From Methanomassiliicoccales archaeon LGM-DZ1 (GTDB lineage Archaea; Thermoplasmatota; Thermoplasmata; Methanomassiliicoccales; Methanomethylophilaceae), in assembly GCA_030168595.1 (NCBI GenBank), contig CP115556.1, positions 620,001 to 684,000 of the forward strand: a stretch of 64,000 bases of DNA. The letters run 5' to 3'. Numbering within the stretch: the stretch's first letter is position 1; each line of letters starts with the position of its first letter. Positions 1-64,000 of the stretch are shown here, piece after piece. The notes beneath the pieces were generated by a model. That model was given only the letters and a program-made list of their open reading frames with translations, was not told the DNA's origin and searched no databases. The position numbers and the translations under genes were made by a program.

Positions 1-165
1 GGGGTGTCCTACGATGTCCCGATCGTGAAGATGGCGGAAGAGCTCGCGGAGGAGCGCGGCATGAGGCTGATCGTCCATTCCCGCGTCCCGAACGGCGACG
101 GAGGGATCTCGACGGGCCAGGCGGTCTGCGCGCTGGCACGCGCCGGGGAGAGAAGACTGGATTAA
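1..165 (+). CDS. hypF: HypF carbamoyltransferase, C-terminal end (partial)
   Basis: Only the last 54 codons are in the window, ending at TAA 163-165. The visible peptide has the closing signature of HypF: a VPNGDGGISTGQA-like stretch followed by a short helix. HypF makes the thiocarbamate on HypE from carbamoyl phosphate, the first step towards the CN ligands of the NiFe-hydrogenase active site, in the cytoplasm. That suits a hydrogen-dependent methylotrophic methanogen, which needs NiFe hydrogenases. The 5' part lies outside the window, so length and start cannot be judged. The call rests on one short motif; a related YrdC/Kae1-type protein is less likely. Confidence 0.75.
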   Translation, partial: GVSYDVPIVKMAEELAEERGMRLIVHSRVPNGDGGISTGQAVCALARAGERRLD

Positions 166-203
166 TTATCCATGCATAACATGGTTTATCTATCTGTGGA
201 TTA

Positions 204-1259
204 TTGTTCCATCCATACCGCGCCGAGCGCGCGCTACTGGTGATTTCGACGGACAATACGCTCTTCGTTCTTCTCGACGGCATGGAGGATGACCCGTGCC
301 CGGAGCTCGGGGGGAAGAAACCCTACGAGGCCGCGGAAATGCCCTTCATTAGGAAGGCCGCCCCGAACCTGGCATGGACTACCGGCAGGGGATATACCCA
401 GCTGTTCCTGAACGAGTTCTGGACCGGGCACGCCCCTGATCCCTCGACCTCCCGCGCGGCGATCGAGGCCTGCGGGCTCGGGCTGGACATGGGCCACGGA
501 AGGACCGCCTTCCGCATGAGCCCCGCGTTCATCGGGGACGGGACCGTGAAATGGGCCTACGGAGTGGACGACCGCGCCGACGACCTCATGCAGAGCGTGA
601 AGGACAACATGTACCTCCTGGACGACTGCGCCCCGGAGATGAAGTTCTTCGTGCACGGCCGCGCCGTCATCACCCTGGACTACGGGGACTATGTTCCCGA
701 GCCCGGGCCCCAGGCCCCCGTGGACGGCCCCTTCGTGCCGATAGCCGGCCCTATGGGCGAGCTGGTCATGCAGGTGGCCTCGGAGAACGAGGGCCTCACG
801 CTCTATCCCTGGGGCATCGGGAAGGTCGGGCACATCTACCCCGCCTTCCCCTGCGTCAGGAAGATGACCGCTATCTCGGACAGCCCGACCGCCTTGGGAA
901 TCGCCGCCATGATCGGGCACAAGACCCAGCTGATCGAGGACATCGACGACAGGTTCCCGGCTGCCCTGAAAGCGCTCAGGGAGGGGAACGTCTTCCTCCA
1001 CATGGACGAGGTCGATGAGTACAGCCACGAGAAGGACCCCATGAAGAAGAAGCGCATCCTGGAGCACATCGACTCGATGATGTCCGAATACTTCTCGGAC
1101 TGCAGCAGGATGGTGTTCTTCGTCGACCACGGCACGTCCTGCGTCACCGGCAAGCACATCCTGATGGACGTCCCCTTCAGGACCAGCTTCGAATGCTTCG
1201 GGCAGGGCGAGCACGTAGAGCTCCCCGCCCTGGTCCCCAAGCTGATGGGAGGGATGTGA
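204..1259 (+). CDS. ApgM-like 2,3-bisphosphoglycerate-independent phosphoglycerate mutase family protein
   Basis: 351 residues of the alkaline-phosphatase fold, archaeal ApgM branch. Near the N terminus an LLDGMEDDP segment gives the first metal ligand. It is followed by a GKKPYEAAEMPFIRKAA stretch typical of archaeal iPGM, where a 'GKTPLEAA.TPN.D' motif stands. Late metal-ligand motifs are visible as HMDEVDEYSHEKD (about 270-285) and VDHGTSC (about 310). The archaeal enzyme interconverts 3- and 2-phosphoglycerate in glycolysis/gluconeogenesis. The protein is shorter than the usual 400-residue ApgM and lacks part of the phosphotransfer domain, so it could act on another phosphate ester. ATG 204 has no clear Shine-Dalgarno, and GTG 240 is an alternative start. 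cobT follows after 64 bases. Confidence 0.65.
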   Translation: MFHPYRAERALLVISTDNTLFVLLDGMEDDPCPELGGKKPYEAAEMPFIRKAAPNLAWTTGRGYTQLFLNEFWTGHAPDPSTSRAAIEACGLGLDMGHGRTAFRMSPAFIGDGTVKWAYGVDDRADDLMQSVKDNMYLLDDCAPEMKFFVHGRAVITLDYGDYVPEPGPQAPVDGPFVPIAGPMGELVMQVASENEGLTLYPWGIGKVGHIYPAFPCVRKMTAISDSPTALGIAAMIGHKTQLIEDIDDRFPAALKALREGNVFLHMDEVDEYSHEKDPMKKKRILEHIDSMMSEYFSDCSRMVFFVDHGTSCVTGKHILMDVPFRTSFECFGQGEHVELPALVPKLMGGM

Positions 1260-1323
1260 AACGGATTTCGAACTGCCGCCGTCGCTGACTGCCCGCGGGA
1301 ACGTTGGCAATGCCAAGAAGATA

Positions 1324-2376
1324 ATGAAGAGGATCTGGGGGAAGAGGGGGATATTCACCTGCACCATCGCCTCCACCCTGACCTCCACCATCCCGGGGAT
1401 CTCCGAGGCAGGGGACACCCCCGAGCTCACCCTGTTCACCGGCCCGGCCGATGCCGAGCTCCTCATGGCGGGGAAGGTCCTCTGCATGAAGGACATCCCG
1501 ATGAACCCCGGGAACATCCCCACTCCCGCCACGCTCACCAAAGCCGCCCTGGAGCTCTCCGGGATGCCGTTCGCGATCATCAACGGCGGTTCGAAGGTAA
1601 CCCCCAGGATCCCCTGCATAGAGGTCGGGGGAGTCACCGGGGAGAAGATCACCGGCGGGCATGCCATGGAGCATGACAACGTCATGAGGGCGTTCGAGTA
1701 CGGGAAGATCCTCGGGAAGCACCTCGCGGACACATACGATTACGTCGTGGTGAGCGAGAGCTGCGCCGGCGGCACCACCACCGCTCTCGCCGTCCTCCTC
1801 GCCATGGGCGTCATCAGGGAGAACCTTGTGAGCAGCAGCTCCCCGAAGAACCCCAAGAAGTTCAAGTGGGACACCGTGATGGAAGGGTTCAAAGCAGCCG
1901 GGATCTCCATCGGGGACCTGAAGGATAACCCCCTGAAGGCGATCGAGCTATTCGGGGACCCTATGATGCCGGTGAACCTCGGCATCGCGCTGGGAGCGGC
2001 CCCCAGCGTGCCCGTGATGTTCGGCGGGGGGACGCAGATGGCCCCGGTGATGGCCGCCGCCCTGAAGCTCGACCCGTCCATCATCGGCAACATCGTCCAG
2101 GGGACCACCAGGTGGCTCCTCGCCGACCCCAATTCCAGCATGGAGAGGATCGCCGAGGCCGTCTCCCCGGAACTGCCGATCGTCTGCATCAACATGGATT
2201 ATTCAGAGTCCCCGTACGAGGGGCTGCAGGCCTACGAGTGGGGGTACATCAAGGAAGGCGTCGGATGCGGCGGGTCCTGCGTGGCAGCCGTCGCCTCGAG
2301 CTCCGGGGCCATAGGATGCAGGGAGATACTGGCCCGCGTGGAGAAGATCTACTCCGGGCTTGTCAGGCCTGAATGA
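1324..2376 (+). CDS. cobT: Nicotinate-nucleotide:dimethylbenzimidazole phosphoribosyltransferase, archaeal CobT type
   Basis: 350 residues matching the archaeal CobT family (TIGR00303/UPF0284). The N terminus carries FTCTIASTLTSTIPGISEAG, followed by a TGPADAELL motif and the late glycine-rich GGGTQMAPV. The enzyme activates the lower-ligand base as its alpha-ribazole phosphate for cobamide assembly. That supplies the corrinoid cofactor for the methyltransferases encoded further along. The frame stays open upstream into the previous gene, so a few more N-terminal residues are possible. ATG 1324 is the first standard start next to the conserved region. It is probably co-transcribed with the ApgM-like gene. 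Confidence 0.9.
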   Translation: MKRIWGKRGIFTCTIASTLTSTIPGISEAGDTPELTLFTGPADAELLMAGKVLCMKDIPMNPGNIPTPATLTKAALELSGMPFAIINGGSKVTPRIPCIEVGGVTGEKITGGHAMEHDNVMRAFEYGKILGKHLADTYDYVVVSESCAGGTTTALAVLLAMGVIRENLVSSSSPKNPKKFKWDTVMEGFKAAGISIGDLKDNPLKAIELFGDPMMPVNLGIALGAAPSVPVMFGGGTQMAPVMAAALKLDPSIIGNIVQGTTRWLLADPNSSMERIAEAVSPELPIVCINMDYSESPYEGLQAYEWGYIKEGVGCGGSCVAAVASSSGAIGCREILARVEKIYSGLVRPE

Positions 2377-2486
2377 GGGGCGGGCGCTGCCCGTCCCGAT
2401 GGGCCGCCCGAACAGTATTACTTTTAACAAAAAACGTAGCAAAAAATTATTCTGCCGTCAGTTCCGGGGAATTCATTTCCGAATAC

Positions 2487-2735
2487 TCAGAAGGCAGGCT
2501 CCTCCTCGATGATCGAGAAGTGCTCGTCGAGCATGTCGAGCTCGGTCGAGATCCTCTGGTTCCGGCAGAAGGAGCATTCGATCGGCTTGCGGAGGCGGAC
2601 CTTGGTCTCGTACTCGTTCTCGTCGAAATCCACGATGCGTCCGCATTTGCAGTAGATCTTATGGAAACAGCCAGGGCCAGCATCGCAGATCAGACTGTTC
2701 CTGACGGAATCTAGCGGCACGAACGGATCAGGCAT
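2487..2735 (-). CDS. Small zinc-ribbon protein, function unknown
   Basis: 82 residues. Cysteine pairs KIYCKCGR and ECSFCRN (about residues 28-31 and 54-57) are spaced like a four-cysteine zinc ribbon, and the C terminus is acidic. No enzymatic motif is visible. It is transcribed alone; the minus strand upstream holds a TATA-like CTTATATGG at 2839-2847. I do not recognise the family. Cysteine spacing and composition argue that it is a real gene rather than a chance frame. Confidence 0.6.
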   Translation of the reverse strand: MPDPFVPLDSVRNSLICDAGPGCFHKIYCKCGRIVDFDENEYETKVRLRKPIECSFCRNQRISTELDMLDEHFSIIEEEPAF

Positions 2736-2942
2736 CGGGCATTCAGGCAGACGCAGTTCCTCCTAAACTCGAATCCCACGGAGTATCCAAGTCCCATCCC
2801 GATGCTCCGAGTGTACTTCCGACCTATTCGGTACTAACCATATAAGCATTCGTATCGACAGTTTTTTAGGCAACACATAGTCGTAGAAACCCTTCAAATA
2901 CGCCTTGTGAATGGATAGAAAAATATAAATAATAAAAATAAG
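2736..2942. other. Intergenic AT-rich spacer
   Basis: No gene is visible. It holds the likely promoter of the zinc-ribbon gene (TATA-like box 2839-2847 on the minus strand) and the U-tract side of the enolase terminator. Confidence 0.5.
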
Positions 2943-2965
2943 GGCCCTTCCGGCCCCGGAGGGCC
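2943..2965 (-). terminator. Hairpin terminator after enolase
   Basis: GGCCCT and AGGGCC arms with a further GC-rich inner pairing, lying about 30 bases past the enolase stop. On the minus strand it is followed by TTATTTTTATTATTTATATT (2922-2941), a U-rich tract typical of termination. Confidence 0.65.
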
Positions 2966-2994
2966 GGCGGGAACCCGCGTCCGCCGGCGGCGGT

Positions 2995-4263
2995 TCAGAG
3001 CCGGAGGGCCTTCCTGCCGGCGAAGACCGCTTTGTCGCCGAGCCTGTCCTCGATCCTGAGGAGGCGGTTGTACTTGGCGGTCCTCTCGCCGCGGCAGGGC
3101 GCGCCCGTCTTGATCTGGCCGGTGCCCCATCCGACGCAGAGGTCGGCGATGGTGGTGTCCTCGGACTCTCCCGACCTGTGGGAGACGATGACGTTGTACC
3201 CGTGGTCGGCGGACATCTCGCGGGCGTTCTGCGCCTCGGTGACGGTGCCGATCTGGTTGACCTTGAGCAGGAGCGCGTTCGCGGCCCCCTCGGAGATCCC
3301 CCTGCTGAGCCTGCGGGTGTTGGTGACGAACAGGTCGTCCCCGACGATCTGCACCCTGTTCCCGACGGCCTTGGTGAGCTCCGCCGTGGTCGCGAAATCG
3401 TTCTCCTCGAACGGGTCCTCGATGCTGATCAGCGGGTATTCCGAGATGATCTCCCGGTAGTGGTCGGCAAGCTCCCTGGCGGTGAGGCTGAGGCCGTCGA
3501 CGCTGTACTTCCCGCTGTCGTAGAACTCGGACGAGGCGGCGTCGATCCCGAGGTAGATGTCCTTCCCGGGAACGTACCCGGCATCGGATATGGCGTCGAC
3601 GATGGTCCCGAGGGCCTCGGAAACGGTGTTGACCGGGGGCGCGAATCCTCCCTCGTCGCCGACGTTGATGGCCCCGGCGCCGTACCTCTTCTTCAGGATG
3701 CTCTTCAGGGACGCGTAGGTCTCGGCGGCCATCCTGAGGCACTCGGAGAAGCTCTCCGCACCGGCCGGGATGATCATGCATTCCTGGATCTTCAGGTCCC
3801 CTCCGGCATGCTTCCCGCCGTTGATGATGTTGAACATGGGCACCGGCAGGGTCCTGTGGTCCTTCCCGATGTGCTCGTAGAGCTCCTCTCCGGCGGCGAA
3901 GGCGCCCGCCCTCGCGACGGCGAAGGACACTGCAGTGGTCGCGTTCCCGCCGAACCTGCTCTTGTTGTCGGTCCCGTCGGCGGCGATGATCGCCGCATCG
4001 ATCCCCTTCTGGTCCTCCGGGTCCATGCCGACGATGGCCTCGGCGATGGGGCCGCGGACGTTCTCGACCGCTTTCAGGACTCCTTTGCCCTTGTACCTGT
4101 TCCCGCCGTCGCGGAGCTCGAGGGCCTCGTACATCCCGGTGGACGCGCCGGACGGCGCGATGGCGGAGATCTCATGGCCTCCGACGGTGACCACAGCTTC
4201 TACAGTGGGGTTGCCCCTGGAATCGAGGACCTCTCTTGCCCATACCTTCTCGATCTTTGTCAT
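2995..4263 (-). CDS. eno: Enolase (phosphopyruvate hydratase)
   Basis: 422 residues, the usual enolase length. It converts 2-phosphoglycerate to phosphoenolpyruvate in the cytoplasm. Visible landmarks are the REVLDSRGNPT start, GASTG loop 1, NIINGGKHA, the GDEGGFAP motif, the SIEDPFEE Mg ligand region, and DDLFVTN followed by the LLKVNQIGT lysine and SHRSGE near the C terminus. ATG 4263 lies three bases from the end of the upstream DUF835 gene, so the two are co-transcribed. Together with the ApgM-like gene nearby, this places two consecutive glycolytic steps in one neighbourhood. Confidence 0.97.
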   Translation of the reverse strand: MTKIEKVWAREVLDSRGNPTVEAVVTVGGHEISAIAPSGASTGMYEALELRDGGNRYKGKGVLKAVENVRGPIAEAIVGMDPEDQKGIDAAIIAADGTDNKSRFGGNATTAVSFAVARAGAFAAGEELYEHIGKDHRTLPVPMFNIINGGKHAGGDLKIQECMIIPAGAESFSECLRMAAETYASLKSILKKRYGAGAINVGDEGGFAPPVNTVSEALGTIVDAISDAGYVPGKDIYLGIDAASSEFYDSGKYSVDGLSLTARELADHYREIISEYPLISIEDPFEENDFATTAELTKAVGNRVQIVGDDLFVTNTRRLSRGISEGAANALLLKVNQIGTVTEAQNAREMSADHGYNVIVSHRSGESEDTTIADLCVGWGTGQIKTGAPCRGERTAKYNRLLRIEDRLGDKAVFAGRKALRL

Positions 4264-4266
4264 TGC

Positions 4267-5160
4267 TCAATCCTCCTTGTACGGCGCCATCATGGAAGTC
4301 AGGAGCGCCCTCTCGTTGGGGGAGAGCAGGTCCGAGTCCGCGGACGCCAGCAGCGTGTATTTCTTGATCTTCCTCAGGTCTATGAGCTCCTTCACGGCCA
4401 CCATGGTCGAGTCGATCCCGCATCTCTCGATGATGCCGTCGAGATCGTCGATGGCGATCACCGGCATGTAGCCGGTCTTGAGGAACTCCCGGGCCGAGGC
4501 GATGAGCGTGCCCAGCGGGTAGCGCTCCCCGCGCAGGGTGAAGACCGGCGAGGCGCTGTCCAGCCCGAACGAGTCGCGGACGGCCTTCGCGCGGCCTGCG
4601 GTGATGATGAACATGTCATACCCGGCGGCGGAGAAGGTCCTCATGACATCGTAGACGACCGACGGCTGCTTCTCGAAGACGACGTATGCCTCCCCGGGGA
4701 CGATGCCCCTGCGGGTCAGGTCCGAGACCGGGTCCTGCATGCGTTCCTTCTTCGACGCGGAGACGTTGGACGACCCGCCGAACTCCGCCTCCTCCAGCGC
4801 CTTGGCGAAGTCCTCGGAGCCGAAGGGCTTGTCCAGGACCTTCTTCACGTAATTGCTGCCGGGGACGGATTCGCCGGGGAGCCTGAGGAAGATGACGACA
4901 GGGCCCTGGGACGACCTCATCCTGCGGTCCTTGCGCCCGGGATAGGTGCCGTAGATCGTCTCCAATCCGTTGATGAACTCGGTGCCCCCTCCGGACACCC
5001 CGTTATCGAGGACAACCAGCATGCGCTCCCTCTCGGCGCGCACTGCGGCGAGGGCCTCCTGGACGGAGGCGACGACGGTGTACTGCCTCCCGAGGCTGTC
5101 GAGCTCCCCCGTGAGGGCGGCGGTCATGAAATCCCTGTCCTCGACAATGAGCGTCTTCAT
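4267..5160 (-). CDS. Receiver-like domain protein with C-terminal DUF835
   Basis: 297 residues. The first about 120 resemble a response-regulator receiver: IVEDRD at the N terminus, VVLDNG as a candidate phospho-acceptor strand, and KVLDKPF near the end with the usual Lys-Pro. The C-terminal half (from about 150, PGEAYVVFEKQPSVVYDVM onward) has the DUF835 pattern found in many archaeal and bacterial sensor proteins. No kinase or DNA-binding domain is present, so it may relay or sense a signal by protein contact. Its stop is only three bases from the enolase start, giving an unusual regulator-enolase pair. Partner and signal are unknown. Confidence 0.65.
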   Translation of the reverse strand: MKTLIVEDRDFMTAALTGELDSLGRQYTVVASVQEALAAVRAERERMLVVLDNGVSGGGTEFINGLETIYGTYPGRKDRRMRSSQGPVVIFLRLPGESVPGSNYVKKVLDKPFGSEDFAKALEEAEFGGSSNVSASKKERMQDPVSDLTRRGIVPGEAYVVFEKQPSVVYDVMRTFSAAGYDMFIITAGRAKAVRDSFGLDSASPVFTLRGERYPLGTLIASAREFLKTGYMPVIAIDDLDGIIERCGIDSTMVAVKELIDLRKIKKYTLLASADSDLLSPNERALLTSMMAPYKED

Positions 5161-5311
5161 GAGAATCCCCAGGCTTCAGTATCAAGCGCGGTTATATAAT
5201 TCCGTCCGAGAAGCCCGGCGGATTCCTTGGGGACCGCCGAAGCGGGCCGGGACGGACGATGCCTTTGGATTAACCAACCTCTCGGTGGTGAAACGATTTT
5301 CAGGAAGAGAT

Positions 5312-5331
5312 GCGGCGGGGAATCCCGCCGC
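5312..5331 (-). terminator. Hairpin after L40e
   Basis: Perfect 8-bp arms GCGGCGGG and CCCGCCGC around a four-base loop, 15 bases past the L40e stop in its direction of transcription. The following U content is weak. Confidence 0.45.
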
Positions 5332-5345
5332 AGTGAAAGACCTGC

Positions 5346-5495
5346 TTACTGCTTCCTGCTTTCCCTGGCCTTGGGCCTAAGGTTGCTGTATCCGCATTTG
5401 CGGCACTTGGACGCCTTGAGGGGGTTCGTCGCATAGCAGTTCATGCAGACGGACTTGTCAAGGAGCCTGCGCTCCGCCTCTTTGAAACGGGCCAT
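5346..5495 (-). CDS. rpl40e: Ribosomal protein L40e
   Basis: A 49-residue basic protein with four cysteines in two CxxC pairs (CMNC and CRKC) and the flanks expected of archaeal L40e: [17 protein letters not shown] at the start and [11 protein letters not shown] near the end. It is a zinc-finger protein of the large ribosomal subunit. ATG 5495 and TAA 5346 fit the normal family length of about 50 residues. It is monocistronic between the DUF835 gene and the membrane-protein pair. Confidence 0.92.
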
Positions 5496-5580
5496 TTATA
5501 TTCCTCTGGCAGTCCAATAAGCAGGCAATATAAAATCATTCGCCACAGGTTATGAAGGCCTGCGCGGCCCCCGGGGACGG

Positions 5581-6285
5581 TCAGTCCCTGCCGCTCTTCT
5601 TCTTGGACGGCCTGTGGAAGACGGTGCTGTCGGCGATGTCGATGGGGGTGCGCTTCCTCAGCATGAGGCCGGCTATGACCACCATGATGACGCTGCCCAC
5701 CAGGTCGGCGCGGAGGTCGTCCAGGGTGTCGAAGACGCCGTAGGTCATGTAGTTGGTCCCGGTGACCATGTCGATGTAGCCCTCCATGATCTCCCAGATG
5801 CCTCCCCAGGCCAGCGAGATCATCAGGGTGTAGCAGTGGATGGCCGCATCAGACCCCAGGGTGAGCCGTTTGGGCTGGTACTTCTGGATTATGCACAGTG
5901 CCAGGAACACGATGCCTCCTACGCTCATCGAGGACAGCACATGGCCGAAGAAGCCCCACCAGGGGACTCCCGGGTCCTTGTAGAGCCCGTAGCAGAGGGA
6001 CTCGATGTAGATCATGACGTCGATGATCAGCAGGAAGCTGAACCACCAGGGCATCTTGGCTATGCCGGTCAGCCTGAGGACCGGGATGACCGAGATCACC
6101 AGGAAGCAGGCGATGCACGACGCCTCTAGGTACTCAGGGGGATGGGGATCGTCGCCGATGCTGAGGCCGCGGGCGGTGCCGTCCACGACCTTCCAGAAGG
6201 TGAAGGCGATGATAACGAAGACTATGAGCCAGACAGCGTAGGTCAGCTCCCGGTCCTTCTTCTCGGGAAGATGGTCGAGGCTCAT
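5581..6285 (-). CDS. Multi-pass membrane protein, DUF2238/YjdF-like C terminus
   Basis: 234 residues with about six hydrophobic segments. The second half carries GGIWEIMEGYIDM, then TNYMTYGVFDTLDDL and a DLVGS segment. This E-xxx-D / D-T-xx-D-L-xx-D pattern recalls the YjdF/DUF2238 family of inner-membrane proteins of unknown function. I chose ATG 6285 because it overlaps the upstream gene's stop in an ATGA junction, showing translational coupling. The two proteins probably work together in the membrane. The role is unknown. Confidence 0.6.
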   Translation of the reverse strand: MSLDHLPEKKDRELTYAVWLIVFVIIAFTFWKVVDGTARGLSIGDDPHPPEYLEASCIACFLVISVIPVLRLTGIAKMPWWFSFLLIIDVMIYIESLCYGLYKDPGVPWWGFFGHVLSSMSVGGIVFLALCIIQKYQPKRLTLGSDAAIHCYTLMISLAWGGIWEIMEGYIDMVTGTNYMTYGVFDTLDDLRADLVGSVIMVVIAGLMLRKRTPIDIADSTVFHRPSKKKSGRD

Positions 6286-6884
6286 TCCCGCACCTCGAAG
6301 CGCTCCCTGCACAGGAGGTAGTCCCTGCCTTTCTGGTACCTGATGAAGACAAAGGCAGCGACAATGGACAGGGCCAGGCTCACCATCAGGTACGCCATCT
6401 CATCGACGAAGAAGAAGTTCTCGTCCAGGTCGTTCTTGTTGAAGATGGACACCGACACCAGGGAGACCGAGACCATGGCGACGCAGTTGAACACCATGAA
6501 CCCGCCGACCTCGTAGCGGTTCAGCACCGATCCGAAGAGCACCGCGATACAGACCGCGGCCTCGTAGGCCAGGGGATAGGCGATGACCCAGACCACGATC
6601 CCTTCCATGTGGGCGTATACCCTGTCGTCCATGTCGCCCTCGAGCACATACGCCATCAGGAAGGAACCGACGACCATGCAGACGGTCGCGATGAGGGGCA
6701 CCTCCGGGTCAACAGGAGAGTTCCTCCCGGACTCGTACCACAGAAGCACGGCGAAGATCGCCGATATGAGCGTCAGCGTCGCTGTGAACTCATCATCCTG
6801 CAGACAGCACAGGACGGTCATCACCAGCCCCGCCGCAGCCATCAAGAGGTATGCCCTCGCATCGGCTTTCATCTCGGGAGCCAT
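6282..6884 (-). CDS. Multi-pass membrane protein, unknown function
   Basis: 200 residues, five or six predicted membrane segments, no recognised motif. Its stop overlaps the start of the next membrane protein by four bases (ATGA). It lies 37 bases downstream of the glycosyltransferase gene on the same strand, so the three membrane proteins form one transcription unit. A role in the surface glycan chemistry of the upstream gene is only inferred from position. Confidence 0.6.
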   Translation of the reverse strand: MAPEMKADARAYLLMAAAGLVMTVLCCLQDDEFTATLTLISAIFAVLLWYESGRNSPVDPEVPLIATVCMVVGSFLMAYVLEGDMDDRVYAHMEGIVVWVIAYPLAYEAAVCIAVLFGSVLNRYEVGGFMVFNCVAMVSVSLVSVSIFNKNDLDENFFFVDEMAYLMVSLALSIVAAFVFIRYQKGRDYLLCRERFEVRE

Positions 6885-6921
6885 CGCGAACGAGTAATTA
6901 AACGATGGTATCGCAGAGCGG

Positions 6922-8214
6922 TCACAGACGCTCGGGGAACCTGTCCCTCTTCACCAACTCCCAGGTCAGTGCCAGATAGATCCCGACGGCCGCCACGTTC
7001 CTTACCAGGAGCACTATGGTCCCGATATTGCTCAGGTCCTCTCCCTCCCCTCTCATTCCGAAGTTCACCAGGAAGTTCAGCTGGGTGAGGACCTCCACCG
7101 CGATGAACCACGTGATGATGTTGATGCTGCGCCCGTCGCGGTCGTCCTCGGCGTGCGCCTGCATCGTGTAAAGGATCATCAGGGGTATGAGCCAGATGAC
7201 GTACTGCCCCGAGAACACGGTGGAGACGAGCACGAAGGTCATGAGCGCCAGGAGGGCCACCAGGGCGCTGTCCATCGGCACCTTCGCCGGGACCTTCCTC
7301 CTGCCCATCGCCGACCAGTAGAAATAGTGGGCGTAGAGCATCAGCAGGACCACGGCCATGAGCGGCAGCATGATGTCCCCGAGGAGATCGGCCATGTCCC
7401 CGTAGAGGTTGTCGGACCCGTACTCGAACCCTACCCAAGCGTCGGTGAGGCCCAGCATGTCCAGGAACTCGGGGAGGGAGGCTATCGGGGCCTCGATCTC
7501 CAGCGGGCGGTCGGTGTGGTAGGTCATGAAGGAGAGCGGGTCCGAGCCCATGGCGAAGAACGCTCCCAGGCACAGGAGGCCGGCCCCGCAGTAGATGACG
7601 GCGCCGCGCAGGGCCTCCCTGCGGTCGCCTTTCGACAGCAGGTAGATGAGGAGCACCGGGAACAGAACGGCAGGATACAGCTTCACCAGGGTGGCGACGG
7701 CGAGGACCAGGAAGGCGGCGCCGTTCTTCTTCTCCAGGACGAAGACGACGGCGAGCATGGTGAGGACGGCCGGGATGATGTCGAAACGGTCGGCGAGGAA
7801 CTCGAACATCAGGAGCATCAGGACGGAATAGAACATCATCGTCCCGAACCTGGAGACCTTGTAATGGACCGCCATGCGCTCGCTGCACCAGAGACCCAGC
7901 AGGAAGAATCCGAAGGTCTCGGCCAGGAAGGCGGCCTGATAGGAGGAGACAGACCAGCTGAACAGGCGCGGGATCAGGATGAAAAGGTACGCCAGCGGGG
8001 GATACTCCCATGTGCTCCATTTGTCGTACGCCCACACGTCCTCGGTGTACGGGAACACATGCCCGCTCACCATGGCATCGGCATACGGCCAGTACCCGTC
8101 GCGTACGCTCGACGGGATGTCGGAGAACTCAACAATCAAAAAGAGAACTACTGCCAAAACGGCATATATGCCTCCGAAAAGCAGATAATCGCGGCGCCTC
8201 TCTGTAATCTCCAC
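6922..8214 (-). CDS. GT-C membrane glycosyltransferase, DUF2029/GT87-like
   Basis: 430 residues with some ten or more hydrophobic helices. The first large extracytoplasmic loop has an acidic DGYWPYADA segment, and a YPPLAYLF motif follows, both typical of polyprenyl-phosphate-sugar dependent GT-C enzymes such as the GT87 group. Such enzymes transfer mannose or a related sugar from a dolichol-phosphate donor to lipids, glycans or proteins on the outer face of the membrane. Donor and acceptor cannot be read from sequence. It heads the three-gene membrane operon. Confidence 0.65.
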   Translation of the reverse strand: MEITERRRDYLLFGGIYAVLAVVLFLIVEFSDIPSSVRDGYWPYADAMVSGHVFPYTEDVWAYDKWSTWEYPPLAYLFILIPRLFSWSVSSYQAAFLAETFGFFLLGLWCSERMAVHYKVSRFGTMMFYSVLMLLMFEFLADRFDIIPAVLTMLAVVFVLEKKNGAAFLVLAVATLVKLYPAVLFPVLLIYLLSKGDRREALRGAVIYCGAGLLCLGAFFAMGSDPLSFMTYHTDRPLEIEAPIASLPEFLDMLGLTDAWVGFEYGSDNLYGDMADLLGDIMLPLMAVVLLMLYAHYFYWSAMGRRKVPAKVPMDSALVALLALMTFVLVSTVFSGQYVIWLIPLMILYTMQAHAEDDRDGRSINIITWFIAVEVLTQLNFLVNFGMRGEGEDLSNIGTIVLLVRNVAAVGIYLALTWELVKRDRFPERL

Positions 8215-8381
8215 GTCCGCATATTATGAAGCATTCATTTAACGGTTCCACTCTCGCGGCATCATCAACGCCCCTGCTTCAGCCTGTCCGCACGGCCCGC
8301 GTTCGGGCCCTGCCGTATCGGATATGGAAGACATCGCCTCGGGAGAGCGTCCGGCATCCGAAACCTGCTGACGGCGCCGCA

Positions 8382-9101
8382 TCATCTCAGCCAGACGTTC
8401 AGTAACGGCAGTATGCTGCCGAACCTGTCTCCGTCCGGCAGTCTGTCCGAGAATGCCAGCCTGTACCTCACTACTTCGCCGAGGCCGTCGATCTCATCGA
8501 GGTTCTATACGCACCACGTCTGGTTGTTTTCCGACGGCGGGATGCTCTCTATCAGCACCAGATCGTGCACCGGCCCGATCCTCTTTATGAGGCCCTTCAC
8601 ATCGGTCTTCTCCCTCGGGAACATCCAGACATGCCCTTCGATGTACTCGGGGCGGTCGCTGCGCAGCTCGTCGAACAGATGCGCCATCGGTTCGTAGGTG
8701 CCTCCCTGGGAGCGGAACATGAAGATGCCGTCCATGTCCAGGGACCAGTACGAGATCTCCTTCGTCCCGGCGGGGGAGACGGCAGTCCTGATGACCGGAT
8801 GGAAATGGGGATGCCAGCCCGTCTCGTATTGATGGACGGCGATGAAGCTTCCGTGACGGAGGTACCAGCAGACGAACGGGACCAGGAAAGGGCTGTCGTA
8901 CATGCATACAAAGAAATAATCGCAGGGTTTGCCTTTTATAGTGGTCACGATGCCGCACTGGTAAAAGCTGAGCCCCTCAGGGTCCGCGCCGAAATCGACC
9001 CTGTCGTAGGATCTTGACAACAGGTCTTCTTTGGTGAAGGAACGATGCATGAACACAAGCGGCCCGATGCGGTAAAACTCCTTGAAAGGCTTATGCTCCA
9101 T
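8382..9101 (-). CDS. Hypothetical protein with in-frame amber codon, candidate pyrrolysine readthrough
   Basis: The frame starting at ATG 9101 runs 198 codons to a TAG at 8505-8507. Past that TAG the same frame stays open for 40 more codons of coding-like sequence, beginning NLDEIDGLGEVVRYRL and ending LPLLNVWLR before TGA 8382-8384. The neighbouring genes stop on TGA or TAA. The organism carries pylB, so reading TAG as pyrrolysine is plausible, giving a 239-residue product. The body has no family I recognise; it is rich in aromatic residues and has an HPHFHP segment near residue 97. Upstream the frame continues three codons to another TAG (9111-9113). It could instead be a decaying gene, since the next locus is broken too. 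Confidence 0.55.
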
Positions 9102-9167
9102 CCTGCATGACTACTCGCAGATGTCCTCGATCTTCAGATCGGTGATGATGTAGGTCGGCATGGTATC

Positions 9168-9422
9168 TCAGATGTACGCATACTCGTCGCAGTCTTCGAA
9201 CAGCAGGTCCAATCCCAGCTCCGAGGAGAGGATGGTCTTCCCGAACACGAAGAACGTGTCCCCGTCGGAACGCTCCGCGGAATCGAATGCGAAATCCGCG
9301 GAGCCAAGGGTCTGTTCAGGCGCTCCGGCGTCGTTCCTCCTGTCGTCCAGCATGAACAATACGGAGGAAGATACCAACAGAATGATCGCAATGACTGCTA
9401 ATATGGCGTTTTTGTGCGTCAT
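9168..9422 (-). CDS. Short membrane-anchored protein, unknown function
   Basis: 84 residues. An N-terminal hydrophobic stretch (about residues 6-24) is preceded by MTHKN and followed by DDRRN, so it is a signal anchor with the rest probably outside the cell. The outer part is acidic. The frame closes on TGA 9168-9170, but 18 further codons in the same frame (a stretch including MPTYIITDLKIEDICE) lead to TAG 9111-9113. The original product may therefore have been longer. Function unknown. Confidence 0.4.
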   Translation of the reverse strand: MTHKNAILAVIAIILLVSSSVLFMLDDRRNDAGAPEQTLGSADFAFDSAERSDGDTFFVFGKTILSSELGLDLLFEDCDEYAYI

Positions 9423-9683
9423 ATTATCTTAAAAATAAAGACAATTTGTACATTATATTAAACTAACGCACGAGAAAACAATTTTTACTTTAATTTTAGT
9501 CTTGATAACACTTAATTCGGATAAGTTGGAACCGCTATTCCGGAAGCGGATTCACAATATGTCTCAGCAGGAGAGATTCACATGCTGATTCGGAAAGCGA
9601 AGGCATATAGAATCAAAAATATCGATTCTCGCGACAGATACTGATAATTAAACCCAAATGCGCCGCTTGCGAAGTAGGGCAAT
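9423..9683. other. AT-rich intergenic stretch
   Basis: Markedly AT-rich compared with its surroundings. I see no gene here. The upstream part may carry the promoter of the membrane-anchored ORF (minus strand). Confidence 0.4.
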
Positions 9684-10239
9684 TCAATTAACTTCGTTTT
9701 TTTTGAAATCGACAGACTGTCGGCGCAATCCTTCCCAATAAGCCGCATGAACGGGAGCATGCAGCATCCAACCGGATATTTCCCAATTCGGGATCTCTTC
9801 CTTCCATTCCTTTGCCCTTTCAGATTCCCCGCATCTAATAGGCCGGCCGCCTCTTCCGGGATCGCCCTCAATGGGTACGGCTCCTCGTTCCTGTCGAAGT
9901 ATTATCTCATCCTCCCCCCCCCATCATAGCAGAGGAAGCATCCTCCCTGGTAGAATTCCCCGTCCCTGCCCCATCTGTCGATGTACCGGTTCCCAATCGA
10001 CCTTCTCCCGTTGAAGATCAGACCGTCCTCCGTCATGTCCCGGTCAAAGAAAACCTCGGAATCGTATTCCGAATCTGCTATGCACCCTGGAGTCCCGTCT
10101 TCGAACAGAATGGATCCGCTCGGCGAATGCTCCTCTCTGAACGCACGGTCTGCTGGATCCCCCGGTCCTCCGTCATTTCGATACGGAGCCTGTAAAGGGC
10201 CCGTCTCGTTTCATTCTTGCTGGATGCCTGACGAAGCAC
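9684..10239 (-). pseudogene. Gene broken at two G-tracts (frameshifted hypothetical)
   Basis: Reading from GTG 10239, directly after the stop of the upstream gene, coding-like sequence (NETRRALYRLRIEMTEDRG) runs into a 5-G tract (plus-strand C run 10159-10163). Coding-like sequence then continues in the next frame (AFREEHSPSGSILFEDGTPG). It hits a 9-G tract (C run 9914-9922) and again continues only in another frame (RAKEWKEEIPNWEISGWM) to TGA 9684-9686. Adding one G to each tract would restore a single protein of about 185 residues. It could be a recent pseudogene, a slippage-switched gene, or two homopolymer miscalls. No family recognised. Confidence 0.45.
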
Positions 10240-11202
10240 TCACGGAAACAGGGAGCGCTGTCTGCTGAGATCCCCCCAGCGGTCGCCCGAACCGCTGCCG
10301 TACAGCTCGTGCGTCAGATACCTTGGGCGCACGGAATCGATGATCTCGCGGACCCTCGGGCTGGTGAACGGCCTGTGCTGGTCGATTTCGGACGCACGCT
10401 TGTAAGCGCGGGCGGTGAACTCCTTCCAGGATTCGCCGTCATGCCTGCCGTCGTCCTTTATCGAGCGCCTGAAGTCCCCGGAGAGGCTCAGTTGCAGGTG
10501 CACGGTCATGATGCGGTCGTCCATGTCCAATGGGTACCTGTCCGTTATGGCGAGGACGGCGTCGACGGCATCGTCCTCCCTGTCGAGCCCGTCTATCGTG
10601 TTCATCAGGTGCCCGGTGTCAAGGGTGAACCCCCAGTTGTCGAACTCCAGCTTCCGCTCGAGGACCTTCCATTCGCCCGGGCCGCGGAGCTTGAGGCCTT
10701 CCCACCACAGGTTCTCGAACGCCAGCGTGAACGGGGGCTCCCCCAGGGGGAAGGGGCTTACAACCCGGTTCATCAGCTCGGCGAAATCCTCAATGATGCG
10801 CAGGTCGTCGCTCTCGTGCTTCCTCTTCAGGACCTGCCTCATGTCCGTGTTGCCGGCATGCATGACCCCGTACGCTGGCTTGACCGCGGCGGCATAGCGG
10901 ATGGCCTTCCTGACCGTGGAGACCATCTCATCCCTGTCCCTGCCGAACGAGAAGTAGGTGAGGTCCTCGCCTTCCGTCCCCTCGTAGGAACGGCCTTCCC
11001 ATGCGCTGTGCCAATCGATCGCATAAGGCAGATGGACGGAGGCTATGCCGGGGACCCCGACGTACTCCCTGCCGACGGGGGAGACCAGCGTGAAGAGCTC
11101 CAGCCCCCCGATCCCCATCCCTGCCAGCCGGTCTCCGAGGGGCCCCTCTCCGGGAACATCCGCAAGAGGCTCGAACACCGACCAGCTGTGAAGATGCTTC
11201 AT
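10240..11202 (-). CDS. Xylose isomerase-like TIM-barrel protein (AP endonuclease 2 superfamily)
   Basis: 320 residues. Barrel features are visible: SVHLPYAIDWH early, GVMHAGNTDM in the middle, FTLAFENLWWEG with the metal-binding Glu, FTLDTGHLMN with Asp and His ligands, and MTVHLQLS. The superfamily includes endonuclease IV and sugar isomerases, all metal-dependent. This sequence looks closer to the uncharacterised sugar-isomerase-like archaeal branch than to Nfo. ATG 11202 lies five bases after the stop of the winged-helix gene, so the pair forms an operon. The substrate is unknown. Confidence 0.65.
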   Translation of the reverse strand: MKHLHSWSVFEPLADVPGEGPLGDRLAGMGIGGLELFTLVSPVGREYVGVPGIASVHLPYAIDWHSAWEGRSYEGTEGEDLTYFSFGRDRDEMVSTVRKAIRYAAAVKPAYGVMHAGNTDMRQVLKRKHESDDLRIIEDFAELMNRVVSPFPLGEPPFTLAFENLWWEGLKLRGPGEWKVLERKLEFDNWGFTLDTGHLMNTIDGLDREDDAVDAVLAITDRYPLDMDDRIMTVHLQLSLSGDFRRSIKDDGRHDGESWKEFTARAYKRASEIDQHRPFTSPRVREIIDSVRPRYLTHELYGSGSGDRWGDLSRQRSLFP

Positions 11203-11207
11203 TAGGG

Positions 11208-11867
11208 TCAGATGAGCTCGAAAGCGGCGTTGAGGGCCGCGACGACTGCCTGGATCTTCGTGTCGCCGCTCCCGACGATGATGGCGTCGTCCGGAGTGAT
11301 GCCCGTGTCCTTGCGGATCTTGTAGGCAAGCTCGGGGGAGTGCTCGTCCAGGTTCCAGTCCGGCGGGATCATGAGCTTGCCGTCGCGGATGACCAGGGTC
11401 GTGCATCCGGTGGCGCCGGCCTTGATGCCGGCATCCCTCTGCTCCATGCCGTTGACGATCTTCTTGGCCACCCCGTAGACGATCACGGACTGCTGGACCG
11501 GGCCGGTAGTGGAGAGGGACTCGAGCTGCACATCGGACAGGCGCAGCGGAATCTGCTCCAGGAACGCCTTCCCAGAGCTGGTGATGGAGATCCCGGTCTG
11601 GCGGATGAGGACGAAACCCCATTCAGTGAACTTCTCGAGGATGCGGCGCATGCTGCCCTCGCCGACGCCTACCTCCTCCGCCAGGCGCTTGCGGCCCATC
11701 GTCCTCCCGTCCGAGAGCACGTAGAGGGCGTAGTAGACGTTCGCGTCGGTAAAGCGGAACATCGGGCCGTAGGCCGGAATATCCATGATCTTCATGTAAA
11801 CATCGGACTCCTCGGGCCTCAGAGGCCCAGATTTAATGCAGGATGCTCCGGTTGGAGCAGTCTTCAT
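11208..11867 (-). CDS. Winged-helix protein with DUF4443-like C-terminal domain
   Basis: 219 residues; ATG 11795 would give 195 and a more natural start, MKIMDIPAYGP. Residues about 45-110 form a winged helix (LAEEVGVGEGSMRRILEKF as the recognition region). The C-terminal half has a conserved-looking hydrophobic domain ending TPDDAIIVGSGDTKIQAV, which I associate with archaeal DUF4443 proteins. It may bind DNA and a small ligand. It is coupled to the downstream TIM-barrel gene. The family name is from memory and the ligand is unknown. Confidence 0.55.
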   Translation of the reverse strand: MKTAPTGASCIKSGPLRPEESDVYMKIMDIPAYGPMFRFTDANVYYALYVLSDGRTMGRKRLAEEVGVGEGSMRRILEKFTEWGFVLIRQTGISITSSGKAFLEQIPLRLSDVQLESLSTTGPVQQSVIVYGVAKKIVNGMEQRDAGIKAGATGCTTLVIRDGKLMIPPDWNLDEHSPELAYKIRKDTGITPDDAIIVGSGDTKIQAVVAALNAAFELI

Positions 11868-11942
11868 TATCGGTTTGTAATCCGACTCGTCAGTATAAAT
11901 AATTGATTAAGTGCATGTTTGAGACGGGCCTAAATCGCCGTA

Positions 11943-11964
11943 AAAGGGGCCCTGAGGCCCCTTT
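11943..11964 (-). terminator. Hairpin terminator after metK
   Basis: Perfect 9-bp arms AAAGGGGCC and GGCCCCTTT around a four-base loop, directly behind the metK stop. The tail on the minus strand is UUUUA. Confidence 0.6.
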
Positions 11965-11971
11965 CCCAGGC

Positions 11972-13210
11972 TCAGAAGGTCTGGATCTTGCCGGCGATGA
12001 TCTTCTCGGAGACCTTGTCGATGTTGTCGAGCCAGTCGGCGGCGATGGCGTAGGCCTCGTCCTTCCACTTGCCGATCTTGGAATCGAGCAGCTGGGCATC
12101 GTCCGAGATAATGTTGATGCTGGCGTTCAGCGGGTCGGAGATGGTGTGGCCGATCTGCGAGAGCAGGCGGACGTTGATCTCGGCGTCGCCGCCGACGACC
12201 TTGGCGACATCGTTGGCGATGATGTTCGACAGGACGTTGTAGATCTTCCCGACGTGGGTGATGGGGTTCTTGCCGGAGGTGGCCTCCATGGACATGGGCC
12301 TGAACGGGGTGATGAGCCCGTTGCACCTGTTGCCGCGTCCGACGGACCCGTCGTCTCCCATCTCCTGGGACAGCCCGGTGACGGTGAGGTAGTAGACGCC
12401 GCGCTTGTAGTCGTCCCCGGTGTTCACGTCGACCTTGAGCTTCTCCTTTTTCCCGTACTTGTCGATGATCCCGGCGCCGAAGTCCTCGACGGACTTGGTG
12501 AGCTGCTCGATGGCGGACTTGTACGCGGTGGGGTCCTCGATGAACCTGTCGACCATGGCGGCGGCGATGGTCATGGTGATGTCGTTGCCGACCCTGGAGC
12601 ACATGACCTTGACGTCCTGCCCGACCTCGGGGAGGGTCTTCTTGAGCTTCCCGTTGATGTAGTTCTCGGTCTGCTTGGTGAGCTGGTCGGTGACGGAGAA
12701 GGGAGCGTAGCCCACTCCGAACGAGGTGTCGTTGGACAGGAAGTTGGACGCCTTGTAGACGCCGGTGAGGTCGTCGGACCCCATGCCGAGCTTGGTGTCG
12801 AGGATGACATCGGAGTCGACGTCGAGGTAGGGATAGGTCTTCTTCAGGTACTTCCTGACGCCCCTGAGGGCGGTGGACTCGACGGGGAGGCCGTACTCCT
12901 TGCCGTCCTTCTCGATGTAGGTGGTGGCCCTTCCGTCCATGAGGATGTAGACGGGCTTGACGATCACTCCTCCGCCGAAGGCGGGGCGGGAGATACCGGC
13001 GACGACCTCGGTCTGGTCGGTGTTGTGGTGGAGGACGTGCCCGACCTCCTTGATGTACATGGCGCAGAGGGACTCGGACACGGTCTCGGCGACACCGTCG
13101 GCGACGGAGTCCGGATGGCCGATACCTTTCCTCTCGACGATCTCGATCTGCCTCTTGGGGACGGGGACCTGCTCGATCCCGTTGACGTAAATATTCTTCT
13201 TGGACGCCAT
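11972..13210 (-). CDS. metK: S-adenosylmethionine synthetase, archaeal type
   Basis: 412 residues, the length of archaeal MAT, whose sequence is far from bacterial MetK. The N terminus has [15 protein letters not shown], the middle [12 protein letters not shown], and the later part [16 protein letters not shown]. It makes SAM from methionine and ATP. The frame is open further upstream, but ATG 13210 ([16 protein letters not shown]) is the conserved start and leaves an 89-bp shared promoter region with the divergent HTH-CBS gene. SAM demand is high in this organism, for instance for radical SAM enzymes such as PylB. Confidence 0.93.
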
Positions 13211-13299
13211 ATGCTTCACTTTAAAATTCGTACACTTTAATGGTAAATAATATAGATTGATGGTTATATTCAAATAAGCATAAAGTATAACCGCCGCAC
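13211..13299. promoter_or_regulatory. Divergent promoter region, metK / HTH-CBS regulator
   Basis: An 89-bp AT-rich gap between two opposed starts. It contains a direct repeat CACTTTAA at 13217-13224 and 13233-13240, spaced 16 bp, and AT-rich promoter-like segments for both directions. The repeats are candidate binding sites for the divergently encoded regulator. Confidence 0.45.
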
Positions 13300-13863
13300 A
13301 TGAAATTCCCGCCTGCATCCGATATCAGGAGAATGAGGAAGGCGATGGATGTTACCCAGACGGAGCTCGCAAAACAGTCCGGCGTCTCGCAGAGCACTAT
13401 CGCCAAGATCGAGAGGGGCCGCATATCGGCCAGCTATGACACCGTGGTCAAGCTCTTCGAGACCCTTGACGACATGGCCAAGGGCGGCAAGCACGACATC
13501 ACCGCGGCCGACGTGGCCTCCAAGGACATCGTCAGCGTCCAGAGCACCGACAGGGTGCGCGTGGCCTCCGAGCTGATGAGGACCACCGGGTTCTCCCAGC
13601 TCCCGGTCCTGAAGGGGGACACCCCCGTCGGCAGCATCTCCGAGAAGAGCATCTTCGAGAAGATCCGCGCCGGGAAGACCATGGAGGAGCTCAAGGACGC
13701 TCAGGTCTCGACGGTCATGGACGATTCGTTCCCCGTGGTGAACGAAACGACCCCGGTATCCTCGGTGACCGGGATGATGAGCGACTGCGGCGCCGTCCTG
13801 GTCGCCAAGAAAGGGAAGCTCGTCGGCATGATCACCAAGGCCGACATCCTGAAACTGGTCTGA
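13300..13863 (+). CDS. HTH-type regulator with two CBS domains
   Basis: 187 residues. The N-terminal Cro/C1-type helix-turn-helix (QTELAKQSGVSQSTIAKIER, about residues 20-40) is followed by a CBS pair from about residue 70 (DIVSVQSTDRVRVASELMR and TVMDDSFPVVNETTPV). CBS pairs commonly bind adenosyl ligands such as AMP, ATP or SAM. Because the gene faces metK across a shared promoter, I infer that it could control metK in response to SAM or an adenylate. That is an inference from position only. Confidence 0.8.
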   Translation: MKFPPASDIRRMRKAMDVTQTELAKQSGVSQSTIAKIERGRISASYDTVVKLFETLDDMAKGGKHDITAADVASKDIVSVQSTDRVRVASELMRTTGFSQLPVLKGDTPVGSISEKSIFEKIRAGKTMEELKDAQVSTVMDDSFPVVNETTPVSSVTGMMSDCGAVLVAKKGKLVGMITKADILKLV

Positions 13864-13868
13864 TGACT

Positions 13869-14798
13869 TCACCAAGAGCGTCGGCGGATCTCCGTCAGGC
13901 CGGTCCTGGAAAGGCGGTACTGGCACATATCCGACGGTATGCGGAGGTTATCCCCGAAGACCGCGCGGGCGTCGTTCTCGACGGGCCCCGTGTCCTTCCC
14001 GAACCTCCCGCTCAGGTGCACCAGGAACAGGTACCTGCAGCCGGCCTCCAGCGCGTCGCGGGCCGCTTCGGCCGCCGTGCTGTGGAAGCGCTCCTCCGCC
14101 ATGGCCGCCTCAGCCGAGGAGTATGTGGATTCGTGGATGATCGCATCGGCCCCTTTCGATGCCTCCACGATCGACCTGCAGGGGCGGGTATCGCCGGTGT
14201 ACACCACCGACAGGCCTGGGTGGGGCGGGCCCGTGATGTCCTCCAGCCTGATCCCCCTGACCGTCCCTCCCTTCTCGAGCTCGGAGAACTCCGGCCCGGT
14301 TATGCCGTATCCCTTCGCCTTCTGGGCATCGATCTTCCCGCGCGAGGGCGGCTCGGACAGCCGGTAGCCCAGGGACGGCACGCCGTGGACGGTCGCGAAC
14401 GCCTCCGCCTCCAGGTTCCCGATGGGCACCCTGTCCCCCGGCGACAGGTCCCTGGAGTCCACTTTGTAATCGAACTCCCCGCCGCAGACCCTGTTCACCA
14501 TGTCGAGGGCGTCCGAGAACCCCTCGGGCCCGCATACGGTGAGCGGGTCCTTCCGTCCCATGAGCCCCATCGTCTGCATCAGGCCCGGGAGGCCGTAGAA
14601 ATGGTCCCCGTGGAGATGCGTCACCAGGACCGCGGAGACCTTCATGAGGGAGAACGGGGAGACCATGAGCTGGCGCTGGGTCCCCTCGCCGCAGTCGAAG
14701 AGGACGACCTCCGGCCCGCTGCGGACCGCGACGCACGGGAGGCCCCGGTCCCTGGACGGGACGCTCGCCCCGGTCCCCAGGAACAGAATGTCCATCAT
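13869..14798 (-). CDS. rnz: Ribonuclease Z
   Basis: 309 residues, the short RNase Z form. It matures tRNA 3' ends by cutting after the discriminator base. The metallo-beta-lactamase motif THLHGDH lies at about residues 60-66, with LFLGTGASVPS at the N terminus, YTGDTRPCRS in the middle and a VHLSGRF segment near the end. The gene converges with the HTH-CBS gene, the two stops being six bases apart. The tRNA-Arg in this window ends without an encoded complete CCA, so 3' processing and CCA addition are needed. Confidence 0.93.
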   Translation of the reverse strand: MMDILFLGTGASVPSRDRGLPCVAVRSGPEVVLFDCGEGTQRQLMVSPFSLMKVSAVLVTHLHGDHFYGLPGLMQTMGLMGRKDPLTVCGPEGFSDALDMVNRVCGGEFDYKVDSRDLSPGDRVPIGNLEAEAFATVHGVPSLGYRLSEPPSRGKIDAQKAKGYGITGPEFSELEKGGTVRGIRLEDITGPPHPGLSVVYTGDTRPCRSIVEASKGADAIIHESTYSSAEAAMAEERFHSTAAEAARDALEAGCRYLFLVHLSGRFGKDTGPVENDARAVFGDNLRIPSDMCQYRLSRTGLTEIRRRSW

Positions 14799-14831
14799 CC
14801 CGCGCGCCTCCGGATAATGTACCGGACTTCC

Positions 14832-15047
14832 TCAGTACACGGAGTCCAGGGACCTCTCGGTCTTGGTCTCCTTCTTGTACTGCTTGTAGTGCTCCTTGCA
14901 CAGATGGACCGAGCGCGCCCCGGAGTCCTTCAGCTTCAGGGAGCATTTCGCAACCTGCTTCATGTTGAGGGAGCGCTCAGCCTCGCAGCTGCAGCCCTCC
15001 ACATCGCATATCTCGACCTTGGCCCCATGGCCAGCCGTTCCTGACAT
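14832..15047 (-). CDS. Small Cys/His-containing protein, unknown function
   Basis: 71 residues with CDVEGCSCEAE near the N terminus, then AKCSLKL and VHLCKEHYKQYKKE, suggesting one zinc site. Basic C-terminal half. It lies between rnz and rpe and may be co-transcribed with rnz. I do not recognise a characterised family. Confidence 0.6.
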   Translation of the reverse strand: MSGTAGHGAKVEICDVEGCSCEAERSLNMKQVAKCSLKLKDSGARSVHLCKEHYKQYKKETKTERSLDSVY

Positions 15048-15152
15048 GCTGCGGTCATCGCCGTCGGGATATAAATTTCGGACGGTCGGACAACAGACCC
15101 AGAGGTCGGGCCGACGGCAATACTTTTTACCTGATTCGGCGATTGGCGGTGC

Positions 15153-15809
15153 ATGACCAAGATTGCCCCGTCGATGCTCTCATGCGATTTCTCCAGGCTC
15201 GGTGAGGAGCTGGCGAGGATCGAGAGGTCCGGGGCCGACTGGGCCCACCTCGACGTCATGGACGGGATGTTCGTCCCCAACCTGACCTTCGGAGCGCCGG
15301 TGATAAAGTGCGCCAGGAAATGCTGCGGGCTGCCGTTCGACGCCCACCTTATGATCGAGGACCCCGTGCGCTACGTAGAGGATTTCGCGAAAGCGGGATG
15401 CGACTCGATCACCGTGCACGCGGAGGCCGACGGCGACGTGATGGCCGCCGTGAAGAAGATCAAGGACCTGGGCCTGAGGGCGGGGATCACCATCAACCCG
15501 CCGGCGGACGTCAGCATGCTGGACCCCTATCTTGACAAGGTCGACATGGTCCTCATAATGACCGTGAACGCCGGGTTCGGCGGGCAGAAGTTCCATCCGG
15601 AGTGCCTGCCCAAGATAGAAGCGGTCAGGAGATGGGCGGAGGACCACAACCCCGCCCTGGACATCTCGGTGGACGGAGGGATCAACCGCGAGACCGGGAA
15701 GCTGTGCGCGGATGCCGGCGCCAACGTCCTGGTCGCCGGGAGCGCCCTGTTCAAGCTACCCGACATGACCGAGGAGATCGCGCTGTGGAAGAAGTTCGGG
15801 AGGGACTGA
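15153..15809 (+). CDS. rpe: Ribulose-phosphate 3-epimerase
   Basis: 218 residues, full length. TIM-barrel motifs are complete: APSMLSCDF at the N terminus, HLDVMDGMFVPN, FDAHLMI, the VNAGFGGQKF loop and ISVDGGIN, with GSALF near the end. It interconverts ribulose 5-phosphate and xylulose 5-phosphate. A Shine-Dalgarno-rich stretch inside its last codons serves the overlapping fen1 gene. A TATA-like TACTTTTTA (15121-15129) precedes ATG 15153. Confidence 0.95.
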   Translation: MTKIAPSMLSCDFSRLGEELARIERSGADWAHLDVMDGMFVPNLTFGAPVIKCARKCCGLPFDAHLMIEDPVRYVEDFAKAGCDSITVHAEADGDVMAAVKKIKDLGLRAGITINPPADVSMLDPYLDKVDMVLIMTVNAGFGGQKFHPECLPKIEAVRRWAEDHNPALDISVDGGINRETGKLCADAGANVLVAGSALFKLPDMTEEIALWKKFGRD

Positions 15810-15813
15810 GACG
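15798..15813 (+). promoter_or_regulatory. Shine-Dalgarno and apparent ACG start of fen1
   Basis: GGGAGGG at 15798-15804, a six-base spacer, then ACG 15811-15813 at the exact place where the FEN1 initiator methionine is expected, followed by GVNLSDLVEA. The stop of rpe (TGA 15807-15809) lies within the spacer. No ATG, GTG or TTG is available in frame at this point. Confidence 0.6.
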
Positions 15814-16839
15814 GGAGTAAACCTATCAGACCTCGTCGAGGCCGAGCAGATCGAGCCCTCCGACCTGAACGGAAGGAAAGTGGCGATCGACACCTACAAC
15901 ATAGCCTACCAGTTCATGTCGGCCATCCGCCAGCCGGACGGGTACCCGCTCTGCGACAGCAGGGGGAGGACCACCTCGCACCTCACCGGGCTCCTGCACA
16001 GGAGCGCCAGCCTGGTGGAGGCCGGCATAGAGCCGATCTTCGTGTTCGACGGCAAGCCCCACCCCCTGAAGCGCGCGACCCTCGACGAGAGGAAGGCCCG
16101 CCGGGACGAGGCCGAGAAGGAATGGAGGGAGGCCGTCGAGCGCGGCGACCTCAAGACCGCCCGCACGAAGGCCCAGCAGACCTCGAGGATGACGGACGAC
16201 GTCAGGGAATCGGCGAGGGAGCTCATCGGGCTCATGGGGTTCCCGATCGTCCAGGCCCCGTCGGACGGGGAGCAGGAGGCCGCGTACATGTGCATCAAGG
16301 GCGACGTCTACGCCGCCGCGTCCCAGGATTACGATTCCCTCCTCTTCGGGACCCCTACCCTGGTGAGGAACCTCACCCTCACCGGCAGGAGGAAGGTGCC
16401 GGGGAGGGACGTCTACCGGGAGATCAAGACGGAGATCATAGACTCGGCCGAATGCCTGTCGAAACTGGGCATCACCCGCAGCCAACTCGTCGACATGTGC
16501 ATGCTCATGGGCACGGACTTCAACGCCGGGATCAAGGGCATCGGGCCCAAGAAGGCACTGAAGTACATCCGCGAGAACGGGGACCTGGAGCACGTCCTCG
16601 CCAGGATCGGGGAGGACATACCCGACCGCGACGAGATCAGGGACATATTCCTGAACTACAAGGGCGCCGACGGGTACGATACCCAGTACACCGAGCCGGA
16701 CCGCCAGGGGGTCATCGACATGCTGGCCGGGTACGATTTCTCCGAGGACCGGGTGGCGGCCGCCCTGGACAGGATCGATAAGGCGCGCGCCGAGCAGAAG
16801 AAGAAACGCCAGCAAAGGTCCCTGGACGCGTTCTTCTGA
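15811..16839 (+). CDS. fen: Flap endonuclease 1
   Basis: 342 residues from the ACG start, the normal archaeal FEN1 length. The enzyme removes 5' flaps in Okazaki-fragment maturation and repair. Visible are VAIDTYNIAYQF with the first metal Asp, the PIFVFDGKPHPLK motif, APSDGEQEAAYM and AASQDYDSLLFG with acidic ligands, the MGTDFNAGIKGIGPKKA H2TH region, and a PCNA-binding QRSLDAFF at the very C terminus. Starting at GTG 15880 would delete the conserved N terminus, including the Gly that sits in the active site. The coupled ACG start is therefore preferred. Confidence 0.9.
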   Translation, partial: TGVNLSDLVEAEQIEPSDLNGRKVAIDTYNIAYQFMSAIRQPDGYPLCDSRGRTTSHLTGLLHRSASLVEAGIEPIFVFDGKPHPLKRATLDERKARRDEAEKEWREAVERGDLKTARTKAQQTSRMTDDVRESARELIGLMGFPIVQAPSDGEQEAAYMCIKGDVYAAASQDYDSLLFGTPTLVRNLTLTGRRKVPGRDVYREIKTEIIDSAECLSKLGITRSQLVDMCMLMGTDFNAGIKGIGPKKALKYIRENGDLEHVLARIGEDIPDRDEIRDIFLNYKGADGYDTQYTEPDRQGVIDMLAGYDFSEDRVAAALDRIDKARAEQKKKRQQRSLDAFF

Positions 16840-16856
16840 GGCCCCTCCGCCCGGGC

Positions 16857-16906
16857 GCCGAAAGACCCAGACGCATATCCGCTCAGTCTTCGGCAAGCTA
16901 TATAAC
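16857..16906 (+). promoter_or_regulatory. Dyad plus TATA box upstream of ileS
   Basis: An imperfect dyad GCCGAAAGAC (16857-16866) / GTCTTCGGC (16886-16894) ends just before the TATA box GCTATATAAC (16897-16906). The dyad may terminate fen1 transcription or serve as an operator for ileS. Confidence 0.45.
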
Positions 16907-16968
16907 ATCGGAGCCGATGGTCGGGCCGTGAACGGCGGCAAGATATACCCCGTTCAGAAGGACGAGCG

Positions 16969-19929
16969 ATGATAAAGCAGATCCAGGCCAGTTATTCCGC
17001 CCCCAAGGCGGAGAAGGACGTCCAGGAGCTCTGGGCGTCGGAGCATGCATACGAGAAGACCAAGGAACTGAGGGAGCACGGACCGGCGTTCTACTTCCTC
17101 GACGGCCCCCCTTACACGACGGGATCGATCCACCTCGGGACGGCGATGAACAAGACGGTCAAGGACATCCTCATCCGCTACTGGAGGATGAACGGCTACA
17201 ATGTCCGCGACCAGCCCGGGTTCGACATGCACGGCCTCCCCATCGAGGTCCAGGTCGAGAAGAAGATCGGGGTCCACTCCAAGAAGCAGATCACCGACGA
17301 GATCGGCATAGACAAGTTCGTCACGACCTGCCAGGACTTCGCCTACGGGCTGCATGCCAGCATGACCGACGCGTTCAAGAGGCTGGGGGTCTGGATGGAC
17401 TGGGACCACCCCTATCAGACCCTGAAGCTCGATTACATGGAGTCCGCCTGGTGGACCGCCCAGCAGGCGTTCAGGAAAGGGCTGCTGAAGGACTCGTCCA
17501 GGGTCGTCACCTGGTGCCCCCGCTGCGAGACCGCCCTCGCCGAGGCCGAGATAGACTACTGGGACGAGACCGACCCCTCCGTGATGGTCAGGTTCCCCCT
17601 GGCCGACGGGAGCGGGACGTCGCTCCTAATCTGGACCACCACCCCCTGGACCCTGCCCTCCAACGTGGCCGTGGCCGTCCACCCGGACGAGACCTACGCC
17701 AGGGTCCTCATGAAAGCGGAAGACGGCAGGTCCGAGACCGTCATCATAATGAAGTGCCAGGCGGAGTTCGTCATGCAGAAGGGAGGCTACACCTCCTTCG
17801 AGATCCTCGGCGAGATGCAGGGGAAGGACCTGGTCGGCACCGGCTACGTCCCGCCCTTCGAGATCGGGGACTGCCTGAAGAGGACCGACTACACCTACAA
17901 GGTCGTCACCGCCGATTACGTCGAGAAGGACAACACCGGGCTGGTCCACACCGCGACCGGGTTCGGTCCCGACGACTTCGAGACCGGCAGGAGGTTCGGC
18001 ATACCCGCGTTCTGCCCGGTGGACGAGTCCGGGAGGTTCACGCAGGACTTCCCGATGATGGCCGGCAAGAAGGTCCGCACCTGCAACGACGAGGTCATCA
18101 AATACCTGCAGGAGAAGGACATCCTCTACAACACCTCCAAGATCAAGCACAGGTACGGCCACTGCTGGAGATGCAAGACCCCTATAATCTACAGGAACAC
18201 CCGCCAGTGGTTCATCGAGGTCCCCAAGGTGAAGGACACCATGCTCTCCGAGATCGACCGCGTCAAATGGACCCCCGAGTGGGCCGGCGCCGCCAGGGAG
18301 AAGAACTGGGTGGAGGGCGCCCGCGACTGGTGCGTCTCGAGGCAGAGGTTCTGGGGCATCCCCCTCCCCATCTGGGAATGCTCCTGCGGCGAGAAGAAGG
18401 TCGTCGGCCAGTACGACGAGTTGAAGGAAGGCGAGGGGTACACCGAGGGCATGGACACCCACCGCCCCTGGATCGACGGCGTGACCTTCAAGTGCCCCAA
18501 GTGCGGCGGCACCATGCGCAGGATCCCCGACGTCATGGACGTCTGGTTCGATTCCGGCGTCGCAGCATGGGCGGACCTCGGTTACCCCCACAGGAAGGAG
18601 GAGTTCCAGAAATGGTGGCCCCCGAAGTTCATCGTCGAGGCCCAGGACCAGACCCGCGGATGGTTCTACACCCAGCTGGCGGCCGGCGTCGTCTCCTTCG
18701 GGCGCGCCCCGTACGACGAGGTGATGATGCACGGGTGGATGCTCGATTCCAAGGGCAGGAAGATGTCCAAGTCCCTCGGTAACGTCGTCACCCCCGAGGA
18801 GGTCATCGACCAGTACGGCGCCGACGCCCTCAGGTTCTACATGATCATGGTCAACGCCCCCTGGGAGGACACCTCCTTCCAGAAGACCGGCCCCAAGGAC
18901 GCCTGGAAGGTGCTCAACACCTTCTGGAACGTCATCAACTTCGCGGCCATGTACATGTCCATGGACGGGTACGACCCCGCTGAGCACAGCCTCGAGAGCA
19001 TCATGCCCCACCTCAGGAACGAGGACAAATGGATGCTCTCCAGGACGGAGAAGATGAAGGCGGCCGTGACCGAGGGCATCGAGAGCAGGGAGCTCCAGAA
19101 GGTCGTCCGTGCGCTGTCCGACTACATCATGGAGGACCTCTCCCGCTGGTACCTGCACCTGATAAGGGACAGGAGCTGGGACGAGGAGAGCTCGGAGGAC
19201 AAGACCGCCTCCTACTTCATGCTCCACCGCTCGATCATGAGCGCGGCCATAGCCCTCGCCCCTGTCTGCCCGCACATCTCGGAGATCGCTTACGGCGCCA
19301 TGGACGGGAAGAAGCTCACCGTCCACATGGAGGACTGGCCCAAGCCCGACATGAGCCTGGTGAACGAGGACCTCGAGCACAGCATGTCCCTGATCCAGAA
19401 CATCATCGAGACCGTCGCGGCCGAGAGGGCCAAGACCGGGTCCAAGCTCAGGTGGCCGCTGAAGGCGGTCTACGTCCGCGGGGCCGACGAGAAGGTCAAC
19501 TCGCTCGTGAAGGTCTTCGATTCTGTCCTGGCGCAGCAGGGCAACATCAAGAGCATCGATTACCTCCCGCCCAACGGAGAGGTCGTCGGCAAGAGCGATA
19601 TCGAGCCGGTGCCGTTCTCGGAAGGGGAGCTCTTCATCGATTTCGAGATCACTCCCGAGATCGAGGCCGAGGGATACGCCCGCGAGCTGATCAGGAGGAT
19701 CCAGCAGATGAGGAAGGACATGAAGCTGAACGTCGAGGACTACATCAACGTCGACGTGAAGGCCGAGCCCCGCCTCACCGCCCTGTTCGAGACCTGGAAG
19801 GACCATATCATGTCCGAGGTGCGCGCCAAGCAGATCGTCTTCACCGACGAGCCCGCCGGCGAGTCCGTCAAGGACTGGGACATCACCGGGAAGAACGTCA
19901 CCATCGGAGTGGCGTCCACCAGGATCTGA
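16969..19929 (+). CDS. ileS: Isoleucyl-tRNA synthetase
   Basis: 986 residues, a class I synthetase charging tRNA-Ile. The HIGH-type motif is read as GSIHLGTA (about residues 51-58) and the KMSKS loop as GRKMSKSLGN (about 600). The WTTTPWTLPSN editing-domain motif and a zinc-type cluster of cysteines (CWRCKTP, CSCGEK, CPKCGG) are visible. The C-terminal anticodon-binding part is present to the end, so it is full length. It is monocistronic, with its own TATA box and a terminator hairpin after the stop. Confidence 0.97.
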   Translation: MIKQIQASYSAPKAEKDVQELWASEHAYEKTKELREHGPAFYFLDGPPYTTGSIHLGTAMNKTVKDILIRYWRMNGYNVRDQPGFDMHGLPIEVQVEKKIGVHSKKQITDEIGIDKFVTTCQDFAYGLHASMTDAFKRLGVWMDWDHPYQTLKLDYMESAWWTAQQAFRKGLLKDSSRVVTWCPRCETALAEAEIDYWDETDPSVMVRFPLADGSGTSLLIWTTTPWTLPSNVAVAVHPDETYARVLMKAEDGRSETVIIMKCQAEFVMQKGGYTSFEILGEMQGKDLVGTGYVPPFEIGDCLKRTDYTYKVVTADYVEKDNTGLVHTATGFGPDDFETGRRFGIPAFCPVDESGRFTQDFPMMAGKKVRTCNDEVIKYLQEKDILYNTSKIKHRYGHCWRCKTPIIYRNTRQWFIEVPKVKDTMLSEIDRVKWTPEWAGAAREKNWVEGARDWCVSRQRFWGIPLPIWECSCGEKKVVGQYDELKEGEGYTEGMDTHRPWIDGVTFKCPKCGGTMRRIPDVMDVWFDSGVAAWADLGYPHRKEEFQKWWPPKFIVEAQDQTRGWFYTQLAAGVVSFGRAPYDEVMMHGWMLDSKGRKMSKSLGNVVTPEEVIDQYGADALRFYMIMVNAPWEDTSFQKTGPKDAWKVLNTFWNVINFAAMYMSMDGYDPAEHSLESIMPHLRNEDKWMLSRTEKMKAAVTEGIESRELQKVVRALSDYIMEDLSRWYLHLIRDRSWDEESSEDKTASYFMLHRSIMSAAIALAPVCPHISEIAYGAMDGKKLTVHMEDWPKPDMSLVNEDLEHSMSLIQNIIETVAAERAKTGSKLRWPLKAVYVRGADEKVNSLVKVFDSVLAQQGNIKSIDYLPPNGEVVGKSDIEPVPFSEGELFIDFEITPEIEAEGYARELIRRIQQMRKDMKLNVEDYINVDVKAEPRLTALFETWKDHIMSEVRAKQIVFTDEPAGESVKDWDITGKNVTIGVASTRI

Positions 19930-19945
19930 TCCCGGAAAAACCCTG

Positions 19946-19962
19946 GGGGAGAACATCTCCCC
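19946..19962 (+). terminator. Hairpin terminator after ileS
   Basis: Perfect 7-bp arms GGGGAGA and TCTCCCC with a 3-base loop, followed by a pyrimidine-rich TGTATTCTCTTTA. Confidence 0.6.
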
Positions 19963-19990
19963 TGTATTCTCTTTATCTGAAAGCTCTGGC

Positions 19991-20020
19991 GCATCCCGCT
20001 CCCTCCCGAGAGCGGGATGC
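19991..20020 (-). terminator. Hairpin after the dehydratase-Nudix gene
   Basis: Ten perfect pairs GCATCCCGCT / AGCGGGATGC, plus one more pair inward, around an eight-base loop, 17 bases past the stop of the minus-strand gene. With the ileS hairpin it separates the two convergent units. Confidence 0.5.
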
Positions 20021-20036
20021 ATACCGGGCGGCCGGA

Positions 20037-20813
20037 TCAAACGGCCTTATGCAGCAAAGCCCCGACTATGCCGCCGACCCCGTCGACGAGCTCCTCTTCC
20101 GGGATGCTGCCGGACTCCGCCCATTTGTAAGAGACGTTCTCGCCGTTCAGTTTCACATCCTCCGAGGCGACCCTGTAGAGGAACGGATGCACGTCCCAAA
20201 CGGTGTTCCCCTCCCTCACGAGGATCTCCTCTCCGGCGGCGTCCGGGAACCCGACGGAGATCCCGGTCTCCTCGGAGATCTCCCTGCGGGCGGCCTCCTC
20301 GGGGGTCTCCCCCCTCTCGACGCTGCCCGACACGAGGGAAATCTTCCCGGGGAACGAGTGCGCATGCTCCGGCCTCTTCAGGTACAGCACCTTCCCGCCG
20401 CAGACGAGGACGGAGGAGACGGTGTGCCTGAGCTCCACGCCCTTCAGCTCCACGTACCCGCGGGACCCGTCGACGGCAACCTCATCGCCGTCGCGGAAGA
20501 GGGAGACGTCGATACCGTCGACCATGGGCACGGACGAGATGACCGCCCCGGTGGTGACGATGGTCTCGGCGCTCCTGTTCACAAGTGCCAGAGGCGCCTT
20601 CCCGTGGACCATGAGGTCGTAGACAACGTACGATCCGACGGTGGACCCCTTCCCGTTCGGGAACATGAACACCCTGCCGGCGATGTTCCCGTCTCTGACA
20701 TGCAGGTCCCCGGTGGAGCCGTCCACGCCGCCCAGGAAGCTGAACGCCTCCGGATAGGTCACAGCGGTGCCCTCGGCGAAGCCGGGGGATATCGCCCTGC
20801 CCTTCATGATCAT
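20037..20813 (-). CDS. Phosphomevalonate dehydratase small subunit fused to a Nudix hydrolase
   Basis: 258 residues in two parts. Residues about 1-125 are the aconitase-X swivel domain (DUF126): GRAISPGFAEGTAV at the start, FLGGVDGSTG, and the FPNGKGSTVGSY serine motif. Residues about 128-258 form a Nudix domain with a full GX5EX7REUXEEXGU box starting at about residue 163. DUF126 pairs with the large subunit to dehydrate mevalonate 5-phosphate in the archaeal mevalonate pathway, and normally stands alone at about 130 residues. The gene overlaps the large-subunit stop by four bases. The Nudix domain may clear a pyrophosphate by-product or act on an isoprenoid diphosphate; that part is inference. 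Confidence 0.85.
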   Translation of the reverse strand: MIMKGRAISPGFAEGTAVTYPEAFSFLGGVDGSTGDLHVRDGNIAGRVFMFPNGKGSTVGSYVVYDLMVHGKAPLALVNRSAETIVTTGAVISSVPMVDGIDVSLFRDGDEVAVDGSRGYVELKGVELRHTVSSVLVCGGKVLYLKRPEHAHSFPGKISLVSGSVERGETPEEAARREISEETGISVGFPDAAGEEILVREGNTVWDVHPFLYRVASEDVKLNGENVSYKWAESGSIPEEELVDGVGGIVGALLHKAV

Positions 20814-21994
20814 TCTATCACCTTCAGCAAGTCGGGGATATCAGCGAACATGACCTTCTGGGAGCAGAGGGTGGGCAGGTAGTTGCCGGCCTTGGCGGAA
20901 TTGGTGGCCGTCCTCCGGAAGGTGCCCTCGATGGGCGCCACCACCATGCAGGTGTCCGCCAGGACGGGGCCGAACTCCTCCATCACCTTCACGTCCTCGG
21001 CGCACTGCTCGCGCACGGATTCCGAGGTGCAGAACCAGATCTCCGTGTCCCTGTTCCTCTTCTTCTTCCCCTTGAGCATCGACGCTATGTCGTGCATCTC
21101 CTTGGGAGAGAGGTGGGGGCATCCCAGCGCGATCAGCTGGACATCGTCCGCGGTGTTCAACTTGTCGTACGCGGCCTTCATCTCTTCCTTCCCTATGCTG
21201 ATGTGCTCCAGGCCGGAGATGTCGAGACCGTCCTTAGCCTCGGGGGTGCATCCCTCGGCATGCCAGAGCGCCACGGAACCGGCGGCCGCCATGGCCGCCG
21301 AGAGGGTTTTGGCGTCCTCGATCGCGATGTCCCTGAGCCCGCGGAAGTAAGGGACCCCGCGGCCCATCTCCATCCCTACTGCCTGTCCCAGAAGGGAATA
21401 ATCGAACACCGATCCCCCGAAGTCCGAGACGTCTATGACCTTGGTCGGTCTCCTGTTGGCGTCGAGATGGAGGCCGTAGTTGGCGGTCTTGCCGATAATG
21501 GCGGCGGCCAGGGCGCCCGGCCCGCCTTCGCGGTTGGTCCTGGCTCCGAAATACGAATTGGCGACAGAGAGGGCAGAGGACTCCGCCCAGGCGATGTGCT
21601 GCCCTTTCTTCGGGACGTTGTCGCCGAGGTACGGGGTGCAGGAGCAGGTCTTCCTTATCCCCATCTTCCCGTACAGGTCGATGATCTCCAGCTGCTTCTC
21701 CGCGAACTCGGGGGAGATGTGCATCTCCTTCCAGCGCCCGCGGTCCATGCCGACCGGGTTGAGGGTCGAGGGAACTGAGACCTTGGCCCCTCCGGCGGCA
21801 AGGTCGGAGAGGTACTTCAGCCCGCCGTCGCCGATCGTCTTGTAGGATGCGCCCGAAAGATGGGCGGATGCGATGTCCACGAGGCTCTCCGCGCCGTAGA
21901 CCTTGCCCAGGGCCACGACCAGCTCCATGGCCTTCTGGAAGCCGGCGCCCTTCTCGCCGTCCAGGACGGCCTGCTCCTCATCCGTCAGTATCAT
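20810..21994 (-). CDS. Phosphomevalonate dehydratase large subunit (aconitase X, DUF521)
   Basis: 394 residues, full-length AcnX catalytic subunit. Early MILTDEEQAVLDGEKG, then ISSAHLSG-like ASAHLSGASY, PSTLNPVGMD, and CSCTPYLGDN with iron-sulfur cysteines. ALWHAEGCTPEA and a late cysteine (TDTC-like ADTCMVVAPI) provide the remaining ligands. It holds the Fe-S cluster that dehydrates (R)-5-phosphomevalonate to anhydromevalonate phosphate, which is then decarboxylated by a UbiD-like enzyme towards isopentenyl phosphate. It is translationally coupled to the small-subunit/Nudix gene. The pathway is characteristic of most archaea. Confidence 0.9.
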   Translation of the reverse strand: MILTDEEQAVLDGEKGAGFQKAMELVVALGKVYGAESLVDIASAHLSGASYKTIGDGGLKYLSDLAAGGAKVSVPSTLNPVGMDRGRWKEMHISPEFAEKQLEIIDLYGKMGIRKTCSCTPYLGDNVPKKGQHIAWAESSALSVANSYFGARTNREGGPGALAAAIIGKTANYGLHLDANRRPTKVIDVSDFGGSVFDYSLLGQAVGMEMGRGVPYFRGLRDIAIEDAKTLSAAMAAAGSVALWHAEGCTPEAKDGLDISGLEHISIGKEEMKAAYDKLNTADDVQLIALGCPHLSPKEMHDIASMLKGKKKRNRDTEIWFCTSESVREQCAEDVKVMEEFGPVLADTCMVVAPIEGTFRRTATNSAKAGNYLPTLCSQKVMFADIPDLLKVIE

Positions 21995-22031
21995 GGACGG
22001 ACCATGGCGTTCCGGCTATTATAGGCTGACC

Positions 22032-23216
22032 TCACGCCCCGGCCGCGCCTGAAGCATCGCGGCGCTTCATGGCCGCGATGAGCACAACGGCGGTGAACAG
22101 CGCCGCGGCCATGCCGAGGATGCCTCCCACATACCCGATGTCGCCGACAGACAGATTGTCAGTGACCGCCCCGCCCAGGATCGAGCCCATGGCAATCCCT
22201 ACATTGTATATCCCGGACTGGAGAGACATGGCGATGGCGGCGGAGTCCTGCTGGGAGGCATGCAGGGTCTCGTTCTGGAAGGAGATGTTGAACATGGTGT
22301 GGGACATCCCCCAAAGGATCACCAGCAGGAGCACCGCGATCTCGAGTTCCGCGGCGGCAGCGAGAGCCAGCATCGACAGCGACGAGAACGTCAGCGCGGA
22401 CATTATGAAGGCATACCTCGCGGAGCCGTACTTCTTGGTGAAGAGAACGCTCCCGATCAGGCCGGCGAGCCCGAAGATGATGAGCGCGGCGGTGATCATG
22501 TTCTCCGACATGCCTGCGGTCTGGAGCATGAAGGGCTCGATGTAGCTGTACGCAGTGTAATAGCCGGTGACGTAGACCGCGATGACCAGGTATATCCCCA
22601 TCAGGACACGGTTCCTGAATATCTCCGGAAGCCGCCTGACGGTGAAGGTTCCGGGGTTCTCCACCCTTGGGAAGACGATGGCCAGCATGACTAGGACCGC
22701 CGCTGCCGCCAGCGCCATGGCGATGAACGCCATCCTCCACCCCAGCGCGAGCCCTATGACCCTTCCCAGGGGCAGGCCGATGACCATCGCGAGAGAGGTG
22801 CCGGTGGCGATCAGGCTCAGCGCCACCTTCTGATGCTCCCTGTCCACCACCCTGACCGCCAGCGGGGCCGCGATCGACCAGAACACTGAATGCGCCACGG
22901 CCACTCCGAGACGGGACGCCATCAGCATCCAATAGGACGTTGAGATGCCTGACATGAACTGGAAGACGGCGAAGAGGACCACCGTCATCAGGAGCATCCT
23001 GCGGTACTCCATCTTCCTGAGGAGGAGCATGATCGGGAGCGACAGGATGGCGACGGCCCAGGCGTAGACGGAGATGATGAGCCCGGCCTTTGATTCCGAG
23101 ATGCTGAAATCATCCGAAATGGCCGTGAGCAGCCCGATGGGCATGAACTCGGACATATTGAAGATGAAAACGCTGAGGGCGATGCCGATCAGCGGTAGCC
23201 ACTGCCTGCCGCTCAT
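22032..23216 (-). CDS. MFS transporter, sugar-efflux/AraJ-like
   Basis: 394 residues with 12 hydrophobic segments and the DHA1-type arrangement. The SEFMPIGLLTAISDDF segment in helix 1 is the signature of the SotB/AraJ/YdhP efflux group. A charged loop between helices 2 and 3 (LLLRKMEYRRM) takes the place of the MFS GxLaDrxGrkp loop. Likely proton-driven export of sugars or small drugs. It is transcribed alone. Substrate unknown. Confidence 0.75.
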   Translation of the reverse strand: MSGRQWLPLIGIALSVFIFNMSEFMPIGLLTAISDDFSISESKAGLIISVYAWAVAILSLPIMLLLRKMEYRRMLLMTVVLFAVFQFMSGISTSYWMLMASRLGVAVAHSVFWSIAAPLAVRVVDREHQKVALSLIATGTSLAMVIGLPLGRVIGLALGWRMAFIAMALAAAAVLVMLAIVFPRVENPGTFTVRRLPEIFRNRVLMGIYLVIAVYVTGYYTAYSYIEPFMLQTAGMSENMITAALIIFGLAGLIGSVLFTKKYGSARYAFIMSALTFSSLSMLALAAAAELEIAVLLLVILWGMSHTMFNISFQNETLHASQQDSAAIAMSLQSGIYNVGIAMGSILGGAVTDNLSVGDIGYVGGILGMAAALFTAVVLIAAMKRRDASGAAGA

Positions 23217-23390
23217 TTATCTCACTCGGACGGGCTTGTTCTAACCTGTTGAAATAACCATCGCCTGTACGCCGACGATGGCATAAGCAGGTATTGCCGT
23301 AATTTTTTTACTGAAGATAGGAAACCGTTAAAAGAGATGTGCGGCCATAGCGATTTGATGGCACAGCGTGCATCGAACAATGGAAACACC

Positions 23391-24575
23391 ATGCTCAGGA
23401 AGTTCTCTGTGGAGAACTACAAGAACTTCTGCGATAAGGCCGTCCTCGATTTCACTGCTGTCAGAGACTATTCGTTCAGCAAAGACTGCATCAGGAACGG
23501 CCTCCTCGACAAGGCGGTCCTGATCGGGAAAAACGGCAGCGGAAAGACCAACCTCGGTTTCGCACTTTTCGATATAGTCTACACTCTGACCGACAATCAG
23601 TCTGAGATCCATCAAACTGATGAGCAAAGCTTCATCAACGGCGACAGCAGAGGGAACGAAGCCGCATTCTGCTATGAGTTCCAGCACGGCGATTCGATCA
23701 TTGAATACTCCTACAGGAAATCCTCTCCGTTCAAGATCACATATGAAAAGTTAGCAGTCGGCGGGAAAACTGTCTTTGAGATAGAAGATGCAAAACTTAC
23801 ATCCCTGGATGCCCAACTGATGAGTGCGATCGGCGCCGGAGATCTTCAGTTCTCCGCATACGGCGGTTCGCTCGCATTCTTCAGGTACGTGGCCCACAAT
23901 ACGCCGCAGTCTCCTGAATCTCCGGTGTATTGGATAACCGATTTCGTCAGGAGGATGCTGTATTTCAGGTCTGTACAGGACGGAAACGTCTACATCGGCC
24001 TGACCAAGGGGCAGGAATCGTTGGACCAGTATCTGATAGAGAACAACTTGGTCGATGATTTTCAGAGATTCCTGAACGATACTGCAGGCTTTGAAATGAA
24101 GCTGTCGACAGTGGATACTGAGGCCATGCCGAGCATAGTCGTTCAGAGATTCCGCAAAAAGCCAGTGCTGCTGAGCGCCGTGGCATCAAGCGGAACCAAG
24201 GCCCTCGAGCTCTACTACTATTGGAGCAGAAGATTCGATGATGCGTCATTCATATTCATTGACGAGTTCGATGCGTTCTACCATTACGAACTTGCAGAGA
24301 ATATGCTGAGGAACGTACTGAAGATAAGATCTGCCCAGATAGTTCTGACGACTCACAATACAGGCTTGGTAGGAAACGATCTCCTTAGGCCGGACTGCTA
24401 TCTGATGATCGATGACGGACAGATAAGATCGTTTTCCGGATCGACAGGCCGCGAGATCCGCAAAGGGCACAATCTGGAGAAGATGCTCCGTAAGGGAGAG
24501 TTCGATGGCGGAGATAATCCTGTTCATAATCGAAGTGGAGAGCGAGCCACGATTCCTGAAAAAAACATGAGTTAA
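23391..24575 (+). CDS. RloA/AbiL-type AAA ATPase of a defence pair
   Basis: 394 residues from ATG 23391 (MLRKFSVENYKNFCDK); the frame extends upstream to 23337. Walker A is LIGKNGSGKTN (about 47), the Walker B-like motif is FIFIDEFDAFYH (about 290), followed by LTTHNTGLVG as the switch/H-loop region. This AAA_15 architecture is the ATPase half of RloA-RloB/AbiL abortive-infection pairs. Its last codons overlap a second small ORF whose first residues match a RloB-like protein. The end (after about residue 365, LRKGEFDGG) is unlike the family and probably reflects disruption of the junction. Confidence 0.65.
   Translation: MLRKFSVENYKNFCDKAVLDFTAVRDYSFSKDCIRNGLLDKAVLIGKNGSGKTNLGFALFDIVYTLTDNQSEIHQTDEQSFINGDSRGNEAAFCYEFQHGDSIIEYSYRKSSPFKITYEKLAVGGKTVFEIEDAKLTSLDAQLMSAIGAGDLQFSAYGGSLAFFRYVAHNTPQSPESPVYWITDFVRRMLYFRSVQDGNVYIGLTKGQESLDQYLIENNLVDDFQRFLNDTAGFEMKLSTVDTEAMPSIVVQRFRKKPVLLSAVASSGTKALELYYYWSRRFDDASFIFIDEFDAFYHYELAENMLRNVLKIRSAQIVLTTHNTGLVGNDLLRPDCYLMIDDGQIRSFSGSTGREIRKGHNLEKMLRKGEFDGGDNPVHNRSGERATIPEKNMS
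24505..24570 (+). pseudogene. RloB-like partner, N-terminal remnant
   Basis: ATG 24505 overlaps the 3' end of the ATPase gene in another frame and encodes MAEIILFIIEVESEPRFLKK before TGA 24568-24570. It resembles the first strand of RloB/TOPRIM-like partners (ILIVxEGExTEPxxFK), with the usual Gly after Glu replaced by Val. Nothing of the remaining protein is visible in any frame before the IS element starts at 24623. The defence pair is therefore probably inactive or reduced to its ATPase. Confidence 0.5.
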
Positions 24576-24615
24576 TCGTCTCGAACCTGAGGTTGAAACC
24601 TATTCCTGTGAATCA

Positions 24616-26487
24616 ATCTTCACTGAAATTCTCGGATTTGTAGGTACATCAGGAATCCGCCAAAGCTGATTCCGGAATGTAAGTGTACGGTTTCAGGACC
24701 AGGGTCTTTGGCGGATGCGGCACCTTGAGATCATCCATGAACCTGCGGTTCCGTTTGGTGATCTCCAATACCCTCCATTCCCCCTTCTTTCCGATTGCCA
24801 GTATGTTGTCCATGGACTGGAGGACGGTCCGCACGGGTTCCCCGTGCCTGCTGTCCCGAAGCTCTTTCGCCATGGTGCACCATAATATCAGAGCAACGAA
24901 CTTGATCAGCAGACGGCCCTTGGCCGTCTGCGGATCCTTAGTCCTGAACCTGTTCCCGTCCAATTCGTTCTTCATCACATCGAATGCTTGTTCCACATAT
25001 GTCCTGCAGTCGTAGCAGGACATCATGTCCTCCCAATCCTCTATCCCTTTGCAGAACATCACGAACATGCCGTTGCGGTTCATGGAGAACGACATGGCAT
25101 TCTTCCTGCGCTCTATCCTGAGTTTCCCTTCCCCATCCACGCTCAGGTCGAAGTATTTCGCATACGGTCCCGCGAGTCTCTTCGCTTCCTTCACCGCCGT
25201 GTACGGATTGGTCTCGGACAATCTCTTCTCTATGTCCAGGATCGCTTTGTACACCGTATCCGCATCCTCTGCCGCCTTCTGCCTGTCGTAGCAGGCATAC
25301 GCCTTCATCCTCATGTTCTCCGGAGCATCCGCGAAACGCGGATCCTCCGGCAGGATGAGTTCGTATTCCGCAGTATCATTGGAGTCCTCATCCTCCGTTT
25401 CGGGTTCCGCTCTGGGGACTATGGCCACTTCCGATTCCAGCACGGAATATGTATGTTCATCATGCAGCCTCAGCGAATCGGCATGGTGCTTCTCCTTCAC
25501 GAGTCTGGAAAGGAGGGCCTTAACACACCTGGTTGCCTTCTTCCCGGGGATCACGAAGGATACCTCCTTCTCCAGCAGATACTTCAGATTGGATGCGGAA
25601 CCGAATCCCCTGTCCATGATGAGAGAACAATCGCCTTCCTTCAGTTCCCCCACACGTTCCACCGTCCTTTCCAGTGTCCTTAGATCGGGAATCGACCCCG
25701 GATACAGTTCGAACATCACCGGTATGCCGGACTTGTCGGTGACAAGTCCGAAGTTCAGCTGTTTCATCTTCTCTTTATCGCGGTTGTATCCCCATTCCGC
25801 CCATTCCCTCATCCTGCTGTGGCTGGAAACCGATGTTAGATCGAATGTCAGAGTGCCTTCGGCCCTTGCCAGTCTCCTTTCGAACAGGTTCTCGAGGCTG
25901 CCCAGGCTCTCTCCCAGGAACTTTGTGAATTCCGACAATCTGGGAGAGGAGAATCTCCCTTCCAGCCCCAGCATCTCCCCGATCAGGCAGCCGTCGACGG
26001 TATCCTCCACGGACGAGAACGGTCCTCCGGATAATGCCTGTGCCACGGCACAGGCGAGTATCCGGTCCCCTTCAGGACCGAAACAATAGAAGAGATCCTC
26101 CCTCAGCCCGATGCGTTCAGATATGCTCTTGAGCATATGCGAACCCCCGAATCTCTTCCCGGTTATGTCCTCATCCGACAGGAAAGAATCCGTCCGAGCA
26201 CGATTTTTCTTGGGAATTATTTTTCCGCTCTCTTCGTCAAGAATCCCGATATATTCATTCACGGTCTTCGGATACTTGCTTCCTGGCTCGTACACAGAGG
26301 TGCTTCTGTAAGCATATTTCCTGTTACCCCTCTGAACGTAATATATTTCGGGCATATACCTATATTGTAGGTATATTATAAAAACTCATCGATATATAAA
26401 GCGTATTTAAAGAAACAAAATCAGTTTATAAAGAAAAATGTACCCTTACAGGTGTACCTACAAAGATCCGAGAATTTCAGATCTTCA
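24616..26487 (-). mobile_element. IS1634-type insertion sequence with terminal repeats and 7-bp target duplication
   Basis: Inverted repeats bound the element at 24623-24648 and 26453-26480. Both ends read CTGAAATTCTCGGAT inward, then TTTGTAGGTACA with a 2-base length difference. The flanks carry the direct 7-bp duplication ATCTTCA at 24616-24622 and 26481-26487. The element proper is 24623-26480 (1858 bp) with one transposase gene. The clean ends and intact duplication mean a fairly recent insertion. Confidence 0.88.
24649..26355 (-). CDS. IS1634 family transposase (IS4-like DDE)
   Basis: 568 residues. A DDE set is visible: LTFDLTSVSSHSR (first Asp), SLIMDRGFGS (second Asp), and a YVEQAFDVMKNELDGNRF region carrying the Y-(2)-R/E-type signature near residue 470. 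The N-terminal YYVQRGNRKYAY and KTVNEYIG segments are usual in IS1634 proteins, as is the length of 550-600. It catalyses cut-and-paste movement of the surrounding element. The frame is intact, so the element may still be active. Confidence 0.88.
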   Translation of the reverse strand: MPEIYYVQRGNRKYAYRSTSVYEPGSKYPKTVNEYIGILDEESGKIIPKKNRARTDSFLSDEDITGKRFGGSHMLKSISERIGLREDLFYCFGPEGDRILACAVAQALSGGPFSSVEDTVDGCLIGEMLGLEGRFSSPRLSEFTKFLGESLGSLENLFERRLARAEGTLTFDLTSVSSHSRMREWAEWGYNRDKEKMKQLNFGLVTDKSGIPVMFELYPGSIPDLRTLERTVERVGELKEGDCSLIMDRGFGSASNLKYLLEKEVSFVIPGKKATRCVKALLSRLVKEKHHADSLRLHDEHTYSVLESEVAIVPRAEPETEDEDSNDTAEYELILPEDPRFADAPENMRMKAYACYDRQKAAEDADTVYKAILDIEKRLSETNPYTAVKEAKRLAGPYAKYFDLSVDGEGKLRIERRKNAMSFSMNRNGMFVMFCKGIEDWEDMMSCYDCRTYVEQAFDVMKNELDGNRFRTKDPQTAKGRLLIKFVALILWCTMAKELRDSRHGEPVRTVLQSMDNILAIGKKGEWRVLEITKRNRRFMDDLKVPHPPKTLVLKPYTYIPESALADS

Positions 26488-26780
26488 GTGTTTAATCAAA
26501 AACCTGTCTTCATGAGCAGAACTGATTCGCCGACAGGTCTTTGCAATCACATTCTGGTCTTTATTTTCTCTATGTCATGCTGTCAATCAAAGATTGACGT
26601 TTACGCTTGGATGAGATTCAGCTTTGATGCGTTTTACGTTTCCGCAGGATCCGCCACGATCCCGTTCTTTGAGAGAGGTGTTCGGAATGATTGAGAGCAA
26701 ATAACCACCGCATGTGCGCCGGCAGACGGCCCTCCGGGGGATCCGGAAGCATCGCGGCATCATGCTCCCGGAAGCCCGCA
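26488..26780. other. Gap between IS element and helicase gene
   Basis: AT-rich, with no gene that I can support. An open plus-strand frame crosses it from the IS end but has no family resemblance. It may hold remains of the interrupted locus. Confidence 0.35.
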
Positions 26781-29700
26781 TCACTCTTCCGGGAGCAGCC
26801 TCCCGTTCTTCTCGACTATCTTCCCGTCTTCCAATGCGATCTTGATCGCCAGGGTGAGGACCTCGGTGATCTTCGCGCCCCTGCGGCCGTATCCCAGCAC
26901 GCGGGCGGCCGCCTGGGCGGCCGTGTCCTGGGTCAGCGAGCCGTTTATCCTGACGGCGTCCTCTATGGCGTTCTCCAGCTCTATGAGGGGCACGCAGTCC
27001 ACCTGCCTGTTCAGTTCCGGATCGCCTGATACGCGGTAAGTCTTGAGGTCCTTCGCCGCGCCCTTCCCCCAATAGGTCACGAATCCCTGTTTGACATCAG
27101 GGATGAATATATTGCGGAGCCGGTACTGCAGCATATTCCTCTTTGCTTCGGACAGGCGTTTGATGCCCACCTTCCTGCAATAGAGCTTCACAAGGTAGGT
27201 CTCGTTTATGGGCGATTCCGCCTCGATTATCTCGGATGCGTATTTCCCTATGAAATCTACGTTCGATACCGCCAGATCTGGGCTCACGCCTTCCAGGATC
27301 GTTATGGCGGCCGGCACATATACGACCGAATTGGACAGCTCGGTCCCCGGTGCCTCCGGCTTTCCGGTCTCCTCCGGAGGAGCATCCTTCAGGCCGTAGT
27401 TGGGATCTATCTCCTGGGACTCTTCGCCCGCATCAGTTCTGTTCTCCCTCAGGTCCTTCAGCCTGCTCAGGATGTTCTCCAGCGCCTTCTGCTTGTTGAA
27501 GTACCAATCGACAGACCATACATGCATCAGGTTCCATCCCAACCCCCTGAGGACGTCGGCCCTGGCATACTCCCTGTCCCTGGTGTTCTCGGATGCCCTG
27601 TAGGACTCCCCGTCGCTGAGTATCCCGAGAATATAATCTGAGGGGTTGTCAGGATCGATGACGCCGATATCGACCTTGAACTGCGACGTGCCCACATTGT
27701 AATGGGAGCTGTACCCGTTATCCTTCAGGGTCTCCGCTATGTCGGTCAGGATCATGGTCCCCTCTGCGGCCGGGGCATCTGCCGAAGAATCCGGGAAGTG
27801 CCCGCGGTTCTCTGCGAACCTCAGGAACTCCCTCATGTCCCTGACCCCCTTGCTGGAGCTCGACGTGAGCGCGATGTCCGTGTATTTCATGGAGGTGAAC
27901 ACGATCATCTCCGACCTCGCGCGCGATACGGCGACGTTGAGCCTCCTCTGGCCCCCGTCCCTGTTGATGGGGCCGAAGTTCTGGTACACGTGCCCTTTGG
28001 AATCCGGCCCGTAACCGATCGAGAACAGGATCACGTCCCTTTCATCGCCCTGCACGGTCTCCAGGTTCTTGATGAACATCTCCTCCGGCATCATGTTCAG
28101 CCTGTCGAAGAGCTTGGAGTCCCTCTTGATCATGTCATCGAGCATATCCTGTATGCATGTCTGCTGGGAGATGCTGAACGCGATTATCCCGATGCTCTGC
28201 TTGACCAGCGTATCGTCCATAACCCGCCGGTACACCTCGTTGATGACAGCCTTGGCCTCGATGGGGTTGCATCTCTTCCCTCTCTCGTAGACCCCCGGTA
28301 CGAACCTCATGCCGACCTTCGTCTCCAGGTCGTTCGGCGACGGGAAAGTCAGCATCTTGCCGCCGTAGAACATCCTGTTGCTGAACGCGATCAGGCTCTC
28401 GTGCCTGCTGCGGTAATGCCATTCGAGATAGGTCTCCGGCATATTGAGCGCCAGGCAGTCATCGAGGAAACTGTCGACGTCGATCTGATCGTCGTCATCA
28501 TCGTCCGATTCGATCTTCTTCTGGAAGAACGAGGTCGGAGGGAGCTGCTTGCTGTCTCCGGCGATGACGGCGTTCTCCGCTCTTCCCAGAGCGCCTATCG
28601 CTTTGCTGGTCGTTATCTGGGACGATTCGTCGAATATGACGAGGTCGAACCTGGGATAGTCCATGGTGATGTACTGGGACACCGACTGCGGGCTCATCAG
28701 GAAGCAGGGGCAGAGCTTGGGGAGTATGTTGGGCACCTCGGACAGCAGGGTCCTGATGGACTTCCTTATCCTGGAGCTGTTCACGGCCTTGTTCAGGATG
28801 TAGGCCTCAGACCCGGATATGGAATCGTCCATGTTCTTGGGAACGTTCATGGCCAGTTTGTATTTCAGCGCGTTCCTGTTGAGCTGGGTATAGGTCTGGT
28901 CCAATTTCCGGAACTTCCTGATGAAGCCCTCGAAGGTGGACGAGCTGAACATCCTCAGCGCCTCCGATTCCTGGCGGACCGCTGTGATGAACGTCTTGTA
29001 GATCGACCTGTAGACCGAATCGACCAGGAGCTCCGGGTCGGTCCCGTTCCGGATCTCCGGCAGCACGGACTGCAGCCCGTACACAGATACTTTGCCGGCA
29101 TAATGGTTCCAGTTCGTCCAATCGAACAGCTTGGGCATCTGGGCCTCCAGCTTATCGCAGAACGGGAGGGAGACCGCCGGATCGGAAAGGTCCAGATCGG
29201 TGTCCAGGTACTCGGCGAGAGCGGAGGCCGAGGCGTTCATGGACTCCCGGGCGGATTTCAGCTGGGACAGTATGCCGCCGGCCGTGACCGCCAGTTCGCG
29301 GCACCTGCCGAGGTCCCGGGGATCGATGCCGTAATCCCTGATCGCAGACTGCGCCGCCGAGGCCATCCTCGACCTTTCCCTGAGCTTCTCCACCTCGGCC
29401 CCGACCCCGGGGCTGTCCCGGTATCCGGCAGGGACGGACGCGACCGCCAGCAGGCCCGGCCCGATGCGGCTTATCGCATCGGATGAGGAGGACAGCGAAT
29501 CGAAGGGGGTATCGGGGTTCCGGAGATACGGCGCGGCCGCCTTCATGAAGGCCTTCCTGGCCTTCCCTTTGCCGAAGAAACCGGCCCTGCCCACTGCAGA
29601 ATATTCCTGTGCCAGATTGTAACTCTCGTTGAACCTGAAGACATCGAGCTTCCAGAGATTGGCGACCTCTCCGATGTCCTGCCCAGCGCCCGATACGGCC

Positions 29701-32663
29701 GTGCAGAACCTCCTCGCTTCATCGAGCATCCTGACGGTCTCCGGCGAATCGATCATGAACCCGCGGGACACCGCCGACGAGATCTCCGCCTGGGCATCCC
29801 TCACAGACGCCTGGGTCCTATCGATGTCGGCAGGATTGAGATTGAAACCCAGGTCCGCATATGCGCGCAGGTCTCTCAGGACCGCCTCGGCCCTGTCCGA
29901 TATGGACCTCAGGCCGGATTCCACCGAGGACAGGTCGTTCTCCTTCGACATCCGGTCATCGATCGAGAGCATCGCGCCGATGAAGGAGTCGCGCCGGCGC
30001 TCGTCCGCCGTATCGATCGGAAGGCCCAGCGCTTTCAGCTGGTCCTCGAACCCGCGGTATGCCCGGACCTTGCCGCGGAGGTCCGCGATCATATCCTCCG
30101 TATCGCTTGCCACCGAGGCCGCTATGCATCCGGTCCTGACATGCTGCAGCGTATCGATGTCGGCATCCTGCACCAGGGAGAATGCCTGGTACGCATCGCG
30201 CACGGCATCCTCGATATCGGCGAGGTTGGATGCCTTGGGCTTGAGTCCGCCTTCGAGATCGACCCTCAGGTCCCTGACGCCCGGCACGTCATGAGCCTCG
30301 AACCTCGAGATCGCTTCATATGCCGACAGCCCGAAGGACCTCTCCTTGTGGAGCTCCGTCACATATGCATCGAGCTTCTTCTTCTGAGCGTCGATCTCGG
30401 ACAGCAGCTGATGGGCCTTCGGTTCGTCCAGGGGCTGGCATTTCGCCAGCGAGCTCTTCAGCTGGTCTATGACCTTCGATTTCTCGGTCTTGTTGGAATG
30501 CAGTTCCAGGCAGTGGTTGCCTATCCCGACCTCCTCGAGACGTTTCTGGACGACCTCGAGAGCCGCACGCTTCTCCGCGACGAAGAGGACCGTCTTGCCA
30601 TTGTAGAGGGCGTTCGATATGATGTTCGTGATGGTCTGCGATTTCCCGGTCCCGGGAGGGCCGTGCATGACGAAGGTCCTGCCTTCGCCCGCTGCCCTCA
30701 CGGCCTTGATCTGGGACCCGTCGGCCGAGACGGTGAGGCACAGCCCGTACGGGTCCGCGTCGGCATCCATCTCCTTATCGGACGGATAGGGGACTCCGGC
30801 GACGAGGGACCTGACCACCGGGTTCTTCTCGAAAACCGGCATGTTGCTGTCCAGGTCTTTCCACATGGCGAAATTGCTGAACGAGAACACTCCGACGGAT
30901 GCTCCCTGGAGGACATCCCACCCTTCTTTCCCCGCGATCTGCTGCCGCACGACCTGAAGGACCATGTCGACGTTCACCCCGCGGTCGTCCGCCGGGAGGG
31001 GGTCCATGTTGGGGAGATCTATGCCGTACTCCTGGCGCAGCTTCTCGGCCAGCGTCACGTTGAACACGGTCTCCTCGTCCAGTTTCTTGACGGAGAACGT
31101 CTGCTGCTTCTTCTTCATCTCGACCGGCAGCAGGATGAGGGGGGCGTAGCGCGGTACCCCGGTGCTCTTCCCTTCGTACCACCGCAGAACGCCCAGGGCG
31201 ATGAACAGGCAGTTGCAGCCGCTCTCATCCATCTCCTTGTTGGCGAGACGGTAGATGCTCCTGAGCGCCCGCTCCGTCTCGGTATCGGTCAGCGGGGTCC
31301 TGAGCTTCCTTCTGGCCAGCTCCTCGCCGAACGCCTGCTCGAAATTCCCTATGTAGTTCTCGGATTCGAAGGGCCTCTCGTTGAACAGGGCGGTCCCCTG
31401 CCATTCCTGGGGTTTGGGGTACAGCGTGTATTCGGAACCGTCGGCCAGCTCGTCCTCGAAATGCGCGATGTCCTTGACCAGCAGGGGAACTATCTTCGAG
31501 CCCTGCCTCATGTTGATCAGGTTGTTCTTGTTGGTGATGTCCAGGAGCTCCCTCTTCCACCTGTCCACCTTGGTCAGCGGCCTGTCCTCGGCCGCCGTGT
31601 AGACCTGTCCCAGGGACTGCGGCGCGGCCGTCCCCTGCCTGCCCTCGTCGCGCTCGATGATCCATTCCCCGTTGATGTTCTTCTTCACGGGAAGGGGCCT
31701 GACCGCGGTGCGGGCCTTGGCCACATCGACGGCGCAGATGAAGTTGTCCGCGTCCTCCAGCCTCATGAGGGCCTTCTGGCACGCTTCATCGAAGGGAACG
31801 GCCGCCGAATTGGTGAAACAGGTGCATTCCACGGCGCGGATCTCCTTGTTCCTGTACATGCGCGTGTAGCTCGCATTGTCCCAGTTGATGATGTCCGCGC
31901 TGAAATCGTCCACCAGCCAGAACCCTGCGAACGCATGGCCGTTGACGATGAAGATGATCGGGTTCAGCCCTATGGACTCGAGGGCCGCGGCGTACACGAC
32001 CGCCAGGTCTATGCATGTGCCCTCGTGCTTGGTCAGGACCTCGTCCGGGATGCGGATCCTCTGGCCAGACCTTTCGAACCCTGCCGGAGGATTGACGTAG
32101 TTGATGTTCTCCTTCTCCAGCGCCGCATAGACCGCGGCCGCCATCGTCAGCACCCTGTCGCGGTCCTCGGATTGGTATCCCTCCAGCGACCTGTCCTTGC
32201 CCCATTGTCCGAGGATGTCCGATGCCTTGGACCTGACATCGGCCAGGGAATCCGCATTGGGGGTGACGAATGACGCGACGGCCTCCGGCATGTCAATCCC
32301 CGCCCAGTAGTCGAAGGGCTGCACCGTGACGTCCCTGTCGGCGGAGCCGAGGATGTTCCCGTCCCTGTCCTCGGCGGTGAACCTGACCTTGCAGGTCGCG
32401 GCCTCGGTGATCGATGATATGTATCCGGGGTCCAGCTTCAGGCTGACGTTGGGCAGCGACAGGAGATCGACGGAAGCATTGGGCAGGAGGGCCTCGTACC
32501 GGCATTCGATATCGTCGAAGAACTTCGGATCGGAAGATATCCTGAACGTCACAGCGTCCTTGTAACCGTCATCGTTCACCGCCGAAGCCGTGAGCAATAC
32601 GTCCATCCGGTTCTGGTACTGAACATAGCTGACTTTTTCATTGAAGACCAATTCCAGTTTCAT
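26781..32663 (-). CDS. Giant transglutaminase-like / DUF4011 helicase / Vsr-like nuclease protein
   Basis: 1960 residues from ATG 32663 (MKLELVFNEK); the frame continues a little further upstream. In order: a beta-rich N terminus; a transglutaminase-like fold at about 205-260 with EGTCIDLAV, NGHAFAGF and INWDNAS as Cys-His-Asp; a DUF4011-type region; an SF1 helicase with Walker A GPPGTGKSQT (about 667), then a long coiled insert, Walker B LVIFDESSQ (about 1340) and GDSKQLPPT; a C-terminal Vsr/MTES_1575-like nuclease at about 1655-1720 (VDIGVIDP, WNLMHVWSVDW); and a DUF3320-like tail. Helicase-nuclease giants of this design occur in prokaryotic defence islands. It follows the PLD nuclease gene by seven bases, so the two are one operon. 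An anti-phage role is inferred. Confidence 0.75.
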   Translation of the reverse strand: MKLELVFNEKVSYVQYQNRMDVLLTASAVNDDGYKDAVTFRISSDPKFFDDIECRYEALLPNASVDLLSLPNVSLKLDPGYISSITEAATCKVRFTAEDRDGNILGSADRDVTVQPFDYWAGIDMPEAVASFVTPNADSLADVRSKASDILGQWGKDRSLEGYQSEDRDRVLTMAAAVYAALEKENINYVNPPAGFERSGQRIRIPDEVLTKHEGTCIDLAVVYAAALESIGLNPIIFIVNGHAFAGFWLVDDFSADIINWDNASYTRMYRNKEIRAVECTCFTNSAAVPFDEACQKALMRLEDADNFICAVDVAKARTAVRPLPVKKNINGEWIIERDEGRQGTAAPQSLGQVYTAAEDRPLTKVDRWKRELLDITNKNNLINMRQGSKIVPLLVKDIAHFEDELADGSEYTLYPKPQEWQGTALFNERPFESENYIGNFEQAFGEELARRKLRTPLTDTETERALRSIYRLANKEMDESGCNCLFIALGVLRWYEGKSTGVPRYAPLILLPVEMKKKQQTFSVKKLDEETVFNVTLAEKLRQEYGIDLPNMDPLPADDRGVNVDMVLQVVRQQIAGKEGWDVLQGASVGVFSFSNFAMWKDLDSNMPVFEKNPVVRSLVAGVPYPSDKEMDADADPYGLCLTVSADGSQIKAVRAAGEGRTFVMHGPPGTGKSQTITNIISNALYNGKTVLFVAEKRAALEVVQKRLEEVGIGNHCLELHSNKTEKSKVIDQLKSSLAKCQPLDEPKAHQLLSEIDAQKKKLDAYVTELHKERSFGLSAYEAISRFEAHDVPGVRDLRVDLEGGLKPKASNLADIEDAVRDAYQAFSLVQDADIDTLQHVRTGCIAASVASDTEDMIADLRGKVRAYRGFEDQLKALGLPIDTADERRRDSFIGAMLSIDDRMSKENDLSSVESGLRSISDRAEAVLRDLRAYADLGFNLNPADIDRTQASVRDAQAEISSAVSRGFMIDSPETVRMLDEARRFCTAVSGAGQDIGEVANLWKLDVFRFNESYNLAQEYSAVGRAGFFGKGKARKAFMKAAAPYLRNPDTPFDSLSSSSDAISRIGPGLLAVASVPAGYRDSPGVGAEVEKLRERSRMASAAQSAIRDYGIDPRDLGRCRELAVTAGGILSQLKSARESMNASASALAEYLDTDLDLSDPAVSLPFCDKLEAQMPKLFDWTNWNHYAGKVSVYGLQSVLPEIRNGTDPELLVDSVYRSIYKTFITAVRQESEALRMFSSSTFEGFIRKFRKLDQTYTQLNRNALKYKLAMNVPKNMDDSISGSEAYILNKAVNSSRIRKSIRTLLSEVPNILPKLCPCFLMSPQSVSQYITMDYPRFDLVIFDESSQITTSKAIGALGRAENAVIAGDSKQLPPTSFFQKKIESDDDDDDQIDVDSFLDDCLALNMPETYLEWHYRSRHESLIAFSNRMFYGGKMLTFPSPNDLETKVGMRFVPGVYERGKRCNPIEAKAVINEVYRRVMDDTLVKQSIGIIAFSISQQTCIQDMLDDMIKRDSKLFDRLNMMPEEMFIKNLETVQGDERDVILFSIGYGPDSKGHVYQNFGPINRDGGQRRLNVAVSRARSEMIVFTSMKYTDIALTSSSSKGVRDMREFLRFAENRGHFPDSSADAPAAEGTMILTDIAETLKDNGYSSHYNVGTSQFKVDIGVIDPDNPSDYILGILSDGESYRASENTRDREYARADVLRGLGWNLMHVWSVDWYFNKQKALENILSRLKDLRENRTDAGEESQEIDPNYGLKDAPPEETGKPEAPGTELSNSVVYVPAAITILEGVSPDLAVSNVDFIGKYASEIIEAESPINETYLVKLYCRKVGIKRLSEAKRNMLQYRLRNIFIPDVKQGFVTYWGKGAAKDLKTYRVSGDPELNRQVDCVPLIELENAIEDAVRINGSLTQDTAAQAAARVLGYGRRGAKITEVLTLAIKIALEDGKIVEKNGRLLPEE

Positions 32664-32670
32664 CATTCGA

Positions 32671-33438
32671 TCACGTTCCGCGGCGTTCGAGAGCAGATTC
32701 GATCTCTGCACGGTTCCTTTGGCTGACAGGCCTGACATTCTCTGAGTTCCAAAGCATCTCATAGCTCATGCGAAGCTCCCTGACGACTTCCGGAACGTCG
32801 CGTTCCAGGAGCTTCACGACCCATTCCTCCCCATCGGTAAGGGCCGTTTTCGATATGTTCGCGGACCCGACGAAGACGACGCTGTCCCCGTCAGGCCTGT
32901 TGAATATGAACGATTTGGCATGCAGACGGGTCGACTCTGCATTCAGTTCCATGCGCACTTCGGTGTTAGGAAGCCGGAACAGCTCGTTCAGGGCCTCGTA
33001 TTCGGTAGCGCCCATGTATGCTGTGGTGATGACCCTCAGCTTCCCGCGACGGCTGAAATCGGCCAGCCTGCCCAGCAGGAGGCTCAGGCCCGATTGTTTG
33101 ATGAACGACACGACGATATCAATGCTTTCCGCAGTCTCGATCTGCGCATTCAGCTCATCGGCCAGTATCGTAGGGGTGCTGTGCGTTATGGCCGCGCTCC
33201 TGTCCTCGATCTCTGCCTTTTCCTGATATTGGGGCATTCCGGCACAGGATTCCCAGCCCGGATTGGTCTTGCAGTATATGATTATCCGATGCTTCCTCAG
33301 AGATACGGCCTGCGGAAGCAGTTCCTTCGGCATGCAGTACGGACAGACCATCCCGTCTATCGTCTGTATGGTTCCGACGCGCTCATCGCAGATGATGCAG
33401 ACACTGCGGGCATCAGCAAACTTGTACGCGTTGAGCAT
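32671..33438 (-). CDS. Stand-alone PLD-type nuclease with zinc ribbon
   Basis: 255 residues. The N terminus holds CIICDERVG and CPYCMPKE cysteine pairs (zinc ribbon). Residues about 90-240 match the phospholipase-D-like module that normally sits at the front of DUF3427 helicases: VSFIKQSGL, RVITTAYMGATE, and the HxK motif LHAKSFIF with GSANIS after it. Here the helicase part is missing, and only one HKD motif is present, so it would act as a dimer. Its gene immediately precedes the giant helicase gene on the same strand, suggesting a two-protein nucleic-acid-targeting unit. Confidence 0.7.
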   Translation of the reverse strand: MLNAYKFADARSVCIICDERVGTIQTIDGMVCPYCMPKELLPQAVSLRKHRIIIYCKTNPGWESCAGMPQYQEKAEIEDRSAAITHSTPTILADELNAQIETAESIDIVVSFIKQSGLSLLLGRLADFSRRGKLRVITTAYMGATEYEALNELFRLPNTEVRMELNAESTRLHAKSFIFNRPDGDSVVFVGSANISKTALTDGEEWVVKLLERDVPEVVRELRMSYEMLWNSENVRPVSQRNRAEIESALERRGT

Positions 33439-34071
33439 ATGTCCCTAAAGGATAATTTACTATAAACAATAGGCACCGGGCCGGGATCCGCTACGCGGCG
33501 ACAGTGCCAGGATCGAACTTGGATCATACGGATCATTGTCCGAAATGAAGACAAGGTGCTTTCATGATCGGGAATCGAGAGAGGGGCTCGGTCCTTTTTG
33601 CTATCCGATCGGCAGCCGATACCGGAGTCAGAAATGCCTTGCAAAACGCACATCGGCTTGATTGCTACACCTTTTTTTTCAGTCTCTGGTTGACGGCAGA
33701 TGTTCGTGTCTGGGTCTTATTCGGTCTTGAATCCATTCCTAAGATTTCGGATTTTCTATTCCTAAGATTTCGGATTTTCTATTCCTAAGATTTCGGATTT
33801 TCTATTCCTAAGATTTCGGATTTTCTATTCCTAAGATTTCGGATTTTTCAACACGAAGATTTCGGAAGCGCAATGAACTCCACTCCCATATTGCACACTT
33901 GAATGAGCGCTTCATGACATCGTGAACGAGAGATCCATCGGATAATGATGAAACGTGCAGGCAGACACAGCGGATTTCTACAATCCAGAGTTGAAAAGAC
34001 AATCTTACGAAGTCAATCATCGGATCCGGCTTCATCTGAACTGATCGCTGTTCAGCTCATTCAAGGTGCTA
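33439..34071. other. Non-coding stretch with tandem repeats
   Basis: 633 bp without a convincing gene. The 5' part probably holds the promoter of the minus-strand PLD-helicase operon. The middle contains the 23-bp tandem array listed separately. Open frames running through the array owe their length to the repeat. Confidence 0.5.
33735..33848. repeat. Five tandem copies of a 23-bp unit
   Basis: Units begin at 33735, 33758, 33781, 33804 and 33827. Each starts ATTCCTAAGATTTCGG and ends ATTTTCT; the last unit is cut short and drifts into a degenerate copy (GAAGATTTCGG near 33855-33865). The four full copies are identical. There are no spacers, so it is a minisatellite or iteron-like array and not CRISPR. 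Confidence 0.9.
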
Positions 34072-34578
34072 TCAGTACATTTTTTTCTCGAACCGGAACA
34101 TCTCGAAATCATCATCTGGGTTATCAGGATCGCGATGGTTCGCGTTGAAGAATTCGGTTATTTTGAAACCGCACCTGTTCAGATAGAAATGGATGTTCCT
34201 TTTCTCGAAATAGGGAGTGCATGTCTCCCAGACCCTCACCTGAGGATATGCCTTCTCGATGCAGCACCATGCTTCGTACCCTATCCCTTTGCTGTGCTCC
34301 CCGGGCGAGACGAACAGGATATCCAGATCGCCTTTGTCTCCGGACACGTTCACTATGGCCCCTCCTACGGGCCTGCCGTCCAGCATGATCCTGTATGCGG
34401 TGCCGTGATCCAGGGACTCCTCGATGGTCTTCCTGGATATCGTCTCTCCGGGTTCTTCGAAATGACTGTCGCGGAGACCGAACTCCTCGGTTGCACCGTA
34501 TTTGAAAGCTTCCTGGTTGTCTTTTATGAACTGCTCGCGATCCGAATCCTTCAAAGGTTCAAGCGTAACTGAGGACAC
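34072..34578 (-). CDS. GNAT family N-acetyltransferase
   Basis: 168 residues with the GNAT core: GGAIVNVSGDKGDLDILFVS as beta 4, the acetyl-CoA loop HSKGIGYEAW (a GxGxxA-like form), and FYLNRCGFKITEFF at the C terminus. It transfers an acetyl group from acetyl-CoA to an unknown amine. It stands alone in the accessory island. Its substrate may be a small molecule, as usual for lone GNATs. Confidence 0.8.
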   Translation of the reverse strand: MSSVTLEPLKDSDREQFIKDNQEAFKYGATEEFGLRDSHFEEPGETISRKTIEESLDHGTAYRIMLDGRPVGGAIVNVSGDKGDLDILFVSPGEHSKGIGYEAWCCIEKAYPQVRVWETCTPYFEKRNIHFYLNRCGFKITEFFNANHRDPDNPDDDFEMFRFEKKMY

Positions 34579-34981
34579 GGCATTTCATGAAAATCTGCGG
34601 GTATATGAGCGATTGCATCCGAGTCTCATCGATGCCATAGATTGACACAAGACGTCGATATTCACGGACGAAAACCATGAACCCTTATCCGAAATTGAAT
34701 TCAGAGTTCGTGCATGAAATATGATATGTCTGAATCTGTTGATATGCGGATTCCCTGGCATTTTCCTGTCCTCGATATTAAAATCGTAACACTATACTTG
34801 CCTATACGTGGACTCCTCTGATATCAGGCACGATGAAGTGCCAGACACAGTCGAACAGCATATGATAAAAAAATTCTCTCCGTCGGAAAAATCCTATTGA
34901 TTCTCTATTGGTTACTTTTAGAGGGAATAATAAAGGAACAATAAAAGGAATAATAAAGGAACAATAAATTACACTTTATCA
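34579..34981. other. AT-rich intergenic region before the AlbA_2 gene
   Basis: No gene seen. The last 60 bases hold two adjacent 23-bp A-rich units at 34924-34968 directly ahead of ATG 34982. One of them is part of the exact 26-bp repeat that recurs after the gene. Confidence 0.5.
34921..34968. repeat. 26-bp direct repeat, upstream copy (plus tandem half)
   Basis: The 26-bp sequence beginning GAGGGAATAATAAAGG at 34921-34946 recurs exactly at 36348-36373. Here it is followed by a second copy of its last 23 bases (34947-34968). A CCTATTGATTC block lies 17 bases ahead of it (34893-34903) and recurs near the downstream copy. Confidence 0.85.
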
Positions 34982-36316
34982 ATGGACACCGAAGGAAAAA
35001 TCTCTGAAAATCTCGGCATGGAAGACGAGTTCAGAGAATTCAAGGAGAGCACTACAGAACTGGAAAAGGGACTTGCTTCTCTGACCGCGATGCTCAATAA
35101 GAACGGCCGCGGAACAGTATACTTCGGAGTAAACGATAAAGGCGAAATCATTGGCCAAGACGTCGGCAGGAACACCCTGAAGAGCATATCTCAGGCAATA
35201 AACAATATGGTCGATCCTCCAATCATCGCAAAGGTGGAGGTCAACTCGTCTAATGACGGAAAGAAATACATATCCGTCTCTGCAAAAGGCACAGACAGGC
35301 CGTATGCCTGCCGCGGATCAATATTCATCCGTTCAGGAGAGGAAGACCGTAAGGTGCCGATGTCCGAGCTCAGAAAGATGTTCATGAGTTCTGGAGATAA
35401 TTTGATCCAGACAACATCCAGCAATCAGGAGCTGAGCTTCAGAGAACTCTGTGACCTGCTGAACGAAAACGGCTTGCATGCCAAAGATGATGAAAATCTG
35501 CACAAAAGCCTCGAACTCCTGAACTCTGAAGGGAAATATAACCAGCAGGGCCAGCTCCTTTCCGATCAGAACCCTGCTGTTCTGGCAGTCGTCATCTTCA
35601 GAGGAAAAGACAGAACTTTCATGTCAATGAGGAAGGAATTCTCCGGGCATTCCCTGCTTTTGGAGGTTCGGGATGTCATCGGATATGTGGAATCCCTGAA
35701 CGAGACATTCGTGGATATCCGGCCTGAGGGACGCATCGAACAGAAATTATTCAGCATGACGGCATTCAGGGAAGCTTGGATCAATGCTTGCGTGCATAAT
35801 TACTGGGTTAACATGATACCTCCTGCGGTCCACATATTCGATGACAGAATGGAGATCATATCCTACGGCGGAAAGCCGTACTGGCTGAGCGATGATGAAT
35901 TCTATTCCGGCAGGAGCATGCCTGTCAACGAATCTCTCATGCGCATATTCATCTCGACGCGTATGTCAGAGCATACCGGCCACGGAATCCCTGTCATAAT
36001 AAGCCATTACGGCAAAGATTCCATCCATCTGTCCAATTCCGGGATCGTGGTAACACTGGAATTCACCAGAGAGCGTGCCGCAGCATCCTTCAGGTCTGAA
36101 ATGCCCACTCTCACCGAGAACGAGAAAAGAATCCTCGATACACTGAGGCTCCATCCTGATTACACACTGACGAAGATCGCCTCATTATCAGGCATGAGCA
36201 GATCGTACGTCGGAAAAACTGTCTCCAAGATGAAGAAGATGGGATTGGTCGAACGCATCGGTTCCAATAAATCAGGTTCCTGGGCTGTTAAAGACCGAAT
36301 TGACAGGAAAAGATGA
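34982..36316 (+). CDS. AlbA_2 (Schlafen-type) DNA-binding protein with ATPase-like and winged-helix domains
   Basis: 444 residues. N-terminal AlbA_2 domain (EFKESTTELEKGL to about 130, with VYFGVNDKGEIIG). A middle part resembles the HATPase_c_4 region of these RecG-like regulators (FREAWINACVHNYW, MEIISYGGKPYW, and a GHGIPVI segment). It ends with a winged helix (LTKIASLSGMSRSYVGKTVS, about 395-415). Members are putative transcription regulators, some linked to defence or stress. ATG 34982 directly follows A-rich repeats. A 26-bp repeat on both sides suggests an autoregulatory site or a mobile cassette. Confidence 0.75.
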   Translation: MDTEGKISENLGMEDEFREFKESTTELEKGLASLTAMLNKNGRGTVYFGVNDKGEIIGQDVGRNTLKSISQAINNMVDPPIIAKVEVNSSNDGKKYISVSAKGTDRPYACRGSIFIRSGEEDRKVPMSELRKMFMSSGDNLIQTTSSNQELSFRELCDLLNENGLHAKDDENLHKSLELLNSEGKYNQQGQLLSDQNPAVLAVVIFRGKDRTFMSMRKEFSGHSLLLEVRDVIGYVESLNETFVDIRPEGRIEQKLFSMTAFREAWINACVHNYWVNMIPPAVHIFDDRMEIISYGGKPYWLSDDEFYSGRSMPVNESLMRIFISTRMSEHTGHGIPVIISHYGKDSIHLSNSGIVVTLEFTRERAAASFRSEMPTLTENEKRILDTLRLHPDYTLTKIASLSGMSRSYVGKTVSKMKKMGLVERIGSNKSGSWAVKDRIDRKR

Positions 36317-36347
36317 ACCTAGATCGATTCCCTATTGATTCCCTTCC

Positions 36348-36373
36348 GAGGGAATAATAAAGGAACAATAAAA
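36348..36373. repeat. 26-bp direct repeat, downstream copy
   Basis: Exact second copy of the repeat at 34921-34946, preceded by CCTATTGATTC at 36331-36341. It lies 42 bases from the 3' end of tRNA-Arg. Confidence 0.85.
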
Positions 36374-36415
36374 CGAGAGATCTTCCGTTGTTCGGTGTAA
36401 TGAGAATGCGGCAGG

Positions 36416-36489
36416 CGGGCCCGCCGGGATTCGAACCCGGGTCCGGGGCTCCGGAGGCCCCTGTGCTATCCAAGCTATACTACAGGCCC
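36416..36489 (-). tRNA. tRNA-Arg (anticodon CCG)
   Basis: A cloverleaf on the minus strand. Acceptor GGGCCTG pairs with CGGGCCC; the anticodon stem GGGGC/GCCCC encloses loop CTCCGGA, giving anticodon CCG (reads CGG, Arg). The T arm is CCGGG-TTCGAAT-CCCGG. The discriminator is G and the following bases are CC without the full CCA, so CCA is added after transcription. No intron. It sits between the 26-bp repeat and the ribosomal protein operon. Confidence 0.93.
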
Positions 36490-36611
36490 TTGAAAACCGG
36501 AAAATAAGTTCGATCGGTCTGACGGCCGTTCGGGAGTGATTTAAAAGCGGATGCCGGGGTGCCAGCCCCGGCGCGGCTCCGGATGAGAGGGGAGGAGCCG
36601 AAGATCCTGTT

Positions 36612-36806
36612 TCACTCTTTCTTGTCCTTGAGGAACTCGGTGTAGCCGCACTTCCCGCAGGAAAGGCGGTCCTTGTGCTGTGCCAGGAAGACACCGGGTC
36701 CGCACTTGGGGCAGGCCTGCCTGGTCCTGACGACCTTGTCGCCCTCGACCTTGTAGAGCTCCCTCTTGGTCTCTTCCTTCTTCGCGGCTGCCTCTTTCTT
36801 CGCCAT
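36612..36806 (-). CDS. rps27ae: Ribosomal protein S27ae
   Basis: 64 residues from ATG 36806. A lysine-rich N terminus is followed by a zinc ribbon: [20 protein letters not shown] with a second pair CGKCG, as in archaeal S27ae, which lacks the ubiquitin part of the eukaryotic protein. It is a small-subunit protein. It is the last gene of the rpoE-spt4-dephospho-CoA kinase-S24e-S27ae operon, a widely conserved archaeal order. Confidence 0.95.
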
Positions 36807-36811
36807 ATTGT

Positions 36812-37144
36812 TCACTCCTGAGCGGGCGCCGCGTCAGCGGGCGCCTCGGCCTTCTTCGACTCGTCCTCGATGCCGTTCCTCTTGAGGAGCTTGCCGTTCT
36901 CGTACTTGAGCGCGGCCTTCTTGTTCGCGTAGACCTTGGCGTATCCCTTGGATTTGCCGACGCCGTACTCGGACGACATCTTCTCGATGACGACGAGGTT
37001 CCTGTTGGTGCCGTACTTCTTCGCGATCTCCTCGGCGACAGCGTTCCTTCCGGGGGTTGCCTCCCTCTCGTGGTCGACCTCGAAGCAGACTTCTTTCCTC
37101 TCGAAGAGGGCATTGTCCCTCTCATTCGTGTACTCAATCTTCAT
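36812..37144 (-). CDS. rps24e: Ribosomal protein S24e
   Basis: 110 residues. The N terminus [19 protein letters not shown] and the [24 protein letters not shown] segment are typical of archaeal S24e. An alanine/glutamate-rich tail (about 95-110) is added. Its ATG overlaps the TAA of the upstream kinase gene by one base, and S27ae follows. It belongs to the 30S subunit. Confidence 0.95.
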
Positions 37145-37647
37145 TAGATCTCCTCCATACTGTCAAGCAGGTGCCTGATGTATGCTCTCGAAGGCCCGTC
37201 CGTGTCGACGGCCTTCATCCCTCTCCCGGGCCATCCGTAGACCACCACCGCGCCTTCGGGGGCGTGGAGGATGCACGGCAGCAGAGCCAGATCCTCCTCC
37301 CCGATGACACGGAGTATGGCCGCGGACCTCCCGGCCAATGCGTCCGACACCGCCGAGTCCAGGGCATCCGTTATGGTTGCCGCCGGGTTCTCGACGACCG
37401 TCTCCGCCAGACCTTCGCTCTTCACGAGGTCGGCGAATCCCGCGGTCCCGTGCCTCTCCGTCATGCCGTCGTAGACGGCGAGGATCGGCACGGCGCCGAG
37501 CCGGTACGCCGTGAGGGAGACCACGTCCCCCACTGTAATGAGTTTGTGTTCAGCGTGAATGGTTTTCAGTTCGCTCTCGGATATGTCGCGCCCGACAGGC
37601 TTCTTGAACTCCTCCCTCAGGGAGGGGGTCAGCTTCCTGCCGGCCAT
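37144..37647 (-). CDS. GTP-dependent dephospho-CoA kinase (DUF359)
   Basis: 167 residues. GDVVSLTAYRLGAVPILAVYDGMTER matches the N-terminal half of the archaeal DUF359 family, and NPAATITDALDSAV and VYGWPGRGMKAVD the later half. This family phosphorylates dephospho-CoA with GTP, the last step of CoA synthesis in archaea. The motif around VVENPAAT is the expected substrate region. Its place between spt4 and rps24e is conserved in many archaea. Confidence 0.88.
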   Translation of the reverse strand: MAGRKLTPSLREEFKKPVGRDISESELKTIHAEHKLITVGDVVSLTAYRLGAVPILAVYDGMTERHGTAGFADLVKSEGLAETVVENPAATITDALDSAVSDALAGRSAAILRVIGEEDLALLPCILHAPEGAVVVYGWPGRGMKAVDTDGPSRAYIRHLLDSMEEI

Positions 37648-37653
37648 ATGGGA

Positions 37654-37851
37654 TCAGCGGACCTTGAGGGCATAGGTGCCGTTGGCGGTTATGCCCATCT
37701 TCTTGGCGATCTCGGACTTCTCGTAGTCCGCGATGGCCACTATCCCCTGCCACTCTTTGGTGGTGTCGCCGCCGCACCTGGGGCAGACGGTGTCCTCGGT
37801 GATGAACTGGCAGGACTTGCAGGCACGGTACACCGGACGCGCAGCCGCCAT
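37654..37851 (-). CDS. spt4: Transcription elongation factor Spt4 (RpoE'')
   Basis: 65 residues with a four-cysteine zinc site (ACKSCQF and CPRCGG) and the TKEWQGIVAIADYEKSEIAK core of archaeal Spt4. It binds the NGN domain of Spt5 on the RNA polymerase clamp and raises processivity. Its start overlaps the stop of rpoE (ATGA). Confidence 0.95.
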   Translation of the reverse strand: MAAARPVYRACKSCQFITEDTVCPRCGGDTTKEWQGIVAIADYEKSEIAKKMGITANGTYALKVR

Positions 37852-38474
37852 CAGCTCTCACCTTCGCTCTTGGGCTTGGCCTTCTTCTTGGCGGCCTTGC
37901 CGTCGGCAGCGGGATCCGCCCCCGAGGCCTTCTTGGCGTCCTCGTCGATCCACTCGATCCTCCCGAGGCCGGGCTGCTTCATGGTGAGCCCGATCTTGCT
38001 GTCCTGGGGGGACTTCTCGTTCAGCTCGATGCTGACGACCCTGGCCCTGACCCTGTCCCCGACGGAGAGGGTCCTGCCGGTGTCCTTCCCGACGATCTTC
38101 TTGTTGGCCTCGTCCACGTCCACACGGTCGTCCATGATCTGGCTGACGTGCAGGAGGCCGTCGAGCGGACCGAATCTGATGAACGCTCCGAACTTGAGGA
38201 CATCCACGACGATGCCCTCGATGACCTCGTTCTCGACGAGGAAGTAGGAGAGCTGCTTCATCTTGACAGTCTGGTAGACCGCGCCGTCGCCGTGGACGAT
38301 GCGCCCCGGCCCCTCGGGAACGGCGTCGCCTACGAGAACGGTGATGGACTTGTTCTCCTCCAGCCTTCCCTCGTAGGTCTCGCTCGAGAGGGAGCCGATG
38401 ACGTCCGAGATGTCCTCTCCGAGGTCTTTCGGAGGGATGCGGACGTTCCTCTGGGCTTCAGTAATCATATACAT
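37851..38474 (-). CDS. rpoE: RNA polymerase subunit Rpo7 (RpoE')
   Basis: 207 residues. It has the RNP-like N-terminal part (VRIPPKDLGED to about 80) and an S1 OB domain (VIEGIVVDVLKFGAFIRFGP, GLLHVSQIMDDR). With Rpo4 it forms the stalk of archaeal RNA polymerase. The C-terminal lysine/alanine-rich tail (from about 180) is longer than usual. It is the first gene of the operon; ATG 38474 could be replaced by the second Met, two codons on. Confidence 0.95.
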   Translation of the reverse strand: MYMITEAQRNVRIPPKDLGEDISDVIGSLSSETYEGRLEENKSITVLVGDAVPEGPGRIVHGDGAVYQTVKMKQLSYFLVENEVIEGIVVDVLKFGAFIRFGPLDGLLHVSQIMDDRVDVDEANKKIVGKDTGRTLSVGDRVRARVVSIELNEKSPQDSKIGLTMKQPGLGRIEWIDEDAKKASGADPAADGKAAKKKAKPKSEGES

Positions 38475-38534
38475 GGCGGATCCCTATGGAAGCGCCCTAA
38501 ACCGCGCATATATTTAATGCCTGCTTATCCGCCG

Positions 38535-39014
38535 TTATAAAGAATAAAGATAGGCCGGGCCTTCTGGCGCCCCTCGGAAGGGACCGGGCGGCAGGCCCCT
38601 GCGCTCGGCCTCTTCGGAGAGCGCCGGATCGGAACCGTCGGTGCGCATGAGCCGGCATACCTTGCCGTCGTCGCGGTATCCGGCGCCGAGCGTGCACACC
38701 GGGTTCAGGACCTCCTTCCCCGATACCGCCCCGCAGAGCTTCGCGCCGATGTCGCAGGTGAGCGACAGGATGGTGTCGCACCCCGCGATCTCCGGTGTCT
38801 GGCACTTGCGGACGTTCGAGGCTATGCACGAGGCCCCGGTCGACCCGTAGCCGACGATATCGATGCCGTCGGCGGACAGCCTCTCGCCCAGGCTGCGGGC
38901 GTTGGCGTCCCCGCCGATCCCGCAGATGCGCGCGCAGGTGTTGCAGGTCCACATGTAGACCTTCCTCCCCCTGCACTGTTCCAGAAGCTCGGGGTACCTG
39001 CAGGACCTGGCCAT
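38535..39014 (-). CDS. Stand-alone MTHFR C-terminal-like (MetV-type) Cys-rich protein
   Basis: 159 residues from ATG 39014 (MARSCRYPELLEQC). The pattern MWTCNTCARICGIGGD, then KCQTPEIAGCDTILSLTC, then PVCTLGAGY resembles the zinc/Fe-S domain (MTHFR_C, MetV) that accompanies methylene-tetrahydrofolate reductases in acetogens and some archaea. No MetF gene is next to it. It could bind zinc or an Fe-S cluster and serve as a redox partner. Family placement is tentative; the cysteine pattern itself is clear. Confidence 0.6.
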   Translation of the reverse strand: MARSCRYPELLEQCRGRKVYMWTCNTCARICGIGGDANARSLGERLSADGIDIVGYGSTGASCIASNVRKCQTPEIAGCDTILSLTCDIGAKLCGAVSGKEVLNPVCTLGAGYRDDGKVCRLMRTDGSDPALSEEAERRGLPPGPFRGAPEGPAYLYSL

Positions 39015-39219
39015 GATCTGCATGGCCGGATGATGCGCCTGCGCATATAGAACCGTTTCCGCCGCCGATCATGCCGCGATGCAATCCTGACCTGATGTGC
39101 CAGATGATGAAGTCAGCTCATATCCGCGTCCCGTCGCCGCCGTTCAGGCGCGCGCAGTTGCGCATTTCGCGGGATAATTTTAAATGAAGGGGGCAGGATA
39201 GCGAGCGCAAGTGACATAA

Positions 39220-40230
39220 ATGGTCTCGGAAAAAGAGAAGGTCACTCCCGAGGAGAGGGAGGCCTACGAGAAGAAGAACCTGAAGAAGATCCCCGTCAAG
39301 GACATCAAGGTCACCAAAGGCATGACCGTGGATGACATGCTCAAGGCCATGGGCAGGGCGGGAGGGTTCACCGCTCAGAAGCTCGCCGACGCGACCGACA
39401 TCGTCGAGAAGATGAACAAGGACAAGAACTGCCTCAAGATCCTGTCCTTCCCGGCATGCATCATGGCCACCGGCACCCGCGGAGTGCTCGTCGACATGGT
39501 GAAGAACCACATGGTGGACCTCATCATCACCACCTGCGGATGCCTCGACCACGACATATCCAGGCTCTACGCCGCCTACTACAAGGGCGACTTCATGATG
39601 GACGACGCCCTCCTCAGGGAGAACGAGGTCAGCAGGCTCGGGAACGTCCTGGTCCCCGACGACTGCTACGGGTACGTCCTCGAGGACAACCTCCTCCCCC
39701 TGTTCGACGAGATCTTCGCCGAGACGAACTCCCTGACCACCCACGAGATCATAGACAAGGTCGGAGAGCACATCGCCGATACCAAGCCCAAGGGATACCA
39801 GGACAGCCTGCTCTACTGGGCCCATGTCAACAAGGTCCCGATCGTCGTCCCCGGGATCACCGACGGCTCCTTCGGATGCCAGCTCTGGATGTACTATCAG
39901 ACCCACAGGAAGCTCAGGATCGACCTGTTCGGCGACGAGCAGATGCTCTCCGAGATGAGCAACGATGCCAAGAAGACCGGAGCCATCATCATCGGCGGCG
40001 GCATTTCCAAGCACCACGTCATCTGGTGGAACCAGTTCCGCGGCGGCCTCGACTACTGCATCTACCTGACCACCGCCGAGGAGTTCGACGGATCCCTGTC
40101 CGGAGCGAGGATCAGAGAGGCCGTCTCCTGGGGCAAGGTGAAGGCGTCCGCCAAGAAGATGACCGTCGAGGGCGATGCGACCATCACCCTCCCGCTCATC
40201 TACGCGGGCGTGGCCAACAGGCTCCTCTGA
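39220..40230 (+). CDS. dys: Deoxyhypusine synthase
   Basis: 336 residues, full length. It moves the aminobutyl group of spermidine to a lysine of aIF5A. Visible are FPACIMATGTRGVLVDM, ITTCGCLDHDI near the NAD site, GITDGSFGCQLW, the Rossmann-like IIIGGGISKHHV, and WGKVKASAKK with the active-site lysine near the end. A TATA-like TTTTAAAT precedes the start by about 35 bases. The next gene starts ten bases after its stop. Confidence 0.95.
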   Translation: MVSEKEKVTPEEREAYEKKNLKKIPVKDIKVTKGMTVDDMLKAMGRAGGFTAQKLADATDIVEKMNKDKNCLKILSFPACIMATGTRGVLVDMVKNHMVDLIITTCGCLDHDISRLYAAYYKGDFMMDDALLRENEVSRLGNVLVPDDCYGYVLEDNLLPLFDEIFAETNSLTTHEIIDKVGEHIADTKPKGYQDSLLYWAHVNKVPIVVPGITDGSFGCQLWMYYQTHRKLRIDLFGDEQMLSEMSNDAKKTGAIIIGGGISKHHVIWWNQFRGGLDYCIYLTTAEEFDGSLSGARIREAVSWGKVKASAKKMTVEGDATITLPLIYAGVANRLL

Positions 40231-40239
40231 AGAGAAGAG

Positions 40240-41265
40240 ATGCCGAAGAAACTCCTGGTGCTCCCGGGCGACAACGAGGGCCCCTCCGTCATGGATGCCG
40301 CCGAATCCGTCATCAGGGCGGTCTCCGACGGCATCGAGATCGTCAGGGGCGAGATCGGGGCCTCGGCCCTGAAACGCACCGGGAGGGCCCTCCCCGCCGA
40401 GACCGTGTCGTATCTGGCCGAGGCGGACGCGGTGCTGTCCGCCCACTGCGACATGTCCGGGACCGGCCTCAGGAACCCGCTGGAGGATGTCAGGAGGCAG
40501 ATGAACCTCTTCGAGGAGGTGCGTCCCTTCAGGCAGCTCAGCAGGCACCTCGGGGCCAATAAGGCCGATGTCCTGCTGATCACTGAGAGCCCCGACTCGC
40601 TCCCGCCGGTGAGGGAGTACTCCACGCTGTACGGCATCACCAGGGAATCCGACATATCGTCCGATGCCTCGGAGGAGCTCTTCGCCGCCGCCCGCGCGAC
40701 CGCCGAAGGCCTCGGCAGGCATGCGGCATGCCTCGTGACCGGCAGCGGCGCCGAGCCCGAATCCGACAGGCTCCTGGCACAATCGTTTTCAAATGCTTTC
40801 GGGGGGTCGGGCATGAAGACGGACATCATGTCCGAGGAGAAGGTATCATGCAGGCTCGTCCTGGACCCCTCCGAATTCGATACCGTCGTCTCCGGCCCCG
40901 GCCCGGCCGGGTTCCTGCGCGGGACCCTCTCGGGCATCATCGGGGGCAGCGGGCTCACGCCCGTGGGCTTCATCGGGAAGGAGTTCGGGATGTTCATGCC
41001 TTCCCGCGGGTTCGGGGAGGTCAGCCCCCAGAGGGCGTCCAACCCCACCGCCGCCATCCTCGCAGCGGCCATGGCCCTGAGGCACCTGGGCGAGTCCGAC
41101 GGGGCGCGCGCCATCGAGGACTCCGTCAGCTACATGTACGAGCGGCGCCGGACCACCGCCGACATCGGCGGCAGGATCTCGCCCTCGGCCTTCACCAAGG
41201 GCGTCCTCAAGCACATGGAGGCTGCGGAAGGCGAACCGGCCGGCCCGAACCCGGCCGTACGCTGA
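40240..41265 (+). CDS. Divergent isocitrate/isopropylmalate dehydrogenase family protein
   Basis: 341 residues. The family frame is visible: LLVLPGDNEGPSVMDAA (for GDGIGPEV), LITESPDSLPP (for the IRENTEGLY loop), GITRESDIS, and NPTAAILAAAMALRHLG at the end. The usual catalytic lysine in a KANIM-like segment is not found; that place reads CLVTGSGAEPESDRLL. The substrate loop also departs from the norm. It may be a non-canonical decarboxylating dehydrogenase or a catalytically altered relative of AksF/LeuB. A GAGAAGAG ribosome site precedes ATG 40240, coupling it to dys. Confidence 0.7.
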   Translation: MPKKLLVLPGDNEGPSVMDAAESVIRAVSDGIEIVRGEIGASALKRTGRALPAETVSYLAEADAVLSAHCDMSGTGLRNPLEDVRRQMNLFEEVRPFRQLSRHLGANKADVLLITESPDSLPPVREYSTLYGITRESDISSDASEELFAAARATAEGLGRHAACLVTGSGAEPESDRLLAQSFSNAFGGSGMKTDIMSEEKVSCRLVLDPSEFDTVVSGPGPAGFLRGTLSGIIGGSGLTPVGFIGKEFGMFMPSRGFGEVSPQRASNPTAAILAAAMALRHLGESDGARAIEDSVSYMYERRRTTADIGGRISPSAFTKGVLKHMEAAEGEPAGPNPAVR

Positions 41266-41295
41266 TTTAATACCGACCGCCACATTGCGCCATCC

Positions 41296-42357
41296 ATGAA
41301 GGACATGGGCCACCGCGCGGCCGTGGAGGCGGCGCTCGGATTCGAGAAGGGGGACCGCACCCCTGTGAACAATTTCGCCCTGGTCACGGCTGCCAGGAGC
41401 TACGGTTATACGGTCAGCGAGGCGAGGTTCAGCCCCAAGCTGTCGGCCAAGGTGTCAGTGGACTATGCGATGAGGACCCTTTCGGACTTCGTCAAGCCGG
41501 TCGTCGATTCCCAGGTGCCGTTCGCCGACATGGGCATGGACGTGGATTTCCCGGAGGACGACTACGGGCGCGTCCGCTCGAAGCTGGTCAGCGAGCCTGA
41601 GGACGTCGATAAACTGGCCTTCTTCGACCCGTCCGCCGCCTCCGAGTGCCCCAAGTTCACCAAGTGCTTCACAGAGGCCCTGGAGGAGACCTCGAGGATA
41701 CTCCCGGAGGACCTCGAGGTCTGCGGGCTCACCTGGGGCCCCATAAGCACCGCCGGTTACATCATGGGCGTGGAGGACATGCTCATGGCGACCATGATGG
41801 GCAACGAGGAGATGGTCGGGAAGCTCGTATCCAAATGCGCGGACTTCGTCGCCGACCAGCAGATGACCCAGTGCGCACACGGAGCGACGGTCATGTGGAT
41901 GGCCGATCCGACATCCTCGTGCGACATCATCTCCCCGGAGATGTTCCCGGAGTTCTCCGCCCCCGCCCTGAAGAAGACGATCTCCAAGGTCAAGAAGGCC
42001 TCCGGGGAGCATGCGTTCCTGCACATATGCGGCAACACCCGGCCGATCATCCCGATGATCGCCGGCACAGGCGCCGACTGCCTCAGCTTCGATCATGCGG
42101 TCCCGGTCAGGGAGGCCAAGAAGCTTGCCGAGGGGAAGATCGCGCTCATGGGCAACATCGACCCGGTGAGGTTCATGATGATGGGCACGCCCGAGATGGT
42201 GACCCCCGAGTGCTACCGCATCCTCGACGAGGGCGCGGCGGACGGGGGCTTCATCCTGGCCCCCGGCTGCGAGTGCCCGATCAGCGCGCCCGACGCAAAC
42301 GTCATCGCCATGGGGCACGCCGGCCGGGACTACTGGCGCGACCGGGGCCGGCTCTGA
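41296..42357 (+). CDS. Methylcobamide:CoM methyltransferase, MtaA/MtbA family
   Basis: 353 residues of the UroD-like methyltransferase fold. Zinc ligands are seen as HICGNT (about 235-240, His and Cys) and GCECP (about 330). The N terminus HRAAVEAALGFEKGDRTPV is typical. Such proteins move the methyl group from methyl-Co(III) corrinoid protein to coenzyme M. It lies apart from any corrinoid-protein gene, 31 bases after the dehydrogenase paralogue. Which methylamine, methanol or thiol system it serves cannot be read from sequence. Confidence 0.8.
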   Translation: MKDMGHRAAVEAALGFEKGDRTPVNNFALVTAARSYGYTVSEARFSPKLSAKVSVDYAMRTLSDFVKPVVDSQVPFADMGMDVDFPEDDYGRVRSKLVSEPEDVDKLAFFDPSAASECPKFTKCFTEALEETSRILPEDLEVCGLTWGPISTAGYIMGVEDMLMATMMGNEEMVGKLVSKCADFVADQQMTQCAHGATVMWMADPTSSCDIISPEMFPEFSAPALKKTISKVKKASGEHAFLHICGNTRPIIPMIAGTGADCLSFDHAVPVREAKKLAEGKIALMGNIDPVRFMMMGTPEMVTPECYRILDEGAADGGFILAPGCECPISAPDANVIAMGHAGRDYWRDRGRL

Positions 42358-42359
42358 GC

Positions 42360-42740
42360 TCAGGAGCTCCCGGCGCCTTCTCCGGAACCTGATCCTTTGC
42401 CGCGGCCTTCGGCGACCTGCAGGAGCAGGATGCCGCCAATCAGCAGTGCCAGGAACAGGAACTGGACGGCGCCGAGCACCTGGTCGTAGATCAGGATCCC
42501 GAACGCGGTGGAGAAGACCGTCCCGCATCCGGTCCAGGCAGCGTAAGCGGTCCCCGTCGGAAGGCCGAGCTTCAGCCCGCGGTACAGGAACCAGACGCTG
42601 ACCAGGCTGATGAGGAAGGTGAGAACTGACCAGGACGGGATGGTGAAGCCTTCGCTCTCGTTCATCGTGGTGGCCCAGACAGCCTCCACGACACCTCCTG
42701 CAGCGATGTATATCCAAGGATTGATGCCCATTTCACTCAC
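42360..42740 (-). CDS. SMR family transporter subunit
   Basis: 126 residues with four membrane helices. The conserved Glu is in helix 1 (GGVVEAVWATTM), and GTAYAAWTGCGTV is the helix-3 signature. The C terminus has a Gly/Ser/Glu-rich tail. It overlaps the second SMR gene by eight bases, so the two are coexpressed and probably form a heterodimeric exporter. Paired SMR proteins often export guanidinium or quaternary compounds. The substrate here is unknown. Confidence 0.88.
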   Translation of the reverse strand: MSEMGINPWIYIAAGGVVEAVWATTMNESEGFTIPSWSVLTFLISLVSVWFLYRGLKLGLPTGTAYAAWTGCGTVFSTAFGILIYDQVLGAVQFLFLALLIGGILLLQVAEGRGKGSGSGEGAGSS

Positions 42741-43071
42741 CCGAAAGTTCCAGTCCGGAGATGCCGATCAGGATCATCATGACCGCCAGCACCTGGAGCC
42801 AGTTCAGTTTCTCTTTCATGAAGGACACACTGATCGCGAGCGTCACAAGAGCGCCCACGGCAGTCCATATGGCATATGTGACCCCGACGTCCAGCCCCCC
42901 GTCCATTCCCTTGGACATGAACATGAGGCTGCACAGCATGAAGAAGGCGGAGACAAGGTACCAGCAGTACCTGAGGCGGGAGTCCGACGGATATCTGCCC
43001 CCTTTTTCCAGAGTGAATACCCATGCGGGCTCGAAGAAACCGCCTATGATTACGAATAGAAGCGGGTCCAT
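42733..43071 (-). CDS. SMR family transporter subunit (pair partner)
   Basis: 112 residues, four helices. Helix 1 reads IIGGFFEPAWVFTL with the essential Glu, and GVTYAIWTAVGAL is the helix-3 motif. It is the upstream member of the SMR pair. It sits 65 bases after pylB on the same strand, separated by a GC hairpin. Methylated amines are substrates and by-products in this organism, so export of a quaternary amine is conceivable but only inferred. Confidence 0.88.
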   Translation of the reverse strand: MDPLLFVIIGGFFEPAWVFTLEKGGRYPSDSRLRYCWYLVSAFFMLCSLMFMSKGMDGGLDVGVTYAIWTAVGALVTLAISVSFMKEKLNWLQVLAVMMILIGISGLELSGE

Positions 43072-43086
43072 GAACGATCACACACG

Positions 43087-43108
43087 GCCCGGCCGCATCC
43101 GGCCGGGC
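43087..43108 (-). terminator. GC hairpin between pylB and the SMR pair
   Basis: Nine perfect pairs GCCCGGCCG / CGGCCGGGC with a four-base loop. No U tract follows on the minus strand, so termination may be partial. Confidence 0.35.
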
Positions 43109-43136
43109 ATGCTGGCTTAACGAAAATGGATTTTAT

Positions 43137-44192
43137 TTAATTTTTAGGGCGAATCCTGGCCTCGAGAGGCTCGATAGCGTGCCTGAACTCGTTCTGCGTG
43201 GCGATCTTCTTCCCCATGTCCTCGACGAGGTCGTAGACGTGCTGGACCGAGCGCACGCCAGACTCGATGTCCTTCTCCGGCTGCGCCACGCCCGCGAAGT
43301 GCTTGTGGGGGACGATGATAGAAGTGATGGTGCTGGCACCTGCGTCCAGGCGGGATTTCATCCCCTGGACACCCTCGACGTCCAGGGTCGCGGGGATGAA
43401 CCTGTCGGGGAACAGCAGCCTCATGACCGCGATGGACTTCAGCTCCATCTCGGAGTCCATCGGCTTGAGGTTCTGCAGCGGGGTGCCGGCCTGCGGCACG
43501 AAGGTCATGCAGCGGATCTGCTCGCACTTCTCCTCTCCCATCATCAAGATGGAGTCCGCACGGTCCTCCATGGTCTCCCCCAGGCCGACCATCATGCCGT
43601 CCTCGGTCAGGAGCCCGGCCTCTCTGGCCCACACCCTCTGGTTGTACCTGAAGTCGTAGTCCTGGTTGAGGCGGAGCTTGGCGTACAGCTCCCTGTTGTG
43701 GGTCTCCTGGTACACCGCGAAGAAGTCCGCTCCGGCCTCCTTGATGGGGCGCATGGCCTCCTTCCCCACCGCTCCCGGGGACACCATGATCGATATGCCC
43801 AGCTTCCTGACGCCCGAGATGATGTCCAGGAGCTCGGCGCAGTTGTCCTTGTACATCATGTCGTCCTCGCCCATGGTGAGGTCGACCAGGTCGATGCCGG
43901 CATCCTTCAGGTCGGCGGCGGTGGCGATGATCTCCTCCGGCGTCTTCCTGTACCTGTCGATGCTGTTGCTCTTCCTGAAATAGCAGAAGGTGCAGTTGTT
44001 GTGGCAGTAGGTCGAGAAATAGACGAAACCGTAGGCGAACACGCGGTCGCCGAACTGCCTGTCCCTGACCTCCCTCGCCTCGGCGAAGAGCTCGTCCCTG
44101 TCCTTCCCTTGGACGGACAGCAGCTTCACGATGTCGTCCCTGCTGGCCTGTTTCCCGTTCCTGATAGAATCTATTATGTCGCTTGCTTCCAT
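43137..44192 (-). CDS. pylB: Methylornithine synthase PylB
   Basis: 351 residues from ATG 44192, which has a GAGG ribosome site eight bases ahead; the frame extends to 44252. A radical SAM cluster is present in FVYFSTYCHNNCTFCYF (CxxxCxxC). It is followed by RYRKTPEEI, LVDLTMGED, FFAVYQETHNRELYAKLR, MTFVPQAGTPL and the late FIPATLDVEGVQG, all as in PylB. The enzyme converts lysine to 3-methylornithine, the first step of pyrrolysine synthesis. No pylC, pylD, pylS or pylT is in the window, so the gene is separated here from the rest of its pathway. Confidence 0.92.
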   Translation of the reverse strand: MEASDIIDSIRNGKQASRDDIVKLLSVQGKDRDELFAEAREVRDRQFGDRVFAYGFVYFSTYCHNNCTFCYFRKSNSIDRYRKTPEEIIATAADLKDAGIDLVDLTMGEDDMMYKDNCAELLDIISGVRKLGISIMVSPGAVGKEAMRPIKEAGADFFAVYQETHNRELYAKLRLNQDYDFRYNQRVWAREAGLLTEDGMMVGLGETMEDRADSILMMGEEKCEQIRCMTFVPQAGTPLQNLKPMDSEMELKSIAVMRLLFPDRFIPATLDVEGVQGMKSRLDAGASTITSIIVPHKHFAGVAQPEKDIESGVRSVQHVYDLVEDMGKKIATQNEFRHAIEPLEARIRPKN

Positions 44193-44409
44193 CGGCAATG
44201 CCTCATAAACACATGCGGACCCTGGCACCTTCAGGTCGGCATTCCGTACCAACGGAGTGGAGACCGTCCGGCCGAGCGGCCTCCGCCTAAGCGTTCATGC
44301 ATCCGAAATGCATCCAACTCTATTTAACGTGATTGGACGGATGGAGGCAGCGGCCGGCCGTCCGAATCCATATCCTGGACTGGATGGGGGCCGGAACGGG
44401 CCCGCGGGC

Positions 44410-44703
44410 TCATTCCTTCCTTATCTTGGCGATGGCGGCCATGACCTCGTCGGCCGCGTAATCCGCGCACCTCATCTCGAAGAGGTCCTCGGCGACGCCG
44501 TCCTTCCTGTGCCTGCTCCTGAAATCCCCGTCGTCCATGACGCAGTCTATCAGGGTCGACACGCTCCCGCCGCAGTCCTTGGTGCTGTAGTACTTGGAGC
44601 CTACCTCGGAGCAGATCTGCTTCAGCTCATCGTCGGTGAGCTTCATGTTCGAATAGGCCACTCCATGCAGGTTCGCATAGTAGACGAGCTTCTTGCGCGG
44701 CAT
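44410..44703 (-). CDS. Hypothetical small protein
   Basis: 97 residues from ATG 44703 (MPRKKLVYYANLHGVAY). Mixed charge, acidic centre, no membrane segment and no clear motif. Codon use matches its neighbours, so it is probably a real gene. Transcribed away from the ATPase gene at 44832, with which it shares a promoter region. Function unknown. Confidence 0.5.
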   Translation of the reverse strand: MPRKKLVYYANLHGVAYSNMKLTDDELKQICSEVGSKYYSTKDCGGSVSTLIDCVMDDGDFRSRHRKDGVAEDLFEMRCADYAADEVMAAIAKIRKE

Positions 44704-44831
44704 CATATGCTTCCGCAATCGTCAAGCGCCGTATTAAATCCAACCATCCGGAGGCCCCTGACATTGTACGAGCGACTCTGCCGGCGGTCGGACCTGATTC
44801 ACTTTTTTATACGGACCGCGATGGGTCCCTT

Positions 44832-45941
44832 ATGGCAGGAAGCGACAAGACTTTGGATAGATCGAGCTATGTCGACGCCCTCATGGAGATGTCCGGCGAC
44901 GGCAAGATCAAGATCGTCTGCGGGATGCGCGGGGTCGGCAAGACCGAGATCATGAAGCAGCTGATGGCAAGGCTGAAGGAGGCCAAGAAGGACTGTGTCT
45001 ACATCGATGCGGAATCCGCCGACTTCCTGGAGGTCGATTACACCGATGCCCTCATGAAGAAGATCTCAGAGGCCGCCGGCAGCGGCCCGATGACCGTCAT
45101 CGTCGATGAGATCTCCCAGATCGGCGGCTGGACGGCAGCGCTGTACAACCTCACCCGCAGCGGGAAGCTGGAATTCTACGTCACATCGTCCGTGGACCCC
45201 TCCGATGTCCTGAAAGGCGCCTCGATCGCCAAGGACTACGAGCTGCTGACCGTCCGCCCGCTCTCGCTCCGCGAGTTCATGGACCTGAACGGGATCGCGG
45301 GCGAGAGCAACGGAGCGGAGCTCTACCGCATCTACGGCGGCATGCCCTGCGTCAGGACGTCCATGGGCCCGACCGGTGCCCGCAGGGCCCTGAGGTCCCT
45401 GTACTTCGAGATCCTCTACAACGCCCTCGATAAAGGCGCCGACGCCGCAGATATCCGCTGCTTCGCGGATTACATCATGGAGCACATCGGAGAGAGCATC
45501 TCCAAAGAGGACCTCAAGGGATTCCTGGACAGGAGGGGGATGGGCACCAAGAAGCTGATCGAGGGGCTGGAGCGCTCCTATCTCGTCAAGGCGTTCGCCC
45601 CCGGCATGTTCAAAGGGTCCGATTACAGGTTCTACGCGGCCGATATCGGTCTCAGGAACTCCCTTCCCGGGGTCAGGAGGGACTGGAAGGCCGAGACCGA
45701 GAACATCATCTTCGATGAGCTCGTCAGGCGCGGGCAGGAACCGGAGGCCGGCAAGGGCGACGGCGAGTCCCTGAAATCCAAGGGGATCGACGGCATCGCC
45801 GCGACCTACATCATCACTGACTCGCCTGTCTTGGACACCGAGATCCAGTCCGGCCTGAGGTCGGGCAGGACCGTGCAAATTGTCCCGGAGACCGAGGAGC
45901 ACAGAGGGACCAAGCTCTCCGCGTTCATGCTCGTAGAGTGA
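44832..45941 (+). CDS. AAA_14/DUF4143-type ATPase
   Basis: 369 residues. Walker A is CGMRGVGKTEI (about 32-42), Walker B TVIVDEISQIGGW (about 90), with a sensor-like FYVTSSVDPSD. The later LRPLSLREFMDL-like segment and GGMPCV are hallmarks of the DUF4143 family, with a C-terminal winged-helix/nuclease-like half. These ATPases are numerous in host-associated anaerobes; their role is unclear. The 3' end overlaps the convergent Fic gene by 136 bases. A TATA-like TTTTTTATACGG lies about 25 bases ahead of the start. Confidence 0.8.
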   Translation: MAGSDKTLDRSSYVDALMEMSGDGKIKIVCGMRGVGKTEIMKQLMARLKEAKKDCVYIDAESADFLEVDYTDALMKKISEAAGSGPMTVIVDEISQIGGWTAALYNLTRSGKLEFYVTSSVDPSDVLKGASIAKDYELLTVRPLSLREFMDLNGIAGESNGAELYRIYGGMPCVRTSMGPTGARRALRSLYFEILYNALDKGADAADIRCFADYIMEHIGESISKEDLKGFLDRRGMGTKKLIEGLERSYLVKAFAPGMFKGSDYRFYAADIGLRNSLPGVRRDWKAETENIIFDELVRRGQEPEAGKGDGESLKSKGIDGIAATYIITDSPVLDTEIQSGLRSGRTVQIVPETEEHRGTKLSAFMLVE

Positions 45942-47374
45942 ACCCGGGAGCCGTGCGGCCCCGCAATTCCCTTCAAGGTCATCAGCGGAAACCGTTTGAT
46001 GGCCTTGGAAAAGAAGTCTGGGTCAGTCAGCGGCCTCTCGGCTGACTGCCGAACAGCATCTATGTCCTGCCGATTCGGCATCGTATCGGCAGGGCATCGG
46101 ATCTTCTTCCCGGACCAGGAATAGACTTTCATGTTGACTTCTTTCCCGGTCTCGGTCAGAAGACCCAGGCCGATCAGGGTCTTGATGTCCGCTCTGGCGG
46201 TGTTCAAGGATACATTGTATTGATTTTCGATAGATTTCACTGTGATAAAGCCGCCGCCCATCAGGTCTGCAAGCACCTTTATCTGCCTGTCATTGAGGCC
46301 GCGACCGGACGATTCCGCCCTGGCCGCACGTTCTTCTTCGGTCTTCCTTCTGAGATATCCCTTGAACCGGTCCATGGACTCCCTGAGGGCTTTCAGATTG
46401 TACAGGATGAAATACGTTATGTCGTTGCCGTCTGTTTCCCCTAAGACATATGATTCCTCATACCCTCCCTTATGGTCCTTGATATATCTGGACAGGGCAA
46501 GGTATTCCATGACCCGATATCCGCTCTTCAGCTCGTACCAGTAGAACAGAGCGCGCGCGACACGCCCGTTGCCGTCTTCGAACGGATGGATGAAAGCGAT
46601 CGCATAATGCAGGATTATCCCCTTGATCGCAGGATGCAGGAACCCGCTCTCATCGTTGATGAAATCGCACAGCTGCTGTACGGACGGCCCTATCTCTTCC
46701 TTGGGTATCGGCTGATGGAACACCTCCCCGGTAAGAGGATCCTGCACAACGACATTGTCGTTATCGCGGAACCTGCCTTTGTGCTTCTCATCCATGGTCC
46801 CTTCAGCGACGATCCTGTGTATGTCCCTGATAAGGTCCGGCGTAAGCTGCTGCCCGATGCGGTCCTTGATGAACATCATGGCCCTGTAGTTGTTGACTAT
46901 CATCCTTTCCGACTTGTCTTTCGGACGGCTGTTCCTGCGCAGCATCTCCTTCGCTTTATCGGCGGCAGTTGCCGCACCTTCCATCTGGCTGGATGCGATG
47001 GATTCTTCCATAAGCGAATTGACAGAGTAGCAAACATCGCTGCGAAGTCCCGCAGTATCTGAGAACGGCCACGCCGCGGCCCTGACGTCGAATTCGCGGA
47101 GCATCTTCAGGATCCTGTCGGATATGCAATAGCGATACCGGGTCGTCCCGAATACGAGGGTATTGCTGCTGCCCATACGAACCAATTTCATCCTGGCCCA
47201 TACGGTGTCCGGATCGAATTTCCCGGTATCCCTGAGACAGACTTCCGACCAGTGAAGGTATTTTCCGTTGAACTCTTCGGCATACTTCCCGGCCTCTTCG
47301 GAAAGAACGTCTTTGATCTTCTGCTCATCCGATAACACAGTTTCGGTTTTCGGAGGATCCCTGGGCAGATGCAT
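45806..47374 (-). CDS. Fic/DOC family protein with winged-helix C-terminal part
   Basis: 522 residues. The Fic motif HPFEDGNGRVAR lies at about residue 270, preceded by an inhibitory-helix-like SSQMEGA segment (about 132) of the (S/T)xxxE(G/N) type, so it is probably a self-inhibited class II Fic AMP transferase. A winged helix follows (LTLNTARADIKTLIGLGLL-like, about 395). The last 45 residues are antisense to the ATPase gene and lack coding character, so the ancestral stop was likely lost. A perfect dyad lies just upstream and may be its operator. Confidence 0.82.
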   Translation of the reverse strand: MHLPRDPPKTETVLSDEQKIKDVLSEEAGKYAEEFNGKYLHWSEVCLRDTGKFDPDTVWARMKLVRMGSSNTLVFGTTRYRYCISDRILKMLREFDVRAAAWPFSDTAGLRSDVCYSVNSLMEESIASSQMEGAATAADKAKEMLRRNSRPKDKSERMIVNNYRAMMFIKDRIGQQLTPDLIRDIHRIVAEGTMDEKHKGRFRDNDNVVVQDPLTGEVFHQPIPKEEIGPSVQQLCDFINDESGFLHPAIKGIILHYAIAFIHPFEDGNGRVARALFYWYELKSGYRVMEYLALSRYIKDHKGGYEESYVLGETDGNDITYFILYNLKALRESMDRFKGYLRRKTEEERAARAESSGRGLNDRQIKVLADLMGGGFITVKSIENQYNVSLNTARADIKTLIGLGLLTETGKEVNMKVYSWSGKKIRCPADTMPNRQDIDAVRQSAERPLTDPDFFSKAIKRFPLMTLKGIAGPHGSRVHSTSMNAESLVPLCSSVSGTICTVLPDLRPDWISVSKTGESVMM

Positions 47375-47405
47375 GATATGTCATGGCAGACTGATTATAA
47401 ATCCC

Positions 47406-47429
47406 TACCAATTTGATATTGAATTGGTA
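47406..47429 (-). promoter_or_regulatory. Palindromic operator-like site upstream of the Fic gene
   Basis: TACCAATT (47406-47413) and AATTGGTA (47422-47429) form perfect 8-bp arms around TGATATTG. It ends 32 bases before the Fic start codon and next to a TATA-like TTTATAAT (minus strand). It may bind the Fic protein's own winged helix. Confidence 0.5.
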
Positions 47430-47625
47430 TGTTATTGGCAGGGAAGGCCACGTGAATCCATGACGGCCTTTCATCAGTTTTCGGAACTGCAAACGCATCC
47501 GCAGAACAGAACTCCGTCGCCGAAAGGAACCTGGCATGAGAAATAACGATATCTGGGTCAATCGGCAGGATGCATCCGCATCGATCGCGCAGATTGCACC
47601 GGAACAAAATCAGAGTTAGTTAAAA

Positions 47626-47712
47626 TGGTGCAAGGGACGTGATTTGAACACGCGGACCGCTAGGGACTAGCCCCTCAAGCTAGCGTCGTTGGCCATGCTT
47701 GACTACCCTTGC
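47626..47712 (-). tRNA. tRNA-Leu (anticodon GAG)
   Basis: A class II tRNA with a long variable arm on the minus strand. Acceptor GCAAGGG pairs with CCCTTGC, followed by discriminator A and an encoded CCA (47626-47628). Anticodon stem CTAGC/GCTAG encloses loop TTGAGGG, giving GAG (reads CUC and CUU). The T loop is TTCAAAT. No intron. The encoded CCA differs from tRNA-Arg in this window, which lacks it. Confidence 0.92.
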
Positions 47713-47859
47713 AACAGGTTTCTGGGATACATGACTTATTTATAATCCTTGCGTTGAAGGCCCGAAGATTCCCCGTATTCCCAGTAATTCTGATGCCGTG
47801 AAGCTTCCCGATATCGGCCGTGAAATGATCCTTCGGCGGCCGCCGGCTTCTCATCAAAG

Positions 47860-47867
47860 ATAAATAT
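47860..47867 (+). promoter_or_regulatory. TATA box of the RNase P RNA gene
   Basis: ATAAATAT lies 24-31 bases upstream of the inferred RNA 5' end at 47891, the standard archaeal spacing. Confidence 0.5.
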
Positions 47868-47890
47868 CCAGTATGCGGATGGGGAAACGT

Positions 47891-48189
47891 CAATAGAGAG
47901 AGGACGGCTGACGGTAGGGCTTCGGCCCGGCCGAGGAAGTTCCCTCCTCCGCGGGCAGGACGAGCCGGGAAATCCGGCAGGGCGAGAGCCCTGGCAAGGG
48001 CCCAGAAACGACACAGTTCCGGTAAATCAGGATGATCCGTATGTCGGTGACGTTCCCGGAGATATGGTGAAACGGCGACTCCTCGTCGGAGCAAGCTCGC
48101 ACAACCGGGATGACATGCCTGTGACCGGTGGGTAGAGTGCGTTAGTTGAATGCCGTCTGAAACAGAAGGGGGGCTACTACTCTCAATTG
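47891..48189 (+). ncRNA. rnpB: RNase P RNA
   Basis: Ends were set by a P1 helix: CAATAGAGAG (47891-47900) pairs with CTCTCAATTG (48180-48189), nine of ten positions. Inside are the conserved blocks of archaeal RNase P RNA: GAGGAAGTTCCC near 47934, CAGAAACGACAC near 48003, GGTAGAGTGC in the 3' domain, and ACAGAAGGGGGGCTACTACT before the 3' P1 strand. It is the catalytic RNA that trims tRNA 5' leaders. It lies next to tRNA-Leu on the opposite strand and ahead of the HAD gene. Confidence 0.88.
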
Positions 48190-48252
48190 ACACTTCCGCC
48201 GGTGCGCCCGGCGGACCGATTTCCATTATAAGCCCAAGGAGCATTCCGGTTC

Positions 48253-48933
48253 ATGGCTCTCGATCCTTCTATAAAGGCCGTCGGATTCGATATGGACGGC
48301 ACGTTCATGCACACGAAAGTGGACTATCCGAAGCTGTCCCGCGTAGTGTATGACGAATTCGAGAACCTCGGGGTCCCGGAGGACGTCCTCCTCACCGACA
48401 ACTACAAGCTCACCATGGACAGGGGCATCGAATGGCTCAGGACCCACGGAGGCTCGGAGCACATCCCCGGGATCAACGAGCGCATAGGCAGAAGGGCGAC
48501 CGAGATCGAGATGGAGAACGCGGCCATCGCCGTCCCCTACCCCGGAGCGGTCGAGGTCCTCGACATGCTCATAAGCAAAGGGTACAGGGTGGGGATCCTG
48601 ACCAGGGGAGGCCGCAGATACGCTACCACCGTCCTCGGAGAGGCCGGAGTGCTCAGGAAGTTCAACGCTATCGTGGCCAGGGACGATTATCCGGAGGAGG
48701 AGGCTAAGCCGAACCCTCTCGCCATGGACCACCTCGCCGCCGCTCTGGGCGTGAAGAGCCGCGAGATACTGTATCTCGGCGACGGCATCGTCGACTTCAT
48801 GACCGCCGATGCCTCTGGAGCGTCGTTCATCGGCGTCGAGACCGGTCCCAACAGCGCGGATATGTGGCACAAGAAGGTCGGCTGGGATATCCGCATCATC
48901 CCGAGTGTTGCCGAGCTGAAGGACCTAATCTGA
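48253..48933 (+). CDS. HAD family hydrolase (phosphoglycolate phosphatase-like)
   Basis: 226 residues. HAD motif I is GFDMDGTFMH (about 11-20), motif II GILTRGG, motif III lysine around AKPNPLAM, and motif IV LGDGIVDFMTA. The helical cap between motifs I and II makes it a class I HAD. These enzymes remove phosphate from small metabolites such as 2-phosphoglycolate; the substrate is not readable. It starts 63 bases after RNase P RNA. Confidence 0.85.
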   Translation: MALDPSIKAVGFDMDGTFMHTKVDYPKLSRVVYDEFENLGVPEDVLLTDNYKLTMDRGIEWLRTHGGSEHIPGINERIGRRATEIEMENAAIAVPYPGAVEVLDMLISKGYRVGILTRGGRRYATTVLGEAGVLRKFNAIVARDDYPEEEAKPNPLAMDHLAAALGVKSREILYLGDGIVDFMTADASGASFIGVETGPNSADMWHKKVGWDIRIIPSVAELKDLI

Positions 48934-49016
48934 GCGGCCCGCCTGATGCAGGCTCTCCGACGGGATTCTGAATGCACTTCGGCGTCCGTTTTTCTATTCT
49001 CTTCGGATGCCGAATT

Positions 49017-49093
49017 GATTCATAGATTATTCGTTTATGAATCATTTATATAGTTTTCAACCAAATTTGATATAAACAATTGTTAATTGGTTG
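49017..49093 (+). promoter_or_regulatory. Two dyads and TATA box ahead of the methyl-transfer operon
   Basis: Dyad 1: GATTCATA (49017-49024) / TATGAATC (49036-49043), perfect arms with an 11-base spacer, just upstream of the TATA box TTTATATAG (about 49045-49053). Dyad 2: CAACCAA (49058-49064) / TTGGTTG (49087-49093), around the expected transcription start. The leader to ATG 49190 is then about 110 bases, unusually long for an archaeal mRNA. This points to regulated expression. Confidence 0.55.
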
Positions 49094-49189
49094 GATATCT
49101 CATTCATCCACAGTCATCATTAAATAACTATTGTTAAATTCATATTCTAATAATTCGCAAACAAATATGCGATTAAGAATAGTGATGAA

Positions 49190-49831
49190 ATGGCTGACAA
49201 AGAAGAGATAATCGGAAGGCTCACATCCTCCGTACAGAACTACAAGAGAGCTGATGCGGCGCAGGCCGCGCGCGATGCCCTGGATGCGGGCGTAGATCCT
49301 CTCGAAGCGATCAACGACGGGCTCCTCAGGGGGATGACGGTCGTCGGAGACCAATTCAGCAGGCACAAGGCGTTCCTGCCCCAGCTGCTTACCGCCGCAG
49401 CGGCGATGTACGGGGCCCTGGACATCCTGCTCCCGGCGATTCCTGTCGGGGAGCACAGGGAGACCAAGACGGTCACCCTCGCAGTGGTCGAAGGAGACGT
49501 GCACGACATCGGCAAAAATATCGTCAAGACCCTTTTGACTGCTGGCGGTTTCGAGGTCCATGACCTAGGAAAAGACGTTTCCGCAGAGGACATCGCGGAT
49601 ACTGCCCAGAGCAGCGGTTCCACCGCGATCGCCCTGAGCGCTCTCATGACCACTACGATGTTCAAGATGAAGGACACGATCGACCTGCTCGAGGAGAACG
49701 GCTACCGCGACAATGTGAAGATAAGCATAGGCGGCGCCCCTACATCGCCGGCTTTCGCAAAGGACATCGGGGCCGACCACTGGGACAGGAACGCGCAGGA
49801 CATCGTCAGATGGCTGAAGGAGAGTGCCTGA
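49190..49831 (+). CDS. Corrinoid protein of a methyltransferase system (MtbC/MttC-like)
   Basis: 213 residues. The N-terminal helical cap domain (to about 85, with DPLEAINDGLLRGM) is followed by the B12-binding Rossmann domain. EGDVHDIGKNIV (about 103) provides the axial histidine of the DxHxxG motif, then ALSALMTTT and SIGGAPTSP. It carries the methyl group on cobalt between two methyltransferases. It is the first gene of the operon, and its stop abuts the UroD-type gene (TGAATG). No MttB/MtbB/MtmB gene with internal TAG is next to it. Confidence 0.92.
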   Translation: MADKEEIIGRLTSSVQNYKRADAAQAARDALDAGVDPLEAINDGLLRGMTVVGDQFSRHKAFLPQLLTAAAAMYGALDILLPAIPVGEHRETKTVTLAVVEGDVHDIGKNIVKTLLTAGGFEVHDLGKDVSAEDIADTAQSSGSTAIALSALMTTTMFKMKDTIDLLEENGYRDNVKISIGGAPTSPAFAKDIGADHWDRNAQDIVRWLKESA

Positions 49832-50953
49832 ATGGCCCGCAAGATGAACCACCTGGAAAGGGCCTCGGCAGCCCTGGCCGATGAAGATGCAGACAGGCTG
49901 ACCGTCTATCCCATCGCCTGCGGCGTCTCGAGAAGGCTCATCGGGAACGGGAAGACCACATACAGGGAATGGTGCCAGAGCCCCGAGAAATTCGCAGAGG
50001 GGTTCGTGGCCGCCCAGAAGGCCTTCGATCTCGATTTCTCCATCGGGCTGATGGACCTCTCGGTCATTGCCGGCGACTTCGGCGCAGGAGTGAGGTTCGA
50101 CGAGGAGAACACGCCCTTTGTGGACAAGCCCCTGATCAAAAACCTGGAGGATTACGACAGGCTGGAAGAACCGGACCCTGAGAAGGGGAGGACCAACGTC
50201 ATAATCGAGGGCAGCAGGCTGGTCGCCGAGAGGCTCGGGAATGAGGTCATCACCTCAGCGTTCCTCGAGGGGCCTCTCCTGGTGCTCAGCCAGTCAGCCG
50301 GGGCAGAGAAGCTGTTCTTCGACTCGTTCGAGGAGCCGGACACAGTCAAAAGAGCGCTCAGGACGGTCACGGAGTACGAGAAGAAGATCGTCCGCAGACT
50401 GGGGGCCACAGGCACCAATGCAATCTGCTGGGACTACCTCTGGGCCAACTATTCCTGCCTGGACGACGCGGAGTACGGGGATCTCGAAGGCGACGTCTTC
50501 GCGCCGGAGCTCAACGAGGAGACCAGAAGAAACGGGATGGCCGTAGCCATCCACAACTGCGCCGACCTCCCCCATCTGGATACCCAGGTGAAGAAGTTCA
50601 GGCCGTCGATCTACTCGATGGCATACTATCCCCTGATCGAAGGATCGAAGACCGCTTCGCAGGTCATCGACGGAGGATACGCCGACAATACCCTCATCGC
50701 CGGGAACCTCGACCCCCAGCTCTTCGAGCGCGGGACCGTCCAGCAGGTCGACGAAGCCACGCGGGCACTGTGCCAGGAGGCCAAGACTGCGCTGTGCAGG
50801 AGGGGACTCAGGTCCAGGTACTGCATCGCGAGCGGATGCGAGGTGCCCCCTACCACGACCTGCAGGCTGGAGAACATCAAGGCGGTATCGGACGCCGTCA
50901 AGAGATACGGAACCCTGGGCGAGCGATCCCAGGGATCCGGGAGGACGGTATGA
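49832..50953 (+). CDS. UroD-family methyltransferase, probable MT1 or MT2 of the operon
   Basis: 373 residues. Zinc-ligand motifs are AIHNCADLPH (about 245, His and Cys) and SGCEVPP (about 335, Cys), as in MtaA/MtbA and in UroD-type demethylating methyltransferases. The N terminus HLERASAALADEDADRLTVYP is related to, but clearly different from, the 41296 protein. With a dedicated corrinoid protein next to it, it could be the substrate-specific methyltransferase for an O- or S-methyl compound, or the CoM-loading enzyme. The sequence alone does not decide. It overlaps the next gene by four bases (ATGA). Confidence 0.82.
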   Translation: MARKMNHLERASAALADEDADRLTVYPIACGVSRRLIGNGKTTYREWCQSPEKFAEGFVAAQKAFDLDFSIGLMDLSVIAGDFGAGVRFDEENTPFVDKPLIKNLEDYDRLEEPDPEKGRTNVIIEGSRLVAERLGNEVITSAFLEGPLLVLSQSAGAEKLFFDSFEEPDTVKRALRTVTEYEKKIVRRLGATGTNAICWDYLWANYSCLDDAEYGDLEGDVFAPELNEETRRNGMAVAIHNCADLPHLDTQVKKFRPSIYSMAYYPLIEGSKTASQVIDGGYADNTLIAGNLDPQLFERGTVQQVDEATRALCQEAKTALCRRGLRSRYCIASGCEVPPTTTCRLENIKAVSDAVKRYGTLGERSQGSGRTV

Positions 50954-51264
50954 ACGGTTTCTTCAGAGCGATGGAGGCAGAGGGCTTCTCAGGCTGCGCT
51001 ACGGCATCGGTCAGGAAGATAGCCTGCCCGAACTGCGGCTTCCGCTTCTCCCTGGTCTATGCCCGCGCAGTGGCATGCAGGGGATGCCCGGAGGCCTGCA
51101 GGGGATGCCCCCAGGTGAGGTGTGCCAGATGCGATTCGGAGTTCCCTGTGGGGATCTCCCCCGACGTGAACGGGAAGGCCCAGGAGAGGACCCTGGCGGA
51201 CCACATATGCAGGATAGTCAACGAACACAACGAGAGCAGAGGAATAGAGACAGCGAACAGGTGA
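50950..51264 (+). CDS. Small protein with four CxxC motifs, candidate redox/metal partner
   Basis: 104 residues from ATG 50950. Four CxxC pairs (CPNC, CRGC, CRGC, CARC) lie at about residues 26-70, with further cysteines at about 16 and 91. CRGCPEACRGCPQVRCARC is dense enough for two zinc sites or Fe-S clusters. No known family recognised. It is coupled on both sides: ATGA overlap with the methyltransferase, and six bases before the ASKHA ATPase gene. RamA/RACo activators combine an Fe-S domain with an ASKHA domain in one chain; here these may be two proteins. Confidence 0.7.
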   Translation: MNGFFRAMEAEGFSGCATASVRKIACPNCGFRFSLVYARAVACRGCPEACRGCPQVRCARCDSEFPVGISPDVNGKAQERTLADHICRIVNEHNESRGIETANR

Positions 51265-51269
51265 ATGGA

Positions 51270-53282
51270 ATGGCAATAGGTCTGGGAATAGATACAGGCG
51301 GAACGTACACGGACAGCGTCATCCTCGATATGGACAGCAAGACAATACTGAGCAAGGCGAAAGCCCTGACAACGAGGAATGACCTGGCGATCGGAATCTC
51401 GGAGAGTATAGGGAAGCACGACAGGGATCTCCTGAAGAAGATCTCCCTGGTCTCCCTTTCCTCCACCCTGGCCACCAACTCGGTGGTCGAAGGGAAAGGA
51501 TGCCGCGCCGGGCTCATCTGCATCGGGAGGGGCTACGAAGGGCCGGTCGCCGCAGACGCTTATGCGCAGATCGCCGGATCCCACGACCTCAAAGGGAACG
51601 AGAAGATCCCCCTGGACGAAGAAGGTGCCAGGAAGGCACTGGAATCCATGAGGGGAAAGGTGGACTCGGTCGCCGTAACAGGCTATCTGAGCATCAGGAA
51701 TCCCGGACATGAGGACCGTGTGGCGGACCTCGCAAGGAAGATCCTGGATGTCCCGGTCGTTAGAGGGCATGACCTCTCCTCCGGCCTCGGGTTCAACGAG
51801 AGGACGACAACAGCACTGATGAACGCCCGCCTCATCCCTGTCATCGCCGACCTCATACGGTCAGTGAAGCAATCGCTGGCACAATACGGGATCGGCGCAC
51901 CTCTGATGATCGTGAAGGGGGACGGGACTGTCCTGAACGAAGAGACGGCCGCCGAGAGGCCGGTGGAGACTGTGCTGTCCGGTCCTGCATCGAGCCTGAC
52001 GGGAGCGAAGGCCCTGACGGGAGCGAAGGATGCGGTGATGATCGACATCGGCGGCACCACCACCGACATCGGGGTCCTGAGAGACGGCTTCCCCCGGCTC
52101 GAGAAGGAGGGGGCGCTCATCGCCGGGAAGAGGACCAGGGTCCTGGCCGCCGCCGTATCCACCTACGGCATCGGCGGAGACAGCAGGATCATCGTCAACG
52201 GCACCGCCATCGGCCTGACCCCTGTCCGCGTCATCCCGATATGCATCGCGGCGTCCAAATGGCCTCACGTGAAGGAGAGACTGAAGGCGATCTCCGAACG
52301 CGAGCCGAACCGTGCCGGCGAGACCGTCGAGGAGGAGAGCATCCTCCAGGAGACGGAGTTCTTCACGCCTGCCCGGCCGGTCACCACGGAGACCATGCAG
52401 GAGACTGACAGAAAGCTCCTGGAACTCATCGCGGACAGCCCTCTGACACTCGAGGAAGCGGGGGAGGCCATCGGCGTGCTCCCTTACTCGTTCAACGCCG
52501 CAAGGCTGGAGAAACTGGGTCTCGTGACCAGGATAGGCGTGACCCCCACCGACATACTCCGTGCCGAAGGCAGTTATGACGGTTACGACGGAGAGGCCTC
52601 TGACCTTGCAGTGAGATATCTGGCCAAGAAGGCAAGGCTCGGGAAGGAAGAGTTCATCTCGCAGGTCAAGGACGCCATCGAGACCAAGATCGCCGTGAGC
52701 CTGGTGAAGGACCTCATGCTCGAGGACGGAGGTTACGAGAAGCTCGGCCCCGCGGCCGAGGAACTCATCCGCAAGGCGATCTCCGGGAAGGACGGGAAGG
52801 ACTTCAGCGTGTTCCTGAAGCTGAACAAGCCCATCATCGGGATCGGCGCGCCGGTCGGCGCATGGCTTCCGAAAGTGGCGGAGATATTCAACACGCAGCT
52901 GATCCTCCCCGAGAACTCATCCGTGGGCAATGCCGTGGGCGCGGTATCCGGTTCTGTCTCCAAGACCGTCAGAGTGCACATCCAGCCCAGGGAGGGCTCG
53001 ATCGGTGCGGATCCGGCATCCGAGGTGTTCCTTGACGGCAGGAAGTACTCCTTCCCGACGTTCTCCGAGGCGCTGGCCTTCGCCGATGCCGAGGGCAGGA
53101 AGCACGCCGAGGAACTGGCCAGGGAATCGGGCGCGTCCAATGTGTACGTGGAGTCCGATGTAGAGAAGAAGACGTTCGGCACATCCTCAGACCCCGACGG
53201 GCGGATCCTGCTCGAGGCCGATGTGATCCTCAGGGCCACCGGCAAGCCCGATCTCCTCGAGGAGGCCGGGAACCCGGCCTGA
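51270..53282 (+). CDS. Hydantoinase-A-like ASKHA ATPase, candidate corrinoid reactivator
   Basis: 670 residues from ATG 51270, with an AGGTGA ribosome site. ASKHA signatures are GLGIDTGGTYTDSVI at the N terminus, IDIGGTTTDIGVLRDG (about 255) and a GNAVGAVSG segment (about 555), as in the HyuA/oxoprolinase A family. A winged-helix-like insertion (LTLEEAGEAIGVLPYSFNAA, about 395-415) splits the later part. HyuA proteins usually hydrolyse cyclic amides with an HyuB partner; none is here. Fourth place in a corrinoid methyltransferase operon suggests ATP-driven reactivation of Co(II) corrinoid, a role RamA fills elsewhere. That role is inferred. Confidence 0.75.
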   Translation: MAIGLGIDTGGTYTDSVILDMDSKTILSKAKALTTRNDLAIGISESIGKHDRDLLKKISLVSLSSTLATNSVVEGKGCRAGLICIGRGYEGPVAADAYAQIAGSHDLKGNEKIPLDEEGARKALESMRGKVDSVAVTGYLSIRNPGHEDRVADLARKILDVPVVRGHDLSSGLGFNERTTTALMNARLIPVIADLIRSVKQSLAQYGIGAPLMIVKGDGTVLNEETAAERPVETVLSGPASSLTGAKALTGAKDAVMIDIGGTTTDIGVLRDGFPRLEKEGALIAGKRTRVLAAAVSTYGIGGDSRIIVNGTAIGLTPVRVIPICIAASKWPHVKERLKAISEREPNRAGETVEEESILQETEFFTPARPVTTETMQETDRKLLELIADSPLTLEEAGEAIGVLPYSFNAARLEKLGLVTRIGVTPTDILRAEGSYDGYDGEASDLAVRYLAKKARLGKEEFISQVKDAIETKIAVSLVKDLMLEDGGYEKLGPAAEELIRKAISGKDGKDFSVFLKLNKPIIGIGAPVGAWLPKVAEIFNTQLILPENSSVGNAVGAVSGSVSKTVRVHIQPREGSIGADPASEVFLDGRKYSFPTFSEALAFADAEGRKHAEELARESGASNVYVESDVEKKTFGTSSDPDGRILLEADVILRATGKPDLLEEAGNPA

Positions 53283-53289
53283 GGAGCGG

Positions 53290-53799
53290 TCATATCCCCC
53301 GGAGGGCTCGCTGATGCTCTCCGGAGCGCCTGTCCCTGTTGACCCAGATGTTGCGGCTGTCGAGCTGGATGTCCCTGTACTTCAGGTCCGTCCTGTCGCG
53401 GAAGTCCTCGGACTCCCAGAACTCGTTGGCAGGGTTCTCCTTGAAGATCACCGCGTCAGCGCCGCAGATGCCTTCCTTCCTCAGCTGCTCCAGGGACCTG
53501 CCGACCAGCCCGTGGCCGATGCCGCGCCTGCGGTACTCCGGGTCCACGATCAGGTGGTAGAACCTCCCGCTGCGGCCGTCGCTCCCGCAGAGCACGATGC
53601 CGACCAGGCGGCCGCCGTCGAAGGCGGAGAAGCAGAACTGCCGGTTGCGGTCGAGGAACCTCGCTATGCTCTCGGCGGAGTCCTCCTTCGATCCGACGCC
53701 GATACCCCCGCTGTCCATCCACATCCGGTAGGCCTGGGCGTAATCGGACGCCTCTGTGTTGCGGAAGGTTATGCCGTCCTCGGAGAACATGCCTGTCAA
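53290..53799 (-). CDS. GNAT family N-acetyltransferase
   Basis: 169 residues. The acetyl-CoA loop is VDPEYRRRGIGHGLV (R-x-x-G-x-G/A), preceded by FYHLIVDP as beta 4. The C-terminal NEFWESEDFRDRTDL segment completes the fold. It is convergent with the ASKHA gene, the stops lying eight bases apart. The acetyl acceptor is unknown. Confidence 0.85.
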   Translation of the reverse strand: MTGMFSEDGITFRNTEASDYAQAYRMWMDSGGIGVGSKEDSAESIARFLDRNRQFCFSAFDGGRLVGIVLCGSDGRSGRFYHLIVDPEYRRRGIGHGLVGRSLEQLRKEGICGADAVIFKENPANEFWESEDFRDRTDLKYRDIQLDSRNIWVNRDRRSGEHQRALRGI

Positions 53800-53858
53800 T
53801 CGGCGGTTCGGTATAAATCAGATGCGCCCGGATGTGCCAGCGCAGAAAATGGGAAAGG

Positions 53859-53878
53859 GGGAGGGCTCCCGCCCTCCC
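53859..53878 (-). terminator. Hairpin after the tandem GlcD gene
   Basis: GGGAGGGC / GCCCTCCC perfect arms with a four-base loop, eight bases past the stop, followed on the minus strand by a pyrimidine-rich CTTTCCCATTTTCTG. Confidence 0.55.
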
Positions 53879-53885
53879 TTGGGTT

Positions 53886-56609
53886 TCACTCGTAGCCGCG
53901 TCCGAGGACGTGCTTCCTGTCCTCTTCCTTCTCCTCTTCGAGGCGGTTGTAATCGAACCTCTCGATGTTGTCGGCGAAGGTGGTGTTGGGAGGCATGAGC
54001 TTCTTGGCCATCTGCATGACGGTGCTCATCATGGACATGATGCCGTGGCCCAGGTTGACGCCGAACCTCGACATTCCGCAGGTGACGTGCCCGGGGTTCA
54101 TGACATCGTGGGGGTCCTCGAAGGTCTTGAACTCCCTCATGAGCGAGACTGCGTTGGGGTCATGGACGTTGTCGAGGTTCCAGGCGAAGAAGATGCCGAA
54201 CCCGGTGGTCCTTCCTCCGTACTCGGCGGCCCTGTCGCCGAGGTAGAAGTTGAAGGCGAAGGCGGTCATGCCCAGCATGGACTCGTCGTCCTTGAAGTAG
54301 TAGGGCATCCAGAGGACGGTGTTGTCGTCGACGACCTCGCCGATGATCCCTCCGAGCTCCATCTTCATGTCGTCGAAGCCCTTGTAGCAGACAGGCACGA
54401 AGGCCCCCCATCTCTTGGCGGGGATGATGACCTCGGCGGGGATCTCTCCGACACCGGCCTTCCTGGCCCTGAACTCGTAGCACCTCTCGGCCCACTCGTG
54501 CTCTCCGACCTCGGGCGCGGTGGCCCTTCCGCCGGCGCGGGCGACGAGCTCCTCGACCGCCGCCTCCTCGAGCGCGATGTGCTTGTCGTCGCCCTGGAAG
54601 GTGACGAGGAGGATGTTCTTCACGTCGGGGGCGTGCACATGGGCGCGGTGCTGGTTCCTGAAGTGGTTCTCGTCGGACCAGCTGATGTGCAGGGGGGTCA
54701 CGCTCGCGTTAGCGATGATCCCCTGGATGACGGGGTCGGCCTCGGCGAGGCTGTTGAGGAACTCATAGGCCACGGGCTTCACGGTCCCCCTCGGGTAGAT
54801 CCTGAAGGTGGCGGAGGCGAACAGGCAGAGGGTTCCCTCGGAACCGGCGAAGAACTGGTTGAGGTTGTATCCGGAATAGTAGGATCCCATGTTCTTGTAA
54901 CCGGTGTTGATGACGGTCCCGTCGGGGAGGACGGCCTCGAGGCTCAGCACGTTGTCCTTGGCGGACCCGTACTTGTAGGAGCCGATACCCATACCGTTGG
55001 TCCCGAGCCAGGCGCCGATGGTCCCCGCAGGGAACGAGGAGGGCATGGACCCGATGAGGAACCCTTTCTCCTCAGCGGCCTCGAGGGCCTCTTTCCAAGT
55101 GGCGCCGGCCTGTATGGTGGCGGTCATGGAGACGGGGTCGATGGAGATCTTGTTCATCTTCGACGAGAAGTCGACGACGAGGCCGCGCATGGCGGGCTGG
55201 GACCCTCCGAGTCCCCAGGTGGAGTTGCCGCGGGGGGTCACCGGGATGCCCTCCCTGTAGGCGACCTTCATGATCTGGGACAGTTCGGAGGTCTTGCTGG
55301 GCCTGAGGACCGCGTCCGGCATGTTGTCGAAGGCGATGGTCGCCAGCTTGGGCAGCGGGGCGAGGTCGTGAGTGTAGAGGATCTTCTCCTCGGGGCTGGT
55401 GTTGACGTTCTCCTTGCCCAGGATGTCCTTCAGCTCGTCGAGTATCTTGTCGTTGATGGCGCGCTTCAGCCTGTCGCCGGAGTGCACGTCGTACTCCCCG
55501 GTCTTGAAGAACTCCTTGAGGGCCTTCATGAAGGCAGCGGTGCCCTCGTCGCGGATCGCATCGATCCTGTCTCCGACGAGGACCTTCCTGGCCTCCCTGC
55601 CGCCGAGCTTGGCCGCCTCGCCGGCGGCATTGTCGGAATCGGCGATGAAGTACGCGGTGTACCTGTCGGCCACGGCCCCGTGCGCTTTCCCGCCGACGGC
55701 GGCGATGTAGGCGCCGGCGTTGGCAAGGGGAACGATAACCCCGGCCTTCCCGGCCGGCTCGAAGGCCGCGGCGGCCTCGGTCTTGGCGCCGTTGGCGGCG
55801 GCCGCGAGGCCGTCGGTCTGGACGGTGTCGAGCTCGACGAACTCGGGCTCTCCCTGGTACTCCAGGGTGAAGACGGTCTTGCCGCCTTCGGTGCAGAAAG
55901 TGAAGTTGATGGGCTTCAGCCCGGGGTCCCTGATGACGGCGTTCTCGAAAGCAACCGCGTCATCGTCGGAGGAGAACGCGTAAGAGACGGCCTTCCTGAC
56001 GCCTGCGGGATGGAGCTTCAGGGTAACGGCCGTGACGATCCCGAGGGTTCCCTCGGACCCGGGGATCAGCTGGATGAAGTTGTATCCGGACATGTAGCTG
56101 CCGATCTCGTCGTAGCCGGGCTCGATGACGGTCCCGTCGTTGAGCACGATCTCGGCGTTCAGCAGGTTGTCCTTCGCAGGTCCGTACTTGTAGGTCCCGT
56201 TCCCGACGGCCTCGGAGGCCGCCCAGGACCCGACGGGCTCGCTGAGGTCGAAGGGCATCGATCCCAGGACCATGCCCTCGGCCGCGGCGGCCGCGATGAT
56301 CTCTTTGAACCCGGCGCCGGCCTGCGCCTTGACGGCGTGGTCGGCCTTGCTTACGGAGACCTTGTTCATCTTGGACAGATCGACGGCGATCCCTCCTCCG
56401 CAGAAGGCCGCGGTGCCGAGCGCGGCGACGCGGATGCCGGCCGCCATCCTGACGACGGCTGCGACCTCCTCGGCGGAGGACACGGTAACGATCACGTCGG
56501 GGGAGAACTCCTTCTCATCCTCGATCCTGACTTTCGCCTCGCCGACAGCATTCCTGATGTTCTCCACGACGCCGAGGGCGGCTTCGCGGTACTTGTTCTT
56601 GGACTCCAT
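53886..56609 (-). CDS. Tandem two-module FAD-linked oxidase (GlcD-like)
   Basis: 907 residues from ATG 56609 (MESKNKYREA). Module 1 (about 1-400) has an FAD-binding_4 fold with IAVDLSKMNK, GSMPFDLSEPVGSW and YMSGYNFIQLIPGSEGTLG. Module 2 (about 410-907) repeats it fully: TPRGNSTWGLGG, VVDFSSKMNKI, GSMPSSFPAGTIGAW, YYSGYNLNQFFAGSEGTL, and a complete substrate-cap and C-terminal part with NPGHVTCGMSRFG. GlcD proteins oxidise 2-hydroxyacids with FAD and pass electrons to HdrD-like Fe-S subunits. None is fused or adjacent here. Module 1 lacks the early PP-loop PRG motif and may be structural. A shared electron-transfer role with Hdr is inferred. Confidence 0.8.
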   Translation of the reverse strand: MESKNKYREAALGVVENIRNAVGEAKVRIEDEKEFSPDVIVTVSSAEEVAAVVRMAAGIRVAALGTAAFCGGGIAVDLSKMNKVSVSKADHAVKAQAGAGFKEIIAAAAAEGMVLGSMPFDLSEPVGSWAASEAVGNGTYKYGPAKDNLLNAEIVLNDGTVIEPGYDEIGSYMSGYNFIQLIPGSEGTLGIVTAVTLKLHPAGVRKAVSYAFSSDDDAVAFENAVIRDPGLKPINFTFCTEGGKTVFTLEYQGEPEFVELDTVQTDGLAAAANGAKTEAAAAFEPAGKAGVIVPLANAGAYIAAVGGKAHGAVADRYTAYFIADSDNAAGEAAKLGGREARKVLVGDRIDAIRDEGTAAFMKALKEFFKTGEYDVHSGDRLKRAINDKILDELKDILGKENVNTSPEEKILYTHDLAPLPKLATIAFDNMPDAVLRPSKTSELSQIMKVAYREGIPVTPRGNSTWGLGGSQPAMRGLVVDFSSKMNKISIDPVSMTATIQAGATWKEALEAAEEKGFLIGSMPSSFPAGTIGAWLGTNGMGIGSYKYGSAKDNVLSLEAVLPDGTVINTGYKNMGSYYSGYNLNQFFAGSEGTLCLFASATFRIYPRGTVKPVAYEFLNSLAEADPVIQGIIANASVTPLHISWSDENHFRNQHRAHVHAPDVKNILLVTFQGDDKHIALEEAAVEELVARAGGRATAPEVGEHEWAERCYEFRARKAGVGEIPAEVIIPAKRWGAFVPVCYKGFDDMKMELGGIIGEVVDDNTVLWMPYYFKDDESMLGMTAFAFNFYLGDRAAEYGGRTTGFGIFFAWNLDNVHDPNAVSLMREFKTFEDPHDVMNPGHVTCGMSRFGVNLGHGIMSMMSTVMQMAKKLMPPNTTFADNIERFDYNRLEEEKEEDRKHVLGRGYE

Positions 56610-56682
56610 GATGATACACTCCACTGCAGGGGCAGCGTGTCTACTATATGGGGTGCACGTAACCTATCTTATTTAATAAAAC

Positions 56683-57117
56683 TTAGGTAGCGCCAGCCGT
56701 CCCCGGCATGCGGAAAAAAGACAGCCTGGCCCTTTGTATCATGGCGGCCTTCTGGGGGGCGTCCATGCGGTACAGGTGGGACCTGCATCCGCAGTCCGAG
56801 CAGCCGAAACCTTCCATCTCCGCTACGCCGCCGCAGTCGGCGGCTATGCGCCCGAGCTGGCACTCCGAGATCGGGTCGGGATAGGATATCCAGGCCTCGG
56901 ACGAATCGCAGCGGACTGTCAGGTAATCGATATGCCAGCGGAGCTTCTTGTCATGTGCCAGATGGCGCATGACGCGCTGATCGATCCCGCCCATGGCGCT
57001 CCCCACGTAGCAATAAGTGCCCGCGCGGAAATGGTGCGTGCCGAGGGACCCCACGGAGATCTCCTCGTCATGCCCGAAGGTGACGAAGAGGGCATAGGTC
57101 CCCCGGCGGACACTCAT
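56683..57117 (-). CDS. DUF123 / GIY-YIG-like protein
   Basis: 144 residues. GTYALFVTFGHDEEISVGSLG and FRAGTYCYVGSAMGGIDQRVMRHL match the DUF123 domain, a GIY-YIG relative often fused to endonuclease III. The HWHIDYL-like RWHIDYLTV and the cysteine-rich CSDCGCRSHLYR end complete it. It overlaps mmp7 by four bases (ATGA), so it is the last gene of the MCR-activation operon, although its likely role is in nucleic-acid handling. Confidence 0.8.
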   Translation of the reverse strand: MSVRRGTYALFVTFGHDEEISVGSLGTHHFRAGTYCYVGSAMGGIDQRVMRHLAHDKKLRWHIDYLTVRCDSSEAWISYPDPISECQLGRIAADCGGVAEMEGFGCSDCGCRSHLYRMDAPQKAAMIQRARLSFFRMPGTAGAT

Positions 57118-58058
57118 CGCTTGGCCTTCAGCGAGTCCTCGTACTCCACCTGGGACCTCGTCTTTATGCGGATCAGCATGGAGCTGTCGTTGATCTTGGA
57201 CGGGGAGATCTCGCAGACATCGCCCAGCCGGCGGCCGTAGATCTCCATGTTCTCGATCTGCTCGTGGTACTCGTCGTAGGATATCTTGGCCCTGAGGCCG
57301 TCGAGGTGCATGACCAGCGGCGCCGGCCTGAGGCACATGTCGATGGGCTCGAAGTTCTCGAGCAGCGCCTTTATCTCCGACGGGTGGACGAACGGCGGGT
57401 CCTCCTCTATGGCCTTCTTCTTCTCCTCCAGGACCTCGCCGACGCGGTCGCCGACCTCGGAGAGCTTGGCCCTGTCCTCAGACTCCCTCATGCGGGAGGC
57501 CTTCCTGCCGATCCCGCTGACCACCGCGTCGCAGGTGCCGGCGACCTTGTCGCTGTCGGGCTTCGGCCCGCAGATCAGCACGGTCGGGATATCGATCTTC
57601 CTCAGGATCAGGTCGGCCTTGAACTCCACGCAGGGCTTGAAGTTGCCCAGCATGAACACGCAGGCGTCATACTCGTCGATGATGGACGATTCCTCGAGAT
57701 TGATCTGCGAGGTGTGCTTGCCGCGTCCCCTGGCGAGGCCCATGACGACGGTGACGGCGCCGAGCCTCCTCAGGTACTCCGCGACATCGCATATCGGGTG
57801 CGGCATGTGGTGGCGGCCCAGGGTGGGGCCGACGACAGCGATCTCGGTCCCCGCCAGGGGAACCTCCTTCACCTGCCCGCCGATGTCCTTGCAGAGGGCT
57901 TCGATCATCTGCCGGTCCTCGCTGGGGACCGACATGGTGACGGTCAGCATCTGCGCGCTCCTGTTCTTGAGGAGCACCACGCCCCCGACGTCCTCTATCA
58001 TCTCGAACAGCTCGTCGGAGCGGTACACTCCGCCGTCGTACATCAGAACCTCATACAT
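57114..58058 (-). CDS. mmp7: Methanogenesis marker protein 7
   Basis: 314 residues from ATG 58058 (MYEVLMYDGGVYR), overlapping the mmp17 stop by eight bases. GPTLGRHHMPHPICDVAEYLRR and ARGRGKHTSQINLEE, then FMLGNFKPCVEFKADLIL, match Mmp7 of methanogens. Structural work on the MCR activation complex places Mmp7 with Mmp17, Mmp3, McrC and component A2, together holding complex iron-sulfur clusters that feed electrons to F430. The conserved cysteines around HPICD, KPCVE and ICGPKP fit metal binding. Confidence 0.87.
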   Translation of the reverse strand: MYEVLMYDGGVYRSDELFEMIEDVGGVVLLKNRSAQMLTVTMSVPSEDRQMIEALCKDIGGQVKEVPLAGTEIAVVGPTLGRHHMPHPICDVAEYLRRLGAVTVVMGLARGRGKHTSQINLEESSIIDEYDACVFMLGNFKPCVEFKADLILRKIDIPTVLICGPKPDSDKVAGTCDAVVSGIGRKASRMRESEDRAKLSEVGDRVGEVLEEKKKAIEEDPPFVHPSEIKALLENFEPIDMCLRPAPLVMHLDGLRAKISYDEYHEQIENMEIYGRRLGDVCEISPSKINDSSMLIRIKTRSQVEYEDSLKAKR

Positions 58059-58632
58059 CGGGGACCACTCCTTTCGATACGGCCGCATGGATCTTCTCGG
58101 CAGTTGCGATCTGCTCCGGCCGGACGATCTCCTCGGTGGCCATCACGGTGACCGTGCTGCTGCCGCTGATCACCCTGCGGTTCCTGATGCCCTCGGGGAG
58201 CACCCTGGCGAGCGCCCCGAGAATGTCCTGGATGGGCTGCTCGGCGGACTCGACGGGGAGGGCATCGACCTCGGCCGAGGTATCGACGCCGTCGACCGTT
58301 ATGTCGAGGCGGTCCGTCTGCTGCACGCGGTCCCTCCCGTAGGTGTCCCAGAGCTTCTTCAGCATGCCGGGCGCGTACATCTCGTCCCTGATGCTGATGT
58401 ACACCTTCCCCCTCTCGGCCCTGGTCATGGCGACGTCGCCGATGCTCTTGGCCGCCGGCTTGGACCTGAGCCTGACCGACACGATGAAGAGGGGCTCCTC
58501 CGGCCTCAGCAGGAGGTACGAGCCCTCGATGGCGGTCAGCTTGCCGACGTCGTACATTATCTCCTCGTACAGGGACCGGTAGCGGTCGTTCCCGTACTCA
58601 TCGGTCCCGTTGACAGTGGTTTCTGCTGGCAT
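58051..58632 (-). CDS. mmp17: Methanogenesis marker protein 17
   Basis: 193 residues from ATG 58632, with a GAGG ribosome site eight bases ahead. The frame YEEIMYDVGKLTAIEGSYLL, then FIVSVRLRSKP and YAPGMLKKLWDTYGRDRVQQ, are as in Mmp17. It is a subunit of the MCR activation complex and small relative to its partners. It is flanked by mmp15 and mmp7 in a tightly packed operon. Confidence 0.87.
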   Translation of the reverse strand: MPAETTVNGTDEYGNDRYRSLYEEIMYDVGKLTAIEGSYLLLRPEEPLFIVSVRLRSKPAAKSIGDVAMTRAERGKVYISIRDEMYAPGMLKKLWDTYGRDRVQQTDRLDITVDGVDTSAEVDALPVESAEQPIQDILGALARVLPEGIRNRRVISGSSTVTVMATEEIVRPEQIATAEKIHAAVSKGVVPDV

Positions 58633-58640
58633 ATCGCGCC

Positions 58641-59873
58641 TCACATCAGCCCGGAGCTCAGCAGCGCGCCGCCGACGGCGCCGATGTACTGGGAGTCGGG
58701 CGGTACGATCGGAGGCTCCCCGAGGACCGATCCGACCTCCTTGACCAGCCCCTGGATCAGCGATGTGCCCCCGACCTCGATGATCGGGTGGCGGACATCG
58801 ATCTCCTGGAGCTGCTGCTCATACACCTGCTCGGCGACCGAATGACAGGCCGCGGCCGCGACGTCCTCGAACTTCTTCCCCTCTCCCAGGTTGGTGACGA
58901 GGTCCTGGATGCCGAAGACCGAGCAGTAGGAGTTCATCCTGGCGTTCGCCCAGTTCCCTTTGACGGCGAGGGCTCCCAGGTCCTGGATGGGGATCTTCAG
59001 CCTGTTGGCGGTCATCTGCAGGAACCTGCCGGAGGCTCCTGCGCAGATGCCTCCCATGGTGAAGTTGTCGGGTATGCCGTCCCTGACGGTGATGGCCTTG
59101 TTGTCCATGCCGCCGATATCGATGATGGTGGCCTCGCCCTTCTGACGGTCCGCGAGCCAGACGGCGCCCTTCGAGTTGACGGTGAGCTCCTCCTGGACGA
59201 GCTTGCATTTGTCGGCGAACTCCTTCCCGAGGGTGTAGCGGCCGTACCCGGTGGCCCCGATGCACTCGATGTCCGAGTACTTGTAGCCGGCCTGCTCCAG
59301 GGCCTCGTCGAGGACCTGGTGGGCGGTCTGCGTGACGACCGCGCCCGACGGGGTCCAGGACTTACCGATGATCTTGTTGTCCTCCATGATGACGGCCTTG
59401 GTGGTCGACGATCCGGAGTCGAGCCCGGCGGTCAGGCCGGACTGCTTCTCCCTGGCCAGCAGGTCCTTCCTGGTGACGATGGTGACGAGCGCCTCCATCC
59501 TGGTCAGGAGCTGGGCCGCCTTGAGCCTCTCGGTGAAGGAGTAGGTGACGACCGGGAGCCTGGTGTTCTCCTGGATGAACCTCCTGAGCTCGTTCCTCAC
59601 CAGGGCGGCCTCCGCGCACCTGAAGCAGGTGGTGATGAACACCGCATCCGCGTCGTACTTGCCGTCCACGAGGCTGGCGGCGCGGGCGATCATCAGCTGG
59701 AGCTGCTGGGACTTCGGCTTGAAGCCGAACCTCTTGATGGCATCCTGCACCTGGCTGTAGGAGACGTCTGGGTAGACGATCTTGGCACCGACCGCGCGGG
59801 CGGCGGACTCGATCTCGAACTGGACACCACTGTACTCAGTCCCGCAGGAAAGCTGTGCAATCCTGATGGTCAC
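58641..59873 (-). CDS. mmp15: Methanogenesis marker protein 15 (BcrD/BadF-type ATPase)
   Basis: 410 residues from GTG 59873, whose GTGA junction overlaps the stop of mmp5. The N-terminal part (about 1-140) precedes an ASKHA ATPase of the BadF/BcrD class: [40 protein letters not shown], the cysteine in [12 protein letters not shown] and [12 protein letters not shown]. Relatives drive low-potential electron transfer with ATP through a bridging [4Fe-4S] cluster. It is one of the conserved methanogen marker genes beside the MCR activation genes. Confidence 0.87.
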
Positions 59874-60322
59874 TGCGCCGCCCCCTTCGCGCCGAGCCCG
59901 GCCAGGAAGTCCTTTATCTGGCCGACCATGGCCTTCGCCTCCGCCTCGTCCTCCGGGTATTTCACGGTCAGGGCGGGGATCCCGCGCCTGTGGATGAGGT
60001 ACTTGGTCATGCTGTTGGAACGGTCGCACCCGACGCAGCCGAAGCTGAACGGGGCGTCCTCGATGATGATGGCGGCGTCCGCGGCCTCGATCATGGGGCC
60101 CCAGAGGGCCATCCTCCCGCGTATCCCCGAGGGCACTTCGACCCCCGCGTACTTCAGGCCCTTGATGACGTCGTCGAGGGTCACGTTCATAGGGGGCATG
60201 TCGACCTCTATGTTGTCCACTTTCTCCTGGATGACGGCCATGGAGCTCAGGGGCTCATGGCCGAACCTCTCGACGAGATCGAAAAGGATCATGCTGTTGG
60301 GAGGGTCTATGAATACCTTCAT
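59870..60322 (-). CDS. mmp5: Methanogenesis marker protein 5
   Basis: 150 residues from ATG 60322 ([23 protein letters not shown]). [18 protein letters not shown] with a CxxC pair is the Mmp5 hallmark. Its start overlaps the stop of mmp6 and its end overlaps mmp15, each by four bases. Its exact role is unknown; conservation across methanogens and position point to MCR maturation or activation. Confidence 0.87.
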
Positions 60323-60744
60323 CTGAATGCCTCGCAGATTTCTTTGAGTTGGGTGACTGGAAGGGGTTTGCGCTCGGAGGGCACGCTGTAGGACGCGTCC
60401 CCGGAATCGAAGCTGTCCAGGGCGGCCTGGATGAGCGGAAGGCACTCCCATTCCGCCTCCAGCTGGGCAAACCCTGGGCGGGTGCCGTGCTGGGCGCGGC
60501 ATCTGCGGGGGTCTCCCTGGGGGTAGCCCCTCCTCTTCGAGAACACCTGGTTGCGGTAGGTCTTCCTGACCTCCGCCACGATCCTGCGGGATGTCTCGGC
60601 GTCCGCCTCGTACAGGCACCCGTAGCATGTCTCCTTGACGCTGATGCCGGCGGCCATCGTGTGCACGGCGCGCACGAGCTGGTCCGGGGTCAGCTTGGAA
60701 TCGGGGGAGATCATGAGGAGCCTCGTCTCTCTCTGTTCGCTCAT
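60319..60744 (-). CDS. mmp6: Methanogenesis marker protein 6
   Basis: 141 residues. It has the ISVKETCYGCLYEAD motif with a CxxC pair, then RKTYRNQVFSKRRGYPQGDPRRCR, as in Mmp6. ATGA overlaps with both mmp3 and mmp5 make it part of the continuous translation chain. The role is unproven; two cysteine clusters suggest metal binding. Confidence 0.87.
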   Translation of the reverse strand: MSEQRETRLLMISPDSKLTPDQLVRAVHTMAAGISVKETCYGCLYEADAETSRRIVAEVRKTYRNQVFSKRRGYPQGDPRRCRAQHGTRPGFAQLEAEWECLPLIQAALDSFDSGDASYSVPSERKPLPVTQLKEICEAFR

Positions 60745-62255
60745 TGCCTATCCTCCATGATGTAAACTGTGCTCTCGTCGTCCAGGGTCTCCAGGACCGA
60801 GAGGTCCCCGATGTACCTGCCGAGCATGTTGGTGCCCTCCGGCTCCTCGCCGGTCGGGCCGTACTGCTTGCTGTCGGTCAGCCTGATGCCGATGAGGCCG
60901 TGGTACGGCCTCGACTGGTTGGTGATCCCGATGTCCCCCTTCCTGCATTTCTTGAAGAGGTCGTCCTGCGGGATCAGGTCCTGGCTCCTCGCGTCGTCCC
61001 CGTAGAACGTGCACATGGGCGACCCGGGCATAGACAGCTGGACCTTCAGCTTGCCGACCGGCTTGTGGCTGAGGCCGGTGACCTTCCTGAAGTAATGGGA
61101 GGTGGCGGCGTCGCCGGTGGTCACCTTGATCTTGAGGATGCTCTCCTTCGGGACGCCGAAGACCTCGACCTCTCCTTTCTCCAGGGCCTGCATGGTCTCC
61201 TCGGGCGCCTGGTCGGCGATGACGGCCCCGTCGGAGGTGTCCCCGGTCCTCCTGACCTTGATGCCGAAGCGGGCGAGGAATGCCTCCCCGTCCTTCTGGG
61301 TCATGCCGACGGCGAGCGCCCTCGGCGGGTCGGTCTCCACGGCGATCCTGTCCCCGGCGGCCGCGCGGGAGACTATGGCCATCCCGCCCGCGACCCTGCC
61401 GGCGATGTTGAGCGCGGGGCTGAGCTGGCGCCTCTCCCTGTAGAACAGGACGTGCCCCTCCCCGGCGCCGGAGTTCCTGACCGCGACGGTGCCGACGTCC
61501 CTGACGCCCGCATCCTCCGGCGACATGTCGACGTCCATGTCGTCGCGGCATCCCATGAAGGTGCCGGTGGCCTCAGAGACGTCGATGTAGCCCTTGGACG
61601 CCAGGATCAGCAGCTGCTCCGCCGATTTGGGGGAGGAGCGGTCGAGCTTCACCAGCACGCGGGTCTCCACGGAGTACCCGTCCTCGAGGCGGTAGCCCAG
61701 GTCCTTGGTGACCGCGACGTTCTCCCTGCTGGTCTCCGATACCACGGGATGGATGCCGATGATGTGCTCGTTCTCCTTGAGGACGTTCATCAGGTGCCTT
61801 CCGACGGTGATCTTCCCGATCTTCCCGCCTCCGCAGCCGGTGACCTTGTCCATCGGCTTCCTGGCTATCATGAGGTAGGTCGTCTGATTGTCGTTCCCGC
61901 CGAGGCTGAAGAAGACCTCGTAGCGCTTGAACGACCCGGACGCCTTGTCCTCGCGGAAATCGGTGGCGAACGAACCGAAGGCGAGCACCTCCCTGGTGCT
62001 CCACCTGAGGTTCACACCCTCGATGGAGGGGATGAGCGCCCTGAACCTCTTGGCATCCTCCGTATCGTAGAGGTGCACCACCATCTCCCCGCGCGGGGTC
62101 AGGAGGGCGAAGTCGTTGGAGACCTCGGTGACCTTCTCGGTAGAGAGATGGACGGAGATGTCGGAGCCGCTGACGTACGGCTCCCCTTCGAGGGCGTCGG
62201 CCAGGGTGGCCCCGTCCTTCAGCTCCTTCTGCTTCCCGTTGACGGTGACCTTCAT
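60741..62255 (-). CDS. mmp3: Methanogenesis marker protein 3 (UPF0288)
   Basis: 504 residues from ATG 62255. An N-terminal ubiquitin-like/TGS-type segment ([20 protein letters not shown]) is followed by two repeated cores with [35 protein letters not shown] and [14 protein letters not shown]. It is a subunit of the ATP-driven MCR activation complex. It starts by ATGA overlap with mcrC. The length is normal for the family. Confidence 0.9.
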
Positions 62256-62872
62256 CGGTCCCCCTCCCTCGGCAGCAGCTTCTGCACCTTCGAGGCGATC
62301 TCGTCGAGCTTCTCCTGCGAGCAGGTGACGCCCCTGACCACTCCGGTCACGATCTCCATGATGGAGCCGCGGGTGTTGATGTCCTCCGGCGCCGGCATGA
62401 CGTCGCGGGTCTTGACCCCGATGGCCGCGAAATCCTCGAAATCGAGCGGGCACTGGGACACCACGATGGACGGCTTGTCGACGTTCCTCAGTATGAGCCT
62501 CGCCTTGTAGATGACGTGGTTCCTCACGTTGCCGAGGTGGATGAGGACGACCTTGTACTGGTTGATCCTGTCGACCTCGATCGGGTCCAGCCCGAACCTC
62601 TGGCCGGTGGTCACGTCGGGCGCATCGGCCGGGGTGCCGTTCCCGGCGTTGACCACGAGGACGGATGCGTTTATGCCTTCCTCGCGGAGGGCGTAGGTTA
62701 TCTCGCACACCGGTTTGGTGATGTGCCTCCTCCCCGGGCCCATGGCGACGACGCAGACGTCCTTGCCGCTCTCGGAGATCGTGGCCCTCTGCGCGAGGCC
62801 GCCACCGATCCCGAGGCCCTGGGACTCCCTGCACTCCACGAAGCTCAGGTGTCTTCCGATTTGCTGCTTCAT
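62252..62872 (-). CDS. mcrC: McrC, MCR operon/activation protein C
   Basis: 206 residues. The motif [14 protein letters not shown], the [18 protein letters not shown] stretch and a late [14 protein letters not shown] are diagnostic. In many methanogens mcrC lies inside the mcrBDCGA operon; here it is the second gene of the activation operon, 21 bases after atwA, and the mcrBGA genes are not in the window. It bridges MCR to the activation subunits. Confidence 0.92.
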
Positions 62873-62893
62873 TCGGTTCCCCTCCGGGGGCTC

Positions 62894-64000
62894 TCACTCC
62901 TGCTGGGGCTCTTCCTCGTTCCTGATGTCCTCATCGTCGCTGCCGCGGAGGTCGAACTTCTCGATCAGGGTGGCGGGATCGCCGATCTCGACGACCTTCC
63001 CCTTCTCCATGAAGGCGGCGCGGTCGCAGCAGTTCCTGACGAAGTCCATGTCGTGGCTCACCACGATGAAGGTCTCGCCGAGGGTGTCCCTGGCGCGGAT
63101 GACCGATTTGGCGACTATGACCTTGGTGATGGGGTCCATGGTGCCGGTGGGCTCGTCCAGGACGATGATCCTCGGCTCCTTGATGAGCACCTGCGCGAAG
63201 GCGATCCTCTGGCACTCTCCCACGGACAGCGTGTCCGGCAGGGCCTCGAGGATCCTGGACACGTTCTTCTTGTCGAAGCCGACGCTCACGAGCACCTGGA
63301 TGGCCTTCATCCTGGCGAGCTCGGCCGGCATCTTGATCCCGATGCTGGTGGTCAGGTTCTGGAGGACGGTGTCGAAGGGATAGAGGGTGTACTCCTGGTG
63401 GAGGACGCCGATGTACGGGGTGGCGCGGCCCTTGTTCTCGTACCCGTCCTTGGACATGTCGATCCAATCGTCGCCGATGCGGACCTCGACCTTCCCCTTG
63501 GTCGCGTTGGACTGCCCGCAGATGAGCCTGGAGGTGGTGGTCTTGCCGGCGCCGGAATACCCGATGATGCCGAAGATCTCCCTCTCCTCGATCTCGAAAG
63601 AGATGCCGTCGACGGCCTTCACCACGCCTCTGTCGACCGAGAAGAAGTGCTTCTCGGCATCCACCAGGCGGACGATCGGCTGCCCGTCGTCCACATGCTC
63701 GACCTTGTCGAAGTGGTAGCCCTCCATGAACTTGGAGGTGACATCGGACGGCTTCCCTTCCATCTTGACCTTGCCGTTATCGAGCCAATAGGCGCGGTCG
63801 GCCATCTTGTCGATGGCCTCCGGCCAGTGGGAGGCGAAGACCATCGCGATGCTGTGGTCCCTAACATAGGTGACGAGCTTGTTGTGGATTATGTCCGCGG
63901 TGTAGGGGTCGAGGGTGCCGGTGGGCTCGTCGGCGACGAAGAACAGGGGGTTCTTGGCAATCTGCCTCGCCAGGACGATCCTCTGCTTCTCTCCTCCGGA
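62894..64000 (-). CDS. atwA: Component A2 (AtwA), tandem ABC ATPase, partial
   Basis: 369 codons of the 3' part are present; the 5' end lies beyond the right edge. At the edge the first ABC module ends with its Walker B ([13 protein letters not shown]) and switch histidine ([10 protein letters not shown]). The second module has Walker [11 protein letters not shown], signature LSVGECQR, Walker [11 protein letters not shown] and switch histidine VVSHDMD, then an acidic tail. A2 uses ATP to reactivate MCR by reducing Ni in F430 together with McrC and Mmp proteins. It is the upstream gene of the operon as far as can be seen. Confidence 0.92.

What the first reader, a model, noticed from the sequence alone, without database searches (positions are those of the whole stretch)
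49190..53282. Four-gene methyl-transfer operon with a possible split corrinoid activator
Seen: a corrinoid protein, a UroD-type methyltransferase, a 104-residue protein with four CxxC motifs and a HyuA-like ASKHA ATPase are joined by 0-6 base gaps or ATGA overlaps. Known: methanogen corrinoid proteins need a reductive activator (RamA, or RACo in acetogens) that combines Fe-S clusters with an ASKHA ATPase in one polypeptide. No RamA and no TAG-containing MttB/MtbB/MtmB are here, and no HyuB accompanies the HyuA-like protein. Inference: the Cys-rich protein and the HyuA-like ATPase together replace RamA, and the UroD-type protein may be the first methyltransferase for an O- or S-methyl substrate. 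A winged-helix-like insertion in the ATPase is a further oddity.
Basis: partly seen in the sequence, partly recalled or inferred. Interest (0 to 1): 0.8.

Follow-up and report, generated by a model that had tools for sequence, protein, structure and literature searches.

The report
Methyl-transfer operon with B12-linked hydantoinase-type ATPase
A methane-producing archaeon carries a conserved operon that pairs a vitamin-B12 methyl carrier and a zinc methyltransferase with a small cysteine-rich protein and a hydantoinase-like ATPase; this ATPase family tracks the known B12-reactivating enzyme RamA in archaea and bacteria, so it is probably an unrecognised helper of B12 methyl-transfer enzymes rather than a replacement for RamA.

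Summary
The four genes are real and tightly coupled (0-base junction, ATGA overlap, 5-base gap), and the block CoP-UroD-CysR-HyuA is conserved across Methanomassiliicoccales: cassette-type UroD in 76 of 147 genomes, cassette-type CysR in 72, both in 71, all with HyuA. Relatives show a longer version with a CobW GTPase, orf154 and often DUF1638 or DGC genes; the window's operon is a trimmed form. HyuB is absent (1 of 147 genomes), so this HyuA clade is no ordinary hydantoinase; it belongs to corrinoid methyl transfer. The 'split RamA' claim is not favoured: RamA is in 146 of 147 genomes (two copies here), HyuA relatives sit beside intact RamA in other archaeal and bacterial clusters, and 49 of 50 HyuA-carrying bacterial genomes have RamA (class baseline 41 of 190). 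CysR has only seven conserved cysteines, zinc-ribbon-like. One pattern keeps the claim alive: CysR-bearing clusters almost never contain RamA (1 of 34), whereas half of CysR-less HyuA methyltransferase clusters do (7 of 14). Best reading: an S-methyl corrinoid system (His-Cys-Cys zinc site) with a dedicated corrinoid-upkeep module around a new HyuA-type accessory ATPase.

The parts
49190..49831 (+). Corrinoid protein (CoP, 213 aa), MtbC/MtgC/MtsB-type, with the DVHDIG corrinoid-ligand motif
   Evidence: Pfam B12-binding 2.8e-24 and B12-binding_2 1e-18; TIGR02370 204 bits against a cut-off of 215; H105 invariant in 22 relatives
49832..50953 (+). UroD-type zinc methyltransferase (373 aa), His-Cys-Cys zinc site H241, C243, C336; distant from MtaA/MtbA
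   Evidence: URO-D 5e-40; below the NCBIfam cut-offs of MtaA, MtbA and MtaA/CmuA; zinc ligands invariant
50950..51264 (+). Cys-rich protein CysR (104 aa), zinc-ribbon-like, seven family-invariant Cys
   Evidence: ATGA overlap with UroD; alignment A1; weak profile match to the RPB12 zinc ribbon; co-occurs with the cassette UroD in 71 genomes
51270..53282 (+). HyuA-type (ASKHA) ATPase without HyuB (670 aa), corrinoid-associated subfamily
   Evidence: Hydant_A_N 3.4e-30, Hydantoinase_A 1.5e-28, MutL 30.3 bits against a cut-off of 27; AlphaFold pLDDT 88.5; nearest folds acetone carboxylase/caprolactamase; co-occurs with RamA in bacteria

Best explanation
The operon encodes a corrinoid-dependent methyltransferase pair plus a dedicated upkeep module for its corrinoid protein. 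The UroD-type zinc enzyme moves a methyl group between a sulfur compound (methylated thiol and/or coenzyme M) and the corrinoid protein, like MtsA with MtsB; its His-Cys-Cys site is shown, the substrate is inferred. When the cobalt is oxidised to inactive Co(II) or otherwise damaged, the HyuA-type ATPase, helped by the small metal-binding protein CysR, uses ATP to open, remodel or re-dock the corrinoid protein so that it can be put right; the low-potential electron for Co(I) comes from RamA, encoded elsewhere in the genome and acting in trans. HyuA is thus an accessory partner of the RamA/DUF1638 system, not its replacement. Shown: gene linkage, conservation, co-occurrence with RamA, absence of HyuB. 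Inferred: the ATP-driven remodelling step, the role of CysR, RamA acting in trans here, and the S-methyl substrate.
For: HyuA, CysR, CoP and UroD travel together. Among 34 cassettes read with flanks, 21 also hold a CobW-type G3E GTPase plus orf154, and 20 a DUF1638 or DGC gene; in L198 all seven genes CoP-UroD-CobW-orf154-CysR-HyuA-DUF1638 lie on one strand with coupled starts. DUF1638 is genetically tied to RamA-dependent B12 reactivation (PMC5764234; PMC12478193). HyuA relatives lie next to RamA/RACo and CoP in L092, L094 (operon CoP - DUF1638 region - pterin methyltransferase - RACo - HyuA) and next to RamA in L111 in bacteria, and in L075, L079, L086, L087, L170, L181, L183, L184 in archaea. 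49 of 50 bacterial genomes with the subfamily have RamA against 41 of 190 in the class sample; within that sample 10 of 11 HyuA carriers against 30 of 178 others, Fisher p = 6e-7. A HyuA-like protein in a glycine-betaine methyltransferase cluster is induced with glycine betaine (PMC9768040; membership of this subfamily not tested). RamM acts on a corrinoid protein encoded elsewhere (PMC6855144), so RamA in trans has precedent.
Against: No activity of any member is known. Many archaeal (14 full-flank loci) and most bacterial copies of the subfamily are solitary, so a B12 link rests there on co-occurrence alone. The P. inhibens fitness study named RamA and DUF1638, not a HyuA-like gene (PMC5764234), so HyuA is not generally needed for reactivation. 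The RamA co-occurrence runs one way: most RamA genomes lack this HyuA. CysR-bearing clusters largely lack RamA (1 of 34), which fits the split-activator rival better. Genomes and loci are related to each other, so the p-values overstate independence.
Confidence: 0.48

Rival explanations
1. Split activator: CysR carries an Fe-S cluster and HyuA the ATPase; together they reduce Co(II) to Co(I) and take the place of RamA for this corrinoid protein.
For: RamA lies within 6 kb of only 1 of 34 CysR-bearing HyuA/methyltransferase loci against 7 of 14 CysR-less ones (Fisher 0.0003, loci not independent). L075, L087, L181, L183 and L184 hold the set CoP, UroD, CobW, orf154, HyuA with RamA where the cassettes have CysR. 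Either way of pairing the zinc-ribbon Cys leaves three invariant Cys that could hold an open-site cluster.
Against: RamA in 146 of 147 genomes and two copies in this one; L207 has the cassette and RamA together; HyuA also accompanies RamA, so it does not stand in for RamA's ATPase; the fold is acetone-carboxylase-like (TM 0.55-0.64) and far from RACo (TM 0.21); CysR has no ferredoxin signature and a paralog with the same Cys sits beside lipid genes or a radical SAM gene.
Confidence: 0.2
2. Metal-delivery reading: CysR, CobW GTPase, orf154 and DGC proteins form a zinc (or cobalt-corrinoid) delivery and quality-control set for the UroD zinc enzyme or the corrinoid protein, and HyuA is its ATPase.
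For: CobW + orf154 in 21 and DGC in 13 of 34 cassettes; CobW genes also sit between MtaBC and RamA in this genome; the cassette UroD needs zinc; CysR looks like a zinc ribbon.
Against: The window's own operon lacks CobW and DGC; HyuA follows RamA across phyla, not CobW; no known HyuA-type protein delivers metal.
Confidence: 0.14
3. Substrate-preparing enzyme: HyuA uses ATP to activate a particular methylated compound, for instance a cyclic amide or ketone, so that the UroD enzyme can demethylate it.
For: Nearest folds are ATP-dependent acetone carboxylase, N-methylhydantoinase and caprolactamase subunits.
Against: Those enzymes act with a HyuB-type partner, absent in 146 of 147 genomes; the same subfamily sits with methylamine, glycine-betaine and thiol-type methyltransferases, so no single substrate fits.
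Confidence: 0.13

Closest known systems
MtsA/MtsB methylthiol:coenzyme M methyltransferase (Methanosarcina barkeri)
   Same: One corrinoid protein plus one UroD-type zinc methyltransferase, without a separate first methyltransferase
   Different: No accessory genes of the CysR/HyuA kind are described for it; homology to MtsA proper was not tested; dimethyl sulfide did not support an isolate of the order that carries annotated mtsAB (PMC10673518)
RamA/RACo reductive activators of corrinoid proteins
   Same: ATP-binding ASKHA core, linkage to corrinoid proteins, DUF1638 neighbour
   Different: HyuA has a hydantoinase/acetone-carboxylase architecture without Fe-S domain; CysR is not a ferredoxin; RamA is present as well
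Hydantoinase/oxoprolinase HyuA family (caprolactamase alpha, acetone carboxylase beta)
   Same: Pfam domains and overall fold
   Different: No HyuB partner; conserved linkage to corrinoid methyltransferases and RamA
GlmL/MutL and EutJ ASKHA accessory proteins of B12-dependent systems
   Same: P0001 scores above the Pfam MutL cut-off; ASKHA proteins serving B12 enzymes
   Different: Different architecture; GlmL and EutJ NCBIfam cut-offs not reached
Type I mlp gene clusters (PMC10418091)
   Same: UroD-type His-Cys-Cys methyltransferase with a corrinoid protein
   Different: Those carry several Mlps and a Ram/RACE gene; here there is one UroD and no RamA in the operon

Membership tests
RamA/RACo reductive activator | RACo-type ASKHA domain (PF14574) | tested here: not met
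   HyuA hits Hydant_A_N and Hydantoinase_A, not PF14574; Foldseek to RACo 3zyy TM 0.21 against 0.55-0.64 for acetone carboxylase/caprolactamase
RamA/RACo reductive activator | 2Fe-2S or 2x4Fe-4S ferredoxin-type domain | tested here: not met
   No Fer2/Fer4 match in CysR or HyuA; CysR has seven invariant Cys in zinc-ribbon-like spacing. Metal content unknown
RamA/RACo reductive activator | ATP-dependent Co(II) to Co(I) reduction | not testable with these tools
   Needs purified proteins
Hydantoinase/oxoprolinase (HyuA) | Hydant_A_N + Hydantoinase_A domains and fold | tested here: met
Hydantoinase/oxoprolinase (HyuA) | HyuB partner | tested here: not met
   PF02538 in 1 of 147 genomes of the order and not in this one
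MtsA/MtsB-like methylthiol methyltransferase | Corrinoid protein with DxHxxG | tested here: met
   DVHDIG at 103-108, H105 invariant
MtsA/MtsB-like methylthiol methyltransferase | His-Cys-Cys zinc site in the UroD-type enzyme | tested here: met
   H241, C243, C336 invariant in 14 relatives; reading of the site from PMC10418091
MtsA/MtsB-like methylthiol methyltransferase | Sequence orthology to MtsA; both half-reactions by one enzyme | not tested
   No MtsA reference was fetched; activity needs an assay
MtaA/MtbA coenzyme M methyltransferase | NCBIfam equivalog score | tested here: not met
   41.6 of 400 bits (MtaA), 35.6 of 600 (MtbA), 60.1 of 235 (MtaA/CmuA)
Type I mlp gene cluster | Mlp2 and Mlp3 plus Ram/RACE in the cluster | tested here: not met
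   One UroD gene and no RamA in the operon

The most novel reading that the evidence does not exclude
CysR and the HyuA-type ATPase form a RamA-independent, two-protein reductive activator for one corrinoid protein, a second evolutionary solution to making Co(I).
Probability: 0.18. Interest if true: 0.85.

Novelty: new variant of a known kind. Interest (0 to 1): 0.6.

Why it matters
How corrinoid proteins are kept in the Co(I) state is a bottleneck of methylotrophic methanogenesis and acetogenesis, and RamA is the only activator usually considered. A second ATPase family, annotated everywhere as a hydantoinase, tracks RamA and corrinoid proteins in archaea and several bacterial phyla. If it is a corrinoid helper, many genomes are misannotated and a missing component becomes testable, including in genetically tractable bacteria such as Sinorhizobium or Ruegeria. 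It may also help explain why methyl-sulfur use is predicted for Methanomassiliicoccales yet not seen in culture.

Tried and rejected
Plain hydantoinase: rejected, no HyuB. Pyl-type or MttB first methyltransferase hidden in the operon: none found. Four CxxC as two four-Cys Fe-S clusters: rejected as a family trait, C50 not conserved. Test by absence of RamA: impossible in the order, RamA is near-universal. AlphaFold of CysR: pLDDT 55, only two usable sequences, no conclusion. PDB search with the UroD protein: no hit at 0.001. The RamA label of L071 in the tree was a false short match, removed.
Full report
Observation. The four genes are present as described: CoP 49190-49831, UroD 49832-50953, CysR 50950-51264, HyuA 51270-53282. 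Pfam and NCBIfam identify CoP, UroD and HyuA; CysR matches no family. The window lies at 620001-684000 of a single-contig 1.77 Mb genome. The genome falls among 147 related genomes of one order, which I take to be Methanomassiliicoccales because a scan of named genomes returned a Methanomassiliicoccus locus whose HyuA is identical to one of these (L160). The McrC gene at 57117-58088 marks a methanogen.

Conservation. Searching 147 genomes of the order, the cassette-type UroD occurs in 76 and the cassette-type CysR in 72 (separated from a weaker paralog by E-value); 71 have both, 5 and 1 have only one, Fisher p about 1e-34. All of them have the HyuA; the 16 genomes without HyuA have neither. 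A second copy of the four-gene block lies in this same genome near 990.6-994.9 kb. With long flanks, 34 cassettes all have HyuA nearby; 21 carry a CobW-type G3E GTPase plus a 150-residue orf154, 13 DGC genes, 7 DUF1638. In L198 the seven genes CoP-UroD-CobW-orf154-CysR-HyuA-DUF1638 lie on one strand with overlapping or near-touching junctions. The window's four-gene operon is therefore a short form of a larger set.

The HyuA subfamily. It has the domains and fold of the hydantoinase/acetone-carboxylase family but no HyuB in 146 of 147 genomes. The 'winged-helix insertion' is shared with bacterial relatives. Full-length relatives at about 35% identity occur in Proteobacteria, Chloroflexota and Armatimonadota. 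In three of 79 bacterial loci they sit beside RamA and other corrinoid genes (L092, L094, L111); the rest are mostly solitary. At genome level, 49 of 50 carriers have RamA against 41 of 190 genomes of the class sample; inside that sample, 10 of 11 carriers have RamA against 30 of 178 non-carriers, p = 6e-7. In the order, HyuA copies without CysR also sit beside RamA with CoP, UroD, CobW and orf154 (L075, L087, L181, L183, L184), beside RACo (L079), or in dimethylamine clusters with RamA and DUF1638 (L086, L170). In the tree archaeal HyuAs form one group, RamA-linked members branch deep, and CysR linkage is scattered. A published proteome shows a HyuA-like protein induced with its glycine-betaine methyltransferase cluster (PMC9768040).

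CysR. Alignment of 20 members gives seven invariant cysteines; C50, needed for the fourth CxxC, is not conserved. The first two CxxC match the spacing of the RPB12 zinc ribbon, though C26/C29 with C58/C61 is an equally possible zinc pair; three cysteines remain either way. A paralog with the same cysteines is nearly universal in the order, placed near archaeal lipid genes or near a radical SAM and UroD gene. Structure prediction failed.

RamA. Two RamA genes are in this genome, one in the methanol MtaB/MtaC region with two CobW genes. RamA is in 146 of 147 genomes. RamA-type enzymes can serve corrinoid proteins encoded elsewhere (PMC6855144; PMC10805028). Yet only 1 of 34 CysR-bearing HyuA/methyltransferase loci has RamA within 6 kb, against 7 of 14 CysR-less ones (p = 0.0003, loci related). 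So CysR and RamA look like alternatives in otherwise similar clusters, which keeps the split-activator idea alive; but L207 has both, and HyuA accompanies RamA, so HyuA is not simply the ATPase half of a broken RamA.

Methyltransferase. UroD H241, C243 and C336 are invariant; by the criterion of PMC10418091 this points to sulfur (or selenium) chemistry. The protein is far below the MtaA and MtbA cut-offs. MtsAB homologs have been annotated in the order and an isolate carrying them did not use dimethyl sulfide (PMC10673518); whether those are these genes was not established.

Conclusion. The corrinoid link of this HyuA clade is well supported; its biochemical role is inferred. I favour an accessory ATPase for corrinoid-protein upkeep working with RamA in trans (0.48), over a RamA-independent split activator (0.20), metal delivery (0.14) or substrate activation (0.13).

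Limits. Genes in fetched loci were called by a simple ORF caller and labelled by BLAST to a small reference set. Genomes and loci are not independent.

Noticed in passing
L047:8291-8680, L057:8122-8424, L061:8491-8814: Stand-alone CysR paralog with the same seven Cys, nearly universal in the order, next to GGGP synthase/UbiA genes or to a radical SAM (HMPTM-type) and UroD gene; function unknown.
   Followed up: partly
window 53886-56624 (-): 912-residue protein with two FAD_binding_4 domains and one FAD-oxidase C-terminal domain, apparently two fused GlcD-type oxidases.
   Followed up: no
L049:11260-11598, L051:17295-17627, L060:10401-10778: DUF6951 (or look-alike) proteins flank several cassettes; a small Cys-containing 'DLNADCVCGCM' protein lies upstream in L052 and L056.
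   Followed up: no
L044:2086-3212 and L001:997-2619: Two CobW-type GTPases lie between the MtaB/MtaC genes and RamA of this genome.
   Followed up: partly
L116:6894-7934 and 13 further loci: In Rhodobacteraceae the bacterial HyuA relative often follows an epoxyqueuosine reductase (QueG) gene, itself a B12-dependent enzyme family.
   Followed up: no
L070, L073, L074, L076, L077, L082, L186-L189: Solitary HyuA copies without methyltransferase neighbours in genomes of the window's family.
   Followed up: partly
window 48253-48933: A HAD-type hydrolase directly upstream of the operon; a similar gene flanks the cassette in L049 (11610-12290).
   Followed up: no
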